From the NCBI GenBank assembly GCA_038873195.1, contig JAVZEV010000001.1, forward strand, positions 1,206,490 through 1,270,489: DNA of 64,000 nt, written 5' to 3'. The position numbers and the translations under genes are program-made. Positions 1-64,000 of the stretch are shown here, piece by piece (positions within the stretch are counted from its first letter, which is position 1; every line of letters starts with the position of its first letter). This DNA comes from Candidatus Bathyarchaeia archaeon (GTDB taxonomy: Archaea; Thermoproteota; Bathyarchaeia; Bathyarchaeales; Bathycorpusculaceae). The notes below the pieces were generated by a model, which worked only from the letters and a program-made list of their open reading frames with translations, was not told where the DNA came from and made no database searches.

Positions 1-232
1 TTGCTTCTCGAAGTTCTGGAATGCCTGCTGATGGAACATAATGCGTGTAACCGTCATTCAAAGCCTTTACTGCAGCTTCTTTAATGTATTTTGGCGTGTC
101 AAAATCTGGCTCTCCAATTTCCAAGTGTATTACTTCTTTACCTTGCTTTTCGAGCGCTTTTGCCTTCGCAAGCACTTCAAAAGCTGTTTCTGTTCCAAGA
201 GTTTCCATTCTTTTCGCAAAGATGGAGGGCAC
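1..232 (-). CDS. PLP-dependent aminotransferase class I/II, N-terminal part, cut by the window edge
   Basis: The minus strand from a GTG at 232 (or an ATG at 208) reads open to the window edge for about 77 codons. The visible N-terminus carries the family stretch EIGEPDFDTP followed by GYTHYVPSAGIPELRE, typical of archaeal aspartate-aminotransferase-like fold-type I enzymes (AspC/AspB group). The PLP lysine lies outside the window, so substrate cannot be judged. It lies upstream of a glyoxylate/hydroxypyruvate reductase on the same strand, 88 bases away, which would fit a serine or glycine transamination role, but that is inference. Confidence 0.8.
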   Translation of the reverse strand, partial: MPSIFAKRMETLGTETAFEVLAKAKALEKQGKEVIHLEIGEPDFDTPKYIKEAAVKALNDGYTHYVPSAGIPELREA

Positions 233-320
233 TCAAATCACCTTAAACTTGAAAGGAAAAAGACAGTTAAAAAACATTGAGTATTTAACTATTACAGTGT
301 AATTGACAGAAAAATAATGG

Positions 321-1325
321 TTAAAATAGCTTTGACAACGGTCGCACTTTCATTACGTCTGGATTAACAAGGTTCGGTGGTTTCTTCCCCTCAAAGAACG
401 CAATGAGATTATCTGCAACCATCTCAGCCATCTGAGAACGCGTTTCATAACTGGCACTTGAAATATGAGGCGCCACAACCACATTATCCAGTTTCAACAA
501 TGGATTATCCACCGGTGTTGGTTCTTGCTCAAAAACATCAAGTCCAGCACCTGCAATTCTGCCCTCTTTCAAAGCTTGGTACAAGGCTTTCTCGTCCACG
601 ACAGGTCCACGGGCGTTGTTTATTAGATATGCCGTTTTCTTCATGAGTTTGAGTTTTTCAGCATTTATCAAATGGTAAGTCTCTTTCATTAATGGTACGT
701 GGAGACTGACAAAGTCTGATTCCTTCAAAAGCGTGTCCAAATCAACGCGTTTTGCGCCTAAATCTTTTTCCATCTCTGGTCTCGGTATTACATCGTAATA
801 GAGAATTTTCATGTCAAAACCTTTCGCTCTCTTCGCAACTGCATAGCCTATTCTGCCAGCGCCAACTACGCCTATAGTTGCATGGTGAACGTCTCTTCCC
901 TGCATCATTGCTGGATGCCAACTAACCTTCCACTGTCCAGTGCGAACGTACTTGTCGGCTTCGACGACGCGCCGCGCTACCGCCATCAATAAAGCCCAGG
1001 CGAAGTCTGCTGTTGTGTCAGTCAAAACTTCAGGTGTGTTAGTCACGTAAATGCCTCGTTTGGTAGCTTCGGGAATGTCAATGTTGTCGAAGCCCACGGC
1101 CATTTGAGCGACAATCTTCAGTTTAGGTGCGGCATCGAAAACTTCACTGTCTATTTTATCTGACAAAAGCGTGGCAAGTGCATCAACGTTCTTAGCCTTT
1201 TCAATTATGACCTTCTTGGGCGGCGGAGCATATTCAGGCCAAACTTCAGCTTCAAAATACTTCTTTATCTTGTTTAAGCCTCTTTCTGGAATCTCGCGGG
1301 TAACGTAAACTTTTGGTTTCGGCAT
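321..1325 (-). CDS. Glyoxylate / hydroxypyruvate reductase (D-2-hydroxyacid dehydrogenase)
   Basis: 334-residue NAD(P)H-dependent D-2-hydroxyacid dehydrogenase that would reduce glyoxylate or hydroxypyruvate to glycolate or glycerate. The Rossmann motif GAGRIG is at residues 155-160, and the catalytic Arg (NNARG, R239), Glu (EQEP, E268) and His (APHIS, H287) are all present. Length matches archaeal glyoxylate reductase (GyaR). The open frame runs up to 1457, but it would then overlap the divergent glycerate kinase. The ATG at 1325 gives the normal [10 protein letters not shown]-terminus; ATGs at 1328 and 1337 are alternatives. It is back to back with glycerate 2-kinase, the next step from glycerate. 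Phosphoglycerate dehydrogenase is a weaker alternative because no ACT or extra C-terminal domain is present. Confidence 0.88.
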
Positions 1326-1422
1326 CATAATCACCATAGCTTGGTTTGCGCGAAATTCTTTATTAGTTATTGACTTATTACACTTACGCAAAGTAATTTG
1401 CAAAATCAACAATGGGTTAATT

Positions 1423-2799
1423 ATGATAGCAATACAGAACAAGGACCAACTAATCAAAAACGGCGAAACACCGCATAACCAAAAAGCAAGAAAACTAGCC
1501 CTAGAAAGCCTCGAACACGCATTAAAAACAGTCGACCCAAAACAAATAATAAAAACAAAACTTAGAGTGAAAAATTCAACACTTTACGTTGATGGTTATT
1601 CTTTTGATTTAAAGAGATTCAAGAATGTTTACGTGATAGGTGGAGGAAAGGCAAGCGGCACAATGGCTGAAGCCTTAGAACATGTTCTTGGCAACAGAAT
1701 AAAAAGCGGCTTTGTTAACGTTCCTCACGGTAGCCAATACGAAACAAGCATAATAAAACTTCACGGCGCAAGTCATCCTGTTCCAGACGAAGCGGGTGTG
1801 GAAGGAACCCGGCGCATGTTGGAAATAGTAGAAAATGCAGAAGAGAATGATTTGGTCATATGCTTAATCTCCGGGGGCGGTTCAAGTCTCATGCCGTTGC
1901 CGCGTGGCAAAATAACAATCGCTGACAAAAGAGAAATCACTAACGCATTGCTCAAGTGCGGCGCTAACATAAACGAGATTAACACCATCAGAAAGCATAT
2001 TTCAGATTTCAAAGGCGGATGGCTCGCAAAAAAGGCCTATCCAGCCACAATTCTAAACCTCATACTTTCCGATGTGGTTGGCGACCCGTTAGATTTCATT
2101 GCTTCCGGACCAACAGTTCCAGATTCAACTACTTTTAGTGATGCAATAAAGATTCTGGAAAAATATGGTTTGTGGGAAAAAGTGCCTACATCCATTAGGA
2201 AAGTATTGTCCGACGGAAAAAAAGGCGTAATTCCAGAAACTCCCAAAGCAGATAACGAAGCATTCAAGAAAGTTTTTAATGTCGTTGTCGGAAACAACAG
2301 ACTTGCAAGCCAAGCCACATGTGAATACCTCAAATCAAAAGGGTTGAACACGCTTCTGTTGACTGCGACATTGGAGGGCGAAGCGCGACACGTAGGGACA
2401 ATGCTTGCTTCGATAGCACGGGAAGTCAACGCGTCTGGAAACCCAATTCCGAAACCTGCAGTCATAATAGCAGGCGGAGAAACAACCGTCACAGTCACTG
2501 GAAAAGGAAAAGGCGGAAGAAACCAAGAAATAGCGTTAGCCGCATCGTTGAAACTAAAAGAAACGGATGGAGTGGTTGTAGCTTCGCTGAGCACAGACGG
2601 CATAGACGGCCCAACAGATGCTGCTGGAGCAATAGTCGATGGAAAAACGTTAACGAAAGCCGCAGCATTAAGTTTGGCACCAGAAAAATTCCTAGCCGAA
2701 AACGATTCTTACCATTTCTTTTCAAAACTCGGCGATTTAATATTTACAGGACCGACAGGCACAAATGTCAACGATATTTCCTTGATAGTGGTTCTCTAA
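1423..2799 (+). CDS. Glycerate 2-kinase (MOFRL family)
   Basis: 458-residue glycerate kinase of the GCK/MOFRL type, which makes 2-phosphoglycerate from D-glycerate and ATP. Seen in the sequence are the N-terminal glycine-rich segment [14 protein letters not shown], the loop [13 protein letters not shown], and the C-terminal MOFRL region with [10 protein letters not shown] and [14 protein letters not shown]. Length is normal for the family. It is divergent from the glyoxylate/hydroxypyruvate reductase, so the pair could feed C2/C3 acids into lower glycolysis. The ATG at 1423 is about 100 bases from the start of the reductase, so the two share a promoter region. Confidence 0.92.
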
Positions 2800-2824
2800 A
2801 GAAAAGTAAAAACAAGGGAACAAA

Positions 2825-3109
2825 ATGACAATAACAGTGAGATTCGTCGGCGCTTTCCGCAGTGTGTCTGGGAAGAGCAAAATTACCATAAAACTCGAAG
2901 AGGAGACGCCATTAAGAAAAATTATAAATAAAATTGTTGAGAAAATGCCTAAGCTCAAGAAAGTTTTGATTGACCCAGAGTTGGAAGACCCGCGACCAAA
3001 CACGCTCATACTTGTTAACGGAAAAGAAATCAGCATCCTCAACGGTCTACAAACTCTTTTAAAAGATGGAGACGAAGTGGTTTTTATTCCCGTAATACAT
3101 GGAGGATAA
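2825..3109 (+). CDS. MoaD/ThiS-family ubiquitin-like protein (SAMP-type)
   Basis: 94-residue beta-grasp protein that ends in His-Gly-Gly. The exposed C-terminal Gly-Gly is the adenylation/thiocarboxylation site of MoaD and ThiS and the conjugation site of archaeal SAMP ubiquitin-like modifiers. It starts MTITVRFVGAFRS, as MoaD proteins do. It lies 25 bases after glycerate kinase and 6 bases before cofE, so it is probably co-transcribed with both. Whether it serves molybdopterin synthesis (a moaE lies at 27981), tRNA thiolation or protein modification cannot be told from sequence. Confidence 0.85.
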   Translation: MTITVRFVGAFRSVSGKSKITIKLEEETPLRKIINKIVEKMPKLKKVLIDPELEDPRPNTLILVNGKEISILNGLQTLLKDGDEVVFIPVIHGG

Positions 3110-3115
3110 ACGTAA

Positions 3116-3886
3116 ATGAGACTTTACGCCGTTAAAACAGAACTTGTGAAAACCGGAGACAACTTGGTTGACATCATCTTGAAGGCGCTGAAAAGGCAGA
3201 ATTTAGAGATAGAAGATAACGATGTGCTGGCAATAACTTCAAAAATCATATCATACGCTCAGAACCGCTTAGTAAACTTAAACGACATAAAACCTTCTGA
3301 AAAAGCGAAAAAACTTGCAAAACGCTTTTCGCTCCAACCCGAATTTGCAGAGCTCATTTTACGCGAAGCAGACAAAATCTACGGAGGCGTAGAGAAAGCA
3401 ATCTTAACACTTAAGGACGAAGTTTTAACCGCTAATGCTGGTATAGACAACAAAAACGCACCAAAGGATTACGTGATCTTGTGGCCTAAAAATCCTCAAG
3501 AATGGGCAAAAAACGTAAAGGAAGAAATAATGCGCAGAACAAGCAAGCTGGTTGCTGTCTTAATTGTGGATAGTGGTTTAGCACCGCTTAGGAAAGGCAC
3601 TGAAGGTTTAGCCTTGGCTGTTGCTGGCTTCAAACCCGTAATAGACCGGAGAGGAGAAGAAGATATTTATGGAAAACCATTAGCTATCACGCACCACGCA
3701 GTTGCAGACGATTTAGCTTCTGCTGCACATCTATTAATGGGAGAGACAACAGAGAAAACTCCAATAGTATTGATTAAAGATGCCCCGGTGGAATTTGACG
3801 ATAACGTCTACAGTTCTGCAGACATGATGATACCATTCAAAGAATGCATTTTCATGAGCAATTTTCTTCACGATTCACGTTATTAA
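3116..3886 (+). CDS. cofE: Coenzyme F420-0:L-glutamate ligase
   Basis: 256-residue CofE, the GTP-dependent enzyme that adds gamma-linked glutamates to F420-0 in the last step of F420 synthesis. Seen are the N-terminal DVLAITSKIISYAQ, the GTEGLALAVAGF loop and ITHHAVADDLASAAHLLMGE, all characteristic of the COG1478 fold; the length matches stand-alone archaeal CofE. It is 6 bases after the MoaD-like gene. Its last 35 bases overlap the 3' end of the convergent membrane-protein gene. It implies that this organism makes F420. Confidence 0.92.
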   Translation: MRLYAVKTELVKTGDNLVDIILKALKRQNLEIEDNDVLAITSKIISYAQNRLVNLNDIKPSEKAKKLAKRFSLQPEFAELILREADKIYGGVEKAILTLKDEVLTANAGIDNKNAPKDYVILWPKNPQEWAKNVKEEIMRRTSKLVAVLIVDSGLAPLRKGTEGLALAVAGFKPVIDRRGEEDIYGKPLAITHHAVADDLASAAHLLMGETTEKTPIVLIKDAPVEFDDNVYSSADMMIPFKECIFMSNFLHDSRY

Positions 3887-4592
3887 AAAAAGAAACAAAA
3901 TTTGTATTCTTCAAAATCTTGAACAAAGTCGTTCCTATCATAGCTGAACCAATTGCAATTATTACTCTTTCCATTGGATAAAGTAAAGCCGTAGCTAACC
4001 ATGTGCCTGTTGCTCCTTTTATATCTGGATAAATAATCACCTCGTAAGTTACCGAACCCGCTATTTGCCCAGCAAGTGTTGAAGTTAAAGATGTTACAAA
4101 AAACGCATAAAGAAGACGTGAATCACTATTTGATTTAAGTTCTTTTATGGCTATGGACTGCAAAGGTGAAATAAGAATAATAAAACCGACTATTTGAAAC
4201 CACAAATATGGCGGATACAGCCACGCGGGTCCAATAACTGGATAGAAGGCTAAAAGAAGAAAAATTAAAAGATAAACAATCACTGACACCATTCTTCTGC
4301 CCCTTGAGACCGCACCACTCAATAATGCCGCAACAACGCCCGCCGCAAAACTCAACAAAGAAAAATAACCCACGGAAATGCCAATTATTCCACCAAGACC
4401 TGCAGATAACACGCCTATGTAAGGTCCAAAAAGCGTGCCTATTATTGGAGCAAAAATTGCAGCGGCAGTGATTGCTTGCCCCGGCAAGCCAATAATTGGA
4501 GAAAATTTTACAACGCCAAAGACAACATATAATGCCGTGAAAGTAACCGCCAAAGCAAGTTCTCGCGTTCCTAATTTTCCATGAATCAACAT
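3852..4592 (-). CDS. ECF-transporter S-component-like membrane protein
   Basis: 246-residue polytopic membrane protein with about six hydrophobic segments and small-residue helices (GLPGQAITAAAIFAPIIG, GVLSAGLGGIIG). This is the look of the S components (substrate-binding subunits) of ECF vitamin transporters. The substrate is not visible, and no ECF ATPase or T component lies next to it. The start is well supported: a strong ribosome binding site, GGAGGG, sits about 12 bases upstream of the ATG at 4592. It is convergent with and overlaps cofE, and divergent from the SAM hydrolase gene at 4656. Confidence 0.65.
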   Translation of the reverse strand: MLIHGKLGTRELALAVTFTALYVVFGVVKFSPIIGLPGQAITAAAIFAPIIGTLFGPYIGVLSAGLGGIIGISVGYFSLLSFAAGVVAALLSGAVSRGRRMVSVIVYLLIFLLLAFYPVIGPAWLYPPYLWFQIVGFIILISPLQSIAIKELKSNSDSRLLYAFFVTSLTSTLAGQIAGSVTYEVIIYPDIKGATGTWLATALLYPMERVIIAIGSAMIGTTLFKILKNTNFVSFFNNVNREENCS

Positions 4593-4655
4593 ACATTGTT
4601 TCCCTCCCTGTACGTGGAAAGTTAATATTTCTTAAACACTTATAAATGATGCATT

Positions 4656-5450
4656 ATGGCTCATGCAATAATTACCTTAACATCAGATTTTGGGATGAGA
4701 GACCCTTACGTGGCGGAAATGAAAGCCGCAATTTTAAGCATCAGCCCAAATGTTACAATCGTTGACATAACTAATGACATAGAGAAGTTCAACACACGAA
4801 TGGGTGCATACGTTCTCGCTTCTGCTGCACCCTACTTTCCCAAAGGCGCAATTCACATAGCAGTGGTAGACCCAAGCGTGGGAACAAAAAGGCGTCCACT
4901 ACTAATACAAACAAAGCAAGCTTTCTATGTCGGACCAGACAACGGCGTCCTTGTCTTAGCGGCAAAAAAACAAGGCATAGAACACATTTACGAGATTACT
5001 AACCGCAATTTCATGCTTCCTAAAGTTTCCACAACATTTCATGGGAGAGATATTTTTGCGCCTGCTGCTGCTTATTTAGCGAACGGAATTTCACCAAAAG
5101 AGTTTGGACCTGAAATCCAGAAAATTGTAACGCCGAAATTTGCGAATGTAACAAAGGGGAAAGAAGGTTTGGTAGGCGAAGTCATTCACGTTGATGACTT
5201 TGGAAATATTATAACAAATTTTGGTGAGAAAGAGCTTAGCTCAGTTAGCGCGAAAGGATATGTAAATATTAAGCTTGGAAATACCCAATTAAAGTTGAAG
5301 CTCTGCAAAGCCTACGCGGAAGCAGAACCACAAGAACTACTAGCTATTATTGGAAGCCACAATTTCTTAGAAATTTCCTTAAACCAAGGAAACGCAGCAA
5401 AAAAGCTCAGAGTTAAAAGCGGCGACAAAATCATACTTTGTCGCTCTTAG
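4656..5450 (+). CDS. S-adenosylmethionine hydrolase (SAM hydroxide adenosyltransferase, DUF62)
   Basis: 264-residue member of the DUF62 / chlorinase-fluorinase superfamily. Archaeal members hydrolyse SAM to adenosine and methionine. Seen are the N-terminal TLTSDFGMRDPYV with the conserved Asp, the segment VVDPSVGT, the GPDNGVL loop and the FHGRDIFAPAAA motif, in family order. Length is typical. The ATG at 4656 lies just after an A/T-rich TATA-like stretch, so the transcript could be nearly leaderless. Its end overlaps the 3' end of the convergent nadM gene by 20 bases. Confidence 0.9.
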   Translation: MAHAIITLTSDFGMRDPYVAEMKAAILSISPNVTIVDITNDIEKFNTRMGAYVLASAAPYFPKGAIHIAVVDPSVGTKRRPLLIQTKQAFYVGPDNGVLVLAAKKQGIEHIYEITNRNFMLPKVSTTFHGRDIFAPAAAYLANGISPKEFGPEIQKIVTPKFANVTKGKEGLVGEVIHVDDFGNIITNFGEKELSSVSAKGYVNIKLGNTQLKLKLCKAYAEAEPQELLAIIGSHNFLEISLNQGNAAKKLRVKSGDKIILCRS

Positions 5451-5964
5451 TCAAATCCCTAAGTCTATTAATGCCATCTATCTCTCTTATGAAAGCAGCC
5501 ACACTTTTCGGGACAAGTTTCTCCCAACTCTCGTCTCTAAGCATCCTTTCCCTTACTTCAGTTGACGAATAAAGCTTTCTTTCATGAAAACGAATTGGTT
5601 TAACCTTGTATCCCGCTTCCATAAAAAGCCGCTTTGTCAAGGATTCGTTGGAATAGACAACATCAAATTTTGGTGTGTAGCCTTCAACGGCTGAAACCCA
5701 CATCATATGCAAGTGCACGTCTGGCACAGGCACAATCCAAACCCGCGAACAGTCAATTTTTGCTTCTTCCAAAGCCTTACGAATCATAGTCAGTCTTTCG
5801 CCAGCGGTGAATGGATTGTTAAGGTTGTGGCTGTATTGTGCACTTCCAATAACGACTATTAACTCTTCAACTTCTTCTAAAATGTCTCTTACGGCGCCTA
5901 AATGACCAAGATGAAAAGGCTGAAAACGCCCAACATAAAGCCCGCGCTTCACCATAAAGCTCAT
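5431..5964 (-). CDS. nadM: Nicotinamide-nucleotide adenylyltransferase (archaeal type)
   Basis: 177-residue archaeal NMN adenylyltransferase, which joins NMN (or NaMN) with ATP to make NAD. The nucleotidyltransferase motif GRFQPFHLGH is at residues 12-21, and the second motif is YSSTEVRERM near residue 132. Length fits the compact archaeal NadM family. ATGs at residues 1 and 4 are both possible starts. nadC, for an earlier step of NAD synthesis, is at 9748, so two NAD genes lie within 5 kb. It follows the ogt gene on the same strand after 22 bases, so the two may be co-transcribed. Confidence 0.93.
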   Translation of the reverse strand: MSFMVKRGLYVGRFQPFHLGHLGAVRDILEEVEELIVVIGSAQYSHNLNNPFTAGERLTMIRKALEEAKIDCSRVWIVPVPDVHLHMMWVSAVEGYTPKFDVVYSNESLTKRLFMEAGYKVKPIRFHERKLYSSTEVRERMLRDESWEKLVPKSVAAFIREIDGINRLRDLTKSDKV

Positions 5965-5986
5965 TCCACCACGTACACATTAGCGC

Positions 5987-6583
5987 CTAAAGCGAATTAA
6001 CATTTACCTTTTTAAGAACAAACTCCACCGGAAAAACCTGCAACTTCTTACCGTTAACTGGAATCTCTCGCTTTACCGCGTAACCACGCTTCTCACGTTC
6101 TAAAAATGCAAGTTTAGCTTTTAAACCTCCACCGTAACCGCCTAAAGTGAAGTCTGAACTGACAACTCTATGGCAAGGAACAAGCGGCGCAAACGGATTC
6201 ATAGCCATCACACGCCCAACACCTCTCGGGCTTCCTCCAGCAACTTTTGCAATTAACCCGTAAGAAGACACGTATCCAACGGGAATCAAAGACGTTATCT
6301 CAATCACTTTTCTGAAATAGTCTGAAAGGTGTTCTGTGCTTAGTGGGAGTTTCTCAGAAACATCTTTTCCACAATATATTTTCTTCAAGGTTTCCAGAAC
6401 ACGTTCAGCAAACGGAGATAGCTTTTCGGAATGTTGAAAAGGCATGTTGAATGGGATGTTCTGTAGAAGATCTTGCCTCACAGTCTCTTCAGCGGAACCA
6501 AACGCTGTTGCAAAAACCTTTTTCTCGTCGCAAGCTACTCCAAACCAAACATTCTCACATCTTTGAATATAAAGACTAATCAT
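5987..6583 (-). CDS. ogt: Methylated-DNA-protein cysteine S-methyltransferase
   Basis: 198-residue O6-alkylguanine-DNA alkyltransferase, a suicide repair protein. The acceptor Cys is C137 in PCHRV; the Arg-finger segment SSYGLIAKVAGG and RGVGRVMAMNP precede it, and LGGYGGGL follows. The first 85 residues form the less conserved N-terminal domain found in archaeal Ogt. A ribosome binding site GGAG lies about 10 bases before the ATG at 6583. It is followed 22 bases later by nadM on the same strand. Confidence 0.93.
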   Translation of the reverse strand: MISLYIQRCENVWFGVACDEKKVFATAFGSAEETVRQDLLQNIPFNMPFQHSEKLSPFAERVLETLKKIYCGKDVSEKLPLSTEHLSDYFRKVIEITSLIPVGYVSSYGLIAKVAGGSPRGVGRVMAMNPFAPLVPCHRVVSSDFTLGGYGGGLKAKLAFLEREKRGYAVKREIPVNGKKLQVFPVEFVLKKVNVNSL

Positions 6584-6682
6584 CTAATTTTTCACTCCTT
6601 TGCATAAAGTAAGAGCATTAGCCATATTTATGAAGTTTGAGTAAGCAATCATCATTTTACATGAAACTTTTGACGGCAAAAA

Positions 6683-6712
6683 CTATAAGGCGTTACACCA
6701 ATTCTAAGTATC
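6683..6712 (+). promoter_or_regulatory. TATA box of the coiled-coil gene, predicted leaderless
   Basis: A TATA-like element (ctataa, 6683-6688) lies about 26 bases upstream of the GTG at 6713. This is the spacing expected if transcription begins at or next to the start codon. No ribosome binding site is seen before the GTG. This is an inference from spacing only. Confidence 0.4.
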
Positions 6713-7045
6713 GTGGAGCATGAAATGGGCGGACCATCCGAACGTGAATTAATGGAGAAACTGAGCAAAATACAGGAAAAGATTCTCAAAACTGAAAAGG
6801 ACATTAACAACGAGTTTGCAAAGATGGAAAAAACCAAACTGGAAGCACTCAAAAAGACAGAAGAAACGAAACGTTCTGCTGACCACGACTTGGAAAAAAT
6901 AGAAAAAGACATAGTAAAATCATCAGACCTTGCTCCAGAGTCTAAACAACGGCTTAGCCAAGAAATTTCTCTGCTGAAAAACGAAATTTTACAAAGATAC
7001 ACTGACCTAAAAACCAGAATCACTCGGGCTCTCTCTCCAAGATAA
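6713..7045 (+). CDS. Small coiled-coil protein of unknown function
   Basis: 110 residues, highly charged (Lys/Glu-rich) and without hydrophobic segments. Almost the whole chain from about residue 10 to 100 shows a heptad-like pattern with Leu/Ile at a/d positions, so it should be a long coiled coil. No enzyme or nucleic-acid-binding motif is visible. It has its own promoter with a TATA box placed for leaderless transcription from the GTG at 6713; an in-frame ATG at 6725 is an alternative start. It stands between ogt (divergent) and the proteasome beta gene (same strand, 158 bases later). I do not recognise a family. Confidence 0.7.
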   Translation: MEHEMGGPSERELMEKLSKIQEKILKTEKDINNEFAKMEKTKLEALKKTEETKRSADHDLEKIEKDIVKSSDLAPESKQRLSQEISLLKNEILQRYTDLKTRITRALSPR

Positions 7046-7203
7046 GCAACAACCCTCAACTTTTTCTTTATCAACTCCTTAATTTTGATGCTACAATAAT
7101 AAAAACGCTAAACTCTCTGTTATTCCTATGAACAATGTGTGAAAACTTTTATGATTAAACTTAATAAGTTGCTTGCGTATATCACGGAGAAAGGTGAGCC
7201 CCA

Positions 7204-7824
7204 ATGGAAAGTGAATCACAACAATCTCAATATCTTTGGATTCCAGGCGCCACAACCGTCGGCGTAGTATGCCAAGACGGCGTTATTTTAGCTTCTGAGA
7301 AACGTGTTTCTTACGGTTATCTTGTCGTCAGCAAAGGCGGCAAAAAAGTTTTCAAATTAACTGACCAAATAGGCGCTGCATGCGCTGGACTCGTTTCAGA
7401 CATGCAAATTCTCGTAAGAGAAGTGGAAGCATACGCGCAACTTTTCAATCTTGACGCAGGCAGACCAATTTCTGTGAGAGCAGCAGCCAAACTAATGTCA
7501 AACCTGCTTTTCGCTCGACGTTTAGCCCCCTTGATTACACAAACAATTGTTGGCGGACTAGATGATGAAGGAGCATCGCTTTACGTGCTTGACATTCTAG
7601 GTTCAGTAATACCTGACAAGTACGCTGTCGTTGGTTCGGGAACAGAAATCGCCATGGGAGTACTTGAAGAATCATACAAAGAAGGCATGACTATGGAAGA
7701 AGCCAAAGACTTAGTCGTAAGAGCAATAAAATCTGCCATAAGTAGAGACATCATGAGCGGCGACGGAATAGATTTCTTACTGATAACCAAGGATGGAATC
7801 CAGGAAGAATCAATAAAGTTCTAA
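7204..7824 (+). CDS. psmB: Proteasome beta subunit with Ala in place of the catalytic Thr1
   Basis: 206-residue 20S proteasome beta-type subunit. It aligns clearly with archaeal PsmB: TTVGVVCQDGVILASEKR, then KGGKKVFKL, GLVSDMQILVRE and VGSGTEIAMGVLEE. Archaeal beta propeptides are cut at Gly-Thr so that Thr1 becomes the nucleophile. Here the boundary reads Pro-Gly-Ala-Thr-Thr-Val-Gly, so residue 16 at the Thr1 position is Ala. The partner residues Glu17 and Lys33 are kept (residues 32 and 48). It is therefore probably a non-catalytic structural beta subunit, with an active beta elsewhere. The site GGTGAG lies 5 bases before the ATG. An alpha subunit is excluded because the alpha N-terminal helix signature is absent. 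Confidence 0.92.
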   Translation: MESESQQSQYLWIPGATTVGVVCQDGVILASEKRVSYGYLVVSKGGKKVFKLTDQIGAACAGLVSDMQILVREVEAYAQLFNLDAGRPISVRAAAKLMSNLLFARRLAPLITQTIVGGLDDEGASLYVLDILGSVIPDKYAVVGSGTEIAMGVLEESYKEGMTMEEAKDLVVRAIKSAISRDIMSGDGIDFLLITKDGIQEESIKF

Positions 7825-7904
7825 AGTGTCCTAATTTTGCAAAAGGTTAAACCTTACAATTAATATATTCCAGCTATTGCTATCAAACGCGGAGAACCAC
7901 ATAA

Positions 7905-8531
7905 TTGTCATTTGAGCTTAGCTTAGAAGAAGGAGAATTCCTCGTTACGCTTGCACGAAAAGCCGTTGAAGAATACCTAAAGAGTAAAAGGCAAATTAGT
8001 CCTCCCAAAAACATTAATGATAAACTAATGCAGCCCTGCGGAGTTTTCGTAACAATCAACAGCATAGAAAGTGGCGAAAAAGAACTGCGAGGCTGCATCG
8101 GCTATCCTTATCCAACCACACCATTAGTTCAAGCAGTTATAGAGTCTGCAATAAGCTCGGCAACTCAAGACCCACGCTTCTATCCACTATCATTAAACGA
8201 ACTTGACAAGGTAGTCTTTGAAGTGAGCGTGCTTACACCTCCGCAGATAATAGAGGTTAAGAAACCAAATGAATACCCCAACAAAATCAAAATAGGCGAA
8301 GACGGACTGATTGTTGAAAGAGGCATGTTTAAAGGGCTACTTCTGCCTCAAGTGCCAGTTGAATGGGAATGGGATGCAGAGGAATTTCTGTGTCAATGCT
8401 GCATAAAAGCGGGCTTATCCCCAGATTATTGGCTTTTGGACGGCACCAAAATTTACAAGTTTCAAGCCATAATTTTTGAGGAAGAGAAACCAAAAGGCAA
8501 AGTGAAACGTAAGGTCCTCGGCGGGAAATAG
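7905..8531 (+). CDS. AMMECR1-domain protein
   Basis: 208-residue AMMECR1-family protein, a fold conserved from archaea to humans. The hallmark LRGCIGYPYP (around residue 64) is present, as is the C-terminal PQVPVEWEWDAEEFL / CIKAGLSPDYW region. Human AMMECR1 is a disease-linked gene, but the biochemical role of the family is not settled. The start is a TTG at 7905 giving MSFELSLEEGEFL, the normal N-terminus. A glycosyltransferase gene follows after 4 bases and is probably co-transcribed. Confidence 0.9.
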   Translation: MSFELSLEEGEFLVTLARKAVEEYLKSKRQISPPKNINDKLMQPCGVFVTINSIESGEKELRGCIGYPYPTTPLVQAVIESAISSATQDPRFYPLSLNELDKVVFEVSVLTPPQIIEVKKPNEYPNKIKIGEDGLIVERGMFKGLLLPQVPVEWEWDAEEFLCQCCIKAGLSPDYWLLDGTKIYKFQAIIFEEEKPKGKVKRKVLGGK

Positions 8532-8535
8532 GTTT

Positions 8536-9723
8536 ATGCGCGTTTATTTCGCTCCATGCGGCATAGGTTTAGGGCATGTAGGCAGATGTATTCCAATAGC
8601 GAAAAAACTTCAGGAAAAAAACGCTGAGGTAGTATTTTCCACTTATAGAGAAGGATTACGTTACGTTGAGCAACAAAAGTTTCCGCTCATAAAAGCTCCA
8701 TCTATCGGTTTTCAAGTCAAACCAGATGGAACCATAGACTTTAAGCAGACCGCGATAAACCCGGGTCCATTTTTGTCGACTTTCACACTTATGAAACAAG
8801 TAAATGCTGAAATTCGAGCAGTTCAACACTTCAAACCCGACGTTGTTGTCTCAGATTCACGAATCTCGCCGTTAATAGCAGCTAGACTGCTAGGCATTCC
8901 TAGAATCTGCATTTTGAATCAGTTCCAAGTGATAATTCCACGAAGAAAGCGGTTTTTACGATTAGCCAGACTTGCAGACTCTGTAACGCTTACGCTTGTT
9001 GGAAAAATGTGGACAAGCGGAAACACGACTTTGATACCTGATTTTCCTCCGCCATACACGATATGCGCGGGCAACTTGAACATTCCCAAATCCTACAGAA
9101 AAAACGTCAAACTAATTGGGCCGCTACTGCCAGTTCGCCCAGAAACATTGCCGACTAAGGAAGAGATTCGTAAGAAATTAAGATTACCATTAAACAAGCC
9201 GGTTGTCTTTGTTCCAATAAGTGGTCCCATAAGAGAAAGAGCTTTCTTAACCGGGATTCTGAAGAAAATTTTGATGGAACTTCCAGAAGATTATGAAATA
9301 GTCATGTCGCTTGGCTATCCAAACGCAGATGAAAAGCCATTTCGCCGTAATAACGTAACGGTTTACATGTGGACCTCGAAACGGTTCGAGTATTTGAAAG
9401 CATGCGACTTGGTTGTGAGCCGCGCGGGACATGGAACCTTAACCCAGTGTTTATCCTATGGCAAACCAATGATACTCATACCCACACCAAGCCACACAGA
9501 GCAAATTAGCAACGCAAAACAAGTCGCTGACTTAGGCGCAGCGAAAGTCTTGCTTCAAGAAAAACTCGACAAGGGAAGCCTTCAGAAAAATATTCAGCAA
9601 ATTTTGGAAAGCGAAATTCCCGCGAGATTGGAGAAAATTCAAAGAGAAGTTTTGAAATATGATGGTCTAGAAGAAGCCGTTGCCACAATAGCGAACGTGG
9701 CAGAGGATAAGCAAGTATTTTAA
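8536..9723 (+). CDS. Glycosyltransferase of the MurG/UGT (GT-B) type
   Basis: 395-residue GT-B fold glycosyltransferase. The N-terminal acceptor loop GIGLGHVGRCIPIAKKL and the C-terminal donor-binding stretch VVSRAGHGTLTQCLSYGKPMILIP with TEQISNAKQ match the MurG-like / UDP-sugar family. Donor and acceptor cannot be told from sequence; archaeal relatives are thought to work on cell-surface glycans or lipids. No membrane segment is obvious. The start codon lies 4 bases after the AMMECR1 stop, and nadC begins 24 bases after its end, so these three genes may form one transcript. Confidence 0.8.
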   Translation: MRVYFAPCGIGLGHVGRCIPIAKKLQEKNAEVVFSTYREGLRYVEQQKFPLIKAPSIGFQVKPDGTIDFKQTAINPGPFLSTFTLMKQVNAEIRAVQHFKPDVVVSDSRISPLIAARLLGIPRICILNQFQVIIPRRKRFLRLARLADSVTLTLVGKMWTSGNTTLIPDFPPPYTICAGNLNIPKSYRKNVKLIGPLLPVRPETLPTKEEIRKKLRLPLNKPVVFVPISGPIRERAFLTGILKKILMELPEDYEIVMSLGYPNADEKPFRRNNVTVYMWTSKRFEYLKACDLVVSRAGHGTLTQCLSYGKPMILIPTPSHTEQISNAKQVADLGAAKVLLQEKLDKGSLQKNIQQILESEIPARLEKIQREVLKYDGLEEAVATIANVAEDKQVF

Positions 9724-9747
9724 GTTAAAAATTCAAACAATAAAGAT

Positions 9748-10614
9748 ATGTTTGTTCCTCGGAAAATTTTGGAAGAAAAACTTCGAAAAATACTCGAAGA
9801 AGACATCGGGCAAGGAGACATAACCACTGCACTGACGGTTTTCGAAGGAAGCACTGCAGAAGCAGAAGTAATAGCAAAAGAAGCTGGAGTCGCAGCAGGA
9901 ATTGAAGAAGCAAGAATCCTTCTCGAAAGTTTAAAACTGAAAACTGAAACGCTAGTTGCAGATGGAGAAAAAATAAAGCCGAAACAAGTGCTCATGAAAA
10001 TTTCAGGAGATATGCGAACGATACTTTCTGCTGAGCGCACAGTTCTAAACCTCCTTTCGCGCATGAGCGGCATAGCAACGGCGACACGAAAGTTAGTGGA
10101 AAAAATCCAGAAAGCGGGATTTAAGACGAAAGTTGCATGCACACGAAAAACAGCGCCCGGACTGCTTTATTTTGACAAAAAAGCGGTTCAAGTTGGCGGT
10201 GGCGACACGCATCGGCTTCATTTAGATGATATGGTTTTAATCAAAGACAACCATATAACAGCAACTGGAAGCCTAAAAGAAGCCATAAGAAAAGTGAAGG
10301 AAAAAACTTCATTCAGCAAAAAGATTGAAGTTGAAGTTACCAAAGTTGAGGATGTTCTAGCCGCGGCAAAGACTGGTGTAGATGTAATAATGTTGGACAA
10401 CTTTTCCCCAAAACAATTAAAAGAAGCTGTTGGGCTGCTCAAAAAAGCCGGATTTCATGGCAAACTTTTGTTGGAAGCCAGCGGAGGAATAACTGCAGAA
10501 AATATTTTGACATATGCATCAACGGGCATCGACATTGTAAGTTTAGGAGAAATAACACACAGCCCAAAGGCGCTTGACATAAGTCTGGAAATTAGAAAGA
10601 TCAGAAAGCAATAG
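9748..10614 (+). CDS. nadC: Nicotinate-nucleotide pyrophosphorylase (quinolinate phosphoribosyltransferase)
   Basis: 288-residue NadC, which converts quinolinate and PRPP to nicotinate mononucleotide in de novo NAD synthesis. Seen are the N-terminal EDIGQGDITT, the active-site stretch CTRKTAPGLLYFDKKAVQVGGGDTHR, LIKDNHI, and the C-terminal barrel loops EASGGIT and VSLGEITHS. All expected Arg, Lys and His residues in these motifs are present, and the length is normal. It follows the glycosyltransferase by 24 bases. No nadA or nadB is in the window. Confidence 0.95.
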   Translation: MFVPRKILEEKLRKILEEDIGQGDITTALTVFEGSTAEAEVIAKEAGVAAGIEEARILLESLKLKTETLVADGEKIKPKQVLMKISGDMRTILSAERTVLNLLSRMSGIATATRKLVEKIQKAGFKTKVACTRKTAPGLLYFDKKAVQVGGGDTHRLHLDDMVLIKDNHITATGSLKEAIRKVKEKTSFSKKIEVEVTKVEDVLAAAKTGVDVIMLDNFSPKQLKEAVGLLKKAGFHGKLLLEASGGITAENILTYASTGIDIVSLGEITHSPKALDISLEIRKIRKQ

Positions 10615-10623
10615 GTTTTTAGC

Positions 10624-11190
10624 TTAAGCCAACAAAGAGCTCATTCCAATTTCTATGAATGCAGCCGCCAAAAGCAGCAACGCACAAATCGCGATAAACA
10701 TTGACGCGTACGCTAGTTCCCTTCGGCCTCTATGTTTTATTATGCGCCAAAACAGCCAAACGCCTTCACTTATTCCTATTGAATAAGCTAGAAACTCTAA
10801 CCATCCAAAAGGTAAAACGAGCAAATTAAGAAAAACTAAAGAGGGATGGGCAATTCCGTAGCTTAATCCTGCAATCGTGACGCCAGTGCTAAATAACACG
10901 TAAAGTTCTAGAAAGATTCCGGCTATTGGAATAAAAGCAAGTAGACAAATGAAAAAATTATTTCCAAAGATGAATGTAACTTGATTTAGCAATGACATAC
11001 TATTTAAAGTGTTTCTTGTTTGGTTCATTGATTCATTTATCTCGTTTGCTTCCGCTGCAGAAAGAGGGATCAAAGTGCCAGCAATGGTTACAATTACAGA
11101 AATTACAAAGAAAACCCCAATTACAAATATTCTCTTATACAATGGTGACAATTTATTCCCAAAGTCAAATTTCACGAAAACGCCTCCCAT
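10624..11190 (-). CDS. SpoIIM-like (DUF95) integral membrane protein
   Basis: 188 residues with an N-terminal transmembrane helix (about 20-42), an extracytoplasmic loop with Asn-rich sequence, and four more hydrophobic segments. The order and the small-residue-rich helices match the SpoIIM / DUF95 family of membrane proteins, which archaea often carry and whose function there is unknown. It starts 2 bases after the stop of the DUF4152-like gene, on the same strand, so the two are probably one transcript. Confidence 0.65.
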   Translation of the reverse strand: MGGVFVKFDFGNKLSPLYKRIFVIGVFFVISVIVTIAGTLIPLSAAEANEINESMNQTRNTLNSMSLLNQVTFIFGNNFFICLLAFIPIAGIFLELYVLFSTGVTIAGLSYGIAHPSLVFLNLLVLPFGWLEFLAYSIGISEGVWLFWRIIKHRGRRELAYASMFIAICALLLLAAAFIEIGMSSLLA

Positions 11191-11192
11191 TT

Positions 11193-11906
11193 CTACACCT
11201 TTGGAGTTATTTTTAAGACTCTGAAACCTCTCGCAGTTGGGTTTAACATTTCAATAATATTAACTTTTTTGAGAATTTCTTTCTTATCTTCAGCGTAGCC
11301 TCTCACGTCGTGTTCTGCTCCAATAAGAGAATAAAGATACACGTCTTTTTCTGCTAGTCTGGGTTGACATTTAGAGGGCAAACCAAGCATTAGCACCTTC
11401 TTTTCTTCAATTGCCTTTTCGCTTGTGTAGATGATTGCGTGTGCTCCAGATGTTAATTCTGCAATTCTTACTGGGATGCTTTCTTTTCCGATGGCAAGAA
11501 CCTCAATTCTATATTTTTGCGTGATTTCGCCGCTAATTTTCCTAAGCTTGGGCAAAATCCGTAGGAGATGCTGTCTTGCTCTGCTGGAAACTTTCATATT
11601 AGAAAACTGTATGGGAGAAAGTTCCTCCAGAGAAACTGCTCCTAAAGACATGTCAAGGTGCACAACGTCTGCCTTAACTCTTCCTAATAGTTCCTTGCAA
11701 AGTTCTGCTTCGCGAATCACTGCTTCATGTCCGTCTTCTGCTTTTATGAAAATAGGCTTGGCTAGGCACACGTTGGGTTCTCGATAAGGCGGATTAACCA
11801 GCACTGCCGCTGCCGCAACAATCGTTAATGGTTCAAACTTATCATTTAATATGGCGGACGAGGAATCCGCTGCGACAATTTTCAAACATTCCACCTTGTC
11901 TAACAC
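11193..11906 (-). CDS. Conserved archaeal protein, probably DUF4152 family
   Basis: 237 residues, soluble, alpha/beta by appearance. The N-terminus has KIVAADSSSAILN, where the Asp in a beta strand resembles the start of an RNase H-like fold. Later VVHLDMSLGAVSLEEL carries another Asp, and HAIIYTSEKAIEEK lies nearer the C-terminus. This pattern recalls the archaeal DUF4152 family, in which a 3'-5' exonuclease activity has been proposed for a Pyrococcus member; I recall this only in outline. The family call is tentative. It is transcribed ahead of the SpoIIM-like gene with 2 bases between. Confidence 0.5.
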   Translation of the reverse strand: MLDKVECLKIVAADSSSAILNDKFEPLTIVAAAAVLVNPPYREPNVCLAKPIFIKAEDGHEAVIREAELCKELLGRVKADVVHLDMSLGAVSLEELSPIQFSNMKVSSRARQHLLRILPKLRKISGEITQKYRIEVLAIGKESIPVRIAELTSGAHAIIYTSEKAIEEKKVLMLGLPSKCQPRLAEKDVYLYSLIGAEHDVRGYAEDKKEILKKVNIIEMLNPTARGFRVLKITPKV

Positions 11907-11938
11907 ATAAAATAGACAACAGAATTTATCTTTGCTGT

Positions 11939-12556
11939 TTAATCTGATGTTTCCTTCAAGTGCATTCCCAAAATAAATATTTCAGAGCTTTTAGTTCTAC
12001 TCGCTTTAGGCTTCATTATCCTGACAACTTCAAAGTGTTTCTTTACTTTTTGGATAAAGTCATCTAATAAATCTCCTTGAAAAACCTTTACAAAGAAATT
12101 TCCGCGTGGCTTGAGCGTTTCTAGGGCTATTTTTAATGCTTGGTGTGCCAAATCTATTTGGCGGGCATGGTCGACTTCCCATATTCCAGAGATGTTGGGA
12201 GAAACGTCTGAAACTACCGCGTCAGCCTTTTTGGGAAGAGTATTCAAAATCTCTTGAAGAGTTTCTGGCTCATTTATGTCGCCTATTATCGTTCGAACAT
12301 TATCTTGTGGAAAAGGTTTAATGGGTTTCAAGTCAACTCCTAAGACAAAGCCTTTGCTTCCAACGATTTTTCTTGCAACTTTAATCCAACCGCCCGGTGC
12401 AGAACCCAAATCAACAACGACATCGCGGTATTTTATGAAATGATACTTTTCGATGGCTTCAAGCAGTTTGAACGCTGCTCTAGAACGGTATTCCCGCTCT
12501 TTAGCCATTCTGTAATAATAATCCTTCTTTCTTTCCCGAATCCACGCCTTTGGCAA
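11939..12556 (-). CDS. rlmE: FtsJ/RlmE-type RNA 2'-O-methyltransferase
   Basis: 205-residue SAM-dependent ribose 2'-O-methyltransferase of the FtsJ/RrmJ family, expected to modify 23S rRNA (archaeal RlmE). The SAM loop is DLGSAPGGW (residues 49-57). The full catalytic tetrad is visible: Lys30 in AAFKL, Asp117 in VSDVSPN, Lys157 in FFVKVFQ and Glu192 in SSEIFILG. It is 2 bases after the TFE-beta-like gene on the same strand, so both are likely made from one transcript. Confidence 0.93.
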   Translation of the reverse strand: MPKAWIRERKKDYYYRMAKEREYRSRAAFKLLEAIEKYHFIKYRDVVVDLGSAPGGWIKVARKIVGSKGFVLGVDLKPIKPFPQDNVRTIIGDINEPETLQEILNTLPKKADAVVSDVSPNISGIWEVDHARQIDLAHQALKIALETLKPRGNFFVKVFQGDLLDDFIQKVKKHFEVVRIMKPKASRTKSSEIFILGMHLKETSD

Positions 12557-12558
12557 AA

Positions 12559-12936
12559 CTAACTGTCACCAATCGTGCCAGATTCGCCTTTCGCTATCAA
12601 AAGCAACCAGTCTGTGAGTCTTTCACAGTTTTGCGGCGAAATCGAGCTTGACGGGTCGCATCTAGCATTGTCTGGACACATTAGACATGGGCAGTCTGCA
12701 ATCGAGTCTATTGACGCCGGGACTCTTTTAGGATATAGCCTATACGTCCATCTTCCTTCGCGCAGTTCTTTTTCTCTGCGGATGAGTTTTTTGGCTTCTA
12801 GTTTCAGGGCTATTCTGGAGCCTTCTCGGCTGCTTGCGCCGAGTTTGCGCCATAAGTCTGATTGTAATATGCCCTCGAATCCAACGTTCATTATGTATTG
12901 GAGGGCTTTTTGTTCTAAATCATTGCGTTTCGGCAT
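12559..12936 (-). CDS. TFE-beta / RPC39(RPC34)-like transcription factor subunit
   Basis: 125 residues. Residues 1-70 form a winged-helix domain (LQSDLWRKLGASSREGSRIALKL; GRWTYRLYPKR wing). Residues 82-104 carry a cysteine cluster (C82, C84, C87, C93, C104) followed by ERLTDWL. This matches the C-terminal Fe-S motif of human RPC39, which I recall as C-x2-C-P...C...ISP.NC....WL. In archaea this architecture is TFE-beta, the partner of TFE-alpha in RNA polymerase initiation. It is transcribed ahead of rlmE and divergently from the KEOPS genes. Confidence 0.78.
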   Translation of the reverse strand: MPKRNDLEQKALQYIMNVGFEGILQSDLWRKLGASSREGSRIALKLEAKKLIRREKELREGRWTYRLYPKRVPASIDSIADCPCLMCPDNARCDPSSSISPQNCERLTDWLLLIAKGESGTIGDS

Positions 12937-13036
12937 TTTGACCAGGGTCCGAGCTTCTGTGTTGATATTATGTGTGTTTTTAAATAAAAAGGTGTATGTT
13001 TATGTTTAGAGGAAAGTATGTTGAAGGATTAACAAA

Positions 13037-14059
13037 TTGAAGGGCAAAAGACCTAGCGAATCTTACTGTTTGGGAATTGAGTCGACAGCTGACGATTTCA
13101 GCGTTGGGATATCAACGTTTGATGGTAGAATATTAGCAAACGTGATAAGCGCTTATGTGCCGGAAGAAGGCGGCATTCATCCTAGAGAAGCGGCAAGACA
13201 TCACGCTGAAGTGGCAAGCAAAGTCTTAGAGGAAGCTTTAGTAAAATCTGGAATAAAGCCACATGATTTGTCGGTTGTCGCGTTTTCTCAAGGTCCAGGT
13301 TTAGGTCCTTGTCTTCGGACGGGCGCAACAATTGCGCGTGCCTTGGCGTCTTATCTTAACATTCCGCTTGTAGGTGTGAATCATTGTATCGCGCATATTG
13401 AAGTGGGAAAGCTTGAGACAAACGCTAGAGACCCTGTAACGCTTTATGTTTCTGGCGGAAACACGATAGTTGCTGCTTTTGATTCTGGGCGTTACAGAGT
13501 TTTTGGCGAAACATTAGATATTGCCCTTGGAAATTGTTTGGATGTTTTTGCAAGGGAGGCTGGGCTTCGGCAAAAACCCGGCATGCCTTTTGGCGCTGTT
13601 GTTGAGAAGCTTGCTTCTAAAGGGAAGAAGTTGATTTCGTTGCCTTATACTGTGAAGGGCATGGATACTTCTTTCAGTGGCTTATTAACCGCTGCTGTTA
13701 ACTTACTAAAAAAGAATGAGTATAAACTTGAGGACTTGTGCTATAGCCTTCAAGAAACGGCGTTTTCAATGATTACAGAAGTTACTGAGAGAGCTTTGGC
13801 GCACACGGAGAAAAAGGAGGTTCTTTTGACTGGTGGAGTAGCTGCTAATAAAAGATTGCAGTCTATGATTAAGACGATTGCTGAAGAACATGATGCGAGA
13901 TTTTGTGTAGTGCCGAGCCAGTTTGCAATTGATAATGGTGCTATGATTGCGTGGACAGGAGTGTTGGCATACCAACATGGTGTTATAACACCTATCGAAA
14001 AGAGCTTTGTGAAGTTGCGTTGGCGGCTTGACGAGGTTGAAGTTCCATGGATAAAATGA
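13037..14059 (+). CDS. kae1: KEOPS subunit Kae1 (tRNA threonylcarbamoyltransferase)
   Basis: 340-residue Kae1/TsaD-family protein, which transfers threonylcarbamoyl to A37 of ANN-decoding tRNAs within KEOPS. Seen are GGIHPREAARHHAEVA, the metal-binding His pair in GVNHCIAHIE, VTLYVSGGNT, LDIALGNCLDVFARE, and MDTSFSGLLTA with LLTGGVAANKRL near the C-terminus. The start is a TTG at 13037. The last 13 bases overlap bud32, so translation of the two is probably coupled. Kae1 and Bud32 are separate genes here, unlike the fused form in some euryarchaea. Confidence 0.95.
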   Translation: MKGKRPSESYCLGIESTADDFSVGISTFDGRILANVISAYVPEEGGIHPREAARHHAEVASKVLEEALVKSGIKPHDLSVVAFSQGPGLGPCLRTGATIARALASYLNIPLVGVNHCIAHIEVGKLETNARDPVTLYVSGGNTIVAAFDSGRYRVFGETLDIALGNCLDVFAREAGLRQKPGMPFGAVVEKLASKGKKLISLPYTVKGMDTSFSGLLTAAVNLLKKNEYKLEDLCYSLQETAFSMITEVTERALAHTEKKEVLLTGGVAANKRLQSMIKTIAEEHDARFCVVPSQFAIDNGAMIAWTGVLAYQHGVITPIEKSFVKLRWRLDEVEVPWIK

Positions 14060-14715
14060 AGCTGCCGCAGCTGATTAAGAAAGGCGCAGAAGCCAACCTT
14101 TACCTTGCACAGTGGCATGGCAGAAAAGTGATAATGAAGAAACGTTTACCCAAAAAGTATCGTCCATTAAAGTTGGATGAGCAAGTTCGAGTTTACCGGA
14201 CAATTCATGAGCCACGGTTGATGCATGAAGCGAAGAAAGCGGGAGTGCCTACACCAACAATTTTTTTGGTTGACATCGGAAATGCGACAATAATAATGGA
14301 CTATATAGAGGGAAAACAGGTTAAACTATTATTAAGCGAAGTTTCAAAAACGGAGAGACATGGTTTCTGTTTCAAAATTGGTGAATTAATTGGTAGGCTT
14401 CACGAATGTGGCATAATTCATGGCGACTTGACAACATCTAACATGATTTTGAACTCGGAAGGAAAGATTTTCTTTGTGGATTTTGGGCTTGGCGAAAAGA
14501 CGAAGGAGCTTGAAAGTAGAGGAGTTGACTTACATCTTATGAAGAGAGCTTTGCAGAGCACGCATTTCCAGTTTGCTGAAGAATGTTTTGACGCGGTTAT
14601 TGAAGGTTATGCAAATGTTATTGATGCTGAAACTGTGAAAAATGTTTTAGATAAGATAGCGGAGATAGAGAGAAGAGGACGATATGTTGCTGAACGGAAA
14701 GGTGAAAAGGCATGA
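14047..14715 (+). CDS. bud32: KEOPS kinase/ATPase subunit Bud32
   Basis: 222-residue atypical small kinase of the piD261/Bud32 family. Seen are the glycine-poor N-lobe KKGAEANLYLAQW, the catalytic loop IIHGDLTTSNMIL and the metal loop FVDFGLGEKT; the C-terminal tail is Arg/Lys-rich (ERRGRYVAERKGE), as in other Bud32 proteins. It acts as an ATPase partner of Kae1 in t6A formation. It starts inside the end of kae1 and overlaps the next gene by 4 bases (ATGA), so it sits in a tightly coupled operon. Confidence 0.94.
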   Translation: MDKMKLPQLIKKGAEANLYLAQWHGRKVIMKKRLPKKYRPLKLDEQVRVYRTIHEPRLMHEAKKAGVPTPTIFLVDIGNATIIMDYIEGKQVKLLLSEVSKTERHGFCFKIGELIGRLHECGIIHGDLTTSNMILNSEGKIFFVDFGLGEKTKELESRGVDLHLMKRALQSTHFQFAEECFDAVIEGYANVIDAETVKNVLDKIAEIERRGRYVAERKGEKA

Positions 14716-15113
14716 TTAAGACTGTTTGGTGTGTGACCTTTTATGTTTCGGACTTGAAGAAAGCCGCGAAGTTTTATGAAGAAATTCTGGGTTTAGAGAA
14801 GAAGTATGAGTATTCAAGTTATGTTGGGTTTGAGTGTGGTGGAGTAGAAATTGGATTGATTCCTAAACTTACCGAAGGAGAGAAAGTAAGTCTTTTGTCG
14901 CCTTCTGTGGAATTTCTTGTGGATGATGTAAGTAAAGCATGCGAGGAACTTAAAAAGAAAGGAGTAAAATTCACAAAAGAATTGCATGATGAGCCATGGG
15001 GTGGAAGACAAGCAACCTTCACAGACCCAGATGGCAATGTCTTAGAAATAGCGCAGATAAACTGGCAAAAATATTTTAGTGTAGCCGCAGAAGGTGCAAA
15101 GAAGAAGCTGTGA
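14712..15113 (+). CDS. VOC / glyoxalase-fold protein
   Basis: 133 residues with one vicinal-oxygen-chelate module pair: VTFYVSDLKKAAKFYEEILGLEKKYEY at the start and QATFTDPDGNVLEIAQ at the end, the usual first and last motifs of small glyoxalase/dioxygenase-like proteins. The reaction is unknown. It overlaps bud32 by 4 bases and is followed 6 bases later by the XTP pyrophosphatase, so it is an odd guest in a KEOPS operon, perhaps a housekeeping detoxifying enzyme. Confidence 0.8.
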   Translation: MIKTVWCVTFYVSDLKKAAKFYEEILGLEKKYEYSSYVGFECGGVEIGLIPKLTEGEKVSLLSPSVEFLVDDVSKACEELKKKGVKFTKELHDEPWGGRQATFTDPDGNVLEIAQINWQKYFSVAAEGAKKKL

Positions 15114-15119
15114 ACTGCT

Positions 15120-15710
15120 ATGAATTTTCAATTAAAAGGCAAAGTCATATTTTTCGCAACAAACAATGTTAACAAGTTTAATGAAGCCCGCATGGTTTTT
15201 GGTGAATATAAGATAGCTGTTGGCATGCTTAGAGTAAAAACGTTGGAGGTTCAAAATGACAGTTTAGAGGAGATTGCAAAAGCAAGCGTCATGGAAGCCT
15301 TTAGGAAATGTAATTTGCCAGTGATTGTTGAAGATGCTGGATTATTCGTGGAAGCGCTAAATGGTTTTCCGGGACCATATGCTGCATATGTTTACAAGAC
15401 AATAGGCAACAAGGGTTTGTTGCAGCTTATGGAAAAGGCTGAAAACAGAAGAGCAGTTTTCCAGTCTGCAATCGCATATTATTCTGCTGATTTAGAATCG
15501 CCGATATGTTTTAAAGGTGAGGTTGTTGGAGAAATAACAAGGAGGGAAAGAACAGCGAATAATTCTTCTGGCTTTGGCTTTGACCCCATTTTTCAGCCAG
15601 TCAACATCGGCAAAACGTTCGCGGAAATGACCACAAAAGAAAAAAACAAGTATTCACATCGTGCAAAGGCTTTGCGCAAGTTTGCTGAATGGTACCGGAA
15701 GCATCAATAA
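15120..15710 (+). CDS. XTP/dITP pyrophosphatase (RdgB/HAM1 family)
   Basis: 196-residue non-canonical purine NTP pyrophosphatase, which removes ITP, XTP and their deoxy forms from the pool. Motifs in order: FFATNNVNKFNEAR (residues 11-24), VEDAGLFVEALNGFPGPYAAYV, SGFGFDPIFQP and YSHRAKALRKF. Length is normal. It is in the same run as the KEOPS genes, 6 bases after the VOC gene, an association often seen in archaea. The TATA box for the next gene (S15) begins at its stop codon. Confidence 0.94.
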   Translation: MNFQLKGKVIFFATNNVNKFNEARMVFGEYKIAVGMLRVKTLEVQNDSLEEIAKASVMEAFRKCNLPVIVEDAGLFVEALNGFPGPYAAYVYKTIGNKGLLQLMEKAENRRAVFQSAIAYYSADLESPICFKGEVVGEITRRERTANNSSGFGFDPIFQPVNIGKTFAEMTTKEKNKYSHRAKALRKFAEWYRKHQ

Positions 15711-15760
15711 TTTTAAATATCCGCAATCCTTCGCTCTTACAGAGTTCAGAGTGGTAAGTG

Positions 15761-16201
15761 ATGCCAAAACAGGAAAAAGGAAAATCTCATCAGACAAGAC
15801 CAGTTAGCAAACGTCCTCCAAGCTGGTGCAAATACCAGCCAGAAGAAGTGGAGGCGTTAGTAATTAAGTTGGCGAAGGAAGGACATGCTCCGAGTCGCAT
15901 TGGAACAATTCTTAGAGACCAGTATGCTATTCCTCTTGTGAAGCCGATAACTGGGAAGACTATAACGAGGATACTTAAGGAGGCTGAGCTTGCGCCGGCG
16001 ATGCCGGAGGATTTGGGGAATTTAGTGAAGAAAGCGGAAAGTTTGGCTGCTCATTTGGAGAAGAATAAGAAGGATGTGCATAATAAGAGGGCGCTTCAGA
16101 TTATTGAAGCGAAGATTCATAAGCTTTCACGGTATTATAAGCGTGAAGGTGTTTTGCCTCCGAATTGGAAGTATGAGCCGAAAATTGCTTCGCTTGCTTA
16201 G
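15761..16201 (+). CDS. rps15: 30S ribosomal protein S15 (archaeal S13e-type)
   Basis: 146 residues. The C-terminal half (LVKKAESLAAHLEKNKKDVHNKRALQIIEAKIHKLSRYYKREGVLPPNWKY) is the S15 core. The N-terminal extension with PPSWCKYQPEEVEALVIKLAKEGH is the archaeal/eukaryotic addition. The ATG at 15761 is preferred over the in-frame GTG just before it, and a GGTAAG lies upstream. A TATA-like element, ttttaaata, at about 15711-15719 gives it its own promoter. A T-rich tract follows the stop. Codons shift to G/T-ending ones in the second half. Confidence 0.95.
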   Translation: MPKQEKGKSHQTRPVSKRPPSWCKYQPEEVEALVIKLAKEGHAPSRIGTILRDQYAIPLVKPITGKTITRILKEAELAPAMPEDLGNLVKKAESLAAHLEKNKKDVHNKRALQIIEAKIHKLSRYYKREGVLPPNWKYEPKIASLA

Positions 16202-16207
16202 CTTGGA

Positions 16208-16223
16208 TATTTTTCGTTTTTTT
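16208..16223 (+). terminator. T-rich termination tract after S15
   Basis: Two T runs (tttttt and ttttttt, split by cg) lie directly after the S15 stop codon. Archaeal RNA polymerase terminates at such T tracts without needing a hairpin. A new TATA-like element for the DHH nuclease gene (ttttaaat, about 16233) follows, so this is a natural transcript boundary. Confidence 0.5.
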
Positions 16224-16269
16224 GCTTAGAGAATTTTAAATCTTAAATAATCTGTTTCTTACTTTCAGT

Positions 16270-17730
16270 GTGGTTGTTATGGCTTTGGATGAAACTAAAA
16301 CTGCTGGTCTTTTTGATTTAGCTGCGCAAGCGGCTAAAGTGATTCTGGAAACTGTGAAGGAGGATGGTTTTGTTCATGTTTTTTCGCATTTGGACGCTGA
16401 CGGGGTTGCTGCGGCTGGTATTATTGGTAAAATGTTGGCTAGATTAGACGCTAAATTTCGCGTTAGGATAACTCAGTGGATTGACGAGAAAATTGTGGGC
16501 GAGATTCTTGCTGACAAGCCGCAACTGATAATTCTAGCAGATTTTGGAAGTGGCTACATTGACTTGTTAAATGAGAAGCTTGCAGATTTTAAAATAGTGA
16601 TTTTGGATCATCATCAAGTTACTGGTAAGGAAGCGTCTAATATTGTGCATGTGAATCCTCATTTGTTTGGGATTGATGGTGCACGGGACATTAGCGGTTC
16701 TGGTGTTGCGTATTTTGTGGCTAAGGCGGTTGACAAAGTCAATGTGGATTTGGCGCCTATTGCTGTGGTTGGTGCTCTTGGTGATTTGCAAGACAAGTAT
16801 GATCAGCGGTTGCTTGGTGGGCTTAATGAGGTGATAGTTAAAGATGCGGTGGATGCTGGGCTTTTGACGGTTGAAAAAGACCTTATATTCTTTGGTAGAG
16901 AAACGCGTCCAATTCACAAGATGTTGTCGTCGACGACTAGTCCTTTTATTCCAGGCATTAGTGGAGAGGAGGATAAGAGTTTGGCTTTTTTGGCAAGTTT
17001 GGATATTAAGCCAAGGCATGGGGAAAGATGGCGTGCTTTGAGGGACCTTTCTGATGAAGAGAAGAAGCGGTTGTGCACTGGACTTGCGGATTATTTGTTG
17101 TCTAAGGGTTTGCATTATGAGGTTGCAAATCTTATTGGTCATGTTTACACTTTGAAGAGCGAGGAACCGTGGACTCCGCTTAGGGATGCGAGGGAGTTTG
17201 CTGTTTTGTTGAATGCGACTGGGCGTATGGATAGGCCTAGTTTGGGTGTTGCTATTTGTATGGGTGATCGTGGTGCGGCCTTTGAAGAGGCGAGCAGGGT
17301 GTTGGAGGAGTATAGGCGAACTATTAATAGGTATCTTGGGTGGGTTATGGAGAAGCCTGAGCGGATGCGGGAGTTTGAGAATGTTTATGTTGTTTATGGT
17401 GAAGATTTTATTGATGATAAGATAATTGGTGCGATTTCTTCTATCCTTTCTGCGAGTTTGCCGAATCCTGAGAAGCCGTTGATTGCGTATGCGAATGTTG
17501 CTGAGGAGGGTTTGGCGAAGTTTTCTGCGAGGACTGTGGATACGATGACGAATAGGGGTGTAAATCTTGGCGTGGTTATGCAGGTGGCTGCGGAGAAGTA
17601 TGGTGGGAATGGTGGTGGTCATAACATAGCTGCTGGAGCACAAGTTCCAATGGAGAACGTTCAGGGGTTTGTAGCGTTTGTTAATGAGCTTGTTGGAAGG
17701 CAGTTGCGTGGTGAGAAGATTGGAAGCTGA
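16270..17730 (+). CDS. DHH-family nuclease, archaeal RecJ/GAN-like
   Basis: 486-residue DHH/DHHA1 phosphoesterase of the archaeal RecJ-like group, which includes GAN, the single-strand exonuclease tied to the CMG/GINS replisome. The DHH domain shows SHLDADGVAAAG (about residue 41), LADFGSG and VILDHHQ; the C-terminal DHHA1 domain shows the glycine-rich GGNGGGHNIAAGA. Start at GTG 16270 or ATG 16279. It overlaps pcc1 by 20 bases. Its codons end strongly in G and T, unlike most neighbours, which creates a long open antisense frame that is not a gene. Confidence 0.88.
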   Translation: MVVMALDETKTAGLFDLAAQAAKVILETVKEDGFVHVFSHLDADGVAAAGIIGKMLARLDAKFRVRITQWIDEKIVGEILADKPQLIILADFGSGYIDLLNEKLADFKIVILDHHQVTGKEASNIVHVNPHLFGIDGARDISGSGVAYFVAKAVDKVNVDLAPIAVVGALGDLQDKYDQRLLGGLNEVIVKDAVDAGLLTVEKDLIFFGRETRPIHKMLSSTTSPFIPGISGEEDKSLAFLASLDIKPRHGERWRALRDLSDEEKKRLCTGLADYLLSKGLHYEVANLIGHVYTLKSEEPWTPLRDAREFAVLLNATGRMDRPSLGVAICMGDRGAAFEEASRVLEEYRRTINRYLGWVMEKPERMREFENVYVVYGEDFIDDKIIGAISSILSASLPNPEKPLIAYANVAEEGLAKFSARTVDTMTNRGVNLGVVMQVAAEKYGGNGGGHNIAAGAQVPMENVQGFVAFVNELVGRQLRGEKIGS

Positions 17731-17968
17731 AATAATTTTGGAGTATGATGATGAGAGAACTGCGGAAGCGGTTGCGAATGCGGTTTCGCCGGATAATTTT
17801 AAGACGCCAAGTGGATTGTGGGTGAGAACGGTTAGAACTGGGAAGAAGGTTGTTACGCAGGTTAAGTGTGAAGGGAAGTTTCCAACGTTTATTGCGACGA
17901 TTGATGATTTGCTGTTTTGTGTTTCTACTGCGGAAAAGACGCTTCAAGACGCGAGAAAATTTGGCTAA
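17711..17968 (+). CDS. pcc1: KEOPS subunit Pcc1
   Basis: About 85 residues, the CTAG/Pcc1 family: LEAEIILEYDDERTAEAVANAVSPDN, then KVVTQVKCEGKFPTFIATIDDLL and a C-terminal helix ending in LQDARKFG. Pcc1 is the dimerisation subunit of KEOPS and helps in tRNA binding. The GTG at 17711 gives the expected N-terminus; the frame is open further up, but that part lies inside the nuclease gene. With kae1 and bud32 3 kb upstream, three of the core KEOPS genes are in this block. Cgi121 was not seen. Confidence 0.88.
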   Translation: MRRLEAEIILEYDDERTAEAVANAVSPDNFKTPSGLWVRTVRTGKKVVTQVKCEGKFPTFIATIDDLLFCVSTAEKTLQDARKFG

Positions 17969-17987
17969 GTAATAGTTGTGTATTTGT

Positions 17988-18005
17988 TAGGCTTGGGAAA
18001 GCCTA
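17988..18005 (+). other. Perfect 7-bp hairpin with GGGA loop after pcc1
   Basis: TAGGCTT-GGGA-AAGCCTA forms a perfect 7-bp stem closed by a GNRA-type tetraloop (17988-17994 / 17999-18005), 19 bases after the pcc1 stop. A run of C and then the TATA-like ttataaata follow. It could be a 3' end structure of the pcc1 transcript or part of a small RNA. Confidence 0.45.
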
Positions 18006-18013
18006 TACCCCCT

Positions 18014-18023
18014 CTTATAAATA
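18014..18023 (+). promoter_or_regulatory. TATA-like element upstream of serS
   Basis: The sequence ttataaatag (about 18014-18023) is the best TATA match in the 160-base gap before serS. It would put the transcript start near 18045 and give an 85-base leader. The leader contains two copies of GTAAGGTTA (18062-18070 and 18087-18095). Confidence 0.35.
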
Positions 18024-18130
18024 GGTTCAATTGGTGTTTGGTTGGTTGGATAGGTTTTATCGTAAGGTTAAATAGTTGATTTATGGGTAAGGTTAGAAGG
18101 CTAAGCGTCTGATGTGGCTGATTGAGAGAG

Positions 18131-19417
18131 ATGTTGGACATTAAGCTTATCCGCGAAAACCCGGAGTTGGTAAGGAGTAATTTGTTGAGGAGAGGCGACG
18201 CTGAAAACTTGAGGATGCTGGACGAGTTAATTGATTATGACAAGAAATGGCGGCAAGGGTTGACTAGGCTTAACGAGTTGCGTCATGAAAGAAAACTTGT
18301 AACCATGCAGATTGCGGGGCTCAAAAAGAAGGGAAAAGACGCGGCTAAAGAGTTATCGAAGGCGAAAGTCATCGACGCTGAAATAACAAGCTTGGAAAGG
18401 CAAGTGAACGAATGCGAAGAAAAAGTACGTTATTATCTGCTTAGACTCCCAAACCTTCTGCACGAGTCGGTTCCGACCGGCAAGGATGAACACGATAATG
18501 TCCCAATTAGAAAGTGGGGTAAAATACCCAAGTTCAGCTTTCCAGTCAAGGACCACATAGATTTGAGCTTAACCCTTGACGTGATGGACATTGAAAGAGC
18601 CGGAAAGGTTGCAGGAGCCAGATTTTTCTATCTTAAGAATGAAGCCGTTTTGCTTGATATGGCTTTGATGAATTTTGCCATAGAAGAAATGGTTAAGAAA
18701 AAGTACACGCCTATAGAGCCGCCTTTCATGATGCGAAGAAAAGCGTATGAAGGCGTCACAGCCCTAAGCGACTTTGAAGATGTCTTATACAAAATTGAAA
18801 ATGAAGACTTGTACATGATTGCAACTTCAGAACATCCAATCGCAGCCATGTTCATGGATGAAGTGTTGAAAGCGGATGACCTGCCGCTGAAATTTGTTGG
18901 AATAAGCACAAACTTTAGAAAAGAAGCGGGAGCACACGGCAAAGACACACGCGGAATCTTCCGCGTTCACCAATTCAATAAGGTTGAACAGTTCATTTTC
19001 TGCCGACCTGAAGACTCATGGAAATTTCATGAAGAGCTAATCCAAAACGCTGAGGAACTCGTCCAGAAACTTGGTTTGCCCTACCATGTTGTAAATGTGT
19101 GCACGGGTGACATTGGAACGGTTGCCGCCAAAAAATATGACATAGAAGTTTGGATGCCAGCACAAAACGCCTACAGAGAAATAATCTCGTGCAGCAACTG
19201 CACTGATTATCAAGCCAGAAGGTTGAACATAAGATACAGAGAAAAGGAAGGAGAGGCTCCTAAAGGTTTTGTGCATACATTAAATTCCACAGCGTTAGCC
19301 AGCAGAACTATGGTTGCTATACTTGAGAATTACCAGCAAAAAGACGGTTCAGTTGTTATTCCAGAAGTTTTGAGAAAATATATGGGTGGCATCGAGAAAA
19401 TAAAGCCTAAACGGTAA
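18131..19417 (+). CDS. serS: Seryl-tRNA synthetase (class II, standard type)
   Basis: 428-residue SerRS of the common bacterial/archaeal type, not the rare methanogen form. The N-terminal coiled-coil arm (residues about 28-100) binds the long variable arm of tRNA-Ser. Class II motif 2 is FRKEAGAHGKDTRGIFRVHQF, and motif 3 includes LNSTALASRTMVAILENYQ. The ATG at 18131 gives the standard MLDIKLIRENPELVR start; a TTG 9 bases earlier is open but unlikely. It stands alone after a 160-base leader region. The ribosomal gene S3Ae follows. Confidence 0.96.
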   Translation: MLDIKLIRENPELVRSNLLRRGDAENLRMLDELIDYDKKWRQGLTRLNELRHERKLVTMQIAGLKKKGKDAAKELSKAKVIDAEITSLERQVNECEEKVRYYLLRLPNLLHESVPTGKDEHDNVPIRKWGKIPKFSFPVKDHIDLSLTLDVMDIERAGKVAGARFFYLKNEAVLLDMALMNFAIEEMVKKKYTPIEPPFMMRRKAYEGVTALSDFEDVLYKIENEDLYMIATSEHPIAAMFMDEVLKADDLPLKFVGISTNFRKEAGAHGKDTRGIFRVHQFNKVEQFIFCRPEDSWKFHEELIQNAEELVQKLGLPYHVVNVCTGDIGTVAAKKYDIEVWMPAQNAYREIISCSNCTDYQARRLNIRYREKEGEAPKGFVHTLNSTALASRTMVAILENYQQKDGSVVIPEVLRKYMGGIEKIKPKR

Positions 19418-19467
19418 AACTTTTAATACTCTGATGCGAATTTTCAAGCTACATTCGGAGGATTAAC

Positions 19468-20085
19468 GTGTCTTCAAAAACAAAACGTGTAAGAGACAAA
19501 TGGCGAAGCAAAACATGGTACACCGTAGTGGCTCCGCCATACTTTGGAAACGTTGAGTTAGGAGCAATACCAGCAGACGAACCGGAAAAACTTGTTGGAA
19601 GAGTCATTGACTCAACTCTTTATGATGTCACAAACGACTTCGCTCATCAATATTTAAAGATATATTTCCAAATAACCCAACTTGACGGCAAAACCGCAAA
19701 GACAATGTTCAAAGGTCACGAGTATTCGCGGGATTATCTGCGAAGCCTTGTGAGAAGAAGAACAACAAAAGTGGATGGGCTCTTCACCGTGACTACGAAA
19801 GATGGATATAAACTGCAAGTAGCCGTAACCGCATTTACACTTTCACGAATTAAGACATCGCAAGAGAAAGAAATCCGAACTATAATGGCGAAAATAATCA
19901 GAGAAAAAGCATCGGCATTAACATTAGACGAGTTTGCGCAAGAGATGGTCTTAGGCAAAATAGCCTCAGACATATACAACGAGGCAAAAAAATTAGCTCC
20001 ACTACGTCATGTGGGCATCAGAAAATCAAAACTAACCACGCCACTAGCACAGTTACCGCAAATTCAAACGCGAAAGGCAGAGTAA
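19468..20085 (+). CDS. rps3ae: 30S ribosomal protein S3Ae (eS1)
   Basis: 205 residues, basic N-terminus (KTKRVRDKWRSKTWYTVVAPPYFG), then GHEYSRDYLRSLVRRRTTKVDGLFTV and a C-terminal segment VGIRKSKLTTPLAQLP, all characteristic of archaeal/eukaryotic S3Ae. The start is GTG at 19468 with a strong GGAGG 7-8 bases before it. A TATA-like ttttaata at about 19421 gives a short leader. Its end is 2 bases from the stop of the convergent korC gene. Confidence 0.95.
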   Translation: MSSKTKRVRDKWRSKTWYTVVAPPYFGNVELGAIPADEPEKLVGRVIDSTLYDVTNDFAHQYLKIYFQITQLDGKTAKTMFKGHEYSRDYLRSLVRRRTTKVDGLFTVTTKDGYKLQVAVTAFTLSRIKTSQEKEIRTIMAKIIREKASALTLDEFAQEMVLGKIASDIYNEAKKLAPLRHVGIRKSKLTTPLAQLPQIQTRKAE

Positions 20086-20087
20086 AC

Positions 20088-20633
20088 CTAACTTTTTAAC
20101 AAATCTTTCCCGTATTCGTAGCCTTTTTCAAAAGCAGTTAAATTAAGCTCTTCAGTGCCTTTTGGTATGTTTGCTTTAATTGACTCTTTTAACGCGTCTC
20201 TATCCAGCAACTCCGTGATAGCTGCAAAAGCGCCCAGCATCACTATGTTAGCAACTATTTTCCTTCCCAACTCTTCAGCAATTTTCGTGGCTGGAACACG
20301 ATAAACTTTAACATTTTTCAATTCCTTTTCATGCGGAATCATGTCAGGGTCCATAATTATCACTCCACCGGATTTCACGTCTTCCGCATATTCGTTGTAG
20401 GCGTGTTGAGACATCACAACAAGCACGTCTGGCTCGGTGACTTTTGGAAAGTCTATGTCCTCTTCTGATATCACCACTTCTGATTTGCACGCGCCGCCTC
20501 TTGATTCTGGACCATAAGATTGTGTTTGAACTGCATTTTTTCCACTGTGAATCGCGGCTGCAGCAGCCGTGATTATTCCAGACTTGATTATTCCTTGTCC
20601 TCCAAATCCTGCAAACCGAATTTCTTTTCGCAT
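20088..20633 (-). CDS. korC: 2-oxoacid:ferredoxin oxidoreductase, gamma subunit
   Basis: 181 residues of the gamma domain of 2-oxoacid:ferredoxin oxidoreductases: FAGFGGQGIIKSGIITAAAAA at the start, SYGPESRGGACKSEVVIS, and VMLGAFAAITELLDRDAL. The first glycine-rich loop and the ESRGG motif are hallmarks. It is the last gene of a six-gene operon (fusion genes, then korD, A, B, C). The D-A-B-C order is that of 2-oxoglutarate oxidoreductases in methanogens and Archaeoglobus, which favours 2-oxoglutarate, but substrate cannot be proved from sequence. Confidence 0.92.
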   Translation of the reverse strand: MRKEIRFAGFGGQGIIKSGIITAAAAAIHSGKNAVQTQSYGPESRGGACKSEVVISEEDIDFPKVTEPDVLVVMSQHAYNEYAEDVKSGGVIIMDPDMIPHEKELKNVKVYRVPATKIAEELGRKIVANIVMLGAFAAITELLDRDALKESIKANIPKGTEELNLTAFEKGYEYGKDLLKS

Positions 20634-20636
20634 TTT

Positions 20637-21476
20637 TCACCATCCCATTGCTTTCTCGTTAATCTGAGCTATCTTCTCATGGAGCAGTCTTTCATAACTA
20701 ATCTTTTCTGTGTTAACAAACTCGCCCACGACTATTTTTTCGGGAGAAATTTCTGCTTTAGACGGGTCGGAGAAATTTTCAACCACAGAAGCTCTTCTAA
20801 ACCATTCCATCATTTCCAAACCCGTTCGCATCTTGTTGCGTCTGCCGAAAATCTCTGGGCAAGGCGAGACGACTTCTAAGAAGCAGAAACCTTCTTTCTG
20901 CAACATCCGCTTTATCGACTGCGTCAACCTTCGCACATGCAAGGTCGTCCATCTAGCCACGTAAGTCGCGCCGGACGCTGCAGCTAAGTGGACTAGGTTA
21001 AATGGATGTTCAATGTTGCCGTAAGGGGTTGTAGTTGTTGATGCTTCGAGAGGAGTCGTGGGACCTTGTTGTCCGCCGGTCATTCCATAGTTAAAGTTGT
21101 TTGCGCAAATCACCTTTATTCCTATGTTTCGCCGTGCAGCATGAATGAAATGGTTTCCACCGATGGCGAAGAGGTCGCCGTCGCCGCTTATAACAACAAC
21201 TTCCAACTCTGGATTTGCCAATTTTACTCCAGTTGCGAAGGCTATTGCGCGTCCATGCGTCGTGTGGAAAGAATCAGCATTCGTGTAGCCTGCCGTGCGT
21301 CCAATGCAGCCAATGCCAGACACAACCACCAGTTTATCCAAATCCTTCTGTAACTCATCCAACGCGTGAACAAAACAGTTCAGCACAATACCGTTGCCGC
21401 ATCCGGGACACCAAATATGCGGCATCATCGCCGAACGCAAATACTTCGCAAAAGGATGCACTACTTCCTGAACCAT
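20637..21476 (-). CDS. korB: 2-oxoacid:ferredoxin oxidoreductase, beta (TPP) subunit
   Basis: 279 residues. The thiamine diphosphate fold is shown by WCPGCGNGIVL (near residue 22), GDGDLFAIGGNHFIHAARRN and the conserved NNFNYGMTGGQQGPTT. The Cys-Pro-Gly-Cys-Gly pair ligates the [4Fe-4S] cluster. The ATG at 21476 overlaps the korA stop codon by one base (TAATG), so translation is coupled; an earlier in-frame start at 21485 is possible. It pairs with KorA to form the catalytic core. Confidence 0.94.
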   Translation of the reverse strand: MVQEVVHPFAKYLRSAMMPHIWCPGCGNGIVLNCFVHALDELQKDLDKLVVVSGIGCIGRTAGYTNADSFHTTHGRAIAFATGVKLANPELEVVVISGDGDLFAIGGNHFIHAARRNIGIKVICANNFNYGMTGGQQGPTTPLEASTTTTPYGNIEHPFNLVHLAAASGATYVARWTTLHVRRLTQSIKRMLQKEGFCFLEVVSPCPEIFGRRNKMRTGLEMMEWFRRASVVENFSDPSKAEISPEKIVVGEFVNTEKISYERLLHEKIAQINEKAMGW

Positions 21477-22627
21477 TAAGAACACCTCCTTACCATGTCA
21501 AGAATCTCCTGCGGAGTATGCGGCTCCTCGCCTAATTTGGAAAGAAAAGAGACGGGAGTTTCTTTCGCTGCTCTCTCCACTTCGCGAACAATTTGCCCAC
21601 AATTCATTTCAGGAACAACAATAGCCTTCGCTTGTCCAGCAATTCTTGCAACATGTTTTTCCGGGAAAGGCCACAGTGTGATTAACCGTAACATTCCAGC
21701 TTTGATTCCGGCTTCTCTTGCTCTTCTAACTGCGCTTAAGGCGGCTCTGGCTACGATTCCGTAAGCTACAACTACGATATCTGCGTCTTCAAGCATGACC
21801 TCTTCAACGTTTATTATCTTATCCGCATTCTTGTTTATCTTTTCACAAAGCCGCCTAACAAGCCTCGTTTGAACTTCAGAGTTTTGTGTTCGAGGATAAC
21901 CACGCTCATCATGCGTTAAACCTGTTGCGTGAAACCGATAGCCTTCTCCAAAACAAGCCATGGGCGGAACCAAATCATCTTCGGGCATGAAAGGCGCGTA
22001 TTCGCTTGGTGAAACATGAGGCTTTTTGCGGTTAACTATCCTAATCTCTGAAGCGGGAGGTATGACGACTTTTTCCCACATGTGCGCAACAATCTCATCA
22101 CCCATCAACAACGTTGGAACACGATAAGTTTCAGCCAAATTAAACGCTTCAACCGTTAAGTTGAACATTTCCTGCACAGAAGAAGGCGCTAAAGCTATGA
22201 TGCCATAATCGCCATGAGAACCCCACTTGGCTTGCATAACATCCTGCTGTCCCGGCAGCGTGGGCTGCCCAGTGCTTGGTCCGCCTCGCATGATGTCAAC
22301 AATAACGCATGGAGTCTCAGTCATAACAGCTAAACCTATATTCTCTTGCATGAGGCTAAAGCCTGGTCCAGAAGTCGCCGTCATAGCTTTCAATCCCGCG
22401 TAGGAAGCGCCCAGAACAGCCGCGATAGACGCTATTTCATCCTCCATTTGAATGTAGATTCCGCCAAATTCAGGCATTCGCTCCGACAAGTGCTCAGCAA
22501 TTTCAGTTGCGGGCGTGATTGGGTAACCAGCAAAAAATCTGCAACCAGCAGCAATCGCGCCTTCCGCACATGCAATGTCGCCGCTCATGAAATGCGCGCC
22601 GGTTGGCAAAGTTCTTTTTCCAGTCAT
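21476..22627 (-). CDS. korA: 2-oxoacid:ferredoxin oxidoreductase, alpha subunit
   Basis: 383 residues carrying the pyrimidine-binding and transketolase-C-like domains: GAIAAGCRFFAGYPITPATEIAE (with the YPITP motif typical of the Kor/For family), MTATSGPGFSLM, GGPSTGQPTLPGQQD and, near the C-terminus, RLITLWPFPEK. GPSTG(Q/M)PT is the family hallmark. The start overlaps the korD stop by 4 bases (ATGA). It binds 2-oxoacid together with KorB. Confidence 0.95.
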   Translation of the reverse strand: MTGKRTLPTGAHFMSGDIACAEGAIAAGCRFFAGYPITPATEIAEHLSERMPEFGGIYIQMEDEIASIAAVLGASYAGLKAMTATSGPGFSLMQENIGLAVMTETPCVIVDIMRGGPSTGQPTLPGQQDVMQAKWGSHGDYGIIALAPSSVQEMFNLTVEAFNLAETYRVPTLLMGDEIVAHMWEKVVIPPASEIRIVNRKKPHVSPSEYAPFMPEDDLVPPMACFGEGYRFHATGLTHDERGYPRTQNSEVQTRLVRRLCEKINKNADKIINVEEVMLEDADIVVVAYGIVARAALSAVRRAREAGIKAGMLRLITLWPFPEKHVARIAGQAKAIVVPEMNCGQIVREVERAAKETPVSFLSKLGEEPHTPQEILDMVRRCS

Positions 22628-22908
22628 TTTTTAACATCCTCCTTACATGATTTTTCAGTAACGAAAATTGCAAAGTCTGGACAAACTGCAGTGCAAAAAC
22701 TGCATATAATACATTTGCTTTCGTCAATAATCTTCGGAGGGTGAACGCCCCGCGCGTTTATCTCTTGAGATTCCTCTAAAACTTTTTTTGGACAGAATTG
22801 AATGCAGAAACCGCAGCCTTTGCATTGGTCTTTAATCAAGTGAATCTGCGCTTGAGGCGGCTTCACTTTCTCCTTGTCAAGGGGCTGATGCTTGATTCTT
22901 TCTGGCAT
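22624..22908 (-). CDS. korD: 2-oxoacid:ferredoxin oxidoreductase, delta (2x[4Fe-4S]) subunit
   Basis: 94-residue ferredoxin-type subunit with two classical cluster motifs, CKGCGFCIQFCP (residues 29-40) and CIICSFCTAVCP (residues 67-78). The second motif has Ile where Gly is more usual. It moves electrons from the TPP core of Kor to ferredoxin or to a partner. It starts 2 bases after the HdrA-MvhD fusion ends, placing the electron outlet of Kor directly beside the Hdr-type genes. Confidence 0.93.
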   Translation of the reverse strand: MPERIKHQPLDKEKVKPPQAQIHLIKDQCKGCGFCIQFCPKKVLEESQEINARGVHPPKIIDESKCIICSFCTAVCPDFAIFVTEKSCKEDVKK

Positions 22909-22910
22909 GA

Positions 22911-25349
22911 TTAGTTTCCTCCTAAAGCCTTTTCGAAAACCCTTTTGGATTTTTCTATCTCTTCGCGCGTAACTTTCTCAACTATTTCTTGCATTTCGCG
23001 AATTTTAGAGGCAAAACGTTCACCTTCCGCCGCCGAAGCCCACAACAACTGCAACCGCTCCTTGTCTAATCCGTTTTGCTCCATTTTTTTCGTGAGCCTT
23101 TCCACACGTTTCTGTGTGTGATAATTCGCATTTATGTAGTGGCAATCGCCCGGGTGGCAGCCAGCTACTAACACTGCTGCGGCGCCTCTTGCAAATGCTC
23201 TTTCAACAAACTTCGGCGACACACGTCCAGAACACATCGTTCGAATTATGCGCACGTTCGGCGGATACTGCATTCTACTTACGCCGGCGAAGTCTGCACC
23301 CGCATAAGCGCACCAGTTGCAACAGAAAGCTACAATTTTCTTATCCGCATCCTGCTCAGTAACAGCGTCTACTTGCGCAAGAATCTGCTCGTCAGTAAAG
23401 TGGTTCTGAGTCAAAGCGCCAAAGGGGCATTCAGCAGCGCATGTTCCGCATCCGCCACACGCAGCCTCTACAATATTCACCCGCTTTAACTCCTTATCAA
23501 GCGTTATAGCGTTGTATGGACAAACTTTCGTGCACAAACCGCATGCCTTACACTTTTCCGCAATAGAAATCGGCGTTATGGCTTCAACCGTCACTTTTCC
23601 CTTAGCCATTAATATGCCGGCTCTGGCTGCAGCGGCGCTTGCCTGTGTCACACTATCCTTGATATCCTTGGGCGCTTCGGCGCAACCAGCAAAGAAAATT
23701 CCTCCAGTAGCCGCGTCCACTGGTCTAAGTTTCGGATGCGCTTCCATGAAAAAGCCATCTTGCGTCCGAGAAAGCGTCAATAGCCGCTGTATCATTTCAC
23801 TGTCTTTTCTAGGCTCTAAGCCTATGGAGAGAATGACCATGTCAAAATTCATTCTGTAAAGTTCCTTTTGCAGAGTGTTTTCTCCGACAAGCCACAAGTT
23901 GCGTGTTCTCTTGTCTTCTAATATTTCTGATGGGAGCCCGCGAATGAACTTGACGCCTTCCCTTCGAGCGCGTTTGTAAAGGTCTTCGAAGCCTTTTCCG
24001 TAAGCGCGTATGTCAACGTAGAAAACGTAGATTTCGGTTTCTGGCCAATGTTCTTTGATTAGTAGGCTGTCTTTTATTGTGTTCATGCAGCAGACGTTGC
24101 TGCAGTAGAGTCTGCCGTTTCTGTCTGAGCGGGAACCTACACATTGAACAAACGCCACGCGTTTTGGAATTTGCTTGTCGCTTGGTCTTATTAAATGCCC
24201 GTGGGATGGACCGCCAGCGTTAATTAGTCTTTCAAATTCGAGTGATGTTATAACGTTTGGGTATTTGCCGTATCCGTAATGCGGAAGTGTTGACGGGTCG
24301 AAAACATCCGCGCCCGTAGCCACGATTATTGTGCCTACTTCCAGTTCGACAGTTTCTGGTTTCATTTCGAATTTTATGGCTTGCCTTTCGCATGCTTTCA
24401 TGCATTTGTCGCAGACTATTACGCCGTCTTTGTTTAGGCATAGGTTCATGTCGATTATGTATGTGGATGGAACTGCTTGCGCGAAAGGCGTGTAGATGGC
24501 ATGTCTTATTGCTAAGCCGACATCAAACTCGTTTGGAGCGACTACTGGACAAACTTTTGCGCATTCGCCGCAGGCTGAACAATCCTTTGTGACATATCGC
24601 GGCTTTTTCAGAACTTTTACGCGGAAATTGCCAATGTAACCTTTGACTTCAGTTACTTCGCTGTTTGTTAACAATTCAATGTTTGGGTGATGTCCAACAT
24701 CTGACATTTTAGGTGCGAGAATGCATATAGAACAATCCATCGTTGGAAACGTCTTGTCAATGCGAGCCATCATGCCGCCTATGCTTGGTTCTTTCTCAAC
24801 CAGATACACTTGATAACCCGTGTCTGCAAGGTCTAGTGAGGCTTGAATGCCGGCGACGCCGCCGCCGATGACTAGTGCTTTACGGATGATTGGCACTTCG
24901 ATTTCTTCTGCTGGCTGAAGCAAAGCTGCTTTGGCTACTGCCATTTTTACGAGGTCCTTCGCTTTTTCTGTTGCTGCTTTGCGGTCGTGTAGGTGAACCC
25001 AACTGCAATGTTCGCGGATGTTAGCCATTTCAAAAAGGTACTTGTTCAAGCCCGCTTCTTCGCATGCTTTTCTAAATGTTGGTTCGTGAAGGCGTGGTGA
25101 GCATGAAGCAACGACTACGCGGTTGAGTTTGTGTTCTTTGATGTCGGTTTTTATTTGTTCTTGTCCTTGGTCTGAACATGTGTATCGGTTGTCTTTGGCT
25201 AGAACAACGTGGGGAAGGGTTGCGGCGAACTTTGCAACTTCTTCACAGTCCACGGAGCCCGCGATGTTTAAACCGCAGTGGCAAACATAAACTCCGATGC
25301 GAACGTCTCCGCCGCTTTCTTTAGGTGTTTGTGTCTTATTTTCTGCCAC
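22911..25349 (-). CDS. hdrA: HdrA fused to MvhD (FAD / Fe-S electron-transfer subunit)
   Basis: 812 residues. Residues 1-140: HdrA N-terminal domain (GVYVCHCGLNIAGSV). About 157-600: FAD domain (VIGGGVAGIQASL at 160-172) with inserted cluster motif CSACGECAKVCP (257-268) and a second Cys group near 304-320. About 590-660: two [4Fe-4S] ferredoxin motifs, CKACGLCTKVCP and CGGCGTCAAECP. From about 665 to the end: an MvhD/FrhD-like [2Fe-2S] domain with FCCNWCAYAGAD, TMCSGRV and GCHPGDCHY. HdrA is the flavin-bifurcating subunit of heterodisulfide reductase complexes; MvhD normally links it to a hydrogenase or formate dehydrogenase. Here no HdrB, hydrogenase or formate dehydrogenase gene is adjacent. 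Confidence 0.92.
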   Translation of the reverse strand: MAENKTQTPKESGGDVRIGVYVCHCGLNIAGSVDCEEVAKFAATLPHVVLAKDNRYTCSDQGQEQIKTDIKEHKLNRVVVASCSPRLHEPTFRKACEEAGLNKYLFEMANIREHCSWVHLHDRKAATEKAKDLVKMAVAKAALLQPAEEIEVPIIRKALVIGGGVAGIQASLDLADTGYQVYLVEKEPSIGGMMARIDKTFPTMDCSICILAPKMSDVGHHPNIELLTNSEVTEVKGYIGNFRVKVLKKPRYVTKDCSACGECAKVCPVVAPNEFDVGLAIRHAIYTPFAQAVPSTYIIDMNLCLNKDGVIVCDKCMKACERQAIKFEMKPETVELEVGTIIVATGADVFDPSTLPHYGYGKYPNVITSLEFERLINAGGPSHGHLIRPSDKQIPKRVAFVQCVGSRSDRNGRLYCSNVCCMNTIKDSLLIKEHWPETEIYVFYVDIRAYGKGFEDLYKRARREGVKFIRGLPSEILEDKRTRNLWLVGENTLQKELYRMNFDMVILSIGLEPRKDSEMIQRLLTLSRTQDGFFMEAHPKLRPVDAATGGIFFAGCAEAPKDIKDSVTQASAAAARAGILMAKGKVTVEAITPISIAEKCKACGLCTKVCPYNAITLDKELKRVNIVEAACGGCGTCAAECPFGALTQNHFTDEQILAQVDAVTEQDADKKIVAFCCNWCAYAGADFAGVSRMQYPPNVRIIRTMCSGRVSPKFVERAFARGAAAVLVAGCHPGDCHYINANYHTQKRVERLTKKMEQNGLDKERLQLLWASAAEGERFASKIREMQEIVEKVTREEIEKSKRVFEKALGGN

Positions 25350-25353
25350 TTTC

Positions 25354-26790
25354 TCATCCTCCAGAAGACTTCAAGTAGTCTTCAATTGATTCAGCGGCTC
25401 GTTTTCCAGCGCATATCGCTTCTATGACACTCGCTGGTCCAGTTACCACATCTCCACCCGCGAAAACACCGTGCATAGTAGTTTCCATAGTTATGGGGTC
25501 AGTCCAAACAGTGCCGTCTTCATTTAGCTCAACTTCATTTGGCAAAAACGCAAGGTCTGGGGCTTCCCCAATCGCAAGAATAACCATGTCTGTTTGCCGC
25601 GTAAATTCTGAACCTTCGATTGGAACTGGTCTTCTTCTTCCAGTATCATCTGTCTCGCCTAACTGCATGCGAACACATTCAACCGCCGAGACCTTTCCAT
25701 TTTCTCCCAAAATCCTCTTGGGCGCAACCAAAAATTCGATTTTGACGCCTTCGTTTTCTGCCTCTTTAACTTCCCACGGGTTGGCGGGCATTTCATCCAT
25801 TGACCGACGATATAATATGGTCACGTTATCTGCTCCAAGCTGCAGCGCAGTTCTTGCAGCGTCTACCGCGACATTTCCGCCGCCAACCACAACAACATTC
25901 TTTCCAACATCTATTTTCTCGCCGAAATTAACCTTCCATAAAAAGTCAAGCGCATGTATGACTCTCTTTAATTCTCCTCCTTCAATTCTCATCTTTTGGC
26001 TTTTATGGGCGCCAACACCGATGAATACAGCTTTGTATCCTTCCTTCCCCAATTCGTCCAAACCTAAATCCTTGCCAATTTGAACACCAGTTTTTATCTC
26101 CACGCCCAAATCTTTCAAAAACTGAGTTTCCTTCGCTAAAACATGTTTTGGCAAGCGATATTCTGGGATACATTTCCGCAACATTCCACCTGCTTCGGGA
26201 AGAGCTTCAAAAACTGTGACTTTATGCCCTTTTCGGGCTAGTTCATATGCGACCGTGAGTCCGGCGGGTCCTGAGCCTATGACCGCAATTTTTTCCCCTG
26301 AAACTTTTGTTGCTTTCTTCTTTTTGCCCTTCTTTAAAAGTTCTTTACGTTTTTGCTCGATTCTTTCTAAGACTTTATCCTTATCCAGTCCTGCGCGTTC
26401 TGGATGAAAACAAACTAGGGTTGTCACAAGTGGTAAGGGAATATTTTCTATTATTTTTTCGAGTGCTTCTTCAAAAGGCTGTGTGTATCCATGTTTCGCG
26501 GCAATTGCTCGAAAGAAAAGAAGTATTTCAGGTATTCGCAAGGCTTGAGGGCAACGTTTATGGCAGTTGTAGCACCAAGCGCAAAGCCAGAGTTCATCAG
26601 AAGCTAAAACGCTTTCGGGGTCCAAGTAAATTTTTTCCAGAAGCCCACGCGGATTATAATCATTCCCTAATAGTTCTGCCATGGAACAGCTTGCCATGCA
26701 AATACCACATTCGAAGCAGTATTTGAGCCGTTCAATGTCCAAGATTTTTCTTATATCCTCTTTGGAGATTACTGGTTTCGCGGACTCCAA
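25354..26790 (-). CDS. HdrC-like Fe-S domain fused to GltD/NfnB-like NAD(P)H:FAD oxidoreductase
   Basis: 478 residues. Residues 1-130 hold HdrC-type cluster motifs, CFECGICMASCSMAELLGNDYNPRG and CAWCYNCHKRCP. From about 165 the protein is a GltD/NfnB-type flavoprotein: AVIGSGPAGLTVAYELARKGHKV (FAD), then VVVVGGGNVAVDAARTALQLG (NAD(P)H), and a C-terminal VFAGGDVVTGPASVIEAICAGKRAA. The start is a TTG at 26790 with GAGAGGG about 10 bases ahead. It is the first gene of the hdr-kor operon. It would accept or deliver NAD(P)H electrons and pass them through Fe-S clusters to HdrA. No GltB large subunit is nearby, so glutamate synthase is unlikely. Confidence 0.9.
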   Translation of the reverse strand: MESAKPVISKEDIRKILDIERLKYCFECGICMASCSMAELLGNDYNPRGLLEKIYLDPESVLASDELWLCAWCYNCHKRCPQALRIPEILLFFRAIAAKHGYTQPFEEALEKIIENIPLPLVTTLVCFHPERAGLDKDKVLERIEQKRKELLKKGKKKKATKVSGEKIAVIGSGPAGLTVAYELARKGHKVTVFEALPEAGGMLRKCIPEYRLPKHVLAKETQFLKDLGVEIKTGVQIGKDLGLDELGKEGYKAVFIGVGAHKSQKMRIEGGELKRVIHALDFLWKVNFGEKIDVGKNVVVVGGGNVAVDAARTALQLGADNVTILYRRSMDEMPANPWEVKEAENEGVKIEFLVAPKRILGENGKVSAVECVRMQLGETDDTGRRRPVPIEGSEFTRQTDMVILAIGEAPDLAFLPNEVELNEDGTVWTDPITMETTMHGVFAGGDVVTGPASVIEAICAGKRAAESIEDYLKSSGG

Positions 26791-26821
26791 GTTTTGAGCC
26801 CTCTCTAATTTTGGTTGTTGC

Positions 26822-26860
26822 CATAGATATAAAGGTTTACAAACGTAAAGGTTTCACGGA
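26822..26860 (-). promoter_or_regulatory. Promoter of the hdr-kor operon with an AAACCTTTA direct repeat
   Basis: On the minus strand, cctttatatc (26826-26835) is a good TATA box, about 26 bases before a start point near 26804 and 14 bases before the TTG of the first gene. The sequence AAACCTTTA (minus strand) occurs twice, 16 bases apart; its core AAAGGTTT is at 26831-26838 and 26847-26854 on the plus strand. One copy overlaps the TATA/BRE region, so a regulator could bind there. Confidence 0.45.
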
Positions 26861-26942
26861 ACATCAAAACATACGCGCTGTCTCAAACACGCTTTTATAG
26901 ACTAAACATAAATTATGAATAAAAACGCCGGAAGGAACACGC

Positions 26943-27971
26943 ATGAAACAGATAAGAGTTGCATTGTATGGTGTCGGCGCCGTCGGCAGCCTAATCGCCA
27001 AATTTCTACTAGAAAAGGAAGGAATCGAAATAGTAGGCGCAGTTGACGTAGCCAAAGACAAGGTAGGCAAGGATTTAGGCGCCGTTTTAGGCTTAGGAAG
27101 AAACCTAGGAATAACCATTTCAGATAACGTAGACGCTACACTTTCAAAGGCAAAAGCAGACATCGCCATCCACGCAACCTCATCCTATCTCAAGGACACT
27201 TATCCACAAATTGCTTCAATAGTTAAAAACGGCGTAAACGTCATATCCACATGCGAAGAACTATCCTACCCAAGCTTTTCTGAACCCACCCTCGCAGAGA
27301 AACTTGACGCGCTAGCAAAAAAACACGACGTTACAGTACTAGGCACAGGCATAAACCCCGGTTTCCTCATGGACACTTTAGTGATAACGCTTACGGCAGT
27401 ATGCCAAAAAATAAACAAAATCGAAGCAGTCAGAGTCATGAACGCCGGCACAAGACGACTACCATTCCAAAAGAAAGTCGGCGCAGGCTTAACGGTTGAA
27501 GAATTCAAACAGAAAATCGAGAGCAAACAAATCACTGGGCATGTTGGACTTGAACAATCCATCGCTATGATTGCTGACGCTTTAGCTTGGAAACTTGACA
27601 AAATAAAGGCTGAACCAGTCGAACCGGTAATCGCTAAGAAACCCGTGGAAAGTAGAGACATAAAAGTTGATGCGGGAAAGGTTGCGGGTTTAAAACAGAA
27701 GGCAAAAGGCACAATGAATGGAAAAGAGGTTATAACTCTTGATTTTCAAGCGTACATAGGCGCCGAAGAAGAATACGACGCCATAACAATTGAAGGCACT
27801 CCAGCAGTCAAGCAAAAAATTCAGCCGTGCGTGCATGGCGACGTAGGCACTGTGGCAATGATTGTTAACTCAATCCCAAAAGTAATCAACGCACCTGCCG
27901 GTTTACTCATAATGAAAGATTTGCCAGTTCCGTCCGCTGCCGTGGAAGATATACGCAAATACGTAAAATAA
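26943..27971 (+). CDS. DapB-like NAD(P)-dependent dehydrogenase (2,4-diaminopentanoate dehydrogenase-like, COG3804)
   Basis: 342 residues. N-terminal Rossmann fold (VALYGVGAVGSLIAKFLLEK) related to dihydrodipicolinate reductase, then VISTCEELSYP and GTGINPGFLMDTLVI, sequences typical of the COG3804 group that includes 2,4-diaminopentanoate dehydrogenase of ornithine fermentation. It is not a standard DapB, being longer with a different C-terminal half. Substrate is unknown. A ribosome site, GGAAGGA, lies before the ATG. A TATA-like ttttatag is at about 26893. moaE follows 9 bases later on the same strand. Confidence 0.72.
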   Translation: MKQIRVALYGVGAVGSLIAKFLLEKEGIEIVGAVDVAKDKVGKDLGAVLGLGRNLGITISDNVDATLSKAKADIAIHATSSYLKDTYPQIASIVKNGVNVISTCEELSYPSFSEPTLAEKLDALAKKHDVTVLGTGINPGFLMDTLVITLTAVCQKINKIEAVRVMNAGTRRLPFQKKVGAGLTVEEFKQKIESKQITGHVGLEQSIAMIADALAWKLDKIKAEPVEPVIAKKPVESRDIKVDAGKVAGLKQKAKGTMNGKEVITLDFQAYIGAEEEYDAITIEGTPAVKQKIQPCVHGDVGTVAMIVNSIPKVINAPAGLLIMKDLPVPSAAVEDIRKYVK

Positions 27972-27980
27972 GGCGTTGGG

Positions 27981-28442
27981 GTGGTCACCGTGGTAACAAC
28001 ACACTCTGGAGTTCATGAAAAAGGAACAATCACCCTTTCAGACATAATACAAAACGTAAAAAATAAGCCAGATTTTCAAAAAGCCGGAGCAATTGCTCTG
28101 TTTATCGGCGTAGTACGCGGAGAAACATTAAAAGATGAAAAGGTCCAAAAATTGGAGTTGGAAGCCTACGAAGAAAAAGCGAACGAAGTTTTAGCAAAGA
28201 TCTGTGAAGACTTAAGGAAGAAAAAAGGCATAGTGGATGTTCAAATTCACCATTTAATCGGCGAGTTTAATGTTGGCGAAGACCTCGTGTATGTCATGGT
28301 AGCTGGCGCCCATCGCAGAAATATCTTCCCAACTTTACAAGAAGCAGTGGAACGTTACAAGAAAGAAGTTCCAATTTTCAAAAAAGAACACGTTATCGAT
28401 AAGAAAGGCAAAAAAAGCGCCCATTGGGTGACAGAACAGTAA
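27981..28442 (+). CDS. moaE: Molybdopterin synthase catalytic subunit
   Basis: 153-residue MoaE, which transfers sulfur from MoaD thiocarboxylate to precursor Z to form molybdopterin. Typical stretches: GAIALFIGVVRGET, LELEAYEEKANEVL, IHHLIGEFNVGEDLVYVMVAGAHRRN, and the catalytic-Lys segment VPIFKKEHV. GTG start at 27981. The MoaD-like partner may be the protein at 2825. It implies that the cell has molybdenum or tungsten enzymes. Confidence 0.9.
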   Translation: MVTVVTTHSGVHEKGTITLSDIIQNVKNKPDFQKAGAIALFIGVVRGETLKDEKVQKLELEAYEEKANEVLAKICEDLRKKKGIVDVQIHHLIGEFNVGEDLVYVMVAGAHRRNIFPTLQEAVERYKKEVPIFKKEHVIDKKGKKSAHWVTEQ

Positions 28443-28528
28443 AGACACCAGCAGACTTAGATTTTCAAACACTTCAAGAAAAGTTATAAGTTTACTGTTG
28501 GAATAGTTTGAAAAGGAGACATGTAAAT

Positions 28529-29197
28529 TTGGAGAAAAAAAGTTACACATGGTTTGAAAGACGAAGACGCACGAAAGGGTTAGATTTAGCCCACGCCCAA
28601 ATAACCAAAGCCCTCGACACCGTCACACTACTACATCAAGCCCTAAAAAATTTCTCGGAAGGAAACAAAAAAGAAGCAAAACAACACATCAAAAACCTAT
28701 TTAAAGTAGAAGAAGAAGTAGACCAGCTGCGAAAAGAAGTTTTCAAAGAATTATCTGTGGGCGCCGCACTTTTAGCGGACTACCGTGAAGACCTGCTTCA
28801 CCTTGTAAAAAGACTGGACACACTCGCAGATCACGTGAAAGACGCGGCAAGATGCATAGAAATGCTTGAGGAAACCCAGCTTCCCAAAGAACTATGCGAA
28901 AACGCAGTAAATATCACCTCAATGCTTGTGGACTGCGCTCAAGCCCTACGAGGAAGCATAGAAAAAATCACTGGAAACCCAGCAGACGCATTAAAAGGAG
29001 CAGAAAAAGTCGAAGAAATCGAACATAAACTCGATGAGCTTTACCTCAAAACCAAAGCTCTATTCGTCAAATACAGCGACAAAATAAACTGCGGAGCCAT
29101 GGTCATATTCGATGACCTCATCGAATTCGTTGAGCAAGCAGCTGACATGTGCGCTGACACAGCAGACTACATCGTTATACTCGCAAGCAGAGAATAA
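28529..29197 (+). CDS. PhoU-like / DUF47 helical protein
   Basis: About 222 residues, nearly all alpha-helical, with the DUF47/PhoU-like spacing of Glu/Asp-rich helices (VEEEVDQLRKEVFKEL, KVEEIEHKLDELYLKT, LIEFVEQAADMCADTADYIVILA). DUF47 proteins commonly work with phosphate (Pit) permeases, but no permease is next to it. The ribosome site GGAG at 28514-28517 suits the TTG at 28529; the frame is open from a TTG at 28508. It is followed 15 bases later by a metallophosphoesterase. Confidence 0.8.
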   Translation: MEKKSYTWFERRRRTKGLDLAHAQITKALDTVTLLHQALKNFSEGNKKEAKQHIKNLFKVEEEVDQLRKEVFKELSVGAALLADYREDLLHLVKRLDTLADHVKDAARCIEMLEETQLPKELCENAVNITSMLVDCAQALRGSIEKITGNPADALKGAEKVEEIEHKLDELYLKTKALFVKYSDKINCGAMVIFDDLIEFVEQAADMCADTADYIVILASRE

Positions 29198-29212
29198 AAC
29201 ACGCGGGATGGC

Positions 29213-29989
29213 ATGTTACTAGTTCAAATCTCAGACATCCATTGCGGTCCTATGTTTCGCAAAGAAACCCTAAGAATGGCTATCAAAGAAATAAACGAAA
29301 TGTCTCCGGATACTGTGCTGGTTACTGGCGACTTAACAGAAAATGGCCTGATATCGGAATTTGAAATGGCTGCGAAAGAGCTGAAAAAACTAAAAACCAA
29401 AAAAGTGTTATATGTCAGCGGAAACCACGACTACCGCTCAACCGGCTATCTATTGTTTAAAGAATTTTTCCCATTTTCACAAGTAACCGAAACCGACGAC
29501 ACAGTCATCCTAATCTTAAGCTCAGCAAGACCAGACAGAGACGACGGAGAAGTCGGTCACAGACAAAACCTATGGCTTGAAAAAACCCTTGAAACATACC
29601 AGGACAAAGTGAAAATTGTAGCGATTCACCACCACATAATTCCAGTTCCAGACACCGGAGCGGACCAAATAACAATTGTTGACGCTGGCGACGTGCTAAG
29701 AAGCCTTGTGAAGTCGAAGGTTAACTTGGTTTTGTGTGGGCATCGGCATAGACCGTGGCGGTGGCGAATGGAAGATATGCTTGTAGTTCACGCTGGCAGT
29801 ACATCATGCGAAAAACTGCGAGGTTTCTTTTGTAACTCCTATAATGTTGTGGATGTTAAAGGCAAAAAGATTGATGCAAAACTGAAGATAGTCAACGGTG
29901 AGTTTGTGGATTTTGGTGAAATTGTGAAGAGAAGAGAAATTCTGCAAGCATCAGATATTTCACAGTATAATGATTCGCTAGCACGCTAA
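29213..29989 (+). CDS. Calcineurin-like metallophosphoesterase (CpdA/Icc type)
   Basis: 258 residues with all metal-binding blocks: ISDIH (about 7-11), VTGDLTENG, VSGNHDYRS, IHHHIIP and CGHRHRPW. The order and length match the cyclic-nucleotide/phosphodiesterase-like metallophosphoesterases. The natural substrate is unknown. It lies 15 bases after the PhoU-like gene, so a link to phosphate handling is possible but not shown. Confidence 0.85.
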   Translation: MLLVQISDIHCGPMFRKETLRMAIKEINEMSPDTVLVTGDLTENGLISEFEMAAKELKKLKTKKVLYVSGNHDYRSTGYLLFKEFFPFSQVTETDDTVILILSSARPDRDDGEVGHRQNLWLEKTLETYQDKVKIVAIHHHIIPVPDTGADQITIVDAGDVLRSLVKSKVNLVLCGHRHRPWRWRMEDMLVVHAGSTSCEKLRGFFCNSYNVVDVKGKKIDAKLKIVNGEFVDFGEIVKRREILQASDISQYNDSLAR

Positions 29990-30036
29990 ACGGCTAAAAT
30001 AAAAAGGGGAGAGAGGCGTTTAGACTGTTAGAATGC

Positions 30037-30303
30037 TTATGGTTCTTTCAGTTTATCCCTTATCCACTTGATGAAACTCTCTGAGAAAATGGACTTATCA
30101 TACTTTTCACACGGATAACCCTTACAGTCCGAGCACGTGAGCATCTTTTTGTCTTTAGCGCACACAGCAATATCACAGAAAACTCTTCCTTCAGCACTTG
30201 CTTTCTCCGTTGCCTTCGAACAGCCTAAACACTTGCTTTTCTTGTACATAATACAGTTGCCGCAGTAATAGTTGCATGGCGTTAGCAAACTTGCTTCCAT
30301 CAT
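30037..30303 (-). CDS. Small Cys-rich protein, DUF3795-like
   Basis: 88 residues with about ten cysteines in CxxC-type pairs (CNYYCGNC, CLGCSK, CSDCKGYPC). This is the pattern of DUF3795, small archaeal/bacterial proteins probably binding zinc or an Fe-S cluster. Function is unknown. Start ATG at 30303 or 30300. It stands alone on the minus strand, convergent with the phosphoesterase and divergent from the uracil-DNA glycosylase. Confidence 0.75.
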   Translation of the reverse strand: MMEASLLTPCNYYCGNCIMYKKSKCLGCSKATEKASAEGRVFCDIAVCAKDKKMLTCSDCKGYPCEKYDKSIFSESFIKWIRDKLKEP

Positions 30304-30442
30304 ATTTAAACCCGTTATCTCAAAACATGATTGCCCTATTTACTCATTATACCGCCATCTGACGGCTAATTCTGAAATTTAAAATTATTAAGAATGTTAA
30401 ATGCTTTAACCATGTTTAGGCCCATATCTTTCGCGTCTTAGG

Positions 30443-30471
30443 CTTATAAGAAAAATAGAAAGAAACGTAAC
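30443..30471 (+). promoter_or_regulatory. TATA box placed for leaderless transcription of the UDG gene
   Basis: cttataag at 30443-30450 lies about 26 bases before the ATG at 30472. No ribosome binding site is seen, so the glycosylase mRNA is probably leaderless. This rests on spacing alone. Confidence 0.45.
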
Positions 30472-31089
30472 ATGGGAGAGAACACCACCTTGTCCAAAAA
30501 GGATTCACTCGAAACCATAGCCGCTGAAGTTGTAATTTGCCAGAAATGTCCACTGTCGAAAACCCGTAAAAACGCCGTTCCAGGCGAAGGCAACCCAAAC
30601 ACGCAAGTTATGTTCATTGGTGAAGCGCCCGGTTATTGGGAAGACATTAAGGGAAGACCGTTTGTAGGTGACGCTGGAAAGTTTCTTGATTCAATTTTAT
30701 CGGAAATCGGATTTTCTAGAGAAGATGTTTTCATCGGTAACGTTTTGAAGTGCAGACCGCCTGGAAATCGTGAACCACAACCAAGCGAGGTTCAAGCGTG
30801 TACACCATATCTGGATAGACAAATCAAAGCTATTCAACCCAAAATCATTGTTACTTTGGGTAATCACTCAACCGCGTACGTTTTTTCTAAGGCTGGATTA
30901 ACTTTTACAAGTATAACAAAGGTTCACGGAAAATTTTTTGATGTGTCTCTTTTCAGTATGAAAGTAACTATTTTTTCAACGTTTCACCCTGCTGCTGCGC
31001 TTTACCATCCAAAATACAAGCAGCAGATAACTGAAGATTTCAAACTTCTTAAAGAAAGATTGAAAAAGGAAGGAATAATCAAACATTAA
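30472..31089 (+). CDS. udg: Uracil-DNA glycosylase, family 4 (Fe-S type)
   Basis: 205-residue family-4 UDG, which removes uracil from DNA. Motif A is GEAPGYWEDIKGRPFVGDAG (about 43-62). The Fe-S ligands are visible as CQKC (residues 21-24) and a later C-x16-C pair (KCRPPGNREPQPSEVQAC). The C-terminal motif STFHPAAAL (HP) is present. Length fits. The gene is probably leaderless. Its end overlaps by 11 bases the convergent DUF72 gene. Confidence 0.94.
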   Translation: MGENTTLSKKDSLETIAAEVVICQKCPLSKTRKNAVPGEGNPNTQVMFIGEAPGYWEDIKGRPFVGDAGKFLDSILSEIGFSREDVFIGNVLKCRPPGNREPQPSEVQACTPYLDRQIKAIQPKIIVTLGNHSTAYVFSKAGLTFTSITKVHGKFFDVSLFSMKVTIFSTFHPAAALYHPKYKQQITEDFKLLKERLKKEGIIKH

Positions 31090-31996
31090 TTTTCTTATTA
31101 AGCTGTATTTCCTTCACTAATTCATCAACACTATCGAAGCTTTTAGAAGGCAAATCTACCAAGAGCGTTTCAAGCCTAACCTGTTTTCCTTCTTCCACTT
31201 CCACAAGCCGCCAACCAAGCCTCTTAATCAGCATACTCTTTGTAGTTGGATATCGTGTTTTTCCAGCCACTTCTTTAATGGATTCTAGGCCAGTTGAACG
31301 GGTGATTTTTGGAAAAACCCCACTTGACAAGTACTCTTTAAAGCGTGTTCCATCTTCAAACATGGAAAGATTGTTAAAGAGAACGTAAACGTCCTTTCCT
31401 TTTTTCTCGTATGACATGGCAAGTTCCTTAAGTTTTCGCAGTTCCTCATTTGAGTATTGGTAATAGTACATTCGCTTGCCTAAACCATGCAATCTGAAAT
31501 ACGTTATCTCGCCAGTATAAGCGGGCATAACCTTAAGCGGGTCAGTAACATGTCCCACATCCAGATTTTTCAAAACTTTTCCAAGCCTTTCATGGTTTTC
31601 TTTTGATTCCCAAGCCTCGCCACGGGTCTCCCAAACCAAAATCAAACTTTCACGGTCAACTTTTTCGAAGAATTTCTCAGCATCCGCAAGCTTGTCGGGT
31701 TTGAAAGAAGCGGGTGTCTGAATAAGCAGTATCTTCGAATTTAACGTCTTGCAGATTTGCTTCATTTGTTCAAACGCTTGAAGGCTTAATTCTCCGATTT
31801 TCAGCTTTGCCTTGTGGCTGATGTCTTTGTGCGTCTTAACTGTAAACTCAAAATCCCATGGAGCTTTTTCTCTCCAACCCTCAACAGTCTCAATACGTGG
31901 ATAACCATAAAAAGTGCTGTTCAACTCCACAAGCCTAAAGTTTTCAAAATATTTTGTCATAGACGTGGGAAAGCCGCAGCATCCAACTTTAATCAT
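31079..31996 (-). CDS. DUF72 (YecE-like) protein
   Basis: 305 residues with the DUF72 features: a start IKVGCCGFPTSMTKYFENF, ELNSTFYGYP, WDFEFTVKTHKDISHKAKL and LRLHG-like YFRLHGLGKR. The family is widespread and predicted to have a TIM-barrel-like fold, but its function is unknown. It lies 11 bases downstream of the XRE-type regulator gene on the same strand, so the two may be co-transcribed. Confidence 0.85.
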   Translation of the reverse strand: MIKVGCCGFPTSMTKYFENFRLVELNSTFYGYPRIETVEGWREKAPWDFEFTVKTHKDISHKAKLKIGELSLQAFEQMKQICKTLNSKILLIQTPASFKPDKLADAEKFFEKVDRESLILVWETRGEAWESKENHERLGKVLKNLDVGHVTDPLKVMPAYTGEITYFRLHGLGKRMYYYQYSNEELRKLKELAMSYEKKGKDVYVLFNNLSMFEDGTRFKEYLSSGVFPKITRSTGLESIKEVAGKTRYPTTKSMLIKRLGWRLVEVEEGKQVRLETLLVDLPSKSFDSVDELVKEIQLNKKINV

Positions 31997-32007
31997 ACCC
32001 TTTTTCC

Positions 32008-32775
32008 TTACGCGCTTATTTTGGGAGGCGGACGGACAGGTCTGCCAAGTTTTCTGCGAAGTGCAATACGGTAAAGTTTTCTTAAAGACTTCACTAACTG
32101 CTCAACGCTTGGCAGATTAGAATAGATAAGTTGGATGTGGTCGTACTCAGCTAGCTTAATCGAATTTTCATCTGGCCGAGAACCGTGGAAAACCACAAGT
32201 CGCGGCTTCAAGTTGCTCATGCGCACGATTAGCATGGGTGAAATGCCATTGTCAGCATGTGTAAAAATCAGTGCTCTCTCGGTTGTTACTCCGAAAAGCT
32301 GAGAAAACTCCAATCCAGAAAGTGTCTCAACTGCTCTCTTGCTGTCAACAACCGTGTAGCCCAAAACATCTCTAACTTGCTGGCTTGAGCACGCAATAAC
32401 TTCGCCGCGTATCGCCCTGCATAGATACTCTACACGGACGGGTATTGGGAACTCTCGAAGGTCAATTATAGCGTTGCTCGGCGAACCAGTAAGCTTGGCG
32501 AATTCGCGAATAAAGCGGCTTCCACGTTCCTCATCAATTTTAAGCAGTGCCCAAACGAACCGCCGCACAAACTTTGCGCCTGGGCTCTTCCGTCTTTCGC
32601 TTTCATAATCGCTGATAACTGATGAGGAGACAACCATTTTCTCAGAAAGCGTCAACTGTGAAACCGCAAAAAGCTCACGCCATTTCCGCATGGTTGCGCC
32701 TGGTTTGTTTGAAAGAATTATTTCGCCAGCGATTCTTCTCGCCAGAACTTCTCGAACGCTTGGAGACACAGACAT
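32008..32775 (-). CDS. XRE-family HTH transcription regulator, archaeal (COG1709-like)
   Basis: 255 residues. Residues about 28-80 form an XRE-type HTH (MRKWRELFAVSQLTLSEKMVVSSSVISDYESERRKSPG). The C-terminal two thirds look like a ligand-binding or regulatory domain typical of the archaeal COG1709 proteins. Targets are unknown. It heads a two-gene run with the DUF72 gene and is 61 bases after the end of the EamA transporter gene. Confidence 0.82.
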   Translation of the reverse strand: MSVSPSVREVLARRIAGEIILSNKPGATMRKWRELFAVSQLTLSEKMVVSSSVISDYESERRKSPGAKFVRRFVWALLKIDEERGSRFIREFAKLTGSPSNAIIDLREFPIPVRVEYLCRAIRGEVIACSSQQVRDVLGYTVVDSKRAVETLSGLEFSQLFGVTTERALIFTHADNGISPMLIVRMSNLKPRLVVFHGSRPDENSIKLAEYDHIQLIYSNLPSVEQLVKSLRKLYRIALRRKLGRPVRPPPKISA

Positions 32776-32836
32776 GCAAATGCGACCTTTTCCAGTCCGC
32801 CGAATTTTCCCTTAAGACGAAACGCACTATAAAAAC

Positions 32837-33730
32837 TTATATGAAAAGTAGAAAAATTCCGGCAACTATCAATGCCGACCCAATAGCGTTCCCTGTTGTG
32901 ACTTTTTCATTTAAGAAGATGATTCCGGTTAATGTTGAAAAGAGAGGGGTTGTCGAAGAAATTGGTACTGCACGGGCTTCTGAAGTGTTTATGAAACTGT
33001 ATGATAGGAAAAACCATCCTAAACCAAGCGCGATTATGCCTCCGCTGATTAATGCGGCAACTGTTTTTCTCTGTATCTTGAAGAAACTTAGCTCTTTATC
33101 TATTATGGGAGACAAAATCAACAAGGTGGAGGCGACAGAAACTATTCTTATGGTGTTGACTGCCAAAGCATGGTCTAGAGTGTTTGTTTCTGGAAGAGTA
33201 ACCGCCACATCAATCATCGTTATGCTTACAGACCATATTAAGGCAGTTGCCAGAGCAAAAATCACGCCTTTAACCAGAACCTTCTTCTGCATTTCCGCTG
33301 CATCTGCCTCTTTTCTGCTCAAAAGCCAAATTCCAAAGACTATCATGGCTGCGCCAAAAATTGTTGGCCAAGTAACTTGTTCTCCTATCAGAAAAACAGT
33401 CCACAAAAGGTTGAACAATGGATAGGTGCATGTTATTGGCACGGCACGCGCGACTCCTACGAGCTTCAAACTTGCCATGTATAAAGTGTCGCCGAATCCT
33501 AATCCAATTATGCCACTGACACATGCAAGTATTAACGCGTAGCTTGGTAAAGCTGATAAAACTCCAAGTTTGCCGACAACCGCTAAAAACAAGAGCAAAA
33601 AGGCGCTAGTGCAAGCAAGTCTTATGATGTTTGCTGAGATTGGTTTAACCTTTAACAGTGCCTCTTTGTAGAGGACAGCAGAGACAGTCCAGCAAATCGC
33701 TGCGCCTAAAGCTGCAAGTTCACCGATCAT
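32837..33730 (-). CDS. EamA/DMT-family permease
   Basis: 297-residue membrane protein with ten predicted helices in two EamA repeats. Each repeat ends in the family pattern, as in ARAVPITCTYPLFNLLWTVFLIGEQ and EARAVPISSTTPLFSTLTGIIFLNEK. These proteins export or import small metabolites; the substrate is unknown. The ATG at 33730 is preferred over a TTG 12 bases upstream. It is divergent from the B3/4-domain gene at 33830. Confidence 0.87.
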   Translation of the reverse strand: MIGELAALGAAICWTVSAVLYKEALLKVKPISANIIRLACTSAFLLLFLAVVGKLGVLSALPSYALILACVSGIIGLGFGDTLYMASLKLVGVARAVPITCTYPLFNLLWTVFLIGEQVTWPTIFGAAMIVFGIWLLSRKEADAAEMQKKVLVKGVIFALATALIWSVSITMIDVAVTLPETNTLDHALAVNTIRIVSVASTLLILSPIIDKELSFFKIQRKTVAALISGGIIALGLGWFFLSYSFINTSEARAVPISSTTPLFSTLTGIIFLNEKVTTGNAIGSALIVAGIFLLFI

Positions 33731-33829
33731 TTTTTCACACAATTTTCCAAAGGTTTTTGAGTGACAGTTCTTGCTTGAATCATTAAATATATAATATTTA
33801 CAATTAAAAGGTTGGACGGCGATGAGTAA

Positions 33830-34519
33830 GTGAATGTTTATTGGGACAATGAAGTTTCAAAGAGATTTCGCGAACTCCAAATCGGCATAGGCATAATCAA
33901 CAAAGTGCACGTAGAAAAGGAAAACCAACCGATTAAAGCGCTTAAAGAAGTTGTTTATGAAGAAGCCAAAGCCAAATACAAAATTGAAACGTTAAAGGAT
34001 AACGAAACCGTCAGAGCCTACAGAGACTTCTATTGGAAACTTGACATAGACCCAACCAAAACAAGACCTTCCGGCGAGGCTCTTCTCAGAAGAGTTTTGC
34101 ATGGCGACGAACTTCCAACAATATCCACAGTCGTAGACGCCTATAATTTAGCTTCAATGAAAACAATAGTTCCCATAAGCGGGTTTGATAAAGAAAAACT
34201 GAACTTGCCACTTGTTATTCGATTTGCAGAAAATGGTGAAGCTTTCACGGGAATCGGAATGACAAAACCTCTAGCTTTAACGGGTAACATGCTGATTTTG
34301 GCTGATCAAAAGCAGGTTTTATGCATTTATCCTCATCGCGACTCTGACTTTACAAAGATTACTGAAAAAACGCGAAACGTCTTGATGGTTGCTTATGGGG
34401 CTCCGGGAATTAGTGAATGGCAACTAAAAGAGGCGGTGGAAACTACACTTTCATACATTAGACAAGTTGCTGGTGGCGAGATAGAAATGATAAAAGTTTT
34501 TAGCTCAACACGCGAGTAG
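33830..34519 (+). CDS. B3/4-domain protein (PheRS beta B3/4-like)
   Basis: 229-residue stand-alone B3/B4 domain, the editing domain of phenylalanyl-tRNA synthetase beta. The conserved core includes AYRDFYWKLDIDPTKTRPSGEALLRRVLHG and NLASMKTIVPISGFD. Free B3/4 proteins are thought to edit or trans-edit tRNA, but this is not proven for archaea. GTG start at 33830. pyrF follows after 3 bases, so the two probably share a transcript. Confidence 0.85.
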   Translation: MNVYWDNEVSKRFRELQIGIGIINKVHVEKENQPIKALKEVVYEEAKAKYKIETLKDNETVRAYRDFYWKLDIDPTKTRPSGEALLRRVLHGDELPTISTVVDAYNLASMKTIVPISGFDKEKLNLPLVIRFAENGEAFTGIGMTKPLALTGNMLILADQKQVLCIYPHRDSDFTKITEKTRNVLMVAYGAPGISEWQLKEAVETTLSYIRQVAGGEIEMIKVFSSTRE

Positions 34520-34522
34520 AGG

Positions 34523-35299
34523 GTGGTGTTTAATGTGTCCTTTCGCTTTAGAATAGAACAATCTGCAAAGGAAAAGGAATCTCCAATTATTTTAGCCTTG
34601 GACTTCCCGTTCGAAAAACTCGAGAACCGCGAGAAACTTTTCAAGAAAGCGGAACATGTTTTGAACACTGTTCACCCATACATCTGCGCAGTTAAGTTTA
34701 ATCATCACCTAGTTCTTCCACTCGGCGTCTTCAACGGCGTTCAAAAACTCGTTAAGAAAGCTCACAATTTGGGTTTAGTGACAATAATGGATTGCAAAGT
34801 GAACGACATAGGTGCAACAAATGAGACGATAGCTGAATATTATTATGCGGCAGGCTTTGATGCTTTAATCGCTAATCCTTTCGTTGGATGGGAAGAAGGT
34901 TTAAAACCAATCTTTGATGTTGCTCGTAAACAGCAGCGCGGCGTAATTCTTCTTGTTTATATGAGTCACAAAGGCGCAAAAGAAGGCTATGGGCAAACAA
35001 TTATAGACGCTGAAACTGGAGAGAAAGTGCCTCAATATGTTTCTTTTGCGAAAAAAGCCTTAAAAATGAATGCTGATGGTGTGGTGGTTGGTGCGACATA
35101 CCCTGAGAAGATACGAGAAGTGTATTCAATACTTGGTAATCAAACACCAATTTACTCGCCTGGAATAGGTGCACAAGGTGGTGAAATAAAATCTGCTTTG
35201 AATGCGGGAGCCCGCTATCTCATTGTTGGAAGAGCGATAGTGCAGTCGGACAAGCCTGCAGAAACCGCAGAGCAAATAAAAGATTTAGCAAAACGTTGA
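34523..35299 (+). CDS. pyrF: Orotidine-5'-phosphate decarboxylase
   Basis: 258-residue OMP decarboxylase, which makes UMP from OMP. The catalytic motif is DCKVNDIGATN (D-x-K-x-x-D), with ALDFP near residue 26 and the phosphate-binding GARYLIVGRAIVQSDKP near the end. The exact start is uncertain: the frame begins with GTG at 34523, while the family core begins near residue 20. It is convergent with hppA, 15 bases away. Confidence 0.92.
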   Translation: MVFNVSFRFRIEQSAKEKESPIILALDFPFEKLENREKLFKKAEHVLNTVHPYICAVKFNHHLVLPLGVFNGVQKLVKKAHNLGLVTIMDCKVNDIGATNETIAEYYYAAGFDALIANPFVGWEEGLKPIFDVARKQQRGVILLVYMSHKGAKEGYGQTIIDAETGEKVPQYVSFAKKALKMNADGVVVGATYPEKIREVYSILGNQTPIYSPGIGAQGGEIKSALNAGARYLIVGRAIVQSDKPAETAEQIKDLAKR

Positions 35300-35314
35300 A
35301 TGTCCCATAGTTTT

Positions 35315-37285
35315 TCAAGGGATGAGCGAATATGTTGCTAAAGATGCTGCATATAACAATGCAATTATTCCAATCAAGTTTATGAACACATCTAATGACG
35401 GACCCGCTGCGTCCTTTAGCGAATCGCCAACTGTGTCTCCGATAACTGCTGCTGTGTGTGCGGGTGTTCCTTTGCCGCCGAGATTGCCTGCTTCGATGAA
35501 TTTTTTGGCGTTGTCCCATGCTGCGCCGCCAATAGACATGAAAATGGCGAGAGGAAGCATTGTTACGAGGTTTCCGACTATTAAGCCGCCCATTGCTTCT
35601 TTGCCCAGCAAAAGTCCTATCATTAGAGGAATCGCCACAGACAGTAATGCTGGAAGTAGCATGCCTCTTAGCGCTGCTTTTGTGCTGATGTCTATGCATC
35701 TGGCGTAGTTGGGCTTAGCTTCTCCATTAGCTAATCCAAAGTTTTCACTGAATTGCTTGCGCACTTCTCTAATCATGCTGTAAGCCGCGTTTCCAACTGC
35801 CTTAATTATTAATGAACAGAACACGAAGGATAACATTCCGCCTATTAGCATTCCAGTTATCACAGAAGGCTTCATCACATCTATTGTTTGAAGTTGCGCT
35901 GCTTTAATGTAAGCTGAGAATAAAGCAATTTGGGCTAATGCTGATGTGCCTATGGCGTAGACTTTGCAAACCGCTTTAGTTACGTTACCAACAGAATCCA
36001 GCGCATCCACAACTTTATGTTCTTCTTGGCTTGAGTTTGTCATTTCAATCATGCCGTGGGCGTTGTCTACGATTGGTCCATAAGAAGACATGGCGATGAA
36101 CGTGGCTGTTATAGACAGAAAACCAACCGCCACCAAAGCTATGCCATACAAACCTTCAAAATAATAGGCAATCATCACTGCCGCAGAAAAGACCACGATT
36201 GGAAAAGTTATACTTTCAAAACTTAAAGAAAGCCCCATCAAAATATTAGTGGCTGGACCGGTTTTTGAAGCTCTCGCTATGGCTTTTACAGGCGATTTAC
36301 TTGGTGAAGTGTAGCGTTCAGTCAGCCACGCAAGCAAAACAACTGCTACGACTCCAGTGATTGTGGCATAAAAAGCGCTGAACCTGTTAAAAATTGTCCA
36401 TGCTGCAAAGGCTGAGGCAATGCTGACTAAAACGGCTGCCACGTACATGCCCTTGTCCATGGCTTGTCTTGCGTCTCCACTCTTTGTTCTAATAAAAAGC
36501 GACCCCACCATTGACGCGAAAATTCCTGCTCCCAGAACTATCAAGGGATAGATTAAGCCTTCATTTCCGTAGACTGTTATGCCGAGAATCATGGTAGCAA
36601 CTAGTGTACATACGTAAGATTGGAAAACGTCTGTGCCAGTGCCAGCGATGTCTCCTACGTTGTCTCCTACTTGGTCTGCGATGACTGCGGGGTTTCGAGC
36701 ATCGTCTTCTGGGAAACCCATTTCCACTTTACCCGCTAAGTCAGCGCCCATATCAGCTGCTTTTGTGTATATTCCTCCACCCACTCTTGCGAATAAGCCG
36801 ATGAGGCTGGCGCCGAATCCTAAACCAACGAGGAGTATTGGGTCGCCAAGCAAGAAGTAAAGGGCGCTAACTCCAAGTAAGCCTAACCCGGTGAGAGAAA
36901 GTCCGACGATGGTGCCGCTGTGTGAAGCGGTTTCAAGGGCTTCTTTGAAGCCGTGTTTGGCTGCGTCGGCTGTTTTAACGTTAGCGCGAATGGCGATTAT
37001 GACGCCTATGTATGCTGAAAGTGCGGAAAAGAACGCGCCGACGGCGAATGTTAGGGCGACGAAAACGCCAAAAGCTAAAGAGATGAGTGCTGTCAAAACT
37101 GCGCCGACAACAGCAACGGTTTTGAATTGACGGTTAAGATAAGCAGTAGCGCCTATTTTGATTGTGTTAGAAATCTCAACCATGCTTGATGTGCCGTTGG
37201 GTTTCTTTAGCATGCGGTAGGCTCTGTAAATGGCAAAGATTACCGCTGAAAGCCCGGCAACTGGGGCTATCAATGTAAGATTCAA
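35315..37285 (-). CDS. hppA: Membrane-bound proton-translocating pyrophosphatase
   Basis: 656-residue M-PPase with about 15-16 hydrophobic helices. It couples PPi hydrolysis to ion pumping. The catalytic stretch is ADMGADLAGKVEMGFPEDDARNPAVIADQVGDNVGD, and the second Asp cluster is in GDTVGDSLKDAAGPSLD. At the position that separates the K+-dependent (Ala) and K+-independent (Lys) groups, it reads GNVTKAVCK, that is Lys, so it should be a K+-independent H+ pump. TTG start at 37285, with an AAGGAG site about 12 bases upstream. Confidence 0.95.
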   Translation of the reverse strand: MNLTLIAPVAGLSAVIFAIYRAYRMLKKPNGTSSMVEISNTIKIGATAYLNRQFKTVAVVGAVLTALISLAFGVFVALTFAVGAFFSALSAYIGVIIAIRANVKTADAAKHGFKEALETASHSGTIVGLSLTGLGLLGVSALYFLLGDPILLVGLGFGASLIGLFARVGGGIYTKAADMGADLAGKVEMGFPEDDARNPAVIADQVGDNVGDIAGTGTDVFQSYVCTLVATMILGITVYGNEGLIYPLIVLGAGIFASMVGSLFIRTKSGDARQAMDKGMYVAAVLVSIASAFAAWTIFNRFSAFYATITGVVAVVLLAWLTERYTSPSKSPVKAIARASKTGPATNILMGLSLSFESITFPIVVFSAAVMIAYYFEGLYGIALVAVGFLSITATFIAMSSYGPIVDNAHGMIEMTNSSQEEHKVVDALDSVGNVTKAVCKVYAIGTSALAQIALFSAYIKAAQLQTIDVMKPSVITGMLIGGMLSFVFCSLIIKAVGNAAYSMIREVRKQFSENFGLANGEAKPNYARCIDISTKAALRGMLLPALLSVAIPLMIGLLLGKEAMGGLIVGNLVTMLPLAIFMSIGGAAWDNAKKFIEAGNLGGKGTPAHTAAVIGDTVGDSLKDAAGPSLDVFINLIGIIALLYAASLATYSLIP

Positions 37286-37462
37286 GTCGCTTGTTCTCCT
37301 TTATTGTGTTTTGTTGGCTAATTGTGTTCTACCACCTAACTAACCAATTCCAACACAGAACACAGTATCTTACCTTTAAACTTTACGATTTCATCCTTCA
37401 TAAACAACTAGTAAACGCAAAACAACGCTATAATTTAACGAAAATGTGGGAAAAGGGCAGTT

Positions 37463-37615
37463 TTACCTTTCTCTTCTTTCCCAAAGTTCTTTTTTGAGCA
37501 AATCTCTAACCGCTGACCGTATGGCTGAACTTCTGCTCGGATACATGTTTGCTCTCACAAGCTCATCTAACCCTTCAAGGTAAGCTTCCGGTAATAGAAC
37601 CGTTACTAGTTTCAT
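37463..37615 (-). CDS. Ribbon-helix-helix (CopG/MetJ-type) regulator
   Basis: 50 residues: a beta strand MKLVTVLLPEAYLEGLDELV, then two helices with RSSAIRSAVRDLLKKEL, the usual RHH DNA-binding pattern. The true start is the ATG at 37615, just after a strong GGGGGAAG ribosome site; the longer frame to 37681 has no site. A perfect 8-4-8 palindrome and a TATA box lie directly upstream, so it probably represses itself. No antitoxin-type partner toxin is visible beside it; the small membrane protein upstream on the same strand could be functionally linked. Confidence 0.85.
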   Translation of the reverse strand: MKLVTVLLPEAYLEGLDELVRANMYPSRSSAIRSAVRDLLKKELWERRER

Positions 37616-37630
37616 GTTTCTTCCCCCAAA

Positions 37631-37663
37631 CATGTTATGCATATAACATGCAGTAAATATAAG
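37631..37663 (-). promoter_or_regulatory. Autoregulatory operator and TATA box of the RHH gene
   Basis: CATGTTAT-GCAT-ATAACATG (37631-37650) is a perfect 8-bp inverted repeat with a 4-bp centre. The TATA box on the minus strand is cttatattt (37655-37663), which predicts a start point at about 37633. The palindrome thus covers roughly -17 to +2, where a bound dimer of RHH dimers would block transcription. Confidence 0.6.
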
Positions 37664-37685
37664 ATTTGAGTCGAACTTCAAAACT

Positions 37686-38018
37686 TCAAATGGTTTCTCT
37701 AGTGTTCCGTATCTCTTTCATCGTGTTTTGGAATGTCTTGCCTATGTCTTCGAGATAAATTGTGCGGCGTCGGATTCCCTGCTGGACCGTTCCTGCAGCA
37801 ATAAAAAACGCGCCTAACACATCGCTTATTGTTGGGTCGGGAAACGCGATTAATGCTAAACCAATTTTTATGAGTGTTGAATTGTTTTTTTGCCGCCACA
37901 GTTTCTTTGCGTCTCTCACTTCTCCAACAGCACTTTTCAAGTATCTTGCTAGGTCCACATAGTCTTTGCTCAACTCATTCGCGGCATTTGCCAAAGTCTT
38001 TGCTTCATCGGGCTTCAT
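37686..38018 (-). CDS. Small unknown protein with a central hydrophobic segment
   Basis: About 110 residues: a charged, helical N-terminus (EAKTLANAANELSKDYVDLARYLKSAVGEVRDAKKLW), a hydrophobic stretch (IKIGLALIAFPDPTISDVLGAFFIAAGTV) that may be one or two short membrane helices, and a basic tail with RRRTIYLEDIGKTFQ. I do not recognise the family. A TATA box on the minus strand (ctatataag at 38039-38046) is placed for a nearly leaderless transcript from the ATG at 38018; a GTG at 38027 is an alternative. It precedes the RHH regulator gene on the same strand. Confidence 0.65.
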   Translation of the reverse strand: MKPDEAKTLANAANELSKDYVDLARYLKSAVGEVRDAKKLWRQKNNSTLIKIGLALIAFPDPTISDVLGAFFIAAGTVQQGIRRRTIYLEDIGKTFQNTMKEIRNTRETI

Positions 38019-38324
38019 TGAAATCACACCTAGGCTTCTTATATAGAATCATTTTAACAAAAAAACTTTAATTCTCAAAAAGTGTCCATTTGCGCCTCTT
38101 TTTCTCTCGTAACAACAAGCTCTTTTAAATGATAGTTTGAATTTTCCACATTTGTCTTTGATGTTTTTATTGTTTAATGAGTATGATGCGCGCAGAAGCA
38201 TGGAGCTTTGTGTCAAAATTATTATCTATTAACCTAAATAGTCAAAAATTGCTTGGTGCTTTGGCAAATGTATAAATTGTGAAAGCACAAATCAATTAGC
38301 AATTTAGAAGGAGTGCTGGTTACA
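38019..38324. other. 306-base intergenic region between the small membrane gene and guaA
   Basis: It holds the minus-strand TATA box of the small membrane gene (38039-38046) and a plus-strand TATA (tgtataaat, 38270-38277) for guaA, whose ribosome site GAAGGAG is at 38307-38313. In the middle, about 38090-38260, I see no gene, repeat or clear RNA fold. A 31-codon frame at 38178-38273 has no ribosome site and is not counted as a gene. Confidence 0.5.
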
Positions 38325-39527
38325 TTGGAGATGTTTGACCCTAAAAAATTCGTTGAAACCGAAATTGATGCGGCAAAGAAAAAAATTGGCAACGAAAAAG
38401 CTTTAGTAGCTGTGTCTGGCGGCGTTGACAGTTCAACATGCGCCGTACTAACGCATAGAGCGATAGGCGAAAACCTTGTCTGCGTGATATTGGATGACGC
38501 TTTCATGCGAGAAGGCGAACCCGAACACGTAGCAGAAATTTTGTCTAAACCGCCTCTAAACGTTCCAACAAAAATTGTCAATGTACGCGAACGCTTCTTG
38601 CAAGCAATGAAAGGCTTGAGGGATGCGGAAGAAAAGCGCAAGATGTTCCGCGAAACCTTCTATCAAGTTTTAGGCGAAACCGCCAAAAAAGAAGGCTGCA
38701 ATGTTCTTGTGCAAGGCACGATACGCGCAGACATAATAGAAACCGTTGGCGGCGTGAAAACGCAACATAACGTTCTGGAGCAAATGGGCATAAACCCCAT
38801 GGAACGCTACGGCTTCAAAGTTGTGGAGCCTCTTGTAACGTTATTGAAGGAGCAAGTTAGAATGGTTGCGAGACATCTTGGACTGCCGTCTGAGCTTTCT
38901 GAGCGCCAACCATTTCCTGGACCTGGCTTGTCGGTGCGTGTTGTTGGAGAAATTCGACCTGACAAATTGGAGACTCTGCGGAAGGCTACAGCAATCGTGG
39001 AACGTGAGTTAGCCAAGCATAAGCCCAGCCAATACTTTGCCGTGATAGTTGACAATGAAGAAGTTTTTGAGGCTTCAAAAAGTGCGCGCATTCAAGAGAC
39101 TGTTGCGCGTTTTCTTAATGTTCCATCCAGAAATGTTCACGTGAAAATTTTCAGAGACAAAGCTACCGGCGTGGAGGGCGGAAAGAGGCGCTACGGCGAA
39201 GTAGCTGGTGTGAAGGTTGAAACAATGAATGGAAAGGTTCACCAAACAGCTATTCAGCACATAGTTGCTCTTCAAGCGAAGATAATTACTGAAAACCCAA
39301 CAGTTGCAAGAGTTTTCTATACAGTGAAAGACTTGGCTGAGAAAAAACCATACGTGATAGGCATAAGGTCTGTGCAAACTAAAGATTTCTTGAAAGCGCA
39401 AGTTTCAGACGTCTCATGGGCCACGTTGAATAAAATCGCGGAAGAAACAATCAGCAAATGTGCGGATGTGTCAACCATTTATTATGACGTCACTCCTAAA
39501 CCGCCAGCAACAATCGAAATGGAATAG
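38325..39527 (+). CDS. guaA: GMP synthase, ATP-pyrophosphatase subunit, with extended C-terminal domain
   Basis: About 400-residue GMP synthase subunit B, which makes GMP from XMP using ammonia supplied by a separate amidotransferase subunit. The P-loop is VAVSGGVDSST, followed by QGTIRADIIETVGG, QPFPGPGLSVRVVGEI and the conserved end KPPATIEME. Usual archaeal subunit B proteins are near 310 residues. The extra length lies in two inserts in the dimerisation domain (around residues 250-290 and 310-360, the second including VHQTAIQHIVALQAKIITENP). The start is the TTG at 38325 or the ATG at 38331. No glutaminase subunit is in the window. Confidence 0.92.
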   Translation: MEMFDPKKFVETEIDAAKKKIGNEKALVAVSGGVDSSTCAVLTHRAIGENLVCVILDDAFMREGEPEHVAEILSKPPLNVPTKIVNVRERFLQAMKGLRDAEEKRKMFRETFYQVLGETAKKEGCNVLVQGTIRADIIETVGGVKTQHNVLEQMGINPMERYGFKVVEPLVTLLKEQVRMVARHLGLPSELSERQPFPGPGLSVRVVGEIRPDKLETLRKATAIVERELAKHKPSQYFAVIVDNEEVFEASKSARIQETVARFLNVPSRNVHVKIFRDKATGVEGGKRRYGEVAGVKVETMNGKVHQTAIQHIVALQAKIITENPTVARVFYTVKDLAEKKPYVIGIRSVQTKDFLKAQVSDVSWATLNKIAEETISKCADVSTIYYDVTPKPPATIEME

Positions 39528-39585
39528 GCTTTATCCGAAAGCGTAAATACCAAGCCTTAATACTTTTTCTTGTTGATGATTTGTT

Positions 39586-39912
39586 ATGTTCCGTGTTAGA
39601 GTAAACCGAATCGAGTCCATCCAAGATGTTGACGGAAACCTTGGAAAACGCATTGAACTAATCGAAGAACGTCCAATCCCACGCTTCGTGGTTAGACCAC
39701 AAACTGAAGAAGCAAAAGTTGTGCAAGACATGCTTCAAGCGTTACAACAGCAACTTCCAATGTTTCCTGCAAGAGGACAGTTTACAGTTCCAAAAATAAT
39801 ATTGTTCCTAACAGAGCAAGAATACGAAAGCCTCGGCATCGATTTCGACGTTAATCAAATCTACGAAGTAGCCCTTGAAAATCAAACAATAAGGTTCAAG
39901 AAAAGTGTATGA
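39586..39912 (+). CDS. Arcadin-1-like small protein (tentative)
   Basis: 108 residues: FRVRVNRIESIQDVDGNLGKRIELIEERPIPR, then a middle segment EEAKVVQDMLQALQQQLPMF and a C-terminal KIILFLTEQEYESLGIDFDVNQIYEVAL. This resembles the arcadin-1 proteins that accompany the actin homologue crenactin in crenarchaea and occur alone in related lineages. I am recalling the family by pattern, not by search. No crenactin gene is in the window. It overlaps by 17 bases the 3' end of the convergent small gene at 39896. Confidence 0.5.
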   Translation: MFRVRVNRIESIQDVDGNLGKRIELIEERPIPRFVVRPQTEEAKVVQDMLQALQQQLPMFPARGQFTVPKIILFLTEQEYESLGIDFDVNQIYEVALENQTIRFKKSV

Positions 39913-40231
39913 CTTCTTCTCTTATCTGCTTTAAAGCTGAATGTTTCGGGTGAAACGACAGGACAAACATCATTTTTCTTAATGCATCGTAAATTTCTTG
40001 CATTGTAGATGCTCCGCCTTTATCACAATACAAAGGTATGGGCTCTTCTTCAGCGTTCTTGTAATAAACGTAAATCGGCGTAAACTTCTCCTCAAAAGTG
40101 ACAACCTCCACATCAAGCCGTAACTGTTTAGCCATTTTCTCTGCTGCGACGCTCACAGACTTCAACCGTTCCCCGTAAGACATGTCACTTGAAGCATAAA
40201 CCAGCAGTTTCCCATTATGATTTGCGAACAT
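39896..40231 (-). CDS. Small conserved-looking protein of unknown function
   Basis: About 111 residues, soluble, alpha/beta by appearance (KLLVYASSDMSYGERLKSV, LDVEVVTFEEKFTPIYVYYKN, STMQEIYDALRKMMFVLSFHPKHS). I see no known motif. The ATG at 40231 is preferred over an earlier start at 40246. It is convergent with the arcadin-1-like gene and divergent from acylphosphatase, so it is a single-gene unit. Confidence 0.6.
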   Translation of the reverse strand: MFANHNGKLLVYASSDMSYGERLKSVSVAAEKMAKQLRLDVEVVTFEEKFTPIYVYYKNAEEEPIPLYCDKGGASTMQEIYDALRKMMFVLSFHPKHSALKQIREEVIHFS

Positions 40232-40369
40232 AACAGACCAACACAAAAACCACTTTCGCCAAGATGTCTTTTAAAGCAACTGCAGAAGCGACATAGTCAA
40301 ACAGCAGAGAGAGTTAAGTTAAAGTGAAAATCCTAAACCATAATTAAAAATGCGTAAAACGGTGAATCC

Positions 40370-40657
40370 ATGAAAACCAGAGCCCACGTAATCATAAGCG
40401 GCAGAGTGCAAGGCGTATTCTTCCGGTCAGAAACGCAACATGAAGCCAGAAAATACAGCGTAAAAGGCTGGGTTCGCAATCTGCCAGACGGTAGAGTCGA
40501 AGCTGTTTTTGAAGGCGAAGAAGAAAATGTGAAAAAGCTCATTGAATTTTGCAAGCGTGGACCGCCAAGCGCAAGAGTAACAGAAGTGAATGTTGTCTGG
40601 GAGGATTACACTGGTGAATTCAAGAATTTCGAAATAAGATATGGCTATGGCTTCTAA
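40370..40657 (+). CDS. acyP: Acylphosphatase
   Basis: 95-residue acylphosphatase, which hydrolyses acyl phosphates. The catalytic residues are in [18 protein letters not shown] (Arg) and [22 protein letters not shown] (Asn), with the family C-terminal strand. Length is typical. A GGTGA ribosome site precedes the ATG by about 5 bases. surE follows 53 bases later. Confidence 0.94.
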
Positions 40658-40710
40658 CTCTACCTTAATAAGAGTGATAATGAATTTTGTGAGGGTGTGC
40701 GTGAAAATAA

Positions 40711-41529
40711 TTGAAAGCAAAAGAGATACTCGTAGTAAATGATGATGGCGTGCACTCGCTTGGGTTGTTGGTTCTGAAAAAGAAAATGGACGAACTGGGC
40801 AAGGTTTCTGTTGTCGCTCCAGAAAAGGAACGAAGCGGCATGGGTAAAGCGGTCTCAACATGCCTAATCGAAGTCAAAGAGACACTACTTGCTGACGGCG
40901 CAAAAGCATATGCTATCAGCGGGACACCTGCGGACGCTTGTTTGCTTGCGCTCTTTAAGATTCTGCATAATCCTCCAAACCTTGTGGTGTCCGGAATAAA
41001 CCTGGGTCCAAACCTTGGAATAGATGATTTGTTAACTTCTGGAACCTTAGGCGCGGCATTGGAAGCAGCAATCCACGGAATCCCCGCCATCGCAGTCTCC
41101 TATAGCCTAAAAAGAATAACGGACAGTGAAGGAAAAGTGCACGCAAATGTACACATGGAAAGCCTAGAGTTTTGTGCAGAATTAGCCAAGCAAACTGCAG
41201 AGTACGTATTAGCGAATGGAATGCCCAAGGATGTTGACGTGATTTCCATTAACGTTCCAGAAAACCCCACATCCAGAACCGTTAAAGTTACAAGCCTTTC
41301 ATACAAGGGCTACACGGACATTTTCACCGAAAAAGCTGGCGGATACCAAATTCGCGGATGGTTTCTCGAAGATTACCCATGCGACGAAGCAGGAACAGAC
41401 GCACATACAATCAGAGAAAATAATTACGCTTCTATCACACCGATAAAATTGAATTTTACACACCAGAAGAGAAACATGAAAGAGCTTGCTAAATTCTTGA
41501 ACGAAAGAAGCTACGACGTGATTTTTTAA
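40711..41529 (+). CDS. surE: 5'/3'-nucleotidase SurE
   Basis: 272-residue SurE, a nucleoside monophosphate phosphatase. The metal-binding NDDG near the start, the VSGINLGPNLG loop and TSGTLGAALEAAIHGIPAIAVS are all present. TTG start at 40711. Its last 4 bases overlap the end of the convergent gene at 41526. The C-terminal tail (KELAKFLNERSYDVIF) is somewhat longer than in bacterial SurE. Confidence 0.93.
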   Translation: MKAKEILVVNDDGVHSLGLLVLKKKMDELGKVSVVAPEKERSGMGKAVSTCLIEVKETLLADGAKAYAISGTPADACLLALFKILHNPPNLVVSGINLGPNLGIDDLLTSGTLGAALEAAIHGIPAIAVSYSLKRITDSEGKVHANVHMESLEFCAELAKQTAEYVLANGMPKDVDVISINVPENPTSRTVKVTSLSYKGYTDIFTEKAGGYQIRGWFLEDYPCDEAGTDAHTIRENNYASITPIKLNFTHQKRNMKELAKFLNERSYDVIF

Positions 41530-41948
41530 GTTCTCTTCTTTGGCACTCTGAAATGCGAGCCTTTTCCAGCGCTTACGTAGTCTCCGCCTATCCCACGCAC
41601 TATGGAAGCAATCTTCGCAAAGTTTTCAGAGCCCAAAAATTGCCGAGGCTTTATCATTATGTAGTCTTCTTTCTCCTCAAAATTCAAAAGTCCCTCTAAA
41701 TCTTCTGGAAACATCATTTTTATGTCCTCTACGGCTTTCATGCGTTCCGGGGTTCTCGGCATCCCGGGTATAGGCGTAGGTGTAAGCGCTGGTGTGGGGG
41801 GTGTTACTGGTTGAGGAAGCTGGGAAACTGCTATGGATTTTAGAGAAATTGAAACTTGCCTTAAGTCTTCAGCAACTCGGTTTAAAATCACTAGGAGTTC
41901 GTCAATTCTTTCCACGAGCTTTTCCAGCGTTTGTTTCTGTTCACTCAT
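41526..41948 (-). CDS. Unknown protein: coiled coil, Pro-rich linker and small C-terminal domain
   Basis: About 140 residues. Residues 5-45 look like a coiled coil (LEKLVERIDELLVILNRVAEDLRQVSISLKSI). Residues about 50-72 are Pro/Thr-rich (a flexible linker). Residues 75-140 form a compact domain ending FAKIASIVRGIGGDYVSAGKGSHFRVPKK that could bind nucleic acid, to judge by its basic end. ATG at 41948 with an AGGAG site about 9 bases upstream is the likely start. No family recognised. Confidence 0.65.
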   Translation of the reverse strand: MSEQKQTLEKLVERIDELLVILNRVAEDLRQVSISLKSIAVSQLPQPVTPPTPALTPTPIPGMPRTPERMKAVEDIKMMFPEDLEGLLNFEEKEDYIMIKPRQFLGSENFAKIASIVRGIGGDYVSAGKGSHFRVPKKRT

Positions 41949-42060
41949 ACGCGTTCTCCTTTCCAAATCCTTAATACTTAACTCATTTATTAATTGTTTT
42001 TGACGCCTTGATAAAACAGCAAAATTTCATGCATAAACAATGAGGGAGCGCTCATAACCC

Positions 42061-43098
42061 GTGATTGAAATTAACGGGAGCCAAAAAAGCGGAAGCGGAA
42101 CCATTCTCAGATTGTCTGTTGCTCTAGCCGCCATTCTCGGGCAACCCTTGCACATTTACAATATTAGGCAGAACAGACCGCAGCCTGGTTTGAGACCGCA
42201 GCATTTAGAAGCGGTTTTGACTGCTGCGAGACTCTGCGACGCCGAGCTTAAAGGAGCAGAGCTTAATTCACGCGAGCTTTGGTTTAATCCTAAAAAAGTG
42301 AAAGGCGGAAAAATGGAAGCTGAAATTGGCACGGCTGGAAGCATTCCAATGCTTCTCTTAACCGTGCTACCTATCTGTGTTTTCGCAGAAAAACCCGTGC
42401 ATTTGCATGTGACAAAGGGCGGAACAGACGTTTCGCATGCTCCGACTGTCAATTATATGCGGTTTGTGTTTTTGCCAGCGCTCAAGCATATGGGAATAGA
42501 CGCGTTCTTAACGGTTCAGAAGTATGGGTATTACCCGAAAGGAATGGGCGAAGTAACCGTAAATGTTGAGCCATGCAAATCTTTGAAGCCTTTCTATGAG
42601 GAAAATTTTGGTAAAATTAAAGCCATCCGAGGAGTTTCGGTTTGCACATTTCTCGCGGAGAGAAAGGTTGCTGAGCGTCAAGCAAAAGCGGCAAATGACT
42701 ACTTGAGGGAAAAAGGGTACACAGCAGACATTCAAATAGTCAACGACAAATCTAACCCTCTACAGAAAGGCAGTTCGCTAGTTTTATGGGCGGAAACAGA
42801 CACAAACGTGTACGTTGGTGCTGACGCAATCGGCGAGCTAAGAAAGACAAGTGAGGCTGTTGGAAGAGAAGCTGCTGAAAAGCTCTACGTGGAAGTTGCC
42901 GCAAAGCCAACTGTTGACGTTCACTTGGCTGACATGTTAATTCCATACATGGCATTAGCAAAAGGCAAATCCGCCTACTTAACACGCGCAGTTTCTGATC
43001 ATTTAGAAACAAACATTTGGCTTGCTGAGAAAATTTTAGGCGTAAAATTCAACGTGCAAAAAGCAAACTGGCTTTACAAGGTTGAGAAGGTTGGCTAA
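42061..43098 (+). CDS. rtcA: RNA 3'-terminal phosphate cyclase, with altered N-terminal motif
   Basis: 345-residue RtcA-family protein, which converts RNA 3'-phosphate to 2',3'-cyclic phosphate through an AMP-enzyme intermediate. Family features: RPGLRPQHLEAVLTAARL, GTAGSIPMLLLTVLP, GGTDVSHAP, YPKGMGEV, and the C-terminal catalytic-His stretch SDHLETNIWLAEKI. The first motif, DG(A/S)xGEGGGQILR in most relatives, reads NGSQKSGSGTILR, so the Glu and Gln positions are Ser10 and Thr14. Start is GTG 42061. It overlaps by 17 bases the open frame of the next gene, whose true start (ATG 43103) is 4 bases after the rtcA stop. Confidence 0.88.
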   Translation: MIEINGSQKSGSGTILRLSVALAAILGQPLHIYNIRQNRPQPGLRPQHLEAVLTAARLCDAELKGAELNSRELWFNPKKVKGGKMEAEIGTAGSIPMLLLTVLPICVFAEKPVHLHVTKGGTDVSHAPTVNYMRFVFLPALKHMGIDAFLTVQKYGYYPKGMGEVTVNVEPCKSLKPFYEENFGKIKAIRGVSVCTFLAERKVAERQAKAANDYLREKGYTADIQIVNDKSNPLQKGSSLVLWAETDTNVYVGADAIGELRKTSEAVGREAAEKLYVEVAAKPTVDVHLADMLIPYMALAKGKSAYLTRAVSDHLETNIWLAEKILGVKFNVQKANWLYKVEKVG

Positions 43099-43102
43099 CA
43101 CT

Positions 43103-44515
43103 ATGAAAGCGAAGGTTCGAGGAATTTACTCGACTGCTCTTACAAAACTGCTCTTAGACAACGGCTTCGAAATAGCTCAGCCTTCTCCAGCTATAAAGAA
43201 ACGGTTTGAACTTGTAGATGATGTTTCGCTGCCGGACCTGAAGATAAAGGACAGATATGATTTGCAAGGTGTCAGAGTTCTCGGCGCGTGCGAAGCGGTT
43301 AACAAGTTTCACGCCATCTTGCAGTCTACTTTTAGCGATGTCCTAACGCGGAAATGGCATGTTAACGTCGACGGAATCTACAAGGGAACCATTACAGACT
43401 CAAACGAATACGCTGTCTACGTTGACATCGGCAACAACATAATCGGTAAGCTTCCAAAAAACGAAATTGTCAACGAAGACAACAAGCAAATAATTGTTCA
43501 AGTTGAAAGAAAAAAATTGGGCACAAAACAACCAATCTTAACCACAAAACTGAAAATTGTTGGCACCTACGCAATTCTACTGCAAAACGGCAAAATCGGT
43601 GTAAGCCTTAAAATTCAAGATTTAAAACGACGGACAGAACTTTACGAGTTAGGAAAAACGCTTGCACCAAAGGGTTGGGGGATTATTTGGCGTAGCGCCT
43701 CTGAGAATCAGCAAAAAGAAGCGCTTGAGAAAGAAATAACGGAGTTAGTGGAGAAGGTTAAAATCTTAAATGAAAAGGCATCCTCCACTGAGGCTCCTTC
43801 ACTTTTGGTTGAAGGCTCATGTTTCATGGATGTGGAGTTTCCATACTCTTCCAAAAAGATTTTAGACAAATTAAGAGGCTATTCCGCTTCGACTTTGGAA
43901 GGGCACCACTTTTACAAGAGTTGTGGAGGCGAAATCGCGGCTGGTTTGGAGTTGTCTGAGAAACTTTTGGAAAAAGGGCAATCCAGAAGTGATGTTGAAG
44001 AGTTATTCAAAGAGCAGGTCTGCAGCAAGTTTCCGGAAGAAGGCTCCAATGTGGATATTGAGCATGTCAAGCTTAGCGGCATCGTCTTCCATTTAGGACA
44101 AGCGACGATAGAAAGCTTAGACCAAGAGCGAATAAAGTATAGCAGGACGATGCGAAGTGACGGTTTCTATGACGGGTTAGGCGTTAGAAAGGAAGCTGGA
44201 GATAAGGCAATAAGTGAAACCAAAATTGGCGAATGGTGCATAACAACGAAGTATTTCTCGACTGACGGAGAGTGGAAGGGCACCTACATAAACCTGAACA
44301 CGCCTGTTGAAGTTTATCCCAACGCGTTACGCTATGTGGATTTGGAAGTTGACGTTTGCATCCATCCAGACGGCACAATTAAAGTTTTAGACATGGAAAA
44401 ACTTGAAAAAGCCCATGAAAAAGGCATCATAAGTAAAAAACTGTTCGAAACAGTTAAGGAAATGGCTGAAAGAATTGAACGAAACTGTGACGTTAACAAA
44501 ATGAAGGTTCCGTGA
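43103..44515 (+). CDS. FAU-1-like RNA-binding protein (RNase E/G-like, DUF402)
   Basis: 470 residues. The N-terminal half is an S1-like / RNase E-G-like region (VRGIYSTALTKLLLDNGFEIAQPS; VGKLPKNEIV-like IGKLPKNEIVNED). The C-terminal part matches DUF402 (RTMRSDGFYDGLG, GEWCITTKYFSTDGEWKGTYINLNTPVEVYP). This is the architecture of the archaeal FAU-1 protein, an AU-rich RNA binder and possible ribonuclease in rRNA processing. The ATG at 43103 is the likely start. It is between rtcA and trm5, all transcribed the same way, an RNA-processing cluster. Confidence 0.85.
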   Translation: MKAKVRGIYSTALTKLLLDNGFEIAQPSPAIKKRFELVDDVSLPDLKIKDRYDLQGVRVLGACEAVNKFHAILQSTFSDVLTRKWHVNVDGIYKGTITDSNEYAVYVDIGNNIIGKLPKNEIVNEDNKQIIVQVERKKLGTKQPILTTKLKIVGTYAILLQNGKIGVSLKIQDLKRRTELYELGKTLAPKGWGIIWRSASENQQKEALEKEITELVEKVKILNEKASSTEAPSLLVEGSCFMDVEFPYSSKKILDKLRGYSASTLEGHHFYKSCGGEIAAGLELSEKLLEKGQSRSDVEELFKEQVCSKFPEEGSNVDIEHVKLSGIVFHLGQATIESLDQERIKYSRTMRSDGFYDGLGVRKEAGDKAISETKIGEWCITTKYFSTDGEWKGTYINLNTPVEVYPNALRYVDLEVDVCIHPDGTIKVLDMEKLEKAHEKGIISKKLFETVKEMAERIERNCDVNKMKVP

Positions 44516-44519
44516 GTTT

Positions 44520-45590
44520 ATGCCTAAACAGGCTTTATGCATTAAAGTTCCTAAAGTTCACGGTGAAGAAGCTATAGTTCTTTCCAACAAGCTAAAAATT
44601 GTGGATATGCAGCTGGAAATTCAAAGAACCACTGAATTCATTTACATTCCACTTGCTCGTGAACTATCGAAAAACGAGCTAAAAACGCTTCAAGAAAAAA
44701 TTCCAACCGTTGAAATTCAAACTTACACGTTTCCCGAAAGGAAAACGCCGCTAGTTTCATTCTTTGAGTTGCTTCAAGACAAGCTTCCACCACATTTGTT
44801 GGCCAGCTTGCCACGTGCGATAGATTTCGTTGGCGACATTGCCATCATTGAGATTCCGCCCGAGCTTGAGGCATACAAGAGCGTTATTGGCGAAGCAATT
44901 CTTGAGGCGCATAAAAATGTGCGAACTGTGCTTGCTAAAGCTGGCGCTGTGAGTGGAACATATCGTCTGAGAGAGTTTTCGGTGATTGCTGGAGAACCCA
45001 AAACTGAGACAATTCATAAGGAACATGGCTGTCAGTTTCGTGTGGATTTGGCTAAGGCGTATTTTTCTCCAAGGCTCTCTTATGAGCATAAAAGAGTTGC
45101 GTCACTTGTCATGGAAGGCGAGACTGTTGTGGATTTGTTTGCTGGTGTTGGACCATTTGCGATATTGATTGCGAAAACTCTTGGGAATGTGAAAGTTTAC
45201 GCTGTGGATGTGAATCCTTTTGCGGTTGAGTTTTTACGTGAGAATGTTAGGCTTAACCGCGTAATAGGTAAAGTCTACCCAATGCTTGGTGATGCGAGAC
45301 AAGTGGTTGAGGAAAAACTTGCGGGATTAGCCGACCGTGTCATCATGAACTTGCCGGAAAAAGCAATAGAATACGTGGACGTGGCATGCAAGACGTTGAA
45401 GCCAGAAGGTGGCGCAATACATTTTTACAGTTTCATCAACGCTTCTGACTCGCCAGAAAGCATGAAACTACGCTTCTTAGAGGCTGTTCAAAAATGCGGA
45501 AGAAAAGTGGAAAAAATGCTTTTTACGCGGCTTGTCAGAGAAACAGCGCCGTATGAATGGCAAGCAGTGATAGACGCAAAAATACGTTAG
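44520..45590 (+). CDS. trm5: tRNA (guanine37-N1)-methyltransferase Trm5
   Basis: 356-residue class I SAM-dependent methyltransferase of the Trm5 family, which forms m1G37. The SAM loop is VVDLFAGVGPFAILIAK, and the catalytic motif NLPEKAIEYV is present. The N-terminal domain (residues 1-100) is the D1-like tRNA-binding part found in Trm5b. It starts 4 bases after the FAU-1 stop. It overlaps by 4 bases the end of the convergent DUF371 gene. Confidence 0.92.
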   Translation: MPKQALCIKVPKVHGEEAIVLSNKLKIVDMQLEIQRTTEFIYIPLARELSKNELKTLQEKIPTVEIQTYTFPERKTPLVSFFELLQDKLPPHLLASLPRAIDFVGDIAIIEIPPELEAYKSVIGEAILEAHKNVRTVLAKAGAVSGTYRLREFSVIAGEPKTETIHKEHGCQFRVDLAKAYFSPRLSYEHKRVASLVMEGETVVDLFAGVGPFAILIAKTLGNVKVYAVDVNPFAVEFLRENVRLNRVIGKVYPMLGDARQVVEEKLAGLADRVIMNLPEKAIEYVDVACKTLKPEGGAIHFYSFINASDSPESMKLRFLEAVQKCGRKVEKMLFTRLVRETAPYEWQAVIDAKIR

Positions 45591-46012
45591 ATTACCAATT
45601 TTAGTGTAATTCTCACTTTTTGTTTTGGATTTTTCAGTTTTTCCACAAGCTTTCGCGACAAGCCGCATGCTGCTTTATCCGCTTGTATCGCCAATGTTCG
45701 GTTACAAATATAGTTGCTTTTTCTTATGACCATGTCCGTTGGATGGGTTAAAATTAGTTTCGGGTTTCCAAAGGCAGTGACCATGTCAGCAATGTCTCCG
45801 GCTTCAATCAGAATCGTCAGCTTTGCATTATTTTGCCGCAGTCTTTTCTTAAACTCTGAAGATAGGTCAGCTAAGGCTTTGTTTGCTGAAACTGCAATGA
45901 TGCAGTCGCCTCTTCTTGATAATTCCTTTTCCTTAGTAACTTCCAATGTTGTCGTATGTGTAGCCTGTACGTTTTCGTGTCCACGAGCAAGAATAATTTC
46001 AGTTATTTCCAT
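45587..46012 (-). CDS. DUF371 protein
   Basis: 141 residues with the DUF371 start, MEITEIILARGHENVQATHTTTLEVTKE, and RRGDCIIAVSANKALADLSSEF, KAACGLSRKLVEKLKNP. The family is archaeal, of unknown function. The ATG at 46012 is preferred because it gives the family N-terminus; the frame is open to 46036. It follows the HTH/S-layer-like regulator by 16 bases, so the two are probably co-transcribed. Confidence 0.83.
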   Translation of the reverse strand: MEITEIILARGHENVQATHTTTLEVTKEKELSRRGDCIIAVSANKALADLSSEFKKRLRQNNAKLTILIEAGDIADMVTAFGNPKLILTHPTDMVIRKSNYICNRTLAIQADKAACGLSRKLVEKLKNPKQKVRITLKLVI

Positions 46013-46028
46013 AAAACATGACTCTTCG

Positions 46029-46994
46029 CTATTCAAGAACTTCTATCGAGTCGACTTTTCCATCTCCATCCAAATCGAAGCCTTGAATAACCGTGGCGAA
46101 AGTGTCCTCGCCATGATAGTTTTTCAAGGTTTTCTTCCAGAAATTTGTCAAAGCTAAAACGCATGCTTTTGTGCCTACTGCTTTGTTTCCAGCTAAAACA
46201 ATAATGCGTTTGGTGCTGTCCCATGGGTTCACGATTTTTGCTATCAATCCAACCGCGTCTGCAGTGTAAACATTAGATGTTTTCTTTGAAACTAAACCGC
46301 CAAACAAAAAGCCTTGCGCGGACGGTTGCATGTTAAACCTTATCGGCAGATGCCCATTCAACTCCTGTGTCAAAAGGTTCGTTCCGGGTCCGCCAACTAG
46401 AATCATATTGTTTTTCTCTTCTTTTTCAGCTTTTACATCCACATCCAATTTTATTGCGAATTCTTCTGGCAATCTTGCGAATTGTCCCAAAAAGAATGTT
46501 AAGTGGGAAGCATAATGTCCGTCTCTCGCGCTTGTTTTGAATGGTCCGTGAGGCATTGGGCTGCCTACAACGATTTTTCCTTCGAAAGTTTCGTCTTCTT
46601 TGATGAATTCTTTGAAGAATTTTCGAACTTGTTCGTTCATACTTGATAGTGAAAGCCTCTTTATTGGTTTGTACTCTTGCGGAAGTTCTATTCCAAACGC
46701 TGGCGAAACGGTCTTGTAGTATTTTGCTATGGCGCCTTTCTTTTCTTCTTCTCTCGCGACGGTTATGGCTCCAGCCTTTGCCAATTTTCTTATGTGATAG
46801 TAGGCTTTCTGTTCGTGTATGCCCAATTTTTTTGCTATCTCAAGCGGGTACATCTCACTTTCAGAAAGCAAAACCAGAATTTTCCAGCTAAGCTTGTTAA
46901 GCATCATTTTCAGCTTTTGTGGGTCTTCAACTATTGCGATTTCTTTAACTTTTTGTGTTTTGTCTTCTTCGTGAAGAAGCAGTTTTTTATTCAT
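46029..46994 (-). CDS. Winged-HTH regulator fused to an S-layer-like domain and EF-hand-like end
   Basis: 321 residues. Residues about 32-105 form an ArsR-type winged helix (LSWKILVLLSESEMYPLEIAKKLGIHEQKAYYHIRKLAKAGAI). Residues about 140-290 carry GKIVVGSPMPHGPFKTSARDGHYASHLTFFLG, NMILVGGPGTNLLTQELNG and IIVLAGNKAVGTKACVLALTNF, like the S-layer C-terminal-type domain that is often attached to archaeal HTH proteins. The end DLDGDGKVDSIEVLE is an EF-hand-like Ca2+ loop. No signal peptide or membrane helix, so it should act in the cytoplasm. It is divergent from metE, with a dyad between them. Confidence 0.75.
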   Translation of the reverse strand: MNKKLLLHEEDKTQKVKEIAIVEDPQKLKMMLNKLSWKILVLLSESEMYPLEIAKKLGIHEQKAYYHIRKLAKAGAITVAREEEKKGAIAKYYKTVSPAFGIELPQEYKPIKRLSLSSMNEQVRKFFKEFIKEDETFEGKIVVGSPMPHGPFKTSARDGHYASHLTFFLGQFARLPEEFAIKLDVDVKAEKEEKNNMILVGGPGTNLLTQELNGHLPIRFNMQPSAQGFLFGGLVSKKTSNVYTADAVGLIAKIVNPWDSTKRIIVLAGNKAVGTKACVLALTNFWKKTLKNYHGEDTFATVIQGFDLDGDGKVDSIEVLE

Positions 46995-47048
46995 AGTCTT
47001 TCATGTGGATAAAGCTTAATCTATTATTAAAATTTTTATTACGGTAGC

Positions 47049-47063
47049 TGAATAGTCTATTCA
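47049..47063. promoter_or_regulatory. Dyad TGAATA-GTC-TATTCA between the HTH gene and metE
   Basis: A perfect 6-3-6 inverted repeat lies in the 98-base divergent gap. The best TATA-like stretch for metE (attaaaatttttatt, about 47022-47036) predicts a start point close to this dyad, so a bound protein could control metE and perhaps the divergent HTH gene. Confidence 0.4.
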
Positions 47064-47092
47064 ACACCTTGCGCTGATAAGCTTAGCAGAGT

Positions 47093-48088
47093 ATGTTCAA
47101 AATGATTGGTTGCTACGTCACCGGGATGCTTCCGAGACCAAAAGAGCTTGTGGAACTTACGAGAGCCTACGAGAGAGGAAAGGCTGGCGAAAGAGAACTT
47201 GAAACTGCTTTTGAGGACGCCACTTTGAAGGCAATAAAAGTGCAATCTTCTGCGGGGTTCGCCTACATAACCGATGGAATGCTCAAGTGGCAAGACTTGC
47301 TTCGACCTTTCACTGAAAATCTTGCTGGAGTAGCTGTTGGAAGTCTATCCAGATGGTTTAACAACAACACGTTTTACAGAAAACCCGTAATAGTAGATGA
47401 ACTGAGACGCGAAAAGAACATAATCCAAAATTCAAGCTACATCCAACTCTTGCCTAAAAACATCCCTTGGAAAGCAATTCTGCCCGCACCATACACCTTT
47501 GCTCAGCTTTCTGAAAACAAGTTTTACAAAAGCAACGAGGAACTTATGTTCACATATGCAAAAATATTGAATGATGAAATCAAGAGTTTAGTCAAACTAG
47601 GCTTTAAGTATGTTCAATTAAGCGACCCCGCTTTAGTTTATAAGCCCTTCAATCAGTCTGTTTCAAAAGATAAGATAAAGACAGTAAGCGAAGCATTGAA
47701 AGTCGCCTTAGATGGCGTGCAAATAAAGACTTGTCTCCAAACGTTTTTCGGAGATTTCTGTGAAATTCTGCCTGAAGCCTTGGATTTCCCTGTTGACCAC
47801 TTGGGGATAGACTTGTACGAAACAGACCTTAACAAGCTAAAAGATTACAGTTTTGACAAAGGCATCGCTTTGGGCTTAGTTGATGCTCGAAACTCGCTAG
47901 TTGAAGAAGCGGATAACCTAATTGAATCCGTAAAAGAAATAGTTGAATCCTTGCATGGCTCAAAACAGAAGGACATTTTTGTTTGTCCAAACTGTGATTT
48001 AGAATTTCTGCCATGGGAGAGAGCACAAGAAAAGATACGTCTTATCGGCAGCGTGGCTAAACGTTTGAGAGAGGAGCTTAATGAATAA
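47093..48088 (+). CDS. MetE-like methionine synthase, N-terminal-domain paralogue
   Basis: 331 residues resembling the N-terminal barrel of cobalamin-independent methionine synthase: LPAPYTFAQLSENKFYK, VQLSDPALVYKPF, CLQTFFGDFCEILPEAL, LGIDLYETDLNKL and VCPNCDLEFLPWE. In bacterial MetE the matching stretch SCSLLH lies in the N-terminal barrel. ATG at 47093 or 47102. It overlaps the next metE gene by 8 bases, so the two act together. Archaeal two-gene MetE proteins use methyl-corrinoid or another methyl donor rather than methyl-folate. Confidence 0.85.
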   Translation: MFKMIGCYVTGMLPRPKELVELTRAYERGKAGERELETAFEDATLKAIKVQSSAGFAYITDGMLKWQDLLRPFTENLAGVAVGSLSRWFNNNTFYRKPVIVDELRREKNIIQNSSYIQLLPKNIPWKAILPAPYTFAQLSENKFYKSNEELMFTYAKILNDEIKSLVKLGFKYVQLSDPALVYKPFNQSVSKDKIKTVSEALKVALDGVQIKTCLQTFFGDFCEILPEALDFPVDHLGIDLYETDLNKLKDYSFDKGIALGLVDARNSLVEEADNLIESVKEIVESLHGSKQKDIFVCPNCDLEFLPWERAQEKIRLIGSVAKRLREELNE

Positions 48089-49226
48089 ACTTTTTCCCAC
48101 ACAAGAAGTTGGCAGCCTCGCTAAGCCATCATGGAGAGTAAAAGCCTACAGAGGGCTGTCACTATCAAAGGAGGATTTAGCTGAGGCTGTAAAATGGGGA
48201 AGAAGACTAGGCATTGCAGATGCGGATGTTCTTGTTAAACTGTTAACCGAAAAAGATTCTCGTCAAAAACGAAAGGCTGTTCTGGAGTGGTCTGCAAGAT
48301 ACGCCATTAAACTTTTCGAAAAAGCAGGCTTAGACGTTTATTATGATGGGGAACAATGGCGCTCAGAAATGTATGAACACATAATTAGAAACGTGATGGG
48401 TTTCGAGTTTTTAGGTCACGTGAAATCTTTTGATTACCGCTACTTCAACAAAGCAGCATGCACAAGCAAACCAAAATATGTAAAACCCTTCTATGTTGAC
48501 GAATTCCTATTCACCAAACAAAACGCAAACGGAAAAGTAAAAGTTCCTTTCACTGGACCTTACACGCTTGTCGATTGGACATTCAACGAATATTACGAAA
48601 AGAAGCTCCGTGGAAAAGTTAAAGATTTCCGGCGAAGAAAACTTGAAGCCAAGCGGGAGTTTCTTTTTGATTTGGTTGATGAGGTTGTCCGGCCAGAAAT
48701 AAGCAATTTAGTAGATGCTGGTGCAGAGTGGATTCAAATCGACGAGCCTGCAGCGACAACAAACCCAACCGAAGAAGAGATGGAACTGTTTGTGGAATCC
48801 TTCAATGCGACCGTAAAAGGCTTCAACTGCACTTTTAGCTTGCACAATTGCTACAGCAACTATCAAATCCTCGCTAAATACGCTTGTGAATTACGAAATT
48901 GTAGCCAGCTGACTCTCGAATTTGCGAACAGAGATAACCAACAAATTGGAGATGCAAGAATAGGCTATAAAGAACTGAAACTGTTCGAGGAACACGGGTT
49001 CCGTGGGAAATACGGTGTAGGCGTAGTAGATGTTCACACAGACTTTATCGAGCCACCGGAGCTTGTTAGAGACAGAATATTACATGCCGCTAACGTTGTT
49101 GGCGATCCGAGCAGAATATGCGCCAGTACAGACTGTGGTTTAAGAACAAGAAAGTGGGAAGTAGCCTTTCAAAAACTGAAAAATCTGGTTCAGGGCGCTG
49201 AAATGGCGCGAAAAACGTTGAAATAA
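48081..49226 (+). CDS. metE: MetE-like methionine synthase, catalytic (zinc) half
   Basis: 381 residues homologous to the C-terminal catalytic barrel of MetE. Zinc ligands are visible: SLHNC (His-x-Cys), Glu in LEFANRD and Cys in STDCGLRTRKW. The pattern QIDEPA is the substrate pocket. It is longer at the N-terminus than the core methionine synthases and starts with FPTQEVGSLAKP. It overlaps the N-terminal-like gene by 8 bases, giving a split MetE. It is followed by a 186-base gap and glmS. Confidence 0.9.
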   Translation: MNKLFPTQEVGSLAKPSWRVKAYRGLSLSKEDLAEAVKWGRRLGIADADVLVKLLTEKDSRQKRKAVLEWSARYAIKLFEKAGLDVYYDGEQWRSEMYEHIIRNVMGFEFLGHVKSFDYRYFNKAACTSKPKYVKPFYVDEFLFTKQNANGKVKVPFTGPYTLVDWTFNEYYEKKLRGKVKDFRRRKLEAKREFLFDLVDEVVRPEISNLVDAGAEWIQIDEPAATTNPTEEEMELFVESFNATVKGFNCTFSLHNCYSNYQILAKYACELRNCSQLTLEFANRDNQQIGDARIGYKELKLFEEHGFRGKYGVGVVDVHTDFIEPPELVRDRILHAANVVGDPSRICASTDCGLRTRKWEVAFQKLKNLVQGAEMARKTLK

Positions 49227-49412
49227 AACTGGTTTATTATAAAAAATTTGTTAATGGTCTCATTAAAGTAAAAGCAGAATTCCTACCGTTTCATGGAAAA
49301 TGCTTTCAAAAAATTTTTAGAACTCGAATTTTTCTTTCAAAAAAGCTTATTACTGCAGAAAAGCCTTGAATACGGCTCAGCAAAGTCAAAAATTAAACGA
49401 TGAGGTTCAAAG

Positions 49413-51242
49413 ATGTGTGGAATCTTCGGGTGCATCTTAAAAAATGGAAACGCAGCGCCAGTAATTCATGAAGCTTTGAAAAGGCTTGAATATCGAGGAT
49501 ACGACTCCGTGGGCGAAGCAACAGTACATGACGGCAAACTCTACATAAAAAAAGACCAGGGAAAAATAGACGAAGTTCACAAAACGCGCAACTTGGACGA
49601 TTTGCCTGGAAACCTCGGCATCGGACACACACGATGGGCGACGCACGGCGCGCCCTTAGAGGTAAATGCGCATCCACACGTGGATTGCAGCGGACAAATT
49701 GCCCTCGTCCATAATGGTATTATAGAAAATTTCGCTGAGTTAAAGGCTGAGTTAGAGGGGTTAGGTCATGTTTTTAAATCTAGAACCGACACGGAAGTGA
49801 TTGTCCATCTTATCGAACAAGTCTTGAAAAATAATCCCTCTTTGGGTCTTGCTGACGCAGTTCTCGAAGCAACAAAAAGACTTGACGGCTCATACGCAAT
49901 AGCCGTGGTTTCAACAAAAGAACCAAACAAAATAGTATGCGCCAGACACGAAAGCCCACTCGTCGTCGGCGTAAACGAAAACGCAATTTACTGTGCCTCT
50001 GACATTCCCGCGTTTCTGCCATTAACCAACAAAGCTGTCATAATCAATGACGGAGAGCTTGTCACTCTTTCGCTTGAGGGCTACGAAATAAAGAAAATCG
50101 CCGACGCAAGCTTTGTTCCGCGAGAGCCAAAAATCATCGATTGGACGCCTGAAATGGCTGTTAAACAAGGTTACCCGCATTTTATGTTGAAGGAAATTCA
50201 TGAGCAACCAGAAACTTTGCGGAACACGCTTAGACTGCAAGAGCATTATCTTGATTTGATGGCGACTTTCCTAGACCGTGCTCGAGAAGTGTTCCTCGTA
50301 GCCTGCGGCACATCCTATCACGCATGCTTAGCCGCATCCTACATGTTCTCCAAACTCGCCTTTCTTGCGACGTACCCCGTTATCGCTTCAGAGTTTGTTG
50401 AGCAACATGGCAAATCCGTCAACATCGACAGCACAATATTAGCGGTAAGCCAATCCGGCGAAACAGCAGACACGTTAGCTGCAGTGAACTGCGCACGTCA
50501 GAGAGCCGCAACTGTTCTTGGGTTAACTAACGTTATCGGCTCAACTTTGACGCGTGTCTCGCGGGTTTACATTGGACAACAGTCCGGTCCAGAAATAGGC
50601 GTGGCGGCAACGAAAACTTTCACATCTCAACTTTCAGTTTTAGCCCAATTAGCTTTGAGGCTTGCAAAGAAAAGAGGAAAAGTTTCTCAGGACGAGATGG
50701 ACTTTTTGGCTGAAAAGTTGGAGAAGCTACCAGACATTGTTGAAACAATAATTCAAACACAAGAGGAAAAAATAAAGCAAATCGCAAAAAAATACAAAGA
50801 CGCAAAAACCTTCTTCTTTCTCGGTCGAGGAATAAGCACAGCCACAGCCTATGAGGGAAGACTTAAACTTATGGAAATCGCTTACGTGCCAGCCATAGCT
50901 TTTCCAGCGGGCGAAAGCAAACACGGACCAATAAGCCTCGTGGAACAAGGTTTCCCTGTGGTTTTCATATGCCAGAAGGATGAGACGCACAAGACTCTGA
51001 TTGGCAACATAATGGAAATGAAAGCCAGAGGCGCATCCATAATTGCTGTTGTTGAGGAAGGTGACGACGAAATTAAGAAGTTAGCAGATGATTACATAGA
51101 GGTGCCCAAGGGTATTCCTGAGGTTTTGTCGCCGATACCTTTTGTTATTCCGTTGCAGTTGCTTGCGTATTACATGTCGGTTGAAAGGGGACATAACCCG
51201 GACATGCCGAGAAACCTTGCAAAATCAGTCACTGTGAAATAA
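49413..51242 (+). CDS. glmS: Glutamine-fructose-6-phosphate aminotransferase (isomerizing)
   Basis: 609-residue GlmS, which makes glucosamine-6-phosphate. It begins MCGIFGCIL, where Cys2 is the glutaminase nucleophile, followed by GIGHTRWATHG and HNGIIENF. Two SIS domains follow: ACGTSYHA with SQSGETADTLAA, and FLGRGISTATAYEG with GESKHGPISLV; the end is KSVTVK, as usual. A GAGGT site lies 7 bases before the ATG. The 186-base gap before it holds a 36-codon open frame that ends 9 bases before the glmS ATG. Confidence 0.96.
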   Translation: MCGIFGCILKNGNAAPVIHEALKRLEYRGYDSVGEATVHDGKLYIKKDQGKIDEVHKTRNLDDLPGNLGIGHTRWATHGAPLEVNAHPHVDCSGQIALVHNGIIENFAELKAELEGLGHVFKSRTDTEVIVHLIEQVLKNNPSLGLADAVLEATKRLDGSYAIAVVSTKEPNKIVCARHESPLVVGVNENAIYCASDIPAFLPLTNKAVIINDGELVTLSLEGYEIKKIADASFVPREPKIIDWTPEMAVKQGYPHFMLKEIHEQPETLRNTLRLQEHYLDLMATFLDRAREVFLVACGTSYHACLAASYMFSKLAFLATYPVIASEFVEQHGKSVNIDSTILAVSQSGETADTLAAVNCARQRAATVLGLTNVIGSTLTRVSRVYIGQQSGPEIGVAATKTFTSQLSVLAQLALRLAKKRGKVSQDEMDFLAEKLEKLPDIVETIIQTQEEKIKQIAKKYKDAKTFFFLGRGISTATAYEGRLKLMEIAYVPAIAFPAGESKHGPISLVEQGFPVVFICQKDETHKTLIGNIMEMKARGASIIAVVEEGDDEIKKLADDYIEVPKGIPEVLSPIPFVIPLQLLAYYMSVERGHNPDMPRNLAKSVTVK

Positions 51243-51318
51243 CTTTTCACCCAACACCTTTTCTTGAATCAAATAATGTTAAAAGGCTACGCTGCAATTA
51301 TTCATTTGGTGCCTTTAT

Positions 51319-51996
51319 TTGGAGAGGAAGGACTGGGAAAAACTCATTGATAGCCTTGTGAGAGAGGGCATTCTGCGGTCGCCAAAAGTAATCAAAGCGA
51401 TGCGTTCTGTGCCGCGGGGGAAATTTCTTCCAGAAAACATGCAGTCTTACAGCGCTGTTGATACGCCGCTTACGATTGGTTTTGGACAGACCGTTTCGGC
51501 TCCACACATGGTTTCAATAATGAATGAAGCTCTACAGTTAGAAGTTGGGCATAAAGTGTTGGAGGTTGGAGCGGGAAGCGGATGGCACGCAGCCACGATA
51601 GCAGAGATAGTTGCGCCTAAAGATGCGCCAAGAAGCGAGTGGGGTCACGTTTACACAGTCGAAATTGTTCAAGGCTTGGCAGAGTATGCGAGAAAAAATG
51701 TTTTGAATGAAGGTTACGGAGACCGCGTGACAATAATTTGCGCTGACGGTTCTTTGGGTTACTCGGAAAAGGCTCCTTACGACAGAGTTCTCGTGACGGC
51801 TGCGGCACCTGACGTTCCGAAACCGCTTATTGAACAGTTAAAACCTGGCGGAATCATGCTAATCCCCGTTGGGAGTGCGCACTTATTCCAGACGCTCATG
51901 AAAATCACCAAAGGAGTTAATGGAAAGATTAAGGAGGAAAACTTAGGCGGAGTAGCCTTTGTTCCTTTAACAGGAAAGTACGGTCACAAATTCTAA
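51319..51996 (+). CDS. pcm: Protein-L-isoaspartate O-methyltransferase
   Basis: 225-residue PCMT, which repairs isoaspartyl residues in proteins. The SAM loop is VLEVGAGSGWHAATIAEI, and the active-site stretches IGFGQTVSAPHMVSIMNEALQL and APYDRVLVTAAAPDVPKPL are present. TTG start at 51319 just after a T-rich leader. The DUF3786 gene follows after 9 bases. Confidence 0.94.
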   Translation: MERKDWEKLIDSLVREGILRSPKVIKAMRSVPRGKFLPENMQSYSAVDTPLTIGFGQTVSAPHMVSIMNEALQLEVGHKVLEVGAGSGWHAATIAEIVAPKDAPRSEWGHVYTVEIVQGLAEYARKNVLNEGYGDRVTIICADGSLGYSEKAPYDRVLVTAAAPDVPKPLIEQLKPGGIMLIPVGSAHLFQTLMKITKGVNGKIKEENLGGVAFVPLTGKYGHKF

Positions 51997-52005
51997 CTTG
52001 CAGGT

Positions 52006-52575
52006 TTGAGATTTTTGTGGAAGACATTTGCTGAACAAATACGCAGTTTAAGTGGTAGACTCGGCTTCAAACATGGTTTTCTTGAGTTTTTAGGCTATAC
52101 CGTAGAGTTAAGTTCTGGCAAAGTTTACGATAAAATAAAAAACATGCACGTAGCTCATCCTGAAACCCTGTATCTTCTGCTTGCACATTATTCTAAGGCT
52201 GAACCTATCCCGAAGACTGGTGAACTTGTTAAGTTTAGAAACTTGCCAGGAGGCTACGCGTATGAAGAAGCATTCTTAAGGAAAGCGGTTCACCCAATAA
52301 CCAAAAGATTTGGAAACCACCCTGAAAGTTTGGTTGGGGCGGCTGAAGTTTTAGGTGGGGTCAAACGCCAGTATGGTGACGTGTCGGTTGAGGTTCCAGC
52401 TTTACCTCTTGTTCCTTTGACGTATGTCTTATGGAAAGGCAACGGTGAACTTCAGCCTTCAGCGAGCATATTTTTTGATTCGTCAGCAAGCCACTATTTG
52501 CCAACTGAAGACCTTGCGGTTTTGGCTGAGTTGACAACTAAGAGGTTGATGCTTGTCTCAGAGTATGCGAAGTGA
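52006..52575 (+). CDS. DUF3786 protein
   Basis: 189 residues with the DUF3786 sequence pattern: FRNLPGGYAYEEAFLRKAVHPITKRFG, then FFDSSASHYLPTEDLAVLAELTTKRL. Proteins of this family are often near corrinoid or C1-metabolism genes, but the function is not known and no such gene is beside it here. Start is the TTG at 52006. It follows pcm by 9 bases and is convergent with trpB. Confidence 0.85.
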   Translation: MRFLWKTFAEQIRSLSGRLGFKHGFLEFLGYTVELSSGKVYDKIKNMHVAHPETLYLLLAHYSKAEPIPKTGELVKFRNLPGGYAYEEAFLRKAVHPITKRFGNHPESLVGAAEVLGGVKRQYGDVSVEVPALPLVPLTYVLWKGNGELQPSASIFFDSSASHYLPTEDLAVLAELTTKRLMLVSEYAK

Positions 52576-52593
52576 AGATTTCAAGTGCAATTT

Positions 52594-53892
52594 TTAGAAT
52601 TCCAATTTCTCCTTGTATGCCACCAAATCTAAGAACCCATGTCCGCTAATGTTCATGCATATGACTTTTTCTTGTCCAGCCTTTTCCGCTTTTAATGCTT
52701 CGTCTATTCCAGCGCGTACTGCGTAGCTTGATTCTGGCGCTATGAGCCAGCCTTCGGTTTGCAGGAAAATCTTCGCTGCTTCAAAGATTGTTTTTTCGTC
52801 TGCTGGATACGCCACAGCCTTCACGATATTGTGGTGTCTTAGGGCGCTGATTAGCGGAGCTGCAGCGTGGTATCTTAAACCGTCAGCTTTTATCGGCACC
52901 ATGTCAGTTTTGTGTCCTAACGTGTACATTTTTAGCAAAGGCGTATGCTCAGCAACATCGCCAAAGTCATAACGGTATTCGCCTTTGACAAGGTTTGGCG
53001 CCGCTTGTGATTGTGCAGCTAAAAACTCACATTCTCGCTTTTTCTGTAAAACTTCGCCTGCAAAAGGCAATGCGATTCCGCCGAAGTTTGAGCCTCCGCC
53101 TAGGCATCCAACAATCAAGTCTGGTGAGTCATCGGCAAGTTCAAACTGTTTTATGGCTTCTAATCCAATGATTGATTGATGTAGCAGAACATGGTTGAGA
53201 ACGGAGCCTAAACAGTAAACACTGTCATTGTGCTTTTCAGCGTATTCCAGTCCTTCTGAAACTGCTATGCCAAGTGACCCTTGATGATTCGAATTTTGCG
53301 TCAAAAGTGTTCTTCCAATGCTTGTTTCTTTACTTGGAGAAGCGTGCACTTCTGCGCCTAAGAGTTTCATCAACGTGCGCCGTTCAGTTTTCCAGTCATA
53401 CACGGCTCGAACCCAAAAGACTACGCATTTGAGACCCATTATTGAAGCGGCATAGGAAAGAGCGCTTCCCCACTGTCCTGCTCCTGTCTCTGTGACTAAT
53501 GTTGTTTTTCCTTCTTTTGCTGCGTAATACGCTTGTGCCAGCGCTGTGTTTACTTTATGAGAGCCTGTTGGTGACAAGTCTTCGCGTTTGTAGTAAAGTC
53601 GCACTTTTTTCAATTTTAAGTATTTTTCTAATCTTTTTGCGCGGTAAAGTGGTCTGGGGCGTCCTGCTTGAATGTATAGTTCTCTTATTTCTTCTGGAAT
53701 TGGTATCCATGGGTCGGTTGACATTTCTTGTTTTAGGCATTCGTGAACCATTGTTTTTCCAAGGAACTCCATCCTTGAAGGACCCTTTTCTGGTTCTTTC
53801 GGTGGAGGCAAAGGTTCTGGCAGATAAGGAATTATGTTGAACCATTTTGTTGGTAATTCATCCACTGGAAGCGAAAATTGATTTTTTTCCAA
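52594..53892 (-). CDS. trpB: Tryptophan synthase beta chain, TrpB2 type
   Basis: 432-residue PLP enzyme of the TrpB2 group, longer at the N-terminus than TrpB1. The Schiff-base lysine is in SPTGSHKVNTAL, with VTETGAGQWGSALSYAA, CLGGGSNFGG (phosphate loop) and NISGHGFLDL. TrpB2 proteins often act without a TrpA partner; no trpA is in the window. Start is the TTG at 53892, with a GGTGA about 10 bases upstream. Confidence 0.94.
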   Translation of the reverse strand: MEKNQFSLPVDELPTKWFNIIPYLPEPLPPPKEPEKGPSRMEFLGKTMVHECLKQEMSTDPWIPIPEEIRELYIQAGRPRPLYRAKRLEKYLKLKKVRLYYKREDLSPTGSHKVNTALAQAYYAAKEGKTTLVTETGAGQWGSALSYAASIMGLKCVVFWVRAVYDWKTERRTLMKLLGAEVHASPSKETSIGRTLLTQNSNHQGSLGIAVSEGLEYAEKHNDSVYCLGSVLNHVLLHQSIIGLEAIKQFELADDSPDLIVGCLGGGSNFGGIALPFAGEVLQKKRECEFLAAQSQAAPNLVKGEYRYDFGDVAEHTPLLKMYTLGHKTDMVPIKADGLRYHAAAPLISALRHHNIVKAVAYPADEKTIFEAAKIFLQTEGWLIAPESSYAVRAGIDEALKAEKAGQEKVICMNISGHGFLDLVAYKEKLEF

Positions 53893-53961
53893 GAGACTTC
53901 ACCATTTTTGGAGCAATGCATTATGTTTGGAGAGAAGTTAAAGATTTCTATACTCAATGCC

Positions 53962-54996
53962 TCAGCCGAACCATTTTTCCAATGTGGTTTTTCCTTTAAG
54001 TTTTTTAGCTCCTTCTTGCATTTTTTCCAGAGCTTTTCGCACGCGGTCTTCTGAAAAGTCTCTTTCTCCGCAGATGAAGCTTACTATGCCTTCAATGTCT
54101 GGTTCCTTCCATTCTATTTTGTAATTCTCCGTCACTTTTGGATGTAGAAAAATCTCCCTAATTCTTTGAGGTTCAACTGGAAAATTCGCGTTTTTAAGAT
54201 GTGGCATTGCGTTCTCTATGTTTCCATGTTCTTTTATCAGTTTTAAGGCAGTTTTTGGTCCTAAACCCTCAATGCCGTCTGGATTGAAGTCTGTTCCAAT
54301 CAGTATTCCCACGTCAACTAATTGCTCATATGTTATTCCACATTCTTTTAGGACACTTTCGAGCTCAACCACTTCAGGAATAACTTCAATGTAGATGTTT
54401 TTGCTTGGAAGTTTTCTCCGACCAGAAATTGTCACGTTTCTCACAAGCCTTGGAGCACCAAAAAGTAAGCTGTCATAGTCTTGGCTTGCGCAGTAATCAG
54501 CGTCGCCGCGTTTTGCCAAAAACGCCGCTTGTGCTTCTCCCTCGCTAGGCGCTTGAATCCATGGGATTCCCATTAAATCTAAGAGTTTTTTGCTGTCTTC
54601 TGCCATGTAATCCTTCAGGCGTGATGTTGCTTGCGCGTACATGCGGGCTTCTTCCATTCTGCCTTCACTCAACGCTTTTTCGTACAGCGCCATAGCTTGT
54701 TCTTTGACTTTCATGCGTCTCTTTATTTCCACTTCCTTGAGTGCGGGTGGGATTCCGTCGAAAACATAGATTGGTTTTATGCCTAACTCCACGAGGTTGC
54801 TTGTTCTGTAAAGTAAACCGCTCAAGTGACTCGTGACTCTTCCGCTGCTGTCTTTCAATGGTGTGCCGTCTGGCTGGCGGATTATGGCTAGAAACTGGTA
54901 TAACGCATTGTAAGCGTCTATAGCTATGGATTTCCCGGCTAAGTTTTCGAGGCTTATGGTTGCTTTTGGAACGAGGTCGCGGAGGTTTACGCCCAA
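53962..54996 (-). CDS. fen: Flap endonuclease FEN-1
   Basis: 344-residue structure-specific nuclease for Okazaki fragment maturation and repair. N-region GVNLRDLVPKATISLENLAGKSIAIDAYNALYQFL, the acidic I-region EGEAQAAFLAKRGDADYCASQDYDSLLFG and the helix-hairpin GTDFNPDGIEGLGPKTALKLIKEHG are all present. The C-terminal LEKWFG is a PCNA-binding (PIP-box-like) tail. The TTG at 54996 gives the standard start; the frame upstream to 55077 is a chance extension. Confidence 0.95.
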   Translation of the reverse strand: MGVNLRDLVPKATISLENLAGKSIAIDAYNALYQFLAIIRQPDGTPLKDSSGRVTSHLSGLLYRTSNLVELGIKPIYVFDGIPPALKEVEIKRRMKVKEQAMALYEKALSEGRMEEARMYAQATSRLKDYMAEDSKKLLDLMGIPWIQAPSEGEAQAAFLAKRGDADYCASQDYDSLLFGAPRLVRNVTISGRRKLPSKNIYIEVIPEVVELESVLKECGITYEQLVDVGILIGTDFNPDGIEGLGPKTALKLIKEHGNIENAMPHLKNANFPVEPQRIREIFLHPKVTENYKIEWKEPDIEGIVSFICGERDFSEDRVRKALEKMQEGAKKLKGKTTLEKWFG

Positions 54997-55103
54997 AAGA
55001 ATCCCATGAAATATACACATTGAACTATAATAATAAACTTGCGAGGTGAACATAGAAGATATAAGGAAGTCTGACAATTACTGAACCACCACATGAAGGG
55101 GTC

Positions 55104-55295
55104 ATGATGACTGAAAAAACCGCGACAATCACTCTAATTACATGCACAAGCTGTGGCAAACCAATCCCGCCCGCAGCGGAAGCCACAAAATTTCTCTGCC
55201 CAAACTGCGGCGAAATCCAGATACGCCGTTGCGGAAAATGCAGAAAATTTGGGCGTCCATATAAATGTCCAAAATGCGGTTTCATCGGACCATAA
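55104..55295 (+). CDS. Small zinc-ribbon protein (HVO_2753/COG2888-like)
   Basis: 63 residues (62 from the second Met) with four CxxC pairs: CTSCGK, CPNCGE, CGKCRKF and CPKCGF, enough for two zinc-binding ribbons. This is the pattern of the small archaeal zinc-finger proteins linked to translation and RNA binding. A GAAGGGGT lies before the start. It is followed 16 bases later by aEF1-beta. Confidence 0.85.
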
Positions 55296-55311
55296 TACTG
55301 GAGGTTAAAGA

Positions 55312-55587
55312 ATGGGCAGTGTCGTAATCGTTTACAAAATCTTTCCAAAAGAAGTAATTGACAACTTTGACCCGTTGAAAAAGAAAATCGAAAAGACTCT
55401 GCCAGAGTTTGCCTCGGTCCGCGGATACGGCGAAGAACCAATAGCCTTCGGCTTAAAAGCACTGCTGGTGCAGATAACCTTTCCAGAAGACAAGACGGGC
55501 ATACTCGAAGAGCTTGAAAAGAAACTGGAAAGCATGAACGAAATAAGCCAAGTGCAAACTGTCATGGTGCGCAGAACAAGCAGATAA
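55312..55587 (+). CDS. Elongation factor 1-beta (aEF1B)
   Basis: 91-residue nucleotide-exchange factor for aEF1A. It has VVIVYKIFPKEV at the start, GYGEEPIAFGLKALLVQITFPED in the middle and a C-terminal QVQTVMVRRTSR. A GGAGG ribosome site precedes the ATG. It forms an operon with the zinc-ribbon gene. It is followed by the cdc48 promoter. Confidence 0.94.
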   Translation: MGSVVIVYKIFPKEVIDNFDPLKKKIEKTLPEFASVRGYGEEPIAFGLKALLVQITFPEDKTGILEELEKKLESMNEISQVQTVMVRRTSR

Positions 55588-55609
55588 CCTTAAACACTTG
55601 GTTTAAACA

Positions 55610-55675
55610 TTTATATAGGATTGAAACTTTGTTTCGTGATGTATCCCAATCAACAAATAATGGGAAGGATTCTAA
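55610..55675 (+). promoter_or_regulatory. cdc48 promoter and leader
   Basis: A TATA box (atttatata, 55610-55618) gives a start point near 55643. A leader of about 33 bases ends in GGAAGGA (55663-55669), 6 bases before the TTG start at 55676. Confidence 0.5.
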
Positions 55676-57847
55676 TTGAGTGAAGTACAACTACGCGTCG
55701 GAGACGCAAGGCAAAGAGACGTTGGAAGAGGCATAGCCCGCGTAGACCAAAAAACAATGCAGAAACTAGGCATAACAGCAGGCGACGTCATAGAAATAGC
55801 TGGAAAAAGAACAACTTCCGCCATAGCATGGCCAGCCTACAGCGAAGACCAAAACAGAGACATGATAAGAATAGACGGTTTCACACGCAAAAACGCCGGC
55901 GTAGCCATAAACGAATACGTCGTTGTGCGCCCCGCCAAAGTCAAAACTGCACTAAGCATAACCTTGGCGCCAGTGGACATGCGCCTAAACGTGGATGAAG
56001 ATTTCACTAATTTCGTGAAAAACCGTCTCATGGAAAGAACACTTGTCGAAGGCGACACAACGCTTGTGATGATGCTTGGACACGCCATACCCTTCACAGT
56101 AACAAAAACCCGCCCACACGGCATAGTGAAAGTCACATCAGAAACAAAACTCACCATACTAAACGAGCCAGCACCAGAAGGAAAAGGATTACCGCGAACA
56201 ACATACGAAGACATCGGCGGTTTACACGAAGAGATTCAAAGAGTAAGAGAGATGGTTGAGCTTCCGCTGAGGCATCCGGAGCTTTTCCAAAGACTCGGAA
56301 TAGAACCGCCGAAAGGCGTTCTGCTTCATGGTCCACCCGGCTGTGGAAAAACGCTATTAGCTAGGGCTGTTGCGAATGAATCAGAAGCAAACTTCTTCTC
56401 AATAAACGGACCAGAAATAATGAGCAAGTTCTACGGTGAGTCAGAAGCGCGGCTTAGAGAAATTTTCCAGCAAGCCCAACAGAACGCGCCAAGCATAATA
56501 TTTATCGACGAGCTTGACGCAATCGCGCCAAAACGTGAAGAAGTCACCGGCGAAGTTGAAAGGCGAGTGGTTGCGCAACTTCTAGCTTTAATGGACGGAT
56601 TGTCTGGAAGAGGAAACGTCATTGTCATAGGCGCCACCAACCGACCCGGCGCACTCGACCCGGCACTGCGCAGACCTGGCAGATTCGACAGAGAAATCGA
56701 AATAGGCGTGCCGGACAAGCAGGGAAGACACGAAATCTTACAGATTCACACCCGTGGAATGCCATTGGCGGAGGATGTTGACCTTAAAAAACTGTCTGAA
56801 ATGACACATGGCTACACTGGCGCGGACTTAGCAGCGTTATGCCGTGAAACAGCCATGAAAGCCCTACGTAGATACCTGCCGCAAATAAATCTTGAAGAAG
56901 AACGCATACCGCCAAGCGTCCTGGAGAAAATGGAAGTTAAAATGGAAGATTTCATGAACGCTTACAAGGAAGTCACGCCCACAGCCATGCGCGAAGTCTA
57001 CATTGAAGTGCCCACTGTTCACTGGGAAGACATAGGCGGACTAGAAGAAGTAAAACGAGAACTAAAGGAAGCCGTGGAGTGGCCTATGAAAAACCCTGAA
57101 ATGTTCAAACGCCTCGGCATCAAACCGCCAAAGGGCATACTTCTCTACGGACCGCCAGGCTGTGGAAAGACGCTTTTGGCAAGGGCTGTTGCTACCGAAA
57201 GCGAAGCCAACTTCATAACAATTAAAGGTCCAGAGGTTTTCTCAAAGTGGGTTGGCGAATCAGAGAAAGCCATAAGAGAAGTTTTCAGAAAAGCCCGAAT
57301 GGCAGCGCCTTCAGTCATATTCTTCGACGAAATAGACTCGCTTGTGCCCCGCAGAGGTTTAGGCTTCGCAGACAGCGGCGTTTCAGAACGGGTAATAAGT
57401 CAACTCTTAACCGAGATGGATGGAATTGTCGCTTTAGAAGACATTGTTGTTATAGCAGCGACAAACAGACCGGACATTGTGGACCCAGCAGTGCTTCGTC
57501 CTGGAAGATTTGACAGACTCATATACGTGCCTGAGCCAGACGAGAAAAGCAGACTGCAAATATTCAAAATCTACACGAAAAACATGCCTTTGGCAAAAGA
57601 CGTTAACCTATCAGAGCTAGTGGCTATGACAAAGAGTTATTCGGGTGCAGACATAGAGGCTCTCTGCAGAGAAGCCGCCATGCAAGCCTTGCGAAGAGAT
57701 GTAAATACAAAAGAGGTTGCGATGGTGGACTTTCAAGAAGCAATGAAAAGAACTGGTCCGTCAATAACGCCGGACATGGAGAAATGGTATAAGGGTTTCA
57801 TGCAGCAAGTTCGGCAAGTTCAGAAGCCTGCCACACCTGTTGCTTAG
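55676..57847 (+). CDS. cdc48: CDC48/p97-family AAA+ ATPase
   Basis: 723 residues: N domain (about 1-185), D1 (Walker [11 protein letters not shown] near 218, Walker [13 protein letters not shown]) and D2 ([10 protein letters not shown] near 491, Walker [13 protein letters not shown]). It unfolds proteins and feeds them to the proteasome or remodels complexes. The C-terminus is KPATPVA and does not carry the HbYX motif by which PAN and some CDC48 proteins dock on the 20S proteasome. TTG start at 55676 with GGAAGGA upstream. Codons mostly end in A or C. A small winged-helix gene follows after 12 bases. Confidence 0.95.
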
Positions 57848-57859
57848 GAGCGCATAGTT

Positions 57860-58087
57860 TTGCCGGTTAAAACTTGGAAGACTCATCCCGCCTATTTTGT
57901 TCTGTTGGAGATTTTGAAGAAGAAAGGCGCTATGACAGACACGGAGTTGTTTGATGCGTTAAGTGAAGAGTATGAAGATTTGGGCTTTAAGGATTTCAAT
58001 GAGCTTCTGATGCGGCTGGAAATCGGTGGAAAAATTCGGACGATGTCATTGGCTCGCGGCAAAAGACGGGTTGAGCTTGTAACGTAA
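57860..58087 (+). CDS. Small winged-helix-like protein downstream of cdc48
   Basis: 75 residues: helices HPAYFVLLEILKKKGAMTDTELFDALSEEYED, FKDFNELLMRLEIGGKIRTM and a strand ending RVELVT, the shape of a stand-alone winged helix. It is a TTG start 12 bases after cdc48, so likely co-transcribed. It could bind DNA or act as a protein-binding WH domain for CDC48. I cannot name a family. Confidence 0.7.
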   Translation: MPVKTWKTHPAYFVLLEILKKKGAMTDTELFDALSEEYEDLGFKDFNELLMRLEIGGKIRTMSLARGKRRVELVT

Positions 58088-58092
58088 TCAGT

Positions 58093-59328
58093 GTGCATTC
58101 GATGGAAACAGTTTCAGACGCCATTATTGTTGGAGGTGGACCATGCGGCTCATTTGCGGCTCTAAACTTGGCAAAGCATGGCTTTAACGTTAGAGTTTTT
58201 GAAGAACATGAAGAAATTGGCGTTCCATGCCATTGCACTGGGCACTTAAGCATCAAAGGCTTAAGGAATCTAGGACTTTATCCGCTTCCAGATGGGATTA
58301 TTGAAAATGTTTTTTATGGAGCAAACATTCACTCGCCAAGCGGAAAAACCCTCTCGGTTCGTTTTTCTCAGCCTGTAACATGCATTGTTAACCGTGCTTT
58401 ATTTGACAAACACATTGCAGAAAAGGCAGAAAATATAGACGCGCAATATTGCCTTAATTCGCAAGTTAAATCGTTAATCGTCAAGGACAATTTTGTAAAG
58501 GGTGCATCAGTAAGGCTGAACGGCGAAGTTGACTGTAAGTTTGCGGCTAAAATTATGGTTGACGCAGAGGGAATATCTTCGCGAATTTTGAGGCAAACGG
58601 GCTTGCAACCGTTAAACAGAGAAATGCTTGTTAATGCTGTGCAGGCGGAAGTTGAAAACGTTAAAGACGTAGAGCCAGACATGGTTGATGTTTTTCTTGG
58701 AAAACACTATGCGCCCGGTTTTTATGCATGGTTGGCTCCGAAGCATGACGGAAAAGCGAAAGTGGGATTAGCAGCGCAAACTGGAAATCCAAAGGAATTT
58801 TTGCAAAAACTGATATGCAATCATCCTATTGCGTCTAGGAAATTGCGTGCAGCAAGAATATTGCGAAGCACTTTTCACCCGATATCGCTTGGAGGACCCA
58901 TTCCGAAGGCATGTTCAAACGGATTTTTAGCTGTCGGTGATGCTGCGTCTCATGTGAAGCCCACAACTGGCGGCGGAGTGATTATGGGAATGAACTGTGC
59001 AAGAATTGCCGCAGAAGTAGCACATGAGGCTTTATACGCGGATGATTTTTCATCCAATTTTCTAAGCAAATATCAGAAGCGATGTGAGAAACTTTTAGGT
59101 TTTGACATGAAAGCCATGCTTAGAATAAGAAAAATGCTCAATGCGCTGTCTGATAAGAAAATGGATGATGCCATTGGCTTCTGTGCAAAACTAGGTTTGG
59201 ATAAAACTTTTCGAAATGTTGAAGACATAGATTTTCAAGGACAAGCGCTTATACATGCTTTGCGGAGTCCACGGATTCTCTCGACTCTTTTCTACCTATT
59301 CTTTTTACACTTATCTGCGAATCCTTAA
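58093..59328 (+). CDS. Geranylgeranyl reductase-family flavoprotein
   Basis: 411-residue FAD-dependent reductase, N-terminal DAIIVGGGPCGSFAALNLAKHGFNV (FAD), then VPCHCTGHLS (Cys next to the isoalloxazine ring in this family) and AVGDAASHVKPTTGGGVIMGM. Archaeal members saturate the geranylgeranyl chains of membrane lipids. Start GTG 58093 or ATG 58102. It follows the winged-helix gene after 5 bases. The last helix LSTLFYLFFLHLSANP is hydrophobic and may attach to the membrane. Confidence 0.87.
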   Translation: MHSMETVSDAIIVGGGPCGSFAALNLAKHGFNVRVFEEHEEIGVPCHCTGHLSIKGLRNLGLYPLPDGIIENVFYGANIHSPSGKTLSVRFSQPVTCIVNRALFDKHIAEKAENIDAQYCLNSQVKSLIVKDNFVKGASVRLNGEVDCKFAAKIMVDAEGISSRILRQTGLQPLNREMLVNAVQAEVENVKDVEPDMVDVFLGKHYAPGFYAWLAPKHDGKAKVGLAAQTGNPKEFLQKLICNHPIASRKLRAARILRSTFHPISLGGPIPKACSNGFLAVGDAASHVKPTTGGGVIMGMNCARIAAEVAHEALYADDFSSNFLSKYQKRCEKLLGFDMKAMLRIRKMLNALSDKKMDDAIGFCAKLGLDKTFRNVEDIDFQGQALIHALRSPRILSTLFYLFFLHLSANP

Positions 59329-59368
59329 AATCTCTGGAGAACAAACTGTTAGGGACGGTTGGAAACGC

Positions 59369-59731
59369 ATGAGCGAGTTTCGTTATAAGCAAGTGGTTGT
59401 TTTTCGTTCTGATTTACGTTTGAGTAAGGGTAAAATTGCTGCTCAGGCGGGTCACGCGGCAGTTTCTGCGGCTGAAGAAGCCCGCAAACACCACAAGGCG
59501 TGGTGGGAAAATTGGTTGAGTGAAGGACAGTGCAAGATAGCTGTTAAGGTGAAGAGTGAAAAGGAATTGTTGGAGTTAGAGAAGCAAGCGAAGGAGTTGG
59601 CGTTGCCTTGTGCATTGATTGTTGATAGAGGTTTGACTGAGATTCCGCCGGGAACTGTTACTTGTTTAGGTATTGGTCCGGCACCGGTTGAGAAGGTGGA
59701 TAGGTTAACTGGTGCTCTTCCTCTTTTTTAG
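59369..59731 (+). CDS. pth2: Peptidyl-tRNA hydrolase 2
   Basis: 120-residue Pth2, which frees tRNA from peptidyl-tRNA. Motifs: KQVVVFRSDLRLSKGKIAAQAGHAAVSAAEEARK, then ALPCALIVDRGLTEIPPGTVTCLGIGPAP. The ATG at 59369 gives the normal start; the open frame reaches back to 59255 inside the reductase gene. Its codons end mostly in G/T. A 24-base perfect hairpin begins at its stop codon. Confidence 0.94.
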   Translation: MSEFRYKQVVVFRSDLRLSKGKIAAQAGHAAVSAAEEARKHHKAWWENWLSEGQCKIAVKVKSEKELLELEKQAKELALPCALIVDRGLTEIPPGTVTCLGIGPAPVEKVDRLTGALPLF

Positions 59732-59744
59732 CGTTAAAAAAGAG
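59721..59744 (+). other. Perfect 10-4-10 hairpin across the pth2 stop codon
   Basis: CTCTTTTTTA-GCGT-TAAAAAAGAG (59721-59730 / 59735-59744) is a perfect 10-bp inverted repeat over the pth2 stop codon, 12 bases before the truD start. The U-rich arm could act as a terminator or an attenuator between pth2 and truD; the fold could also sequester the start region. Confidence 0.55.
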
Positions 59745-59755
59745 TGTAATGTGGC

Positions 59756-61132
59756 TTGTTTGTTCCTAAAGTTGAGAAGTTAATCGGCATTGAAGTTTAT
59801 GCTACTGCTTCTTCTGGCATCGGCGGAGTTATTCGGCAGTCTGTCGAGGATTTCGTTGTTAAAGAAGTGTTGGTCGACGGTTCCAAAGCCGAAGTTAACC
59901 CCACTCTGGGGTGCCAACCATTAGGGGTATCATCAACAAAAGACCGTTATCTACTATGCGTTATGATTAAGCGAAATTGGGACACTTTCCAAGCCATTAG
60001 AATGATTGCCGAGCAAATGGGCATAAGCACTAGACAAATTCACATTGCAGGCATAAAAGACGCTAAGGCTCTCACAGCCCAGTACATCACAATTGAAGAC
60101 GCAACAGCCGAAACAGTTCAGCAGATTAAAGTCAAAGACATAGAAATCCATCCCATAGGCTATTTTCGCAGTAAACTTTCACCATATTACCTCTTAGGAA
60201 ACAATTTCAACATCACAATCAGAGCAATACGCCACTCCAAATCCACAATAAAAAAGAGAACAGCAAAAATTGTTAAAGAACTTGAAGCTATAGGTGGCAT
60301 TCCCAACTTTTTTGGTCATCAACGCTTCGGCACAACACGTCCGATAACGCATCTTGTGGGTAAAGCTCTTGTTAAAGGCAACTTCAAGAAGGCAACCATG
60401 CTTTTCTTGGCTAAGTCCAGCCACTACGAGCATCCAGAATCAAGACAAGCGCGCAAAGAATTGCACGCCACACAGGATTTTAAGCAAGCGCTAAAGAATT
60501 TTCCGAAGCAACTGCGCTATGAACGGTTGATGCTGCGGCACTTAATTCAAAAACCAGACGATTTCGTAGGCGCCTTCCGACGATTACCAACAAAATTGCG
60601 TCTGCTCTTTCCGCAAGCCTATCAATCTTATCTCTTCAACAAGTTTCTAAGCAAGAGAATTGCAAGCGGTTTTGCATTGAATAAGATTGAAGTTGGAGAT
60701 TACGTTGTGAACATTGAGCGTTCAGGATTGCCAATGACCACAATGTATAGAACAGCAAACTCACAAGCGCTTAAAGAAATTAACGAGGCAGTCGCGGCTG
60801 GAAAAATGCGTTTAGCTCTTCCCCTCATGGGCTTGAAACAACGAACTTCACGAGGTGTTCAAGGAGAAATCGAAAAGCAGATTCTTGAAGAAGAGGGCAT
60901 AACTCAAAAAAACTTTAAAATCGAAGCGATGCCAGAAATTACCACAAAAGGAGAACTGCGAGCCGCCATAACTCCATTAAACAACTTTTCCTTAAACAAG
61001 CTAGAAAAAGACTTTGCACACTCGTCCAAACATATCGCAGAAGTAAGCTTCATGTTATACCGTGGCTCATACGCAACAATTTTTCTACGAGAAATAATGA
61101 AACCGCGAAACCCAATAAAAGCAAGATTCTAA
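59756..61132 (+). CDS. truD: tRNA pseudouridine synthase TruD/Pus7-family
   Basis: 458-residue TruD-family pseudouridine synthase. The catalytic Asp is in HIAGIKDAKALTAQ (near residue 102). NFFGHQRFGTTRPITHLVG is the family signature, and the middle insertion and C-terminal barrel are as in archaeal TruD. TTG at 59756 is the likely start. It follows pth2 after a hairpin, and may be co-transcribed or regulated by it. Confidence 0.93.
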   Translation: MFVPKVEKLIGIEVYATASSGIGGVIRQSVEDFVVKEVLVDGSKAEVNPTLGCQPLGVSSTKDRYLLCVMIKRNWDTFQAIRMIAEQMGISTRQIHIAGIKDAKALTAQYITIEDATAETVQQIKVKDIEIHPIGYFRSKLSPYYLLGNNFNITIRAIRHSKSTIKKRTAKIVKELEAIGGIPNFFGHQRFGTTRPITHLVGKALVKGNFKKATMLFLAKSSHYEHPESRQARKELHATQDFKQALKNFPKQLRYERLMLRHLIQKPDDFVGAFRRLPTKLRLLFPQAYQSYLFNKFLSKRIASGFALNKIEVGDYVVNIERSGLPMTTMYRTANSQALKEINEAVAAGKMRLALPLMGLKQRTSRGVQGEIEKQILEEEGITQKNFKIEAMPEITTKGELRAAITPLNNFSLNKLEKDFAHSSKHIAEVSFMLYRGSYATIFLREIMKPRNPIKARF

Positions 61133-61189
61133 GTTTAAAAACAAAGCTTTATTCTCTTAAGCCGCATTAAGCATTGGAAGGGAAAGGTT

Positions 61190-61933
61190 ATGGCTTCAGA
61201 AAGCACGGTTTGGTTTGCTGAGTTGTCAATGAAAGAAGTAAAAGAAGCTGCGGCAACAAATAAGGTGATAATTCTTCCGGTTGGAAGCGTCGAAGAACAT
61301 GGCTCTCATTTGCCGCTTTGCACTGATAGCCTACAACCAGAATATATTGCAGTTGAAGTAGCCAAAAAAACCCACAGCCTAGTCGCACCGCCATTAAAAT
61401 ATGGTATCTGCACAACTACACGCATTTTTCCCGGAACAATCTCTGTAAGTTTCCAATCACTCTACAAAATCACTCGAGAAATAATCGAAGAATTCATACG
61501 CAACGGCTTCAAACGATTCTTAATCCTCAGCGGTCACGCAGACGAAGAGCAGATGGCTGCGCTAAGACTTGCTGCACACCGTGTAATGTGGAAACATAGA
61601 GAGGAAGCTGAAAAACAAAAACTGCGAATAATAGTGTGCTCCGACTACGATTTTGCGTATGAGCTCCGCGGAAAATATTTTGACGAAAAAGACGGACACG
61701 GTGGCACAATTGAAACCTCACGAATAATGGCAATACAACCCGACTTAATAAAAGAAAAAGGACAAAAGAATTTTCAGAGACTTCCAAAATTCGAAGTAAT
61801 TGTTGACTCAAGAGAATTTTTACCAGAAGGAGTACGAGGCGACCCAACTGTGGCTTCGGCTGAAAAAGGAAAATTCATAAACGATTACATAATAGGCGAA
61901 CTGGTCAAATTAATCGAAGAACTGAAAAAGTAA
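61190..61933 (+). CDS. Creatininase-family amidohydrolase (ArfB-like)
   Basis: 247 residues with the family start ILPVGSVEEHGSHLPLCTDS (Glu-x-His and Asp metal ligands) and DGHGGTIETSRIMAI near residue 165. The usual NGHGGN loop reads SGHADE. Archaeal relatives include ArfB, which acts in riboflavin/F420 precursor synthesis; this could be that enzyme because the genome makes F420, but substrate is not shown. A GGAAGGG lies before the ATG. Confidence 0.8.
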   Translation: MASESTVWFAELSMKEVKEAAATNKVIILPVGSVEEHGSHLPLCTDSLQPEYIAVEVAKKTHSLVAPPLKYGICTTTRIFPGTISVSFQSLYKITREIIEEFIRNGFKRFLILSGHADEEQMAALRLAAHRVMWKHREEAEKQKLRIIVCSDYDFAYELRGKYFDEKDGHGGTIETSRIMAIQPDLIKEKGQKNFQRLPKFEVIVDSREFLPEGVRGDPTVASAEKGKFINDYIIGELVKLIEELKK

Positions 61934-62032
61934 CACAATTATCACATCACATCCGTTCTATCAATGATTGAGGCGCAAATTGAACCTATATATAAGGGGG
62001 CTATAACCTCCGTGAAGGCACTTATTCCTCCA
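61934..62032. promoter_or_regulatory. Convergent gap with a TATA-like element next to the infB end
   Basis: The gap holds a TATA-like ctatatataagg (61987-61998). Read on the minus strand (62003-61977), it resembles the element before serS: a C run, then TATA, then taggttcaatt. Neither strand has an obvious gene in the gap, so the use of the element, if any, is unknown. Confidence 0.3.
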
Positions 62033-63814
62033 CTATGCAGCCCAAAAAGGCACTTTCTTCCGCATCAACGCAACAAACTCATTCAACGCTTCACGCTCAT
62101 CCTCACCAAGCCTATCCATAAACTTCGACAACAACACCTTCGCATCTGCTTCAGGCACTTTAACAAATAGCACATCCCTCTCAAACACATGTCGCCCAAC
62201 CATCGGCTTATCCATCGAAATCGCCACCTGCATACCTGCCTTAGCTTCCGACAAAGCTTCGCCTTTCTCTTGAATCTGCTGTATTTCGCCTATTTCTTCG
62301 CCATCTTCAGCACGAATCAACGCAACTCTCGGCTTAATCCTTCCCGCTAATACTTCGACACCAAAAATCGCAGGCTTAGCACGCCTAAACACATAACCCT
62401 CCAAAACCCGAATCTTCCCAGGCTTAACCAAACCTTCAAACTCCACCTCAAACTTCGCTTCCCGCTGCCCCTTAAGCCAAACCAAATAATTATCCACCAA
62501 ATGATAAATAATCTGCTCTTTAAAAATCTGAACACCATTAATTTCCGCTTCTTCCTCTGCATCCGGCAAAACACGAACATTAAAAGCTAAAACAGCCCCA
62601 TACAAAGGCTCATGCTCCTTCACAACAGCCGCTTCAGTAACATCCCTTTTACTAACATCACCAACATCCGCCAACCTAATAGGCACACCATTACGCTTCA
62701 AATAATCCGCAATTGCCTCCAAACTCCCCAACGTATCCGCCTTCACAACAACCCCATCCACACCCGTCGCAATACGAATCCGCTCAACCTCCTCACCAAC
62801 CAACCGCACATACTTATCAACACTCTCGCCCTCCGCAACCACATACAACGGCGCACCAGCCAAAGCCCCCTCCAAACCAGGCGCAACAATCTTCACACCA
62901 GCCGCAGCCGAAACCACATCCACACTCGAAAAACGATCACGCGGATCACGAATCTCATCTAGAGGCTTCGGAACCAAAATTGCACGAACACGCGTCACAA
63001 TAGGCTTCTCACGCCCACCAACAACCACAACATCATCCCGCCGCAAAACACCATCATAAACAATTGTGTTCAACGTCAAACCCAAACCAGGCTCCTCCTT
63101 AACCTCCAAAACCGTCCCTTTCGCTGCTCCTTCAGTCGTCTGCAAACGCTTCTGCAAATACTGCTGCGTCAAACCAACAAGCACCATCAACAACTCCGTA
63201 ATGCCCTCACCAGTCTTAGCACTAACAGGTACAACAGCCACAGTCTTCGTAAAATCCTTAATCCGGTCAAACCTGTCAGCCCTAAAACCCAAACGCGAAA
63301 ACACGCCAATAATCTCATAAATCCTATTATCCAAATCCTCCCGCACATACCTATCCTGCGCTTGATAAGAACGCAAAAACGGCGTATCCTCCAACGCCTT
63401 CCAACCCGGAACACGATCAATCTTATTCGCAGCAACCAAAAACGGAACCTTCCGCGCCTTCAAAATTTCAATACACTCATACGTCTGCGCCTCAAACCCA
63501 CGTAAAACATCAATTACCAAAATCGCAATATCCGCCGCGCTTCCGCCTCGCTTACGCAAATTAGTAAACGCTTCATGCCCCGGCGTGTCAATAATCAGCA
63601 AACCCGGGATTTCAACCTCGCCCTTAACCATCGACAATAAAGGACCAACCAATTGCTTCAGCGTGTCAACCGGGAAAAAACTAGCGCCGATATGCTGCGT
63701 CATTCCACCAGCTTCACGCGCTTGCACACTCGTCTTGCGAATCTTGTCCAAAAGCAAAGTCTTACCAGTATCCACATGCCCAAGAACACAAACAATCGGC
63801 TGACGAATCGGCAT
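62033..63814 (-). CDS. infB: Translation initiation factor aIF5B (IF-2)
   Basis: 593-residue archaeal IF5B GTPase, which joins ribosomal subunits at initiation. G1 is VCVLGHVDTGKTLLLDKI (about 9-26), G3 LIIDTPGHEAFTN and G4 AANKIDRVPG. The rest holds the beta-barrel and C-terminal Met-tRNA-binding domains, ending LMRKKVPFWAA. ATG at 63814 with a GGTGAT site upstream. Codons end strongly in G/T, like the DHH nuclease, so long antisense frames appear but are not genes. Confidence 0.96.
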   Translation of the reverse strand: MPIRQPIVCVLGHVDTGKTLLLDKIRKTSVQAREAGGMTQHIGASFFPVDTLKQLVGPLLSMVKGEVEIPGLLIIDTPGHEAFTNLRKRGGSAADIAILVIDVLRGFEAQTYECIEILKARKVPFLVAANKIDRVPGWKALEDTPFLRSYQAQDRYVREDLDNRIYEIIGVFSRLGFRADRFDRIKDFTKTVAVVPVSAKTGEGITELLMVLVGLTQQYLQKRLQTTEGAAKGTVLEVKEEPGLGLTLNTIVYDGVLRRDDVVVVGGREKPIVTRVRAILVPKPLDEIRDPRDRFSSVDVVSAAAGVKIVAPGLEGALAGAPLYVVAEGESVDKYVRLVGEEVERIRIATGVDGVVVKADTLGSLEAIADYLKRNGVPIRLADVGDVSKRDVTEAAVVKEHEPLYGAVLAFNVRVLPDAEEEAEINGVQIFKEQIIYHLVDNYLVWLKGQREAKFEVEFEGLVKPGKIRVLEGYVFRRAKPAIFGVEVLAGRIKPRVALIRAEDGEEIGEIQQIQEKGEALSEAKAGMQVAISMDKPMVGRHVFERDVLFVKVPEADAKVLLSKFMDRLGEDEREALNEFVALMRKKVPFWAA

Positions 63815-63912
63815 CTTAACACATCACCCGCCAACAAGCCTTTTTCAAACACGCACTTCAAAACTAATAAATCATTACCCATATAAACACTAACCAAAAG
63901 GAGAAAACACAC

Positions 63913-64000
63913 GTGCCATACTGCCCAAAATGTGGAGCCAAACTAAAAGAAGACGACAAGCACTGTTACAACTGCGGAACACCCGCAACAAAAATAGTGA
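63913..64000 (+). CDS. Zinc-ribbon protein, N-terminal part, cut by window edge
   Basis: Reads from a GTG at 63913, after an AAAGGAG site, into the window edge: PYCPKCGAKLKEDDKHCYNCGTP. The two CxxC pairs form a double-Cys zinc ribbon, a domain that often precedes membrane or unknown regions. The rest of the protein is outside the window, so nothing more can be said. Confidence 0.75.
   Translation, partial: MPYCPKCGAKLKEDDKHCYNCGTPATKIV

Follow-up and report, generated by a model that had tools for sequence, protein, structure and literature searches.

Can a 2-oxoacid:ferredoxin oxidoreductase (Kor) be wired to an HdrA flavoprotein in a unit that carries an NADP(H)-type module in the place of HdrB? 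The question is raised by six genes on the minus strand of a Candidatus Bathyarchaeia genome, within an analysed stretch of 64,000 nucleotides (the window, whose numbering is used throughout), whose products, in order from position 26790 down to 20088, are an HdrC-GltD fusion, an HdrA2-type HdrA-MvhD protein, KorD, KorA, KorB and KorC. 2-Oxoglutarate synthase normally requires strongly reduced ferredoxin, and Kor reactions are reversible. The original prediction, made from the letters of the window, described an operon without HdrB, emphasised the oxidation of 2-oxoacids and considered that the exact gene set might be new.

Gene organisation and distribution

Domains were called by Pfam and NCBIfam profile searches of the six proteins (Table 1). 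Six adjoining genes on one strand, encoding the proteins that had been named, were confirmed with every ORF in its place, and the intergenic spacings along the operon are, in order, 4, 2, -4, -10 and 3 bases.

Table 1. Features of the six-gene operon in window coordinates
Feature	Position	Strand	Basis
HdrC-GltD fusion, 478 aa, TTG start	25354..26790	-	Fer4_8/HdrC-like N-terminus and Pyr_redox_2/GltD
HdrC domain, about residues 18-104	26479..26739	-	CxxCxxCxxxC twice: C25/28/31/35, C70/73/76/80
GltD/NfnL-like FAD and NAD(P) domain, about residues 162-476	25363..26307	-	Pfam, sequence motifs, structure match
HdrA2-type HdrA-MvhD, 812 aa, GTG start	22911..25349	-	NF040770, 5odc_A
E373, counterpart of HdrA E356	24231..24233	-	alignment to 5odc_A
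K426, counterpart of HdrA K409 (flavin N5 lysine)	24072..24074	-	alignment to 5odc_A
MvhD/FlpD domain, residues 672-792	22974..23336	-	PF02662, E 3e-51; 5odc_D match
KorD, delta, 2x[4Fe-4S] ferredoxin-like, 94 aa	22624..22908	-	NF042987 (OGOR_delta) 67 bits, below cut-off of 125
KorA, alpha, POR_N/PFOR_II, 383 aa	21476..22627	-	NF006412 591 bits, cut-off 411; PDB 1yd7, 8ys5, 6n2n
KorB, beta, TPP, 282 aa	20637..21485	-	PF02775; best NCBIfam match NF007207 270 bits, below cut-off of 364
KorC, gamma, POR gamma, 181 aa	20088..20633	-	NF006323 257 bits, cut-off 235

Searches were run at order level (162 genomes, E <= 1e-140) and phylum level (398 genomes, E <= 1e-130), at thresholds which diverged copies could escape. 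The HdrC-GltD fusion was found at 44 loci in 41 of the 162 genomes of the order, and the 13 matches at phylum level all fell inside the same order; a contig scan with a single sequence returned only two loci, both distant. The complete set with its order kept is present at 28 of the 44 fusion loci, in line with the earlier view of Kor, HdrA-MvhD and HdrC-GltD as one unit, and a further seven loci match up to the contig end. Since the same six genes occur in the same order at 27 loci besides this one, at about 51-98% protein identity, the operon is not a chance arrangement: the six genes are a conserved unit. The Kor cassette was counted in 32 of the 162 genomes; G154, G155, G181 and G248, where Kor is not visible at the contig or locus, were kept out of this count.

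At four loci (L131, L132, L135 and L137) the fusion and HdrA2 occur without Kor, and at L132 a gene for a FwdF-like polyferredoxin comes after HdrA. Furthermore, at L133, L136 and L138 the fusion stands beside quite different HdrA sets. Apparent internal stops in the HdrA of L069, L119, L127 and L129 and in the KorB of L121 concern the last residues only and were dismissed as alignment-end overruns, as were the large negative HdrA-KorD gaps at L069, L119 and L127. It should also be added that the divergent neighbour gene is amino-acid dehydrogenase-like (NF040740, 357 bits, below the cut-off of 400); such a neighbour is present at 20 of the 43 other loci, including five loci of family f5 where neither S3Ae nor SerS was found.

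The HdrC-GltD fusion

The whole structure model of the fusion (pLDDT 88.7, pTM 0.89) had its best structural matches in NfnL/Nfn-ABC chains (Z about 32), and its N-terminal region superposes on NfnL although Fer4_20 (PF14691), found in three GltD-type comparison proteins, is absent from the Pfam matches of the fusion. This superposition suggested a native GltD Fe-S domain at the N-terminus, a candidate that was rejected, as both the sequence and the model of residues 1-120 favour HdrC. Among PDB sequences the N-terminus matched five HdrC at E 1e-16 to 3e-11, with three other matches above 1e-3; the model of residues 1-120 placed HdrC chains on top (Z 9.8-11.7), compared with 5.8-6.0 for NfnL and 6-8 for other alpha-helical ferredoxin domains (CODH, SdhB). 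For a domain built of helices these Z values are not high, so the identification as HdrC rests mainly on sequence. Both CxxCxxCxxxC clusters typical of HdrC are present as a domain of the fusion, with their eight cysteines invariant at all 44 loci.

The remainder of the protein is a GltD-type FAD-NADP domain as in NfnL and GltD, with the FAD motif GxGxxG at residues 172-177, the nucleotide motif GxGxxA at 303-308, and R328 and R329. The NADP-type GxGxxA was found in 44/44 fusions and each of the two arginines in 42/44.

HdrA-MvhD and the Kor subunits

HdrA-MvhD scored 1291.8 bits against NF040770 (HdrA2; cut-off 1100), which places it with type Ia HdrA/HdrA2, and its residues 16-663 align to 5odc_A (E 3e-257). 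It possesses the FAD domain, the cluster cysteines and the K409/E356 pair of the HdrA of HdrABC-type bifurcating complexes. E356 and K409 have been linked to bifurcation (PMC12054007); their counterparts are both invariant in 35/35 HdrA rows, and each motif cysteine is conserved in 34 or 35 of the 35. In the HdrA tree, a branch with support of 100/98 separates 32 Kor-linked rows from three Kor-less ones. The Kor-less rows come from two families and cluster together, suggesting from these sequences a transfer; two independent losses of Kor, considered as an explanation, were rejected on this grouping.

The domain set of a four-subunit 2-oxoacid:ferredoxin oxidoreductase (alpha, beta, gamma and delta) is complete, with NF006412 and NF006323 above cut-off. 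The eight motif cysteines of KorD (31/31) and C26, C29, C60 and C209 of KorB (29/29) are invariant. The models specific for 2-oxoglutarate (NF007206, NF007207 and NF042987) were all matched, all below cut-off; NF007207, the top NCBIfam match of KorB, represents the beta subunit of 2-oxoglutarate oxidoreductase. The genome has six 2-oxoacid oxidoreductases, the cassette and five others, Por- and Ior-like sets included. The alpha subunit of one of these, at L100, is 56% identical to the cassette KorA, and the L100 enzyme could be the 2-oxoglutarate synthase instead of the cassette Kor. At L074, a POR gamma-Fer4_20-GltD-Fer4 protein adjoins alpha and beta subunits without HdrA.

HdrB and hydrogenase genes

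The HdrB CCG domain (PF02754) is absent from the Pfam matches of all six operon proteins, and the cassette holds no hydrogenase gene. The claim of a system without HdrB holds in this respect for the operon and fails for the genome, where CCG-domain genes lie at four places. Two of them, at 624 kb and 635 kb of the contig, encode HdrB-like proteins of about 300 aa and adjoin hdrC-, hdrA- and hydrogenase-like genes, so that an HdrB-free organism was ruled out; NiFe-hydrogenase large subunit genes occur in both clusters, and mvhAG-like genes are present in the genome outside the operon. The proposed check on hdrB co-occurrence gave no contrast, as CCG proteins turned up in every one of 18 cassette genomes examined, out of 32 known; it cannot discriminate because the CCG family is broad and the HdrB-like genes have their own HdrA and HdrC. 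The unit itself has, as had been supposed, no heterodisulfide subunit; an NADP(H)-type module stands where HdrB would otherwise be.

Citrate synthase and the direction of Kor

No citrate synthase of the PF00285 type, as distinct from the Re-type, was matched in this genome; the control search found the enzyme in 13 of 14 genomes. Across the order, full-length citrate synthase is present in 0/32 Kor-cassette genomes versus 29/130 others, genomes being counted as independent, and in 0/20 versus 20/68 among genomes at least 90% complete; at genus level the contrast has p 0.014, uncorrected for phylogeny. Nine genomes with partial PF00285 matches, none of them a Kor-cassette genome, stand outside the count of 29 (eight C-terminal matches in frames of 614-644 aa and one of 31 residues). 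All four genomes with the fusion and HdrA2 and no Kor at the locus have citrate synthase; G154, G155, G181 and G248 have no PF00285 match. A genome may lack citrate synthase without carrying the cassette, because 92 of the 130 genomes without a visible Kor cassette also have no PF00285 match at all, among them two with the fusion, G167 (different HdrA set, no Kor) and G181 (Kor not visible, contig cut). In keeping with a reductive direction, this genome also encodes a pair resembling the fumarate reductase TfrA/TfrB (models matched below cut-off).

The absence of citrate synthase here, and the fact that it was never seen together with the Kor cassette in 162 genomes, point to reductive synthesis of 2-oxoglutarate and go against the earlier emphasis on oxidation. 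On balance, we favour the view that the cassette makes 2-oxoglutarate reductively.

Proposed electron routes and energetics

With slightly less than even confidence, we infer that the six gene products form one physical, cytoplasmic complex, an HdrA-wired 2-oxoglutarate synthase operating reductively and possibly bifurcating with H2 and NADPH. Electronic coupling of Kor to HdrA is in itself probable; genuine electron bifurcation in the predicted complex appears evenly poised. KorABCD would carboxylate succinyl-CoA to 2-oxoglutarate, with low-potential electrons passing from HdrA through the two [4Fe-4S] clusters of KorD directly into Kor, as happens with formylmethanofuran dehydrogenase in Hdr-Fwd supercomplexes. 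The second stream would run from the FAD of HdrA via the HdrC domain to the fused GltD flavin and NADP+, NADP(H) standing in for HdrB and heterodisulfide. The MvhD domain may serve as a third port with a partner encoded outside the operon, the best candidate being H2 via one of the MvhAG-like hydrogenases of the genome. The net reaction would then be 2 H2 + NADP+ + succinyl-CoA + CO2 -> NADPH + 2-oxoglutarate + CoA, reversible, and both NADPH and 2-oxoglutarate would enter glutamate synthesis.

FwdF-like polyferredoxin is the subunit through which Fwd binds Hdr (PMC11656701), and the presence of such a gene after HdrA at the Kor-less L132 supports direct Kor-HdrA wiring. A fuller account, possible but doubtful, would have H2 delivered by MvhAG to MvhD and its electrons split at HdrA, Kor fixing CO2 without free ferredoxin and NADPH arising via HdrC-GltD; a single enzyme would then provide both inputs of glutamate synthesis, as an archaeal substitute for the citrate-synthase route. 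This account includes a modular HdrA-GltD core, the third slot of which may take either Kor or a FwdF-like polyferredoxin. If true, H2 (or formate) would by bifurcation feed 2-oxoglutarate synthase and the remaining electrons would be stored as NADPH, a key building block being made with electrons otherwise too weak, and one machine would fix carbon, balance redox and assist in assimilating nitrogen.

With potentials of -0.49 and -0.32 V, the reaction from H2 to NADP+ and 2-oxoglutarate is allowed at standard potentials (about -3.5 kJ/mol), with a small driving force that is gone at low H2. The pairing of the donor F420H2 with the acceptor NADP+ was rejected, since standard potentials give +17.4 kJ/mol for it. 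The energetics become far better if the acceptor is a disulfide at -0.14 V, a potential that has been re-evaluated to -0.28 V (PMC11656701).

Alternative explanations

The same complex might work oxidatively, close to the original prediction, with Kor oxidising 2-oxoacids derived from amino acids and HdrA either confurcating these electrons with those of NADPH to a mid-potential acceptor (protons via MvhAG, or F420), or splitting them to ferredoxin and NADP+. The reversibility of Kor, the recurrent amino-acid dehydrogenase-like neighbour (the f5 loci included) and the six 2-oxoacid oxidoreductases of the genome, with Por- and Ior-like sets, are in accord with this; however, the exclusion between citrate synthase and this Kor form favours reductive use, and a couple near -0.49 V could be oxidised by NADP+ with no need of bifurcation, so we consider it rather unlikely. 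The disulfide could likewise remain the high-potential acceptor if HdrB were supplied in trans from another locus. The HdrB-like genes at 624 and 635 kb, the CCG proteins in every cassette genome tested and the favourable energetics speak for such an arrangement, yet each HdrB gene adjoins its own HdrC- and HdrA-like gene and GltD, fused to the cassette HdrC, fills the place of HdrB, which makes it highly improbable.

It is also conceivable that one operon encodes two enzymes, HdrA2 with HdrC-GltD being a free-standing, Nfn-like ferredoxin:NADPH bifurcating unit and Kor using free ferredoxin. KorD is an ordinary delta subunit, and the fusion occurs both with HdrA2 at the four Kor-less loci and with quite different HdrA sets at three more. 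We nevertheless judge this unlikely: the genes overlap or nearly touch, their order is widely kept, the tree separates Kor-linked from Kor-less HdrA, and the slot at L132 is taken by a polyferredoxin of a known Hdr-docking type. Very unlikely, finally, is a non-bifurcating NADP-linked 2-oxoacid oxidoreductase resembling PadEFGHI, with HdrA a mere wire from Kor to the GltD flavin. GltD joined to such oxidoreductases without HdrA does exist (L074), but NADP linkage is already served by these HdrA-free versions, and a wire would not need the invariant bifurcation-linked residues, the HdrA motif cysteines and the MvhD domain.

Relation to known systems

PadEFGHI, the NADH:phenylglyoxylate oxidoreductase, combines a 2-oxoacid:ferredoxin oxidoreductase with a GltD-like subunit. 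The cassette has the same combination and shares with PadEFGHI and the L074-type enzymes the NAD(P) linkage through a GltD-like flavoprotein; these differ in having neither HdrA nor MvhD, with Fer4_20 instead of HdrC in L074, and the Pad subunit models remained below cut-off in the cassette (NF045764 82 bits, cut-off 700; NF045766 45, 700; NF045762 65, 300). The NfnSL/Nfn-ABC/Stn transhydrogenases have a similar GltD/NfnL-type FAD-NADP(H) subunit, on which the fusion superposes at Z about 30-32; in contrast, the cassette has an HdrC-like domain where Fer4_20 was not found, and an NfnS/NuoF partner is absent from the operon.

The following comparisons draw on extracts of the published descriptions. 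Type Ia HdrA and HdrA2B2C2 (PMC5296606, PMC12054007) share the HdrA-MvhD fusion with the cassette, which differs in having HdrC-GltD in the place of HdrB2C2 and Kor as a dedicated partner; if our proposal holds, an archaeal HdrA core could use NADP(H) instead of HdrB and disulfide. In Hdr-Fwd/Fmd supercomplexes (7bkb, 9sw6; PMC11656701) low-potential electrons of HdrA likewise reach a bound CO2-fixing enzyme, which in the cassette would be Kor, presumably docked via KorD rather than polyferredoxin F and with NADP+ rather than heterodisulfide as probable high-potential acceptor. Kor would then be a second CO2-fixing enzyme wired straight to HdrA, besides formylmethanofuran dehydrogenase. Type III HdrA with inserted GltD (PMC12054007) also gives an Hdr complex an NAD(P)H port; there GltD lies inside HdrA with a GxGxxG (NAD-type) motif, the Bathyarchaeota form sitting with mvhADG, whereas in the cassette it is fused to HdrC with GxGxxA.

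The closest gene clusters are bacterial. In gammaproteobacterial tubeworm symbionts and Thioflavicoccus, korABCD is interspersed with FlxABCD-HdrABC genes, so that HdrA genes again cluster with a four-subunit 2-oxoglutarate:ferredoxin oxidoreductase, and the authors of the symbiont work propose that bifurcation delivers electrons directly to that enzyme (PMC6315080, PMC11636981). Those clusters contain HdrBC, FlxABCD (NADH) and reductive TCA genes, and the extracts mention neither an HdrC-GltD fusion nor a biochemical test of the proposal. The archaeal cassette differs by having neither HdrB nor Flx (a profile search found no FlxABCD or HdrBC among the six operon and four flanking proteins) and an NADP-type GltD on HdrC. 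No description of the exact six-gene set was found in a literature survey consisting largely of titles and abstract openings, and to regard the set as possibly new was fair. The cassette is a further variant of the modular HdrA complexes, Kor-Hdr clusters having already been published for bacteria. If the proposed wiring is correct, the tubeworm-symbiont proposal would become testable in a compact six-gene system, the block being fixed across the cassette-bearing families of one order.

Cassette organisation and conservation

The original prediction of six consecutive genes on one strand, coding for an HdrC-GltD fusion, HdrA-MvhD and four Kor subunits, was borne out by coordinates, intergenic spacings (4, 2, -4, -10 and 3 bases) and family matches. 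Family searches placed the archaeal S3Ae ribosomal protein and SerS beside one end of the cassette, and a gene resembling 2,4-diaminopentanoate dehydrogenase beside the other, together with MoaE. The archaeal nature of the chromosome was confirmed by Kae1 and archaeal RecJ, encoded at other positions in the window. The dehydrogenase-like gene was the divergent neighbour at 20 of 43 other loci, among them five of family f5 with no S3Ae/SerS side found, and may indicate a possible functional tie to amino-acid metabolism.

Features of the cassette, its surroundings and related loci (C1, contig of G000, the genome carrying the window)
Feature	Position	Strand	Assignment
Cassette	window 26790-20088	-	six genes
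Gene 1		-	HdrC-like domain fused to GltD-type flavoprotein (family searches)
Gene 2		-	HdrA with C-terminal MvhD domain; exceeds HdrA2 model NF040770 cut-off (family searches)
Genes 3, 4, 5, 6		-	KorD, KorA, KorB, KorC (family searches)
Dehydrogenase-like gene	window 26943-27971	+	NF040740, 357 bits, under cut-off 400
Pyrophosphatase	window 35315-37285	-	membrane-bound, ion-translocating; NF001960 above cut-off
HdrB-like clusters	C1:621-631 kb; C1:634-641 kb		hdrB-, hdrC-, hdrA- and NiFe-hydrogenase genes
L017/L018 set	C1:621.7-631.4 kb		GltD(Fer4_20, 587 aa)-MvhD-HdrA(1009 aa)-MvhD-HdrC-HdrB-MvhG-MvhA (MvhG by ORF reading)
TfrA/TfrB-like pair	L017:5822-9100 = C1:611.8-615.1 kb		CCG-bearing TfrB
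HdrA-MvhD paralogue	L071:8328-11713 = C1:481.3-484.7 kb		about 55% identical; beside FwdF-like polyferredoxin
POR set, bacterium SM23_31	L074:6876-11221		751-aa POR gamma-Fer4_20-GltD-Fer4 fusion adjoining POR alpha, beta

Full-length fusion orthologues (E <= 1e-140) were found in 41 of 162 genomes of the order, at 44 loci, all of which were examined. The gene-order comparison proposed with the original prediction revealed the complete set in identical order and strand at 28 loci (the window and 27 others); seven matched as far as the contig end and nine deviated. In a sample of 398 genomes of the phylum, all 13 matches fell within the same order. In the HdrA tree, a branch with support 100/98 separated the 32 Kor-linked rows from the others; families f1, f5 and f6 clustered by family and f4 rows were scattered at the base, in the presence of a very long outgroup row. 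Locus conservation together with this family-wise grouping fits an old and mostly vertical inheritance of the cassette as a block.

Related genes in the rest of the genome

The description of the set as lacking HdrB holds for the cassette, where none of the six proteins had a Pfam match to the HdrB CCG domain (PF02754), but not for the genome (1.63 Mb, 98% complete), in which the proposed search detected both hdrB-like and mvhA/G genes outside the cassette. CCG-domain genes occurred in four places. Two are HdrB-like (ca. 300 aa) and clustered with hdrC, hdrA and NiFe-hydrogenase genes, the mvhG genes being recognised solely by reading the ORF listing. The first of these clusters also holds a Fer4_20-GltD protein and is an NAD(P)H/H2-type Hdr set. 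A third encodes the TfrB-like member of a TfrA/TfrB-like fumarate reductase pair, which matched the Tfr models below cut-off and lies near the Hdr clusters. The 19-kb stretch around the HdrA-MvhD paralogue contained no GltD and no Kor.

Six 2-oxoacid oxidoreductase gamma subunits were present, belonging to the cassette, two Por-like sets, IorAB, a KorABC-like set (L100) and a two-subunit archaeal type (L101), with Por- and Ior-like sets identified from ORF listings. The L100 set had no delta among the listed neighbours, and its alpha subunit was 56% identical to the cassette KorA. Two FrhB-type proteins were also encoded.

HdrC-GltD fusion and HdrA

A PDB sequence search with fusion residues 1-120 returned five HdrC sequences (E 1e-16 to 3e-11), the other three matches exceeding 1e-3; Fer4_20, the native Fe-S domain of GltD in Pfam, had no match in the fusion and was present in three GltD-type comparison proteins. 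The predicted structure of these residues (pLDDT 83.2) ranked HdrC chains top (Z 9.8-11.7, values of this size being modest for a helical domain), followed by CODH (Z 7.2-8.0) and SdhB-type chains; NfnL chains scored Z 5.8-6.0. The whole-fusion model (pLDDT 88.7, pTM 0.89) superposes over residues 25-476 on NfnL-type subunits (Z about 32, rmsd 3.0-3.5, first four rows), so that HdrC would occupy the position of NfnL's own clusters, a modelled geometry that would allow electron transfer from HdrC clusters to the GltD FAD. The nucleotide site reads GxGxxA in 44/44 sequences, a motif taken as NADP-type, as against GxGxxG for NAD (PMC12054007); R328 and R329 were each kept in 42/44.

Cassette HdrA aligned to Methanothermococcus HdrA (5odc_A) with E 3e-257. 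K409 and E356, proposed as markers of bifurcating HdrA (PMC12054007), correspond to K426 and E373, both invariant in 35/35 aligned proteins (32 Kor-linked, three not). Each cysteine of the window HdrA was likewise kept in all 35, except C35 and C556 (34/35), which fall outside CxxC motifs.

An apparently variable third slot

At four deviating loci (L131, L132, L135, L137) the fusion and a close HdrA occur without Kor; this HdrA is at about 71-76% in its intact copies and is split in L131 by a stretch of N. The gene after HdrA in L132 encodes a 24-Cys polyferredoxin, with FwdF/FmdF chains of formylmethanofuran dehydrogenase as top PDB matches; by ORF reading only, similar Cys-rich ORFs occupy this slot in L135 and L137, and none was seen in L131. 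In L126 and L130 no other gene shares the strand of the fusion; Cys-rich ORFs lie opposite, and in L126 an HdrA also begins on the opposite strand at the contig end. Two-part HdrA sets are a second kind of partner: in L133, L136 and L138 the fusion is followed by such sets, MvhD included, or by portions of them. Given these differing partners, HdrC-GltD and HdrA together appear to form a core with a variable third slot.

Solved entries such as 7bkb and 9sw6 contain HdrA together with formylmethanofuran dehydrogenase subunit F. According to a review, Fwd docks on Hdr via this subunit, and the potential that bifurcation then attains is sufficiently low to form formyl-MFR (PMC11656701). By analogy, Kor may be the attached CO2-fixing enzyme of the cassette.

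Direction and energetics

The original prediction stressed 2-oxoacid oxidation; the distribution of citrate synthase favours the reductive direction. PF00285 had no match in the window's genome, and the control search found citrate synthase in 13/14 genomes, all except M. jannaschii, which makes 2-oxoglutarate reductively. Full-length citrate synthase occurred in 29 of 162 genomes of the order (partial matches only in nine more). The 32 genomes with the Kor form had no citrate synthase match of any kind, against full-length genes in 29/130 others (Fisher one-sided p 8e-4, genomes not independent). At genus level, 24 Kor and nine citrate-synthase genera of 68 showed zero overlap (p 0.014); among genomes at least 90% complete the counts were 0/20 versus 20/68 (p 0.003, genomes again not independent). 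All four genomes that combine fusion and HdrA2 but lack Kor at this locus (G170, G171, G193, G196) have citrate synthase; two fusion genomes in which Kor was likewise not seen (G167, G181) do not. The contrast is limited in two further ways: 92 of the 130 genomes without a seen Kor cassette had no match at all, and the two Kor-less lineages, though of different families, fall in one HdrA clade, suggesting transfer. Since Kor form and citrate synthase were never found together in the 162 genomes, there is moderate evidence that the cassette Kor would make 2-oxoglutarate by reductive carboxylation.

Standard potentials are -320 mV for NADP and -490 mV for the 2-oxoglutarate couple. Those of H2, F420 and formate are -414, -360 and -430 mV (PMC5861303), and the same paper gives the architecture of HdrABC-MvhAGD, the mechanistic template here. 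By homology, electrons would enter at MvhD and branch at the HdrA FAD, with the HdrA ferredoxin domains as the low-potential arm, ending on KorD/Kor, and HdrC as the other arm, ending on GltD FAD/NADP; the reverse, confurcating reaction would be equally built into the complex. From these standard potentials, reduction of NADP+ plus 2-oxoglutarate synthesis would give about -3.5 kJ/mol with 2 H2, -9.6 kJ/mol with 2 formate and +17.4 kJ/mol with F420H2. Among the donors with genes covered by the searches, H2 through MvhAG is the best-supported mid-potential partner, favoured by the hydrogenase genes known in this genome; it is not encoded in the cassette and the energy margin is small.

Relation to known systems

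KorABCD interspersed with FlxABCD-HdrABC was described in tubeworm symbionts and Thioflavicoccus, with electrons proposed to be delivered directly to OGOR (PMC6315080, PMC11636981); these clusters share the HdrA/Kor linkage but differ from the HdrC-GltD, HdrA-MvhD and Kor set. HdrA-MvhD fusions have been characterised (PMC5296606) and classed as type Ia, with type III being HdrA with inserted GltD, and GltD-bearing HdrA with mvhADG is described in Bathyarchaeia (PMC12054007). In Beggiatoaceae, an hdr gene with an NAD(P)H subunit was named hdrF (PMC4914600). The suggestion that the exact set may be new stands, as our literature search (subscription papers mostly outside its scope) found these precedents and no description of the full combination. 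The POR set of bacterium SM23_31 is, from its gene content, probably an HdrA-free, NAD(P)-linked 2-oxoacid oxidoreductase.
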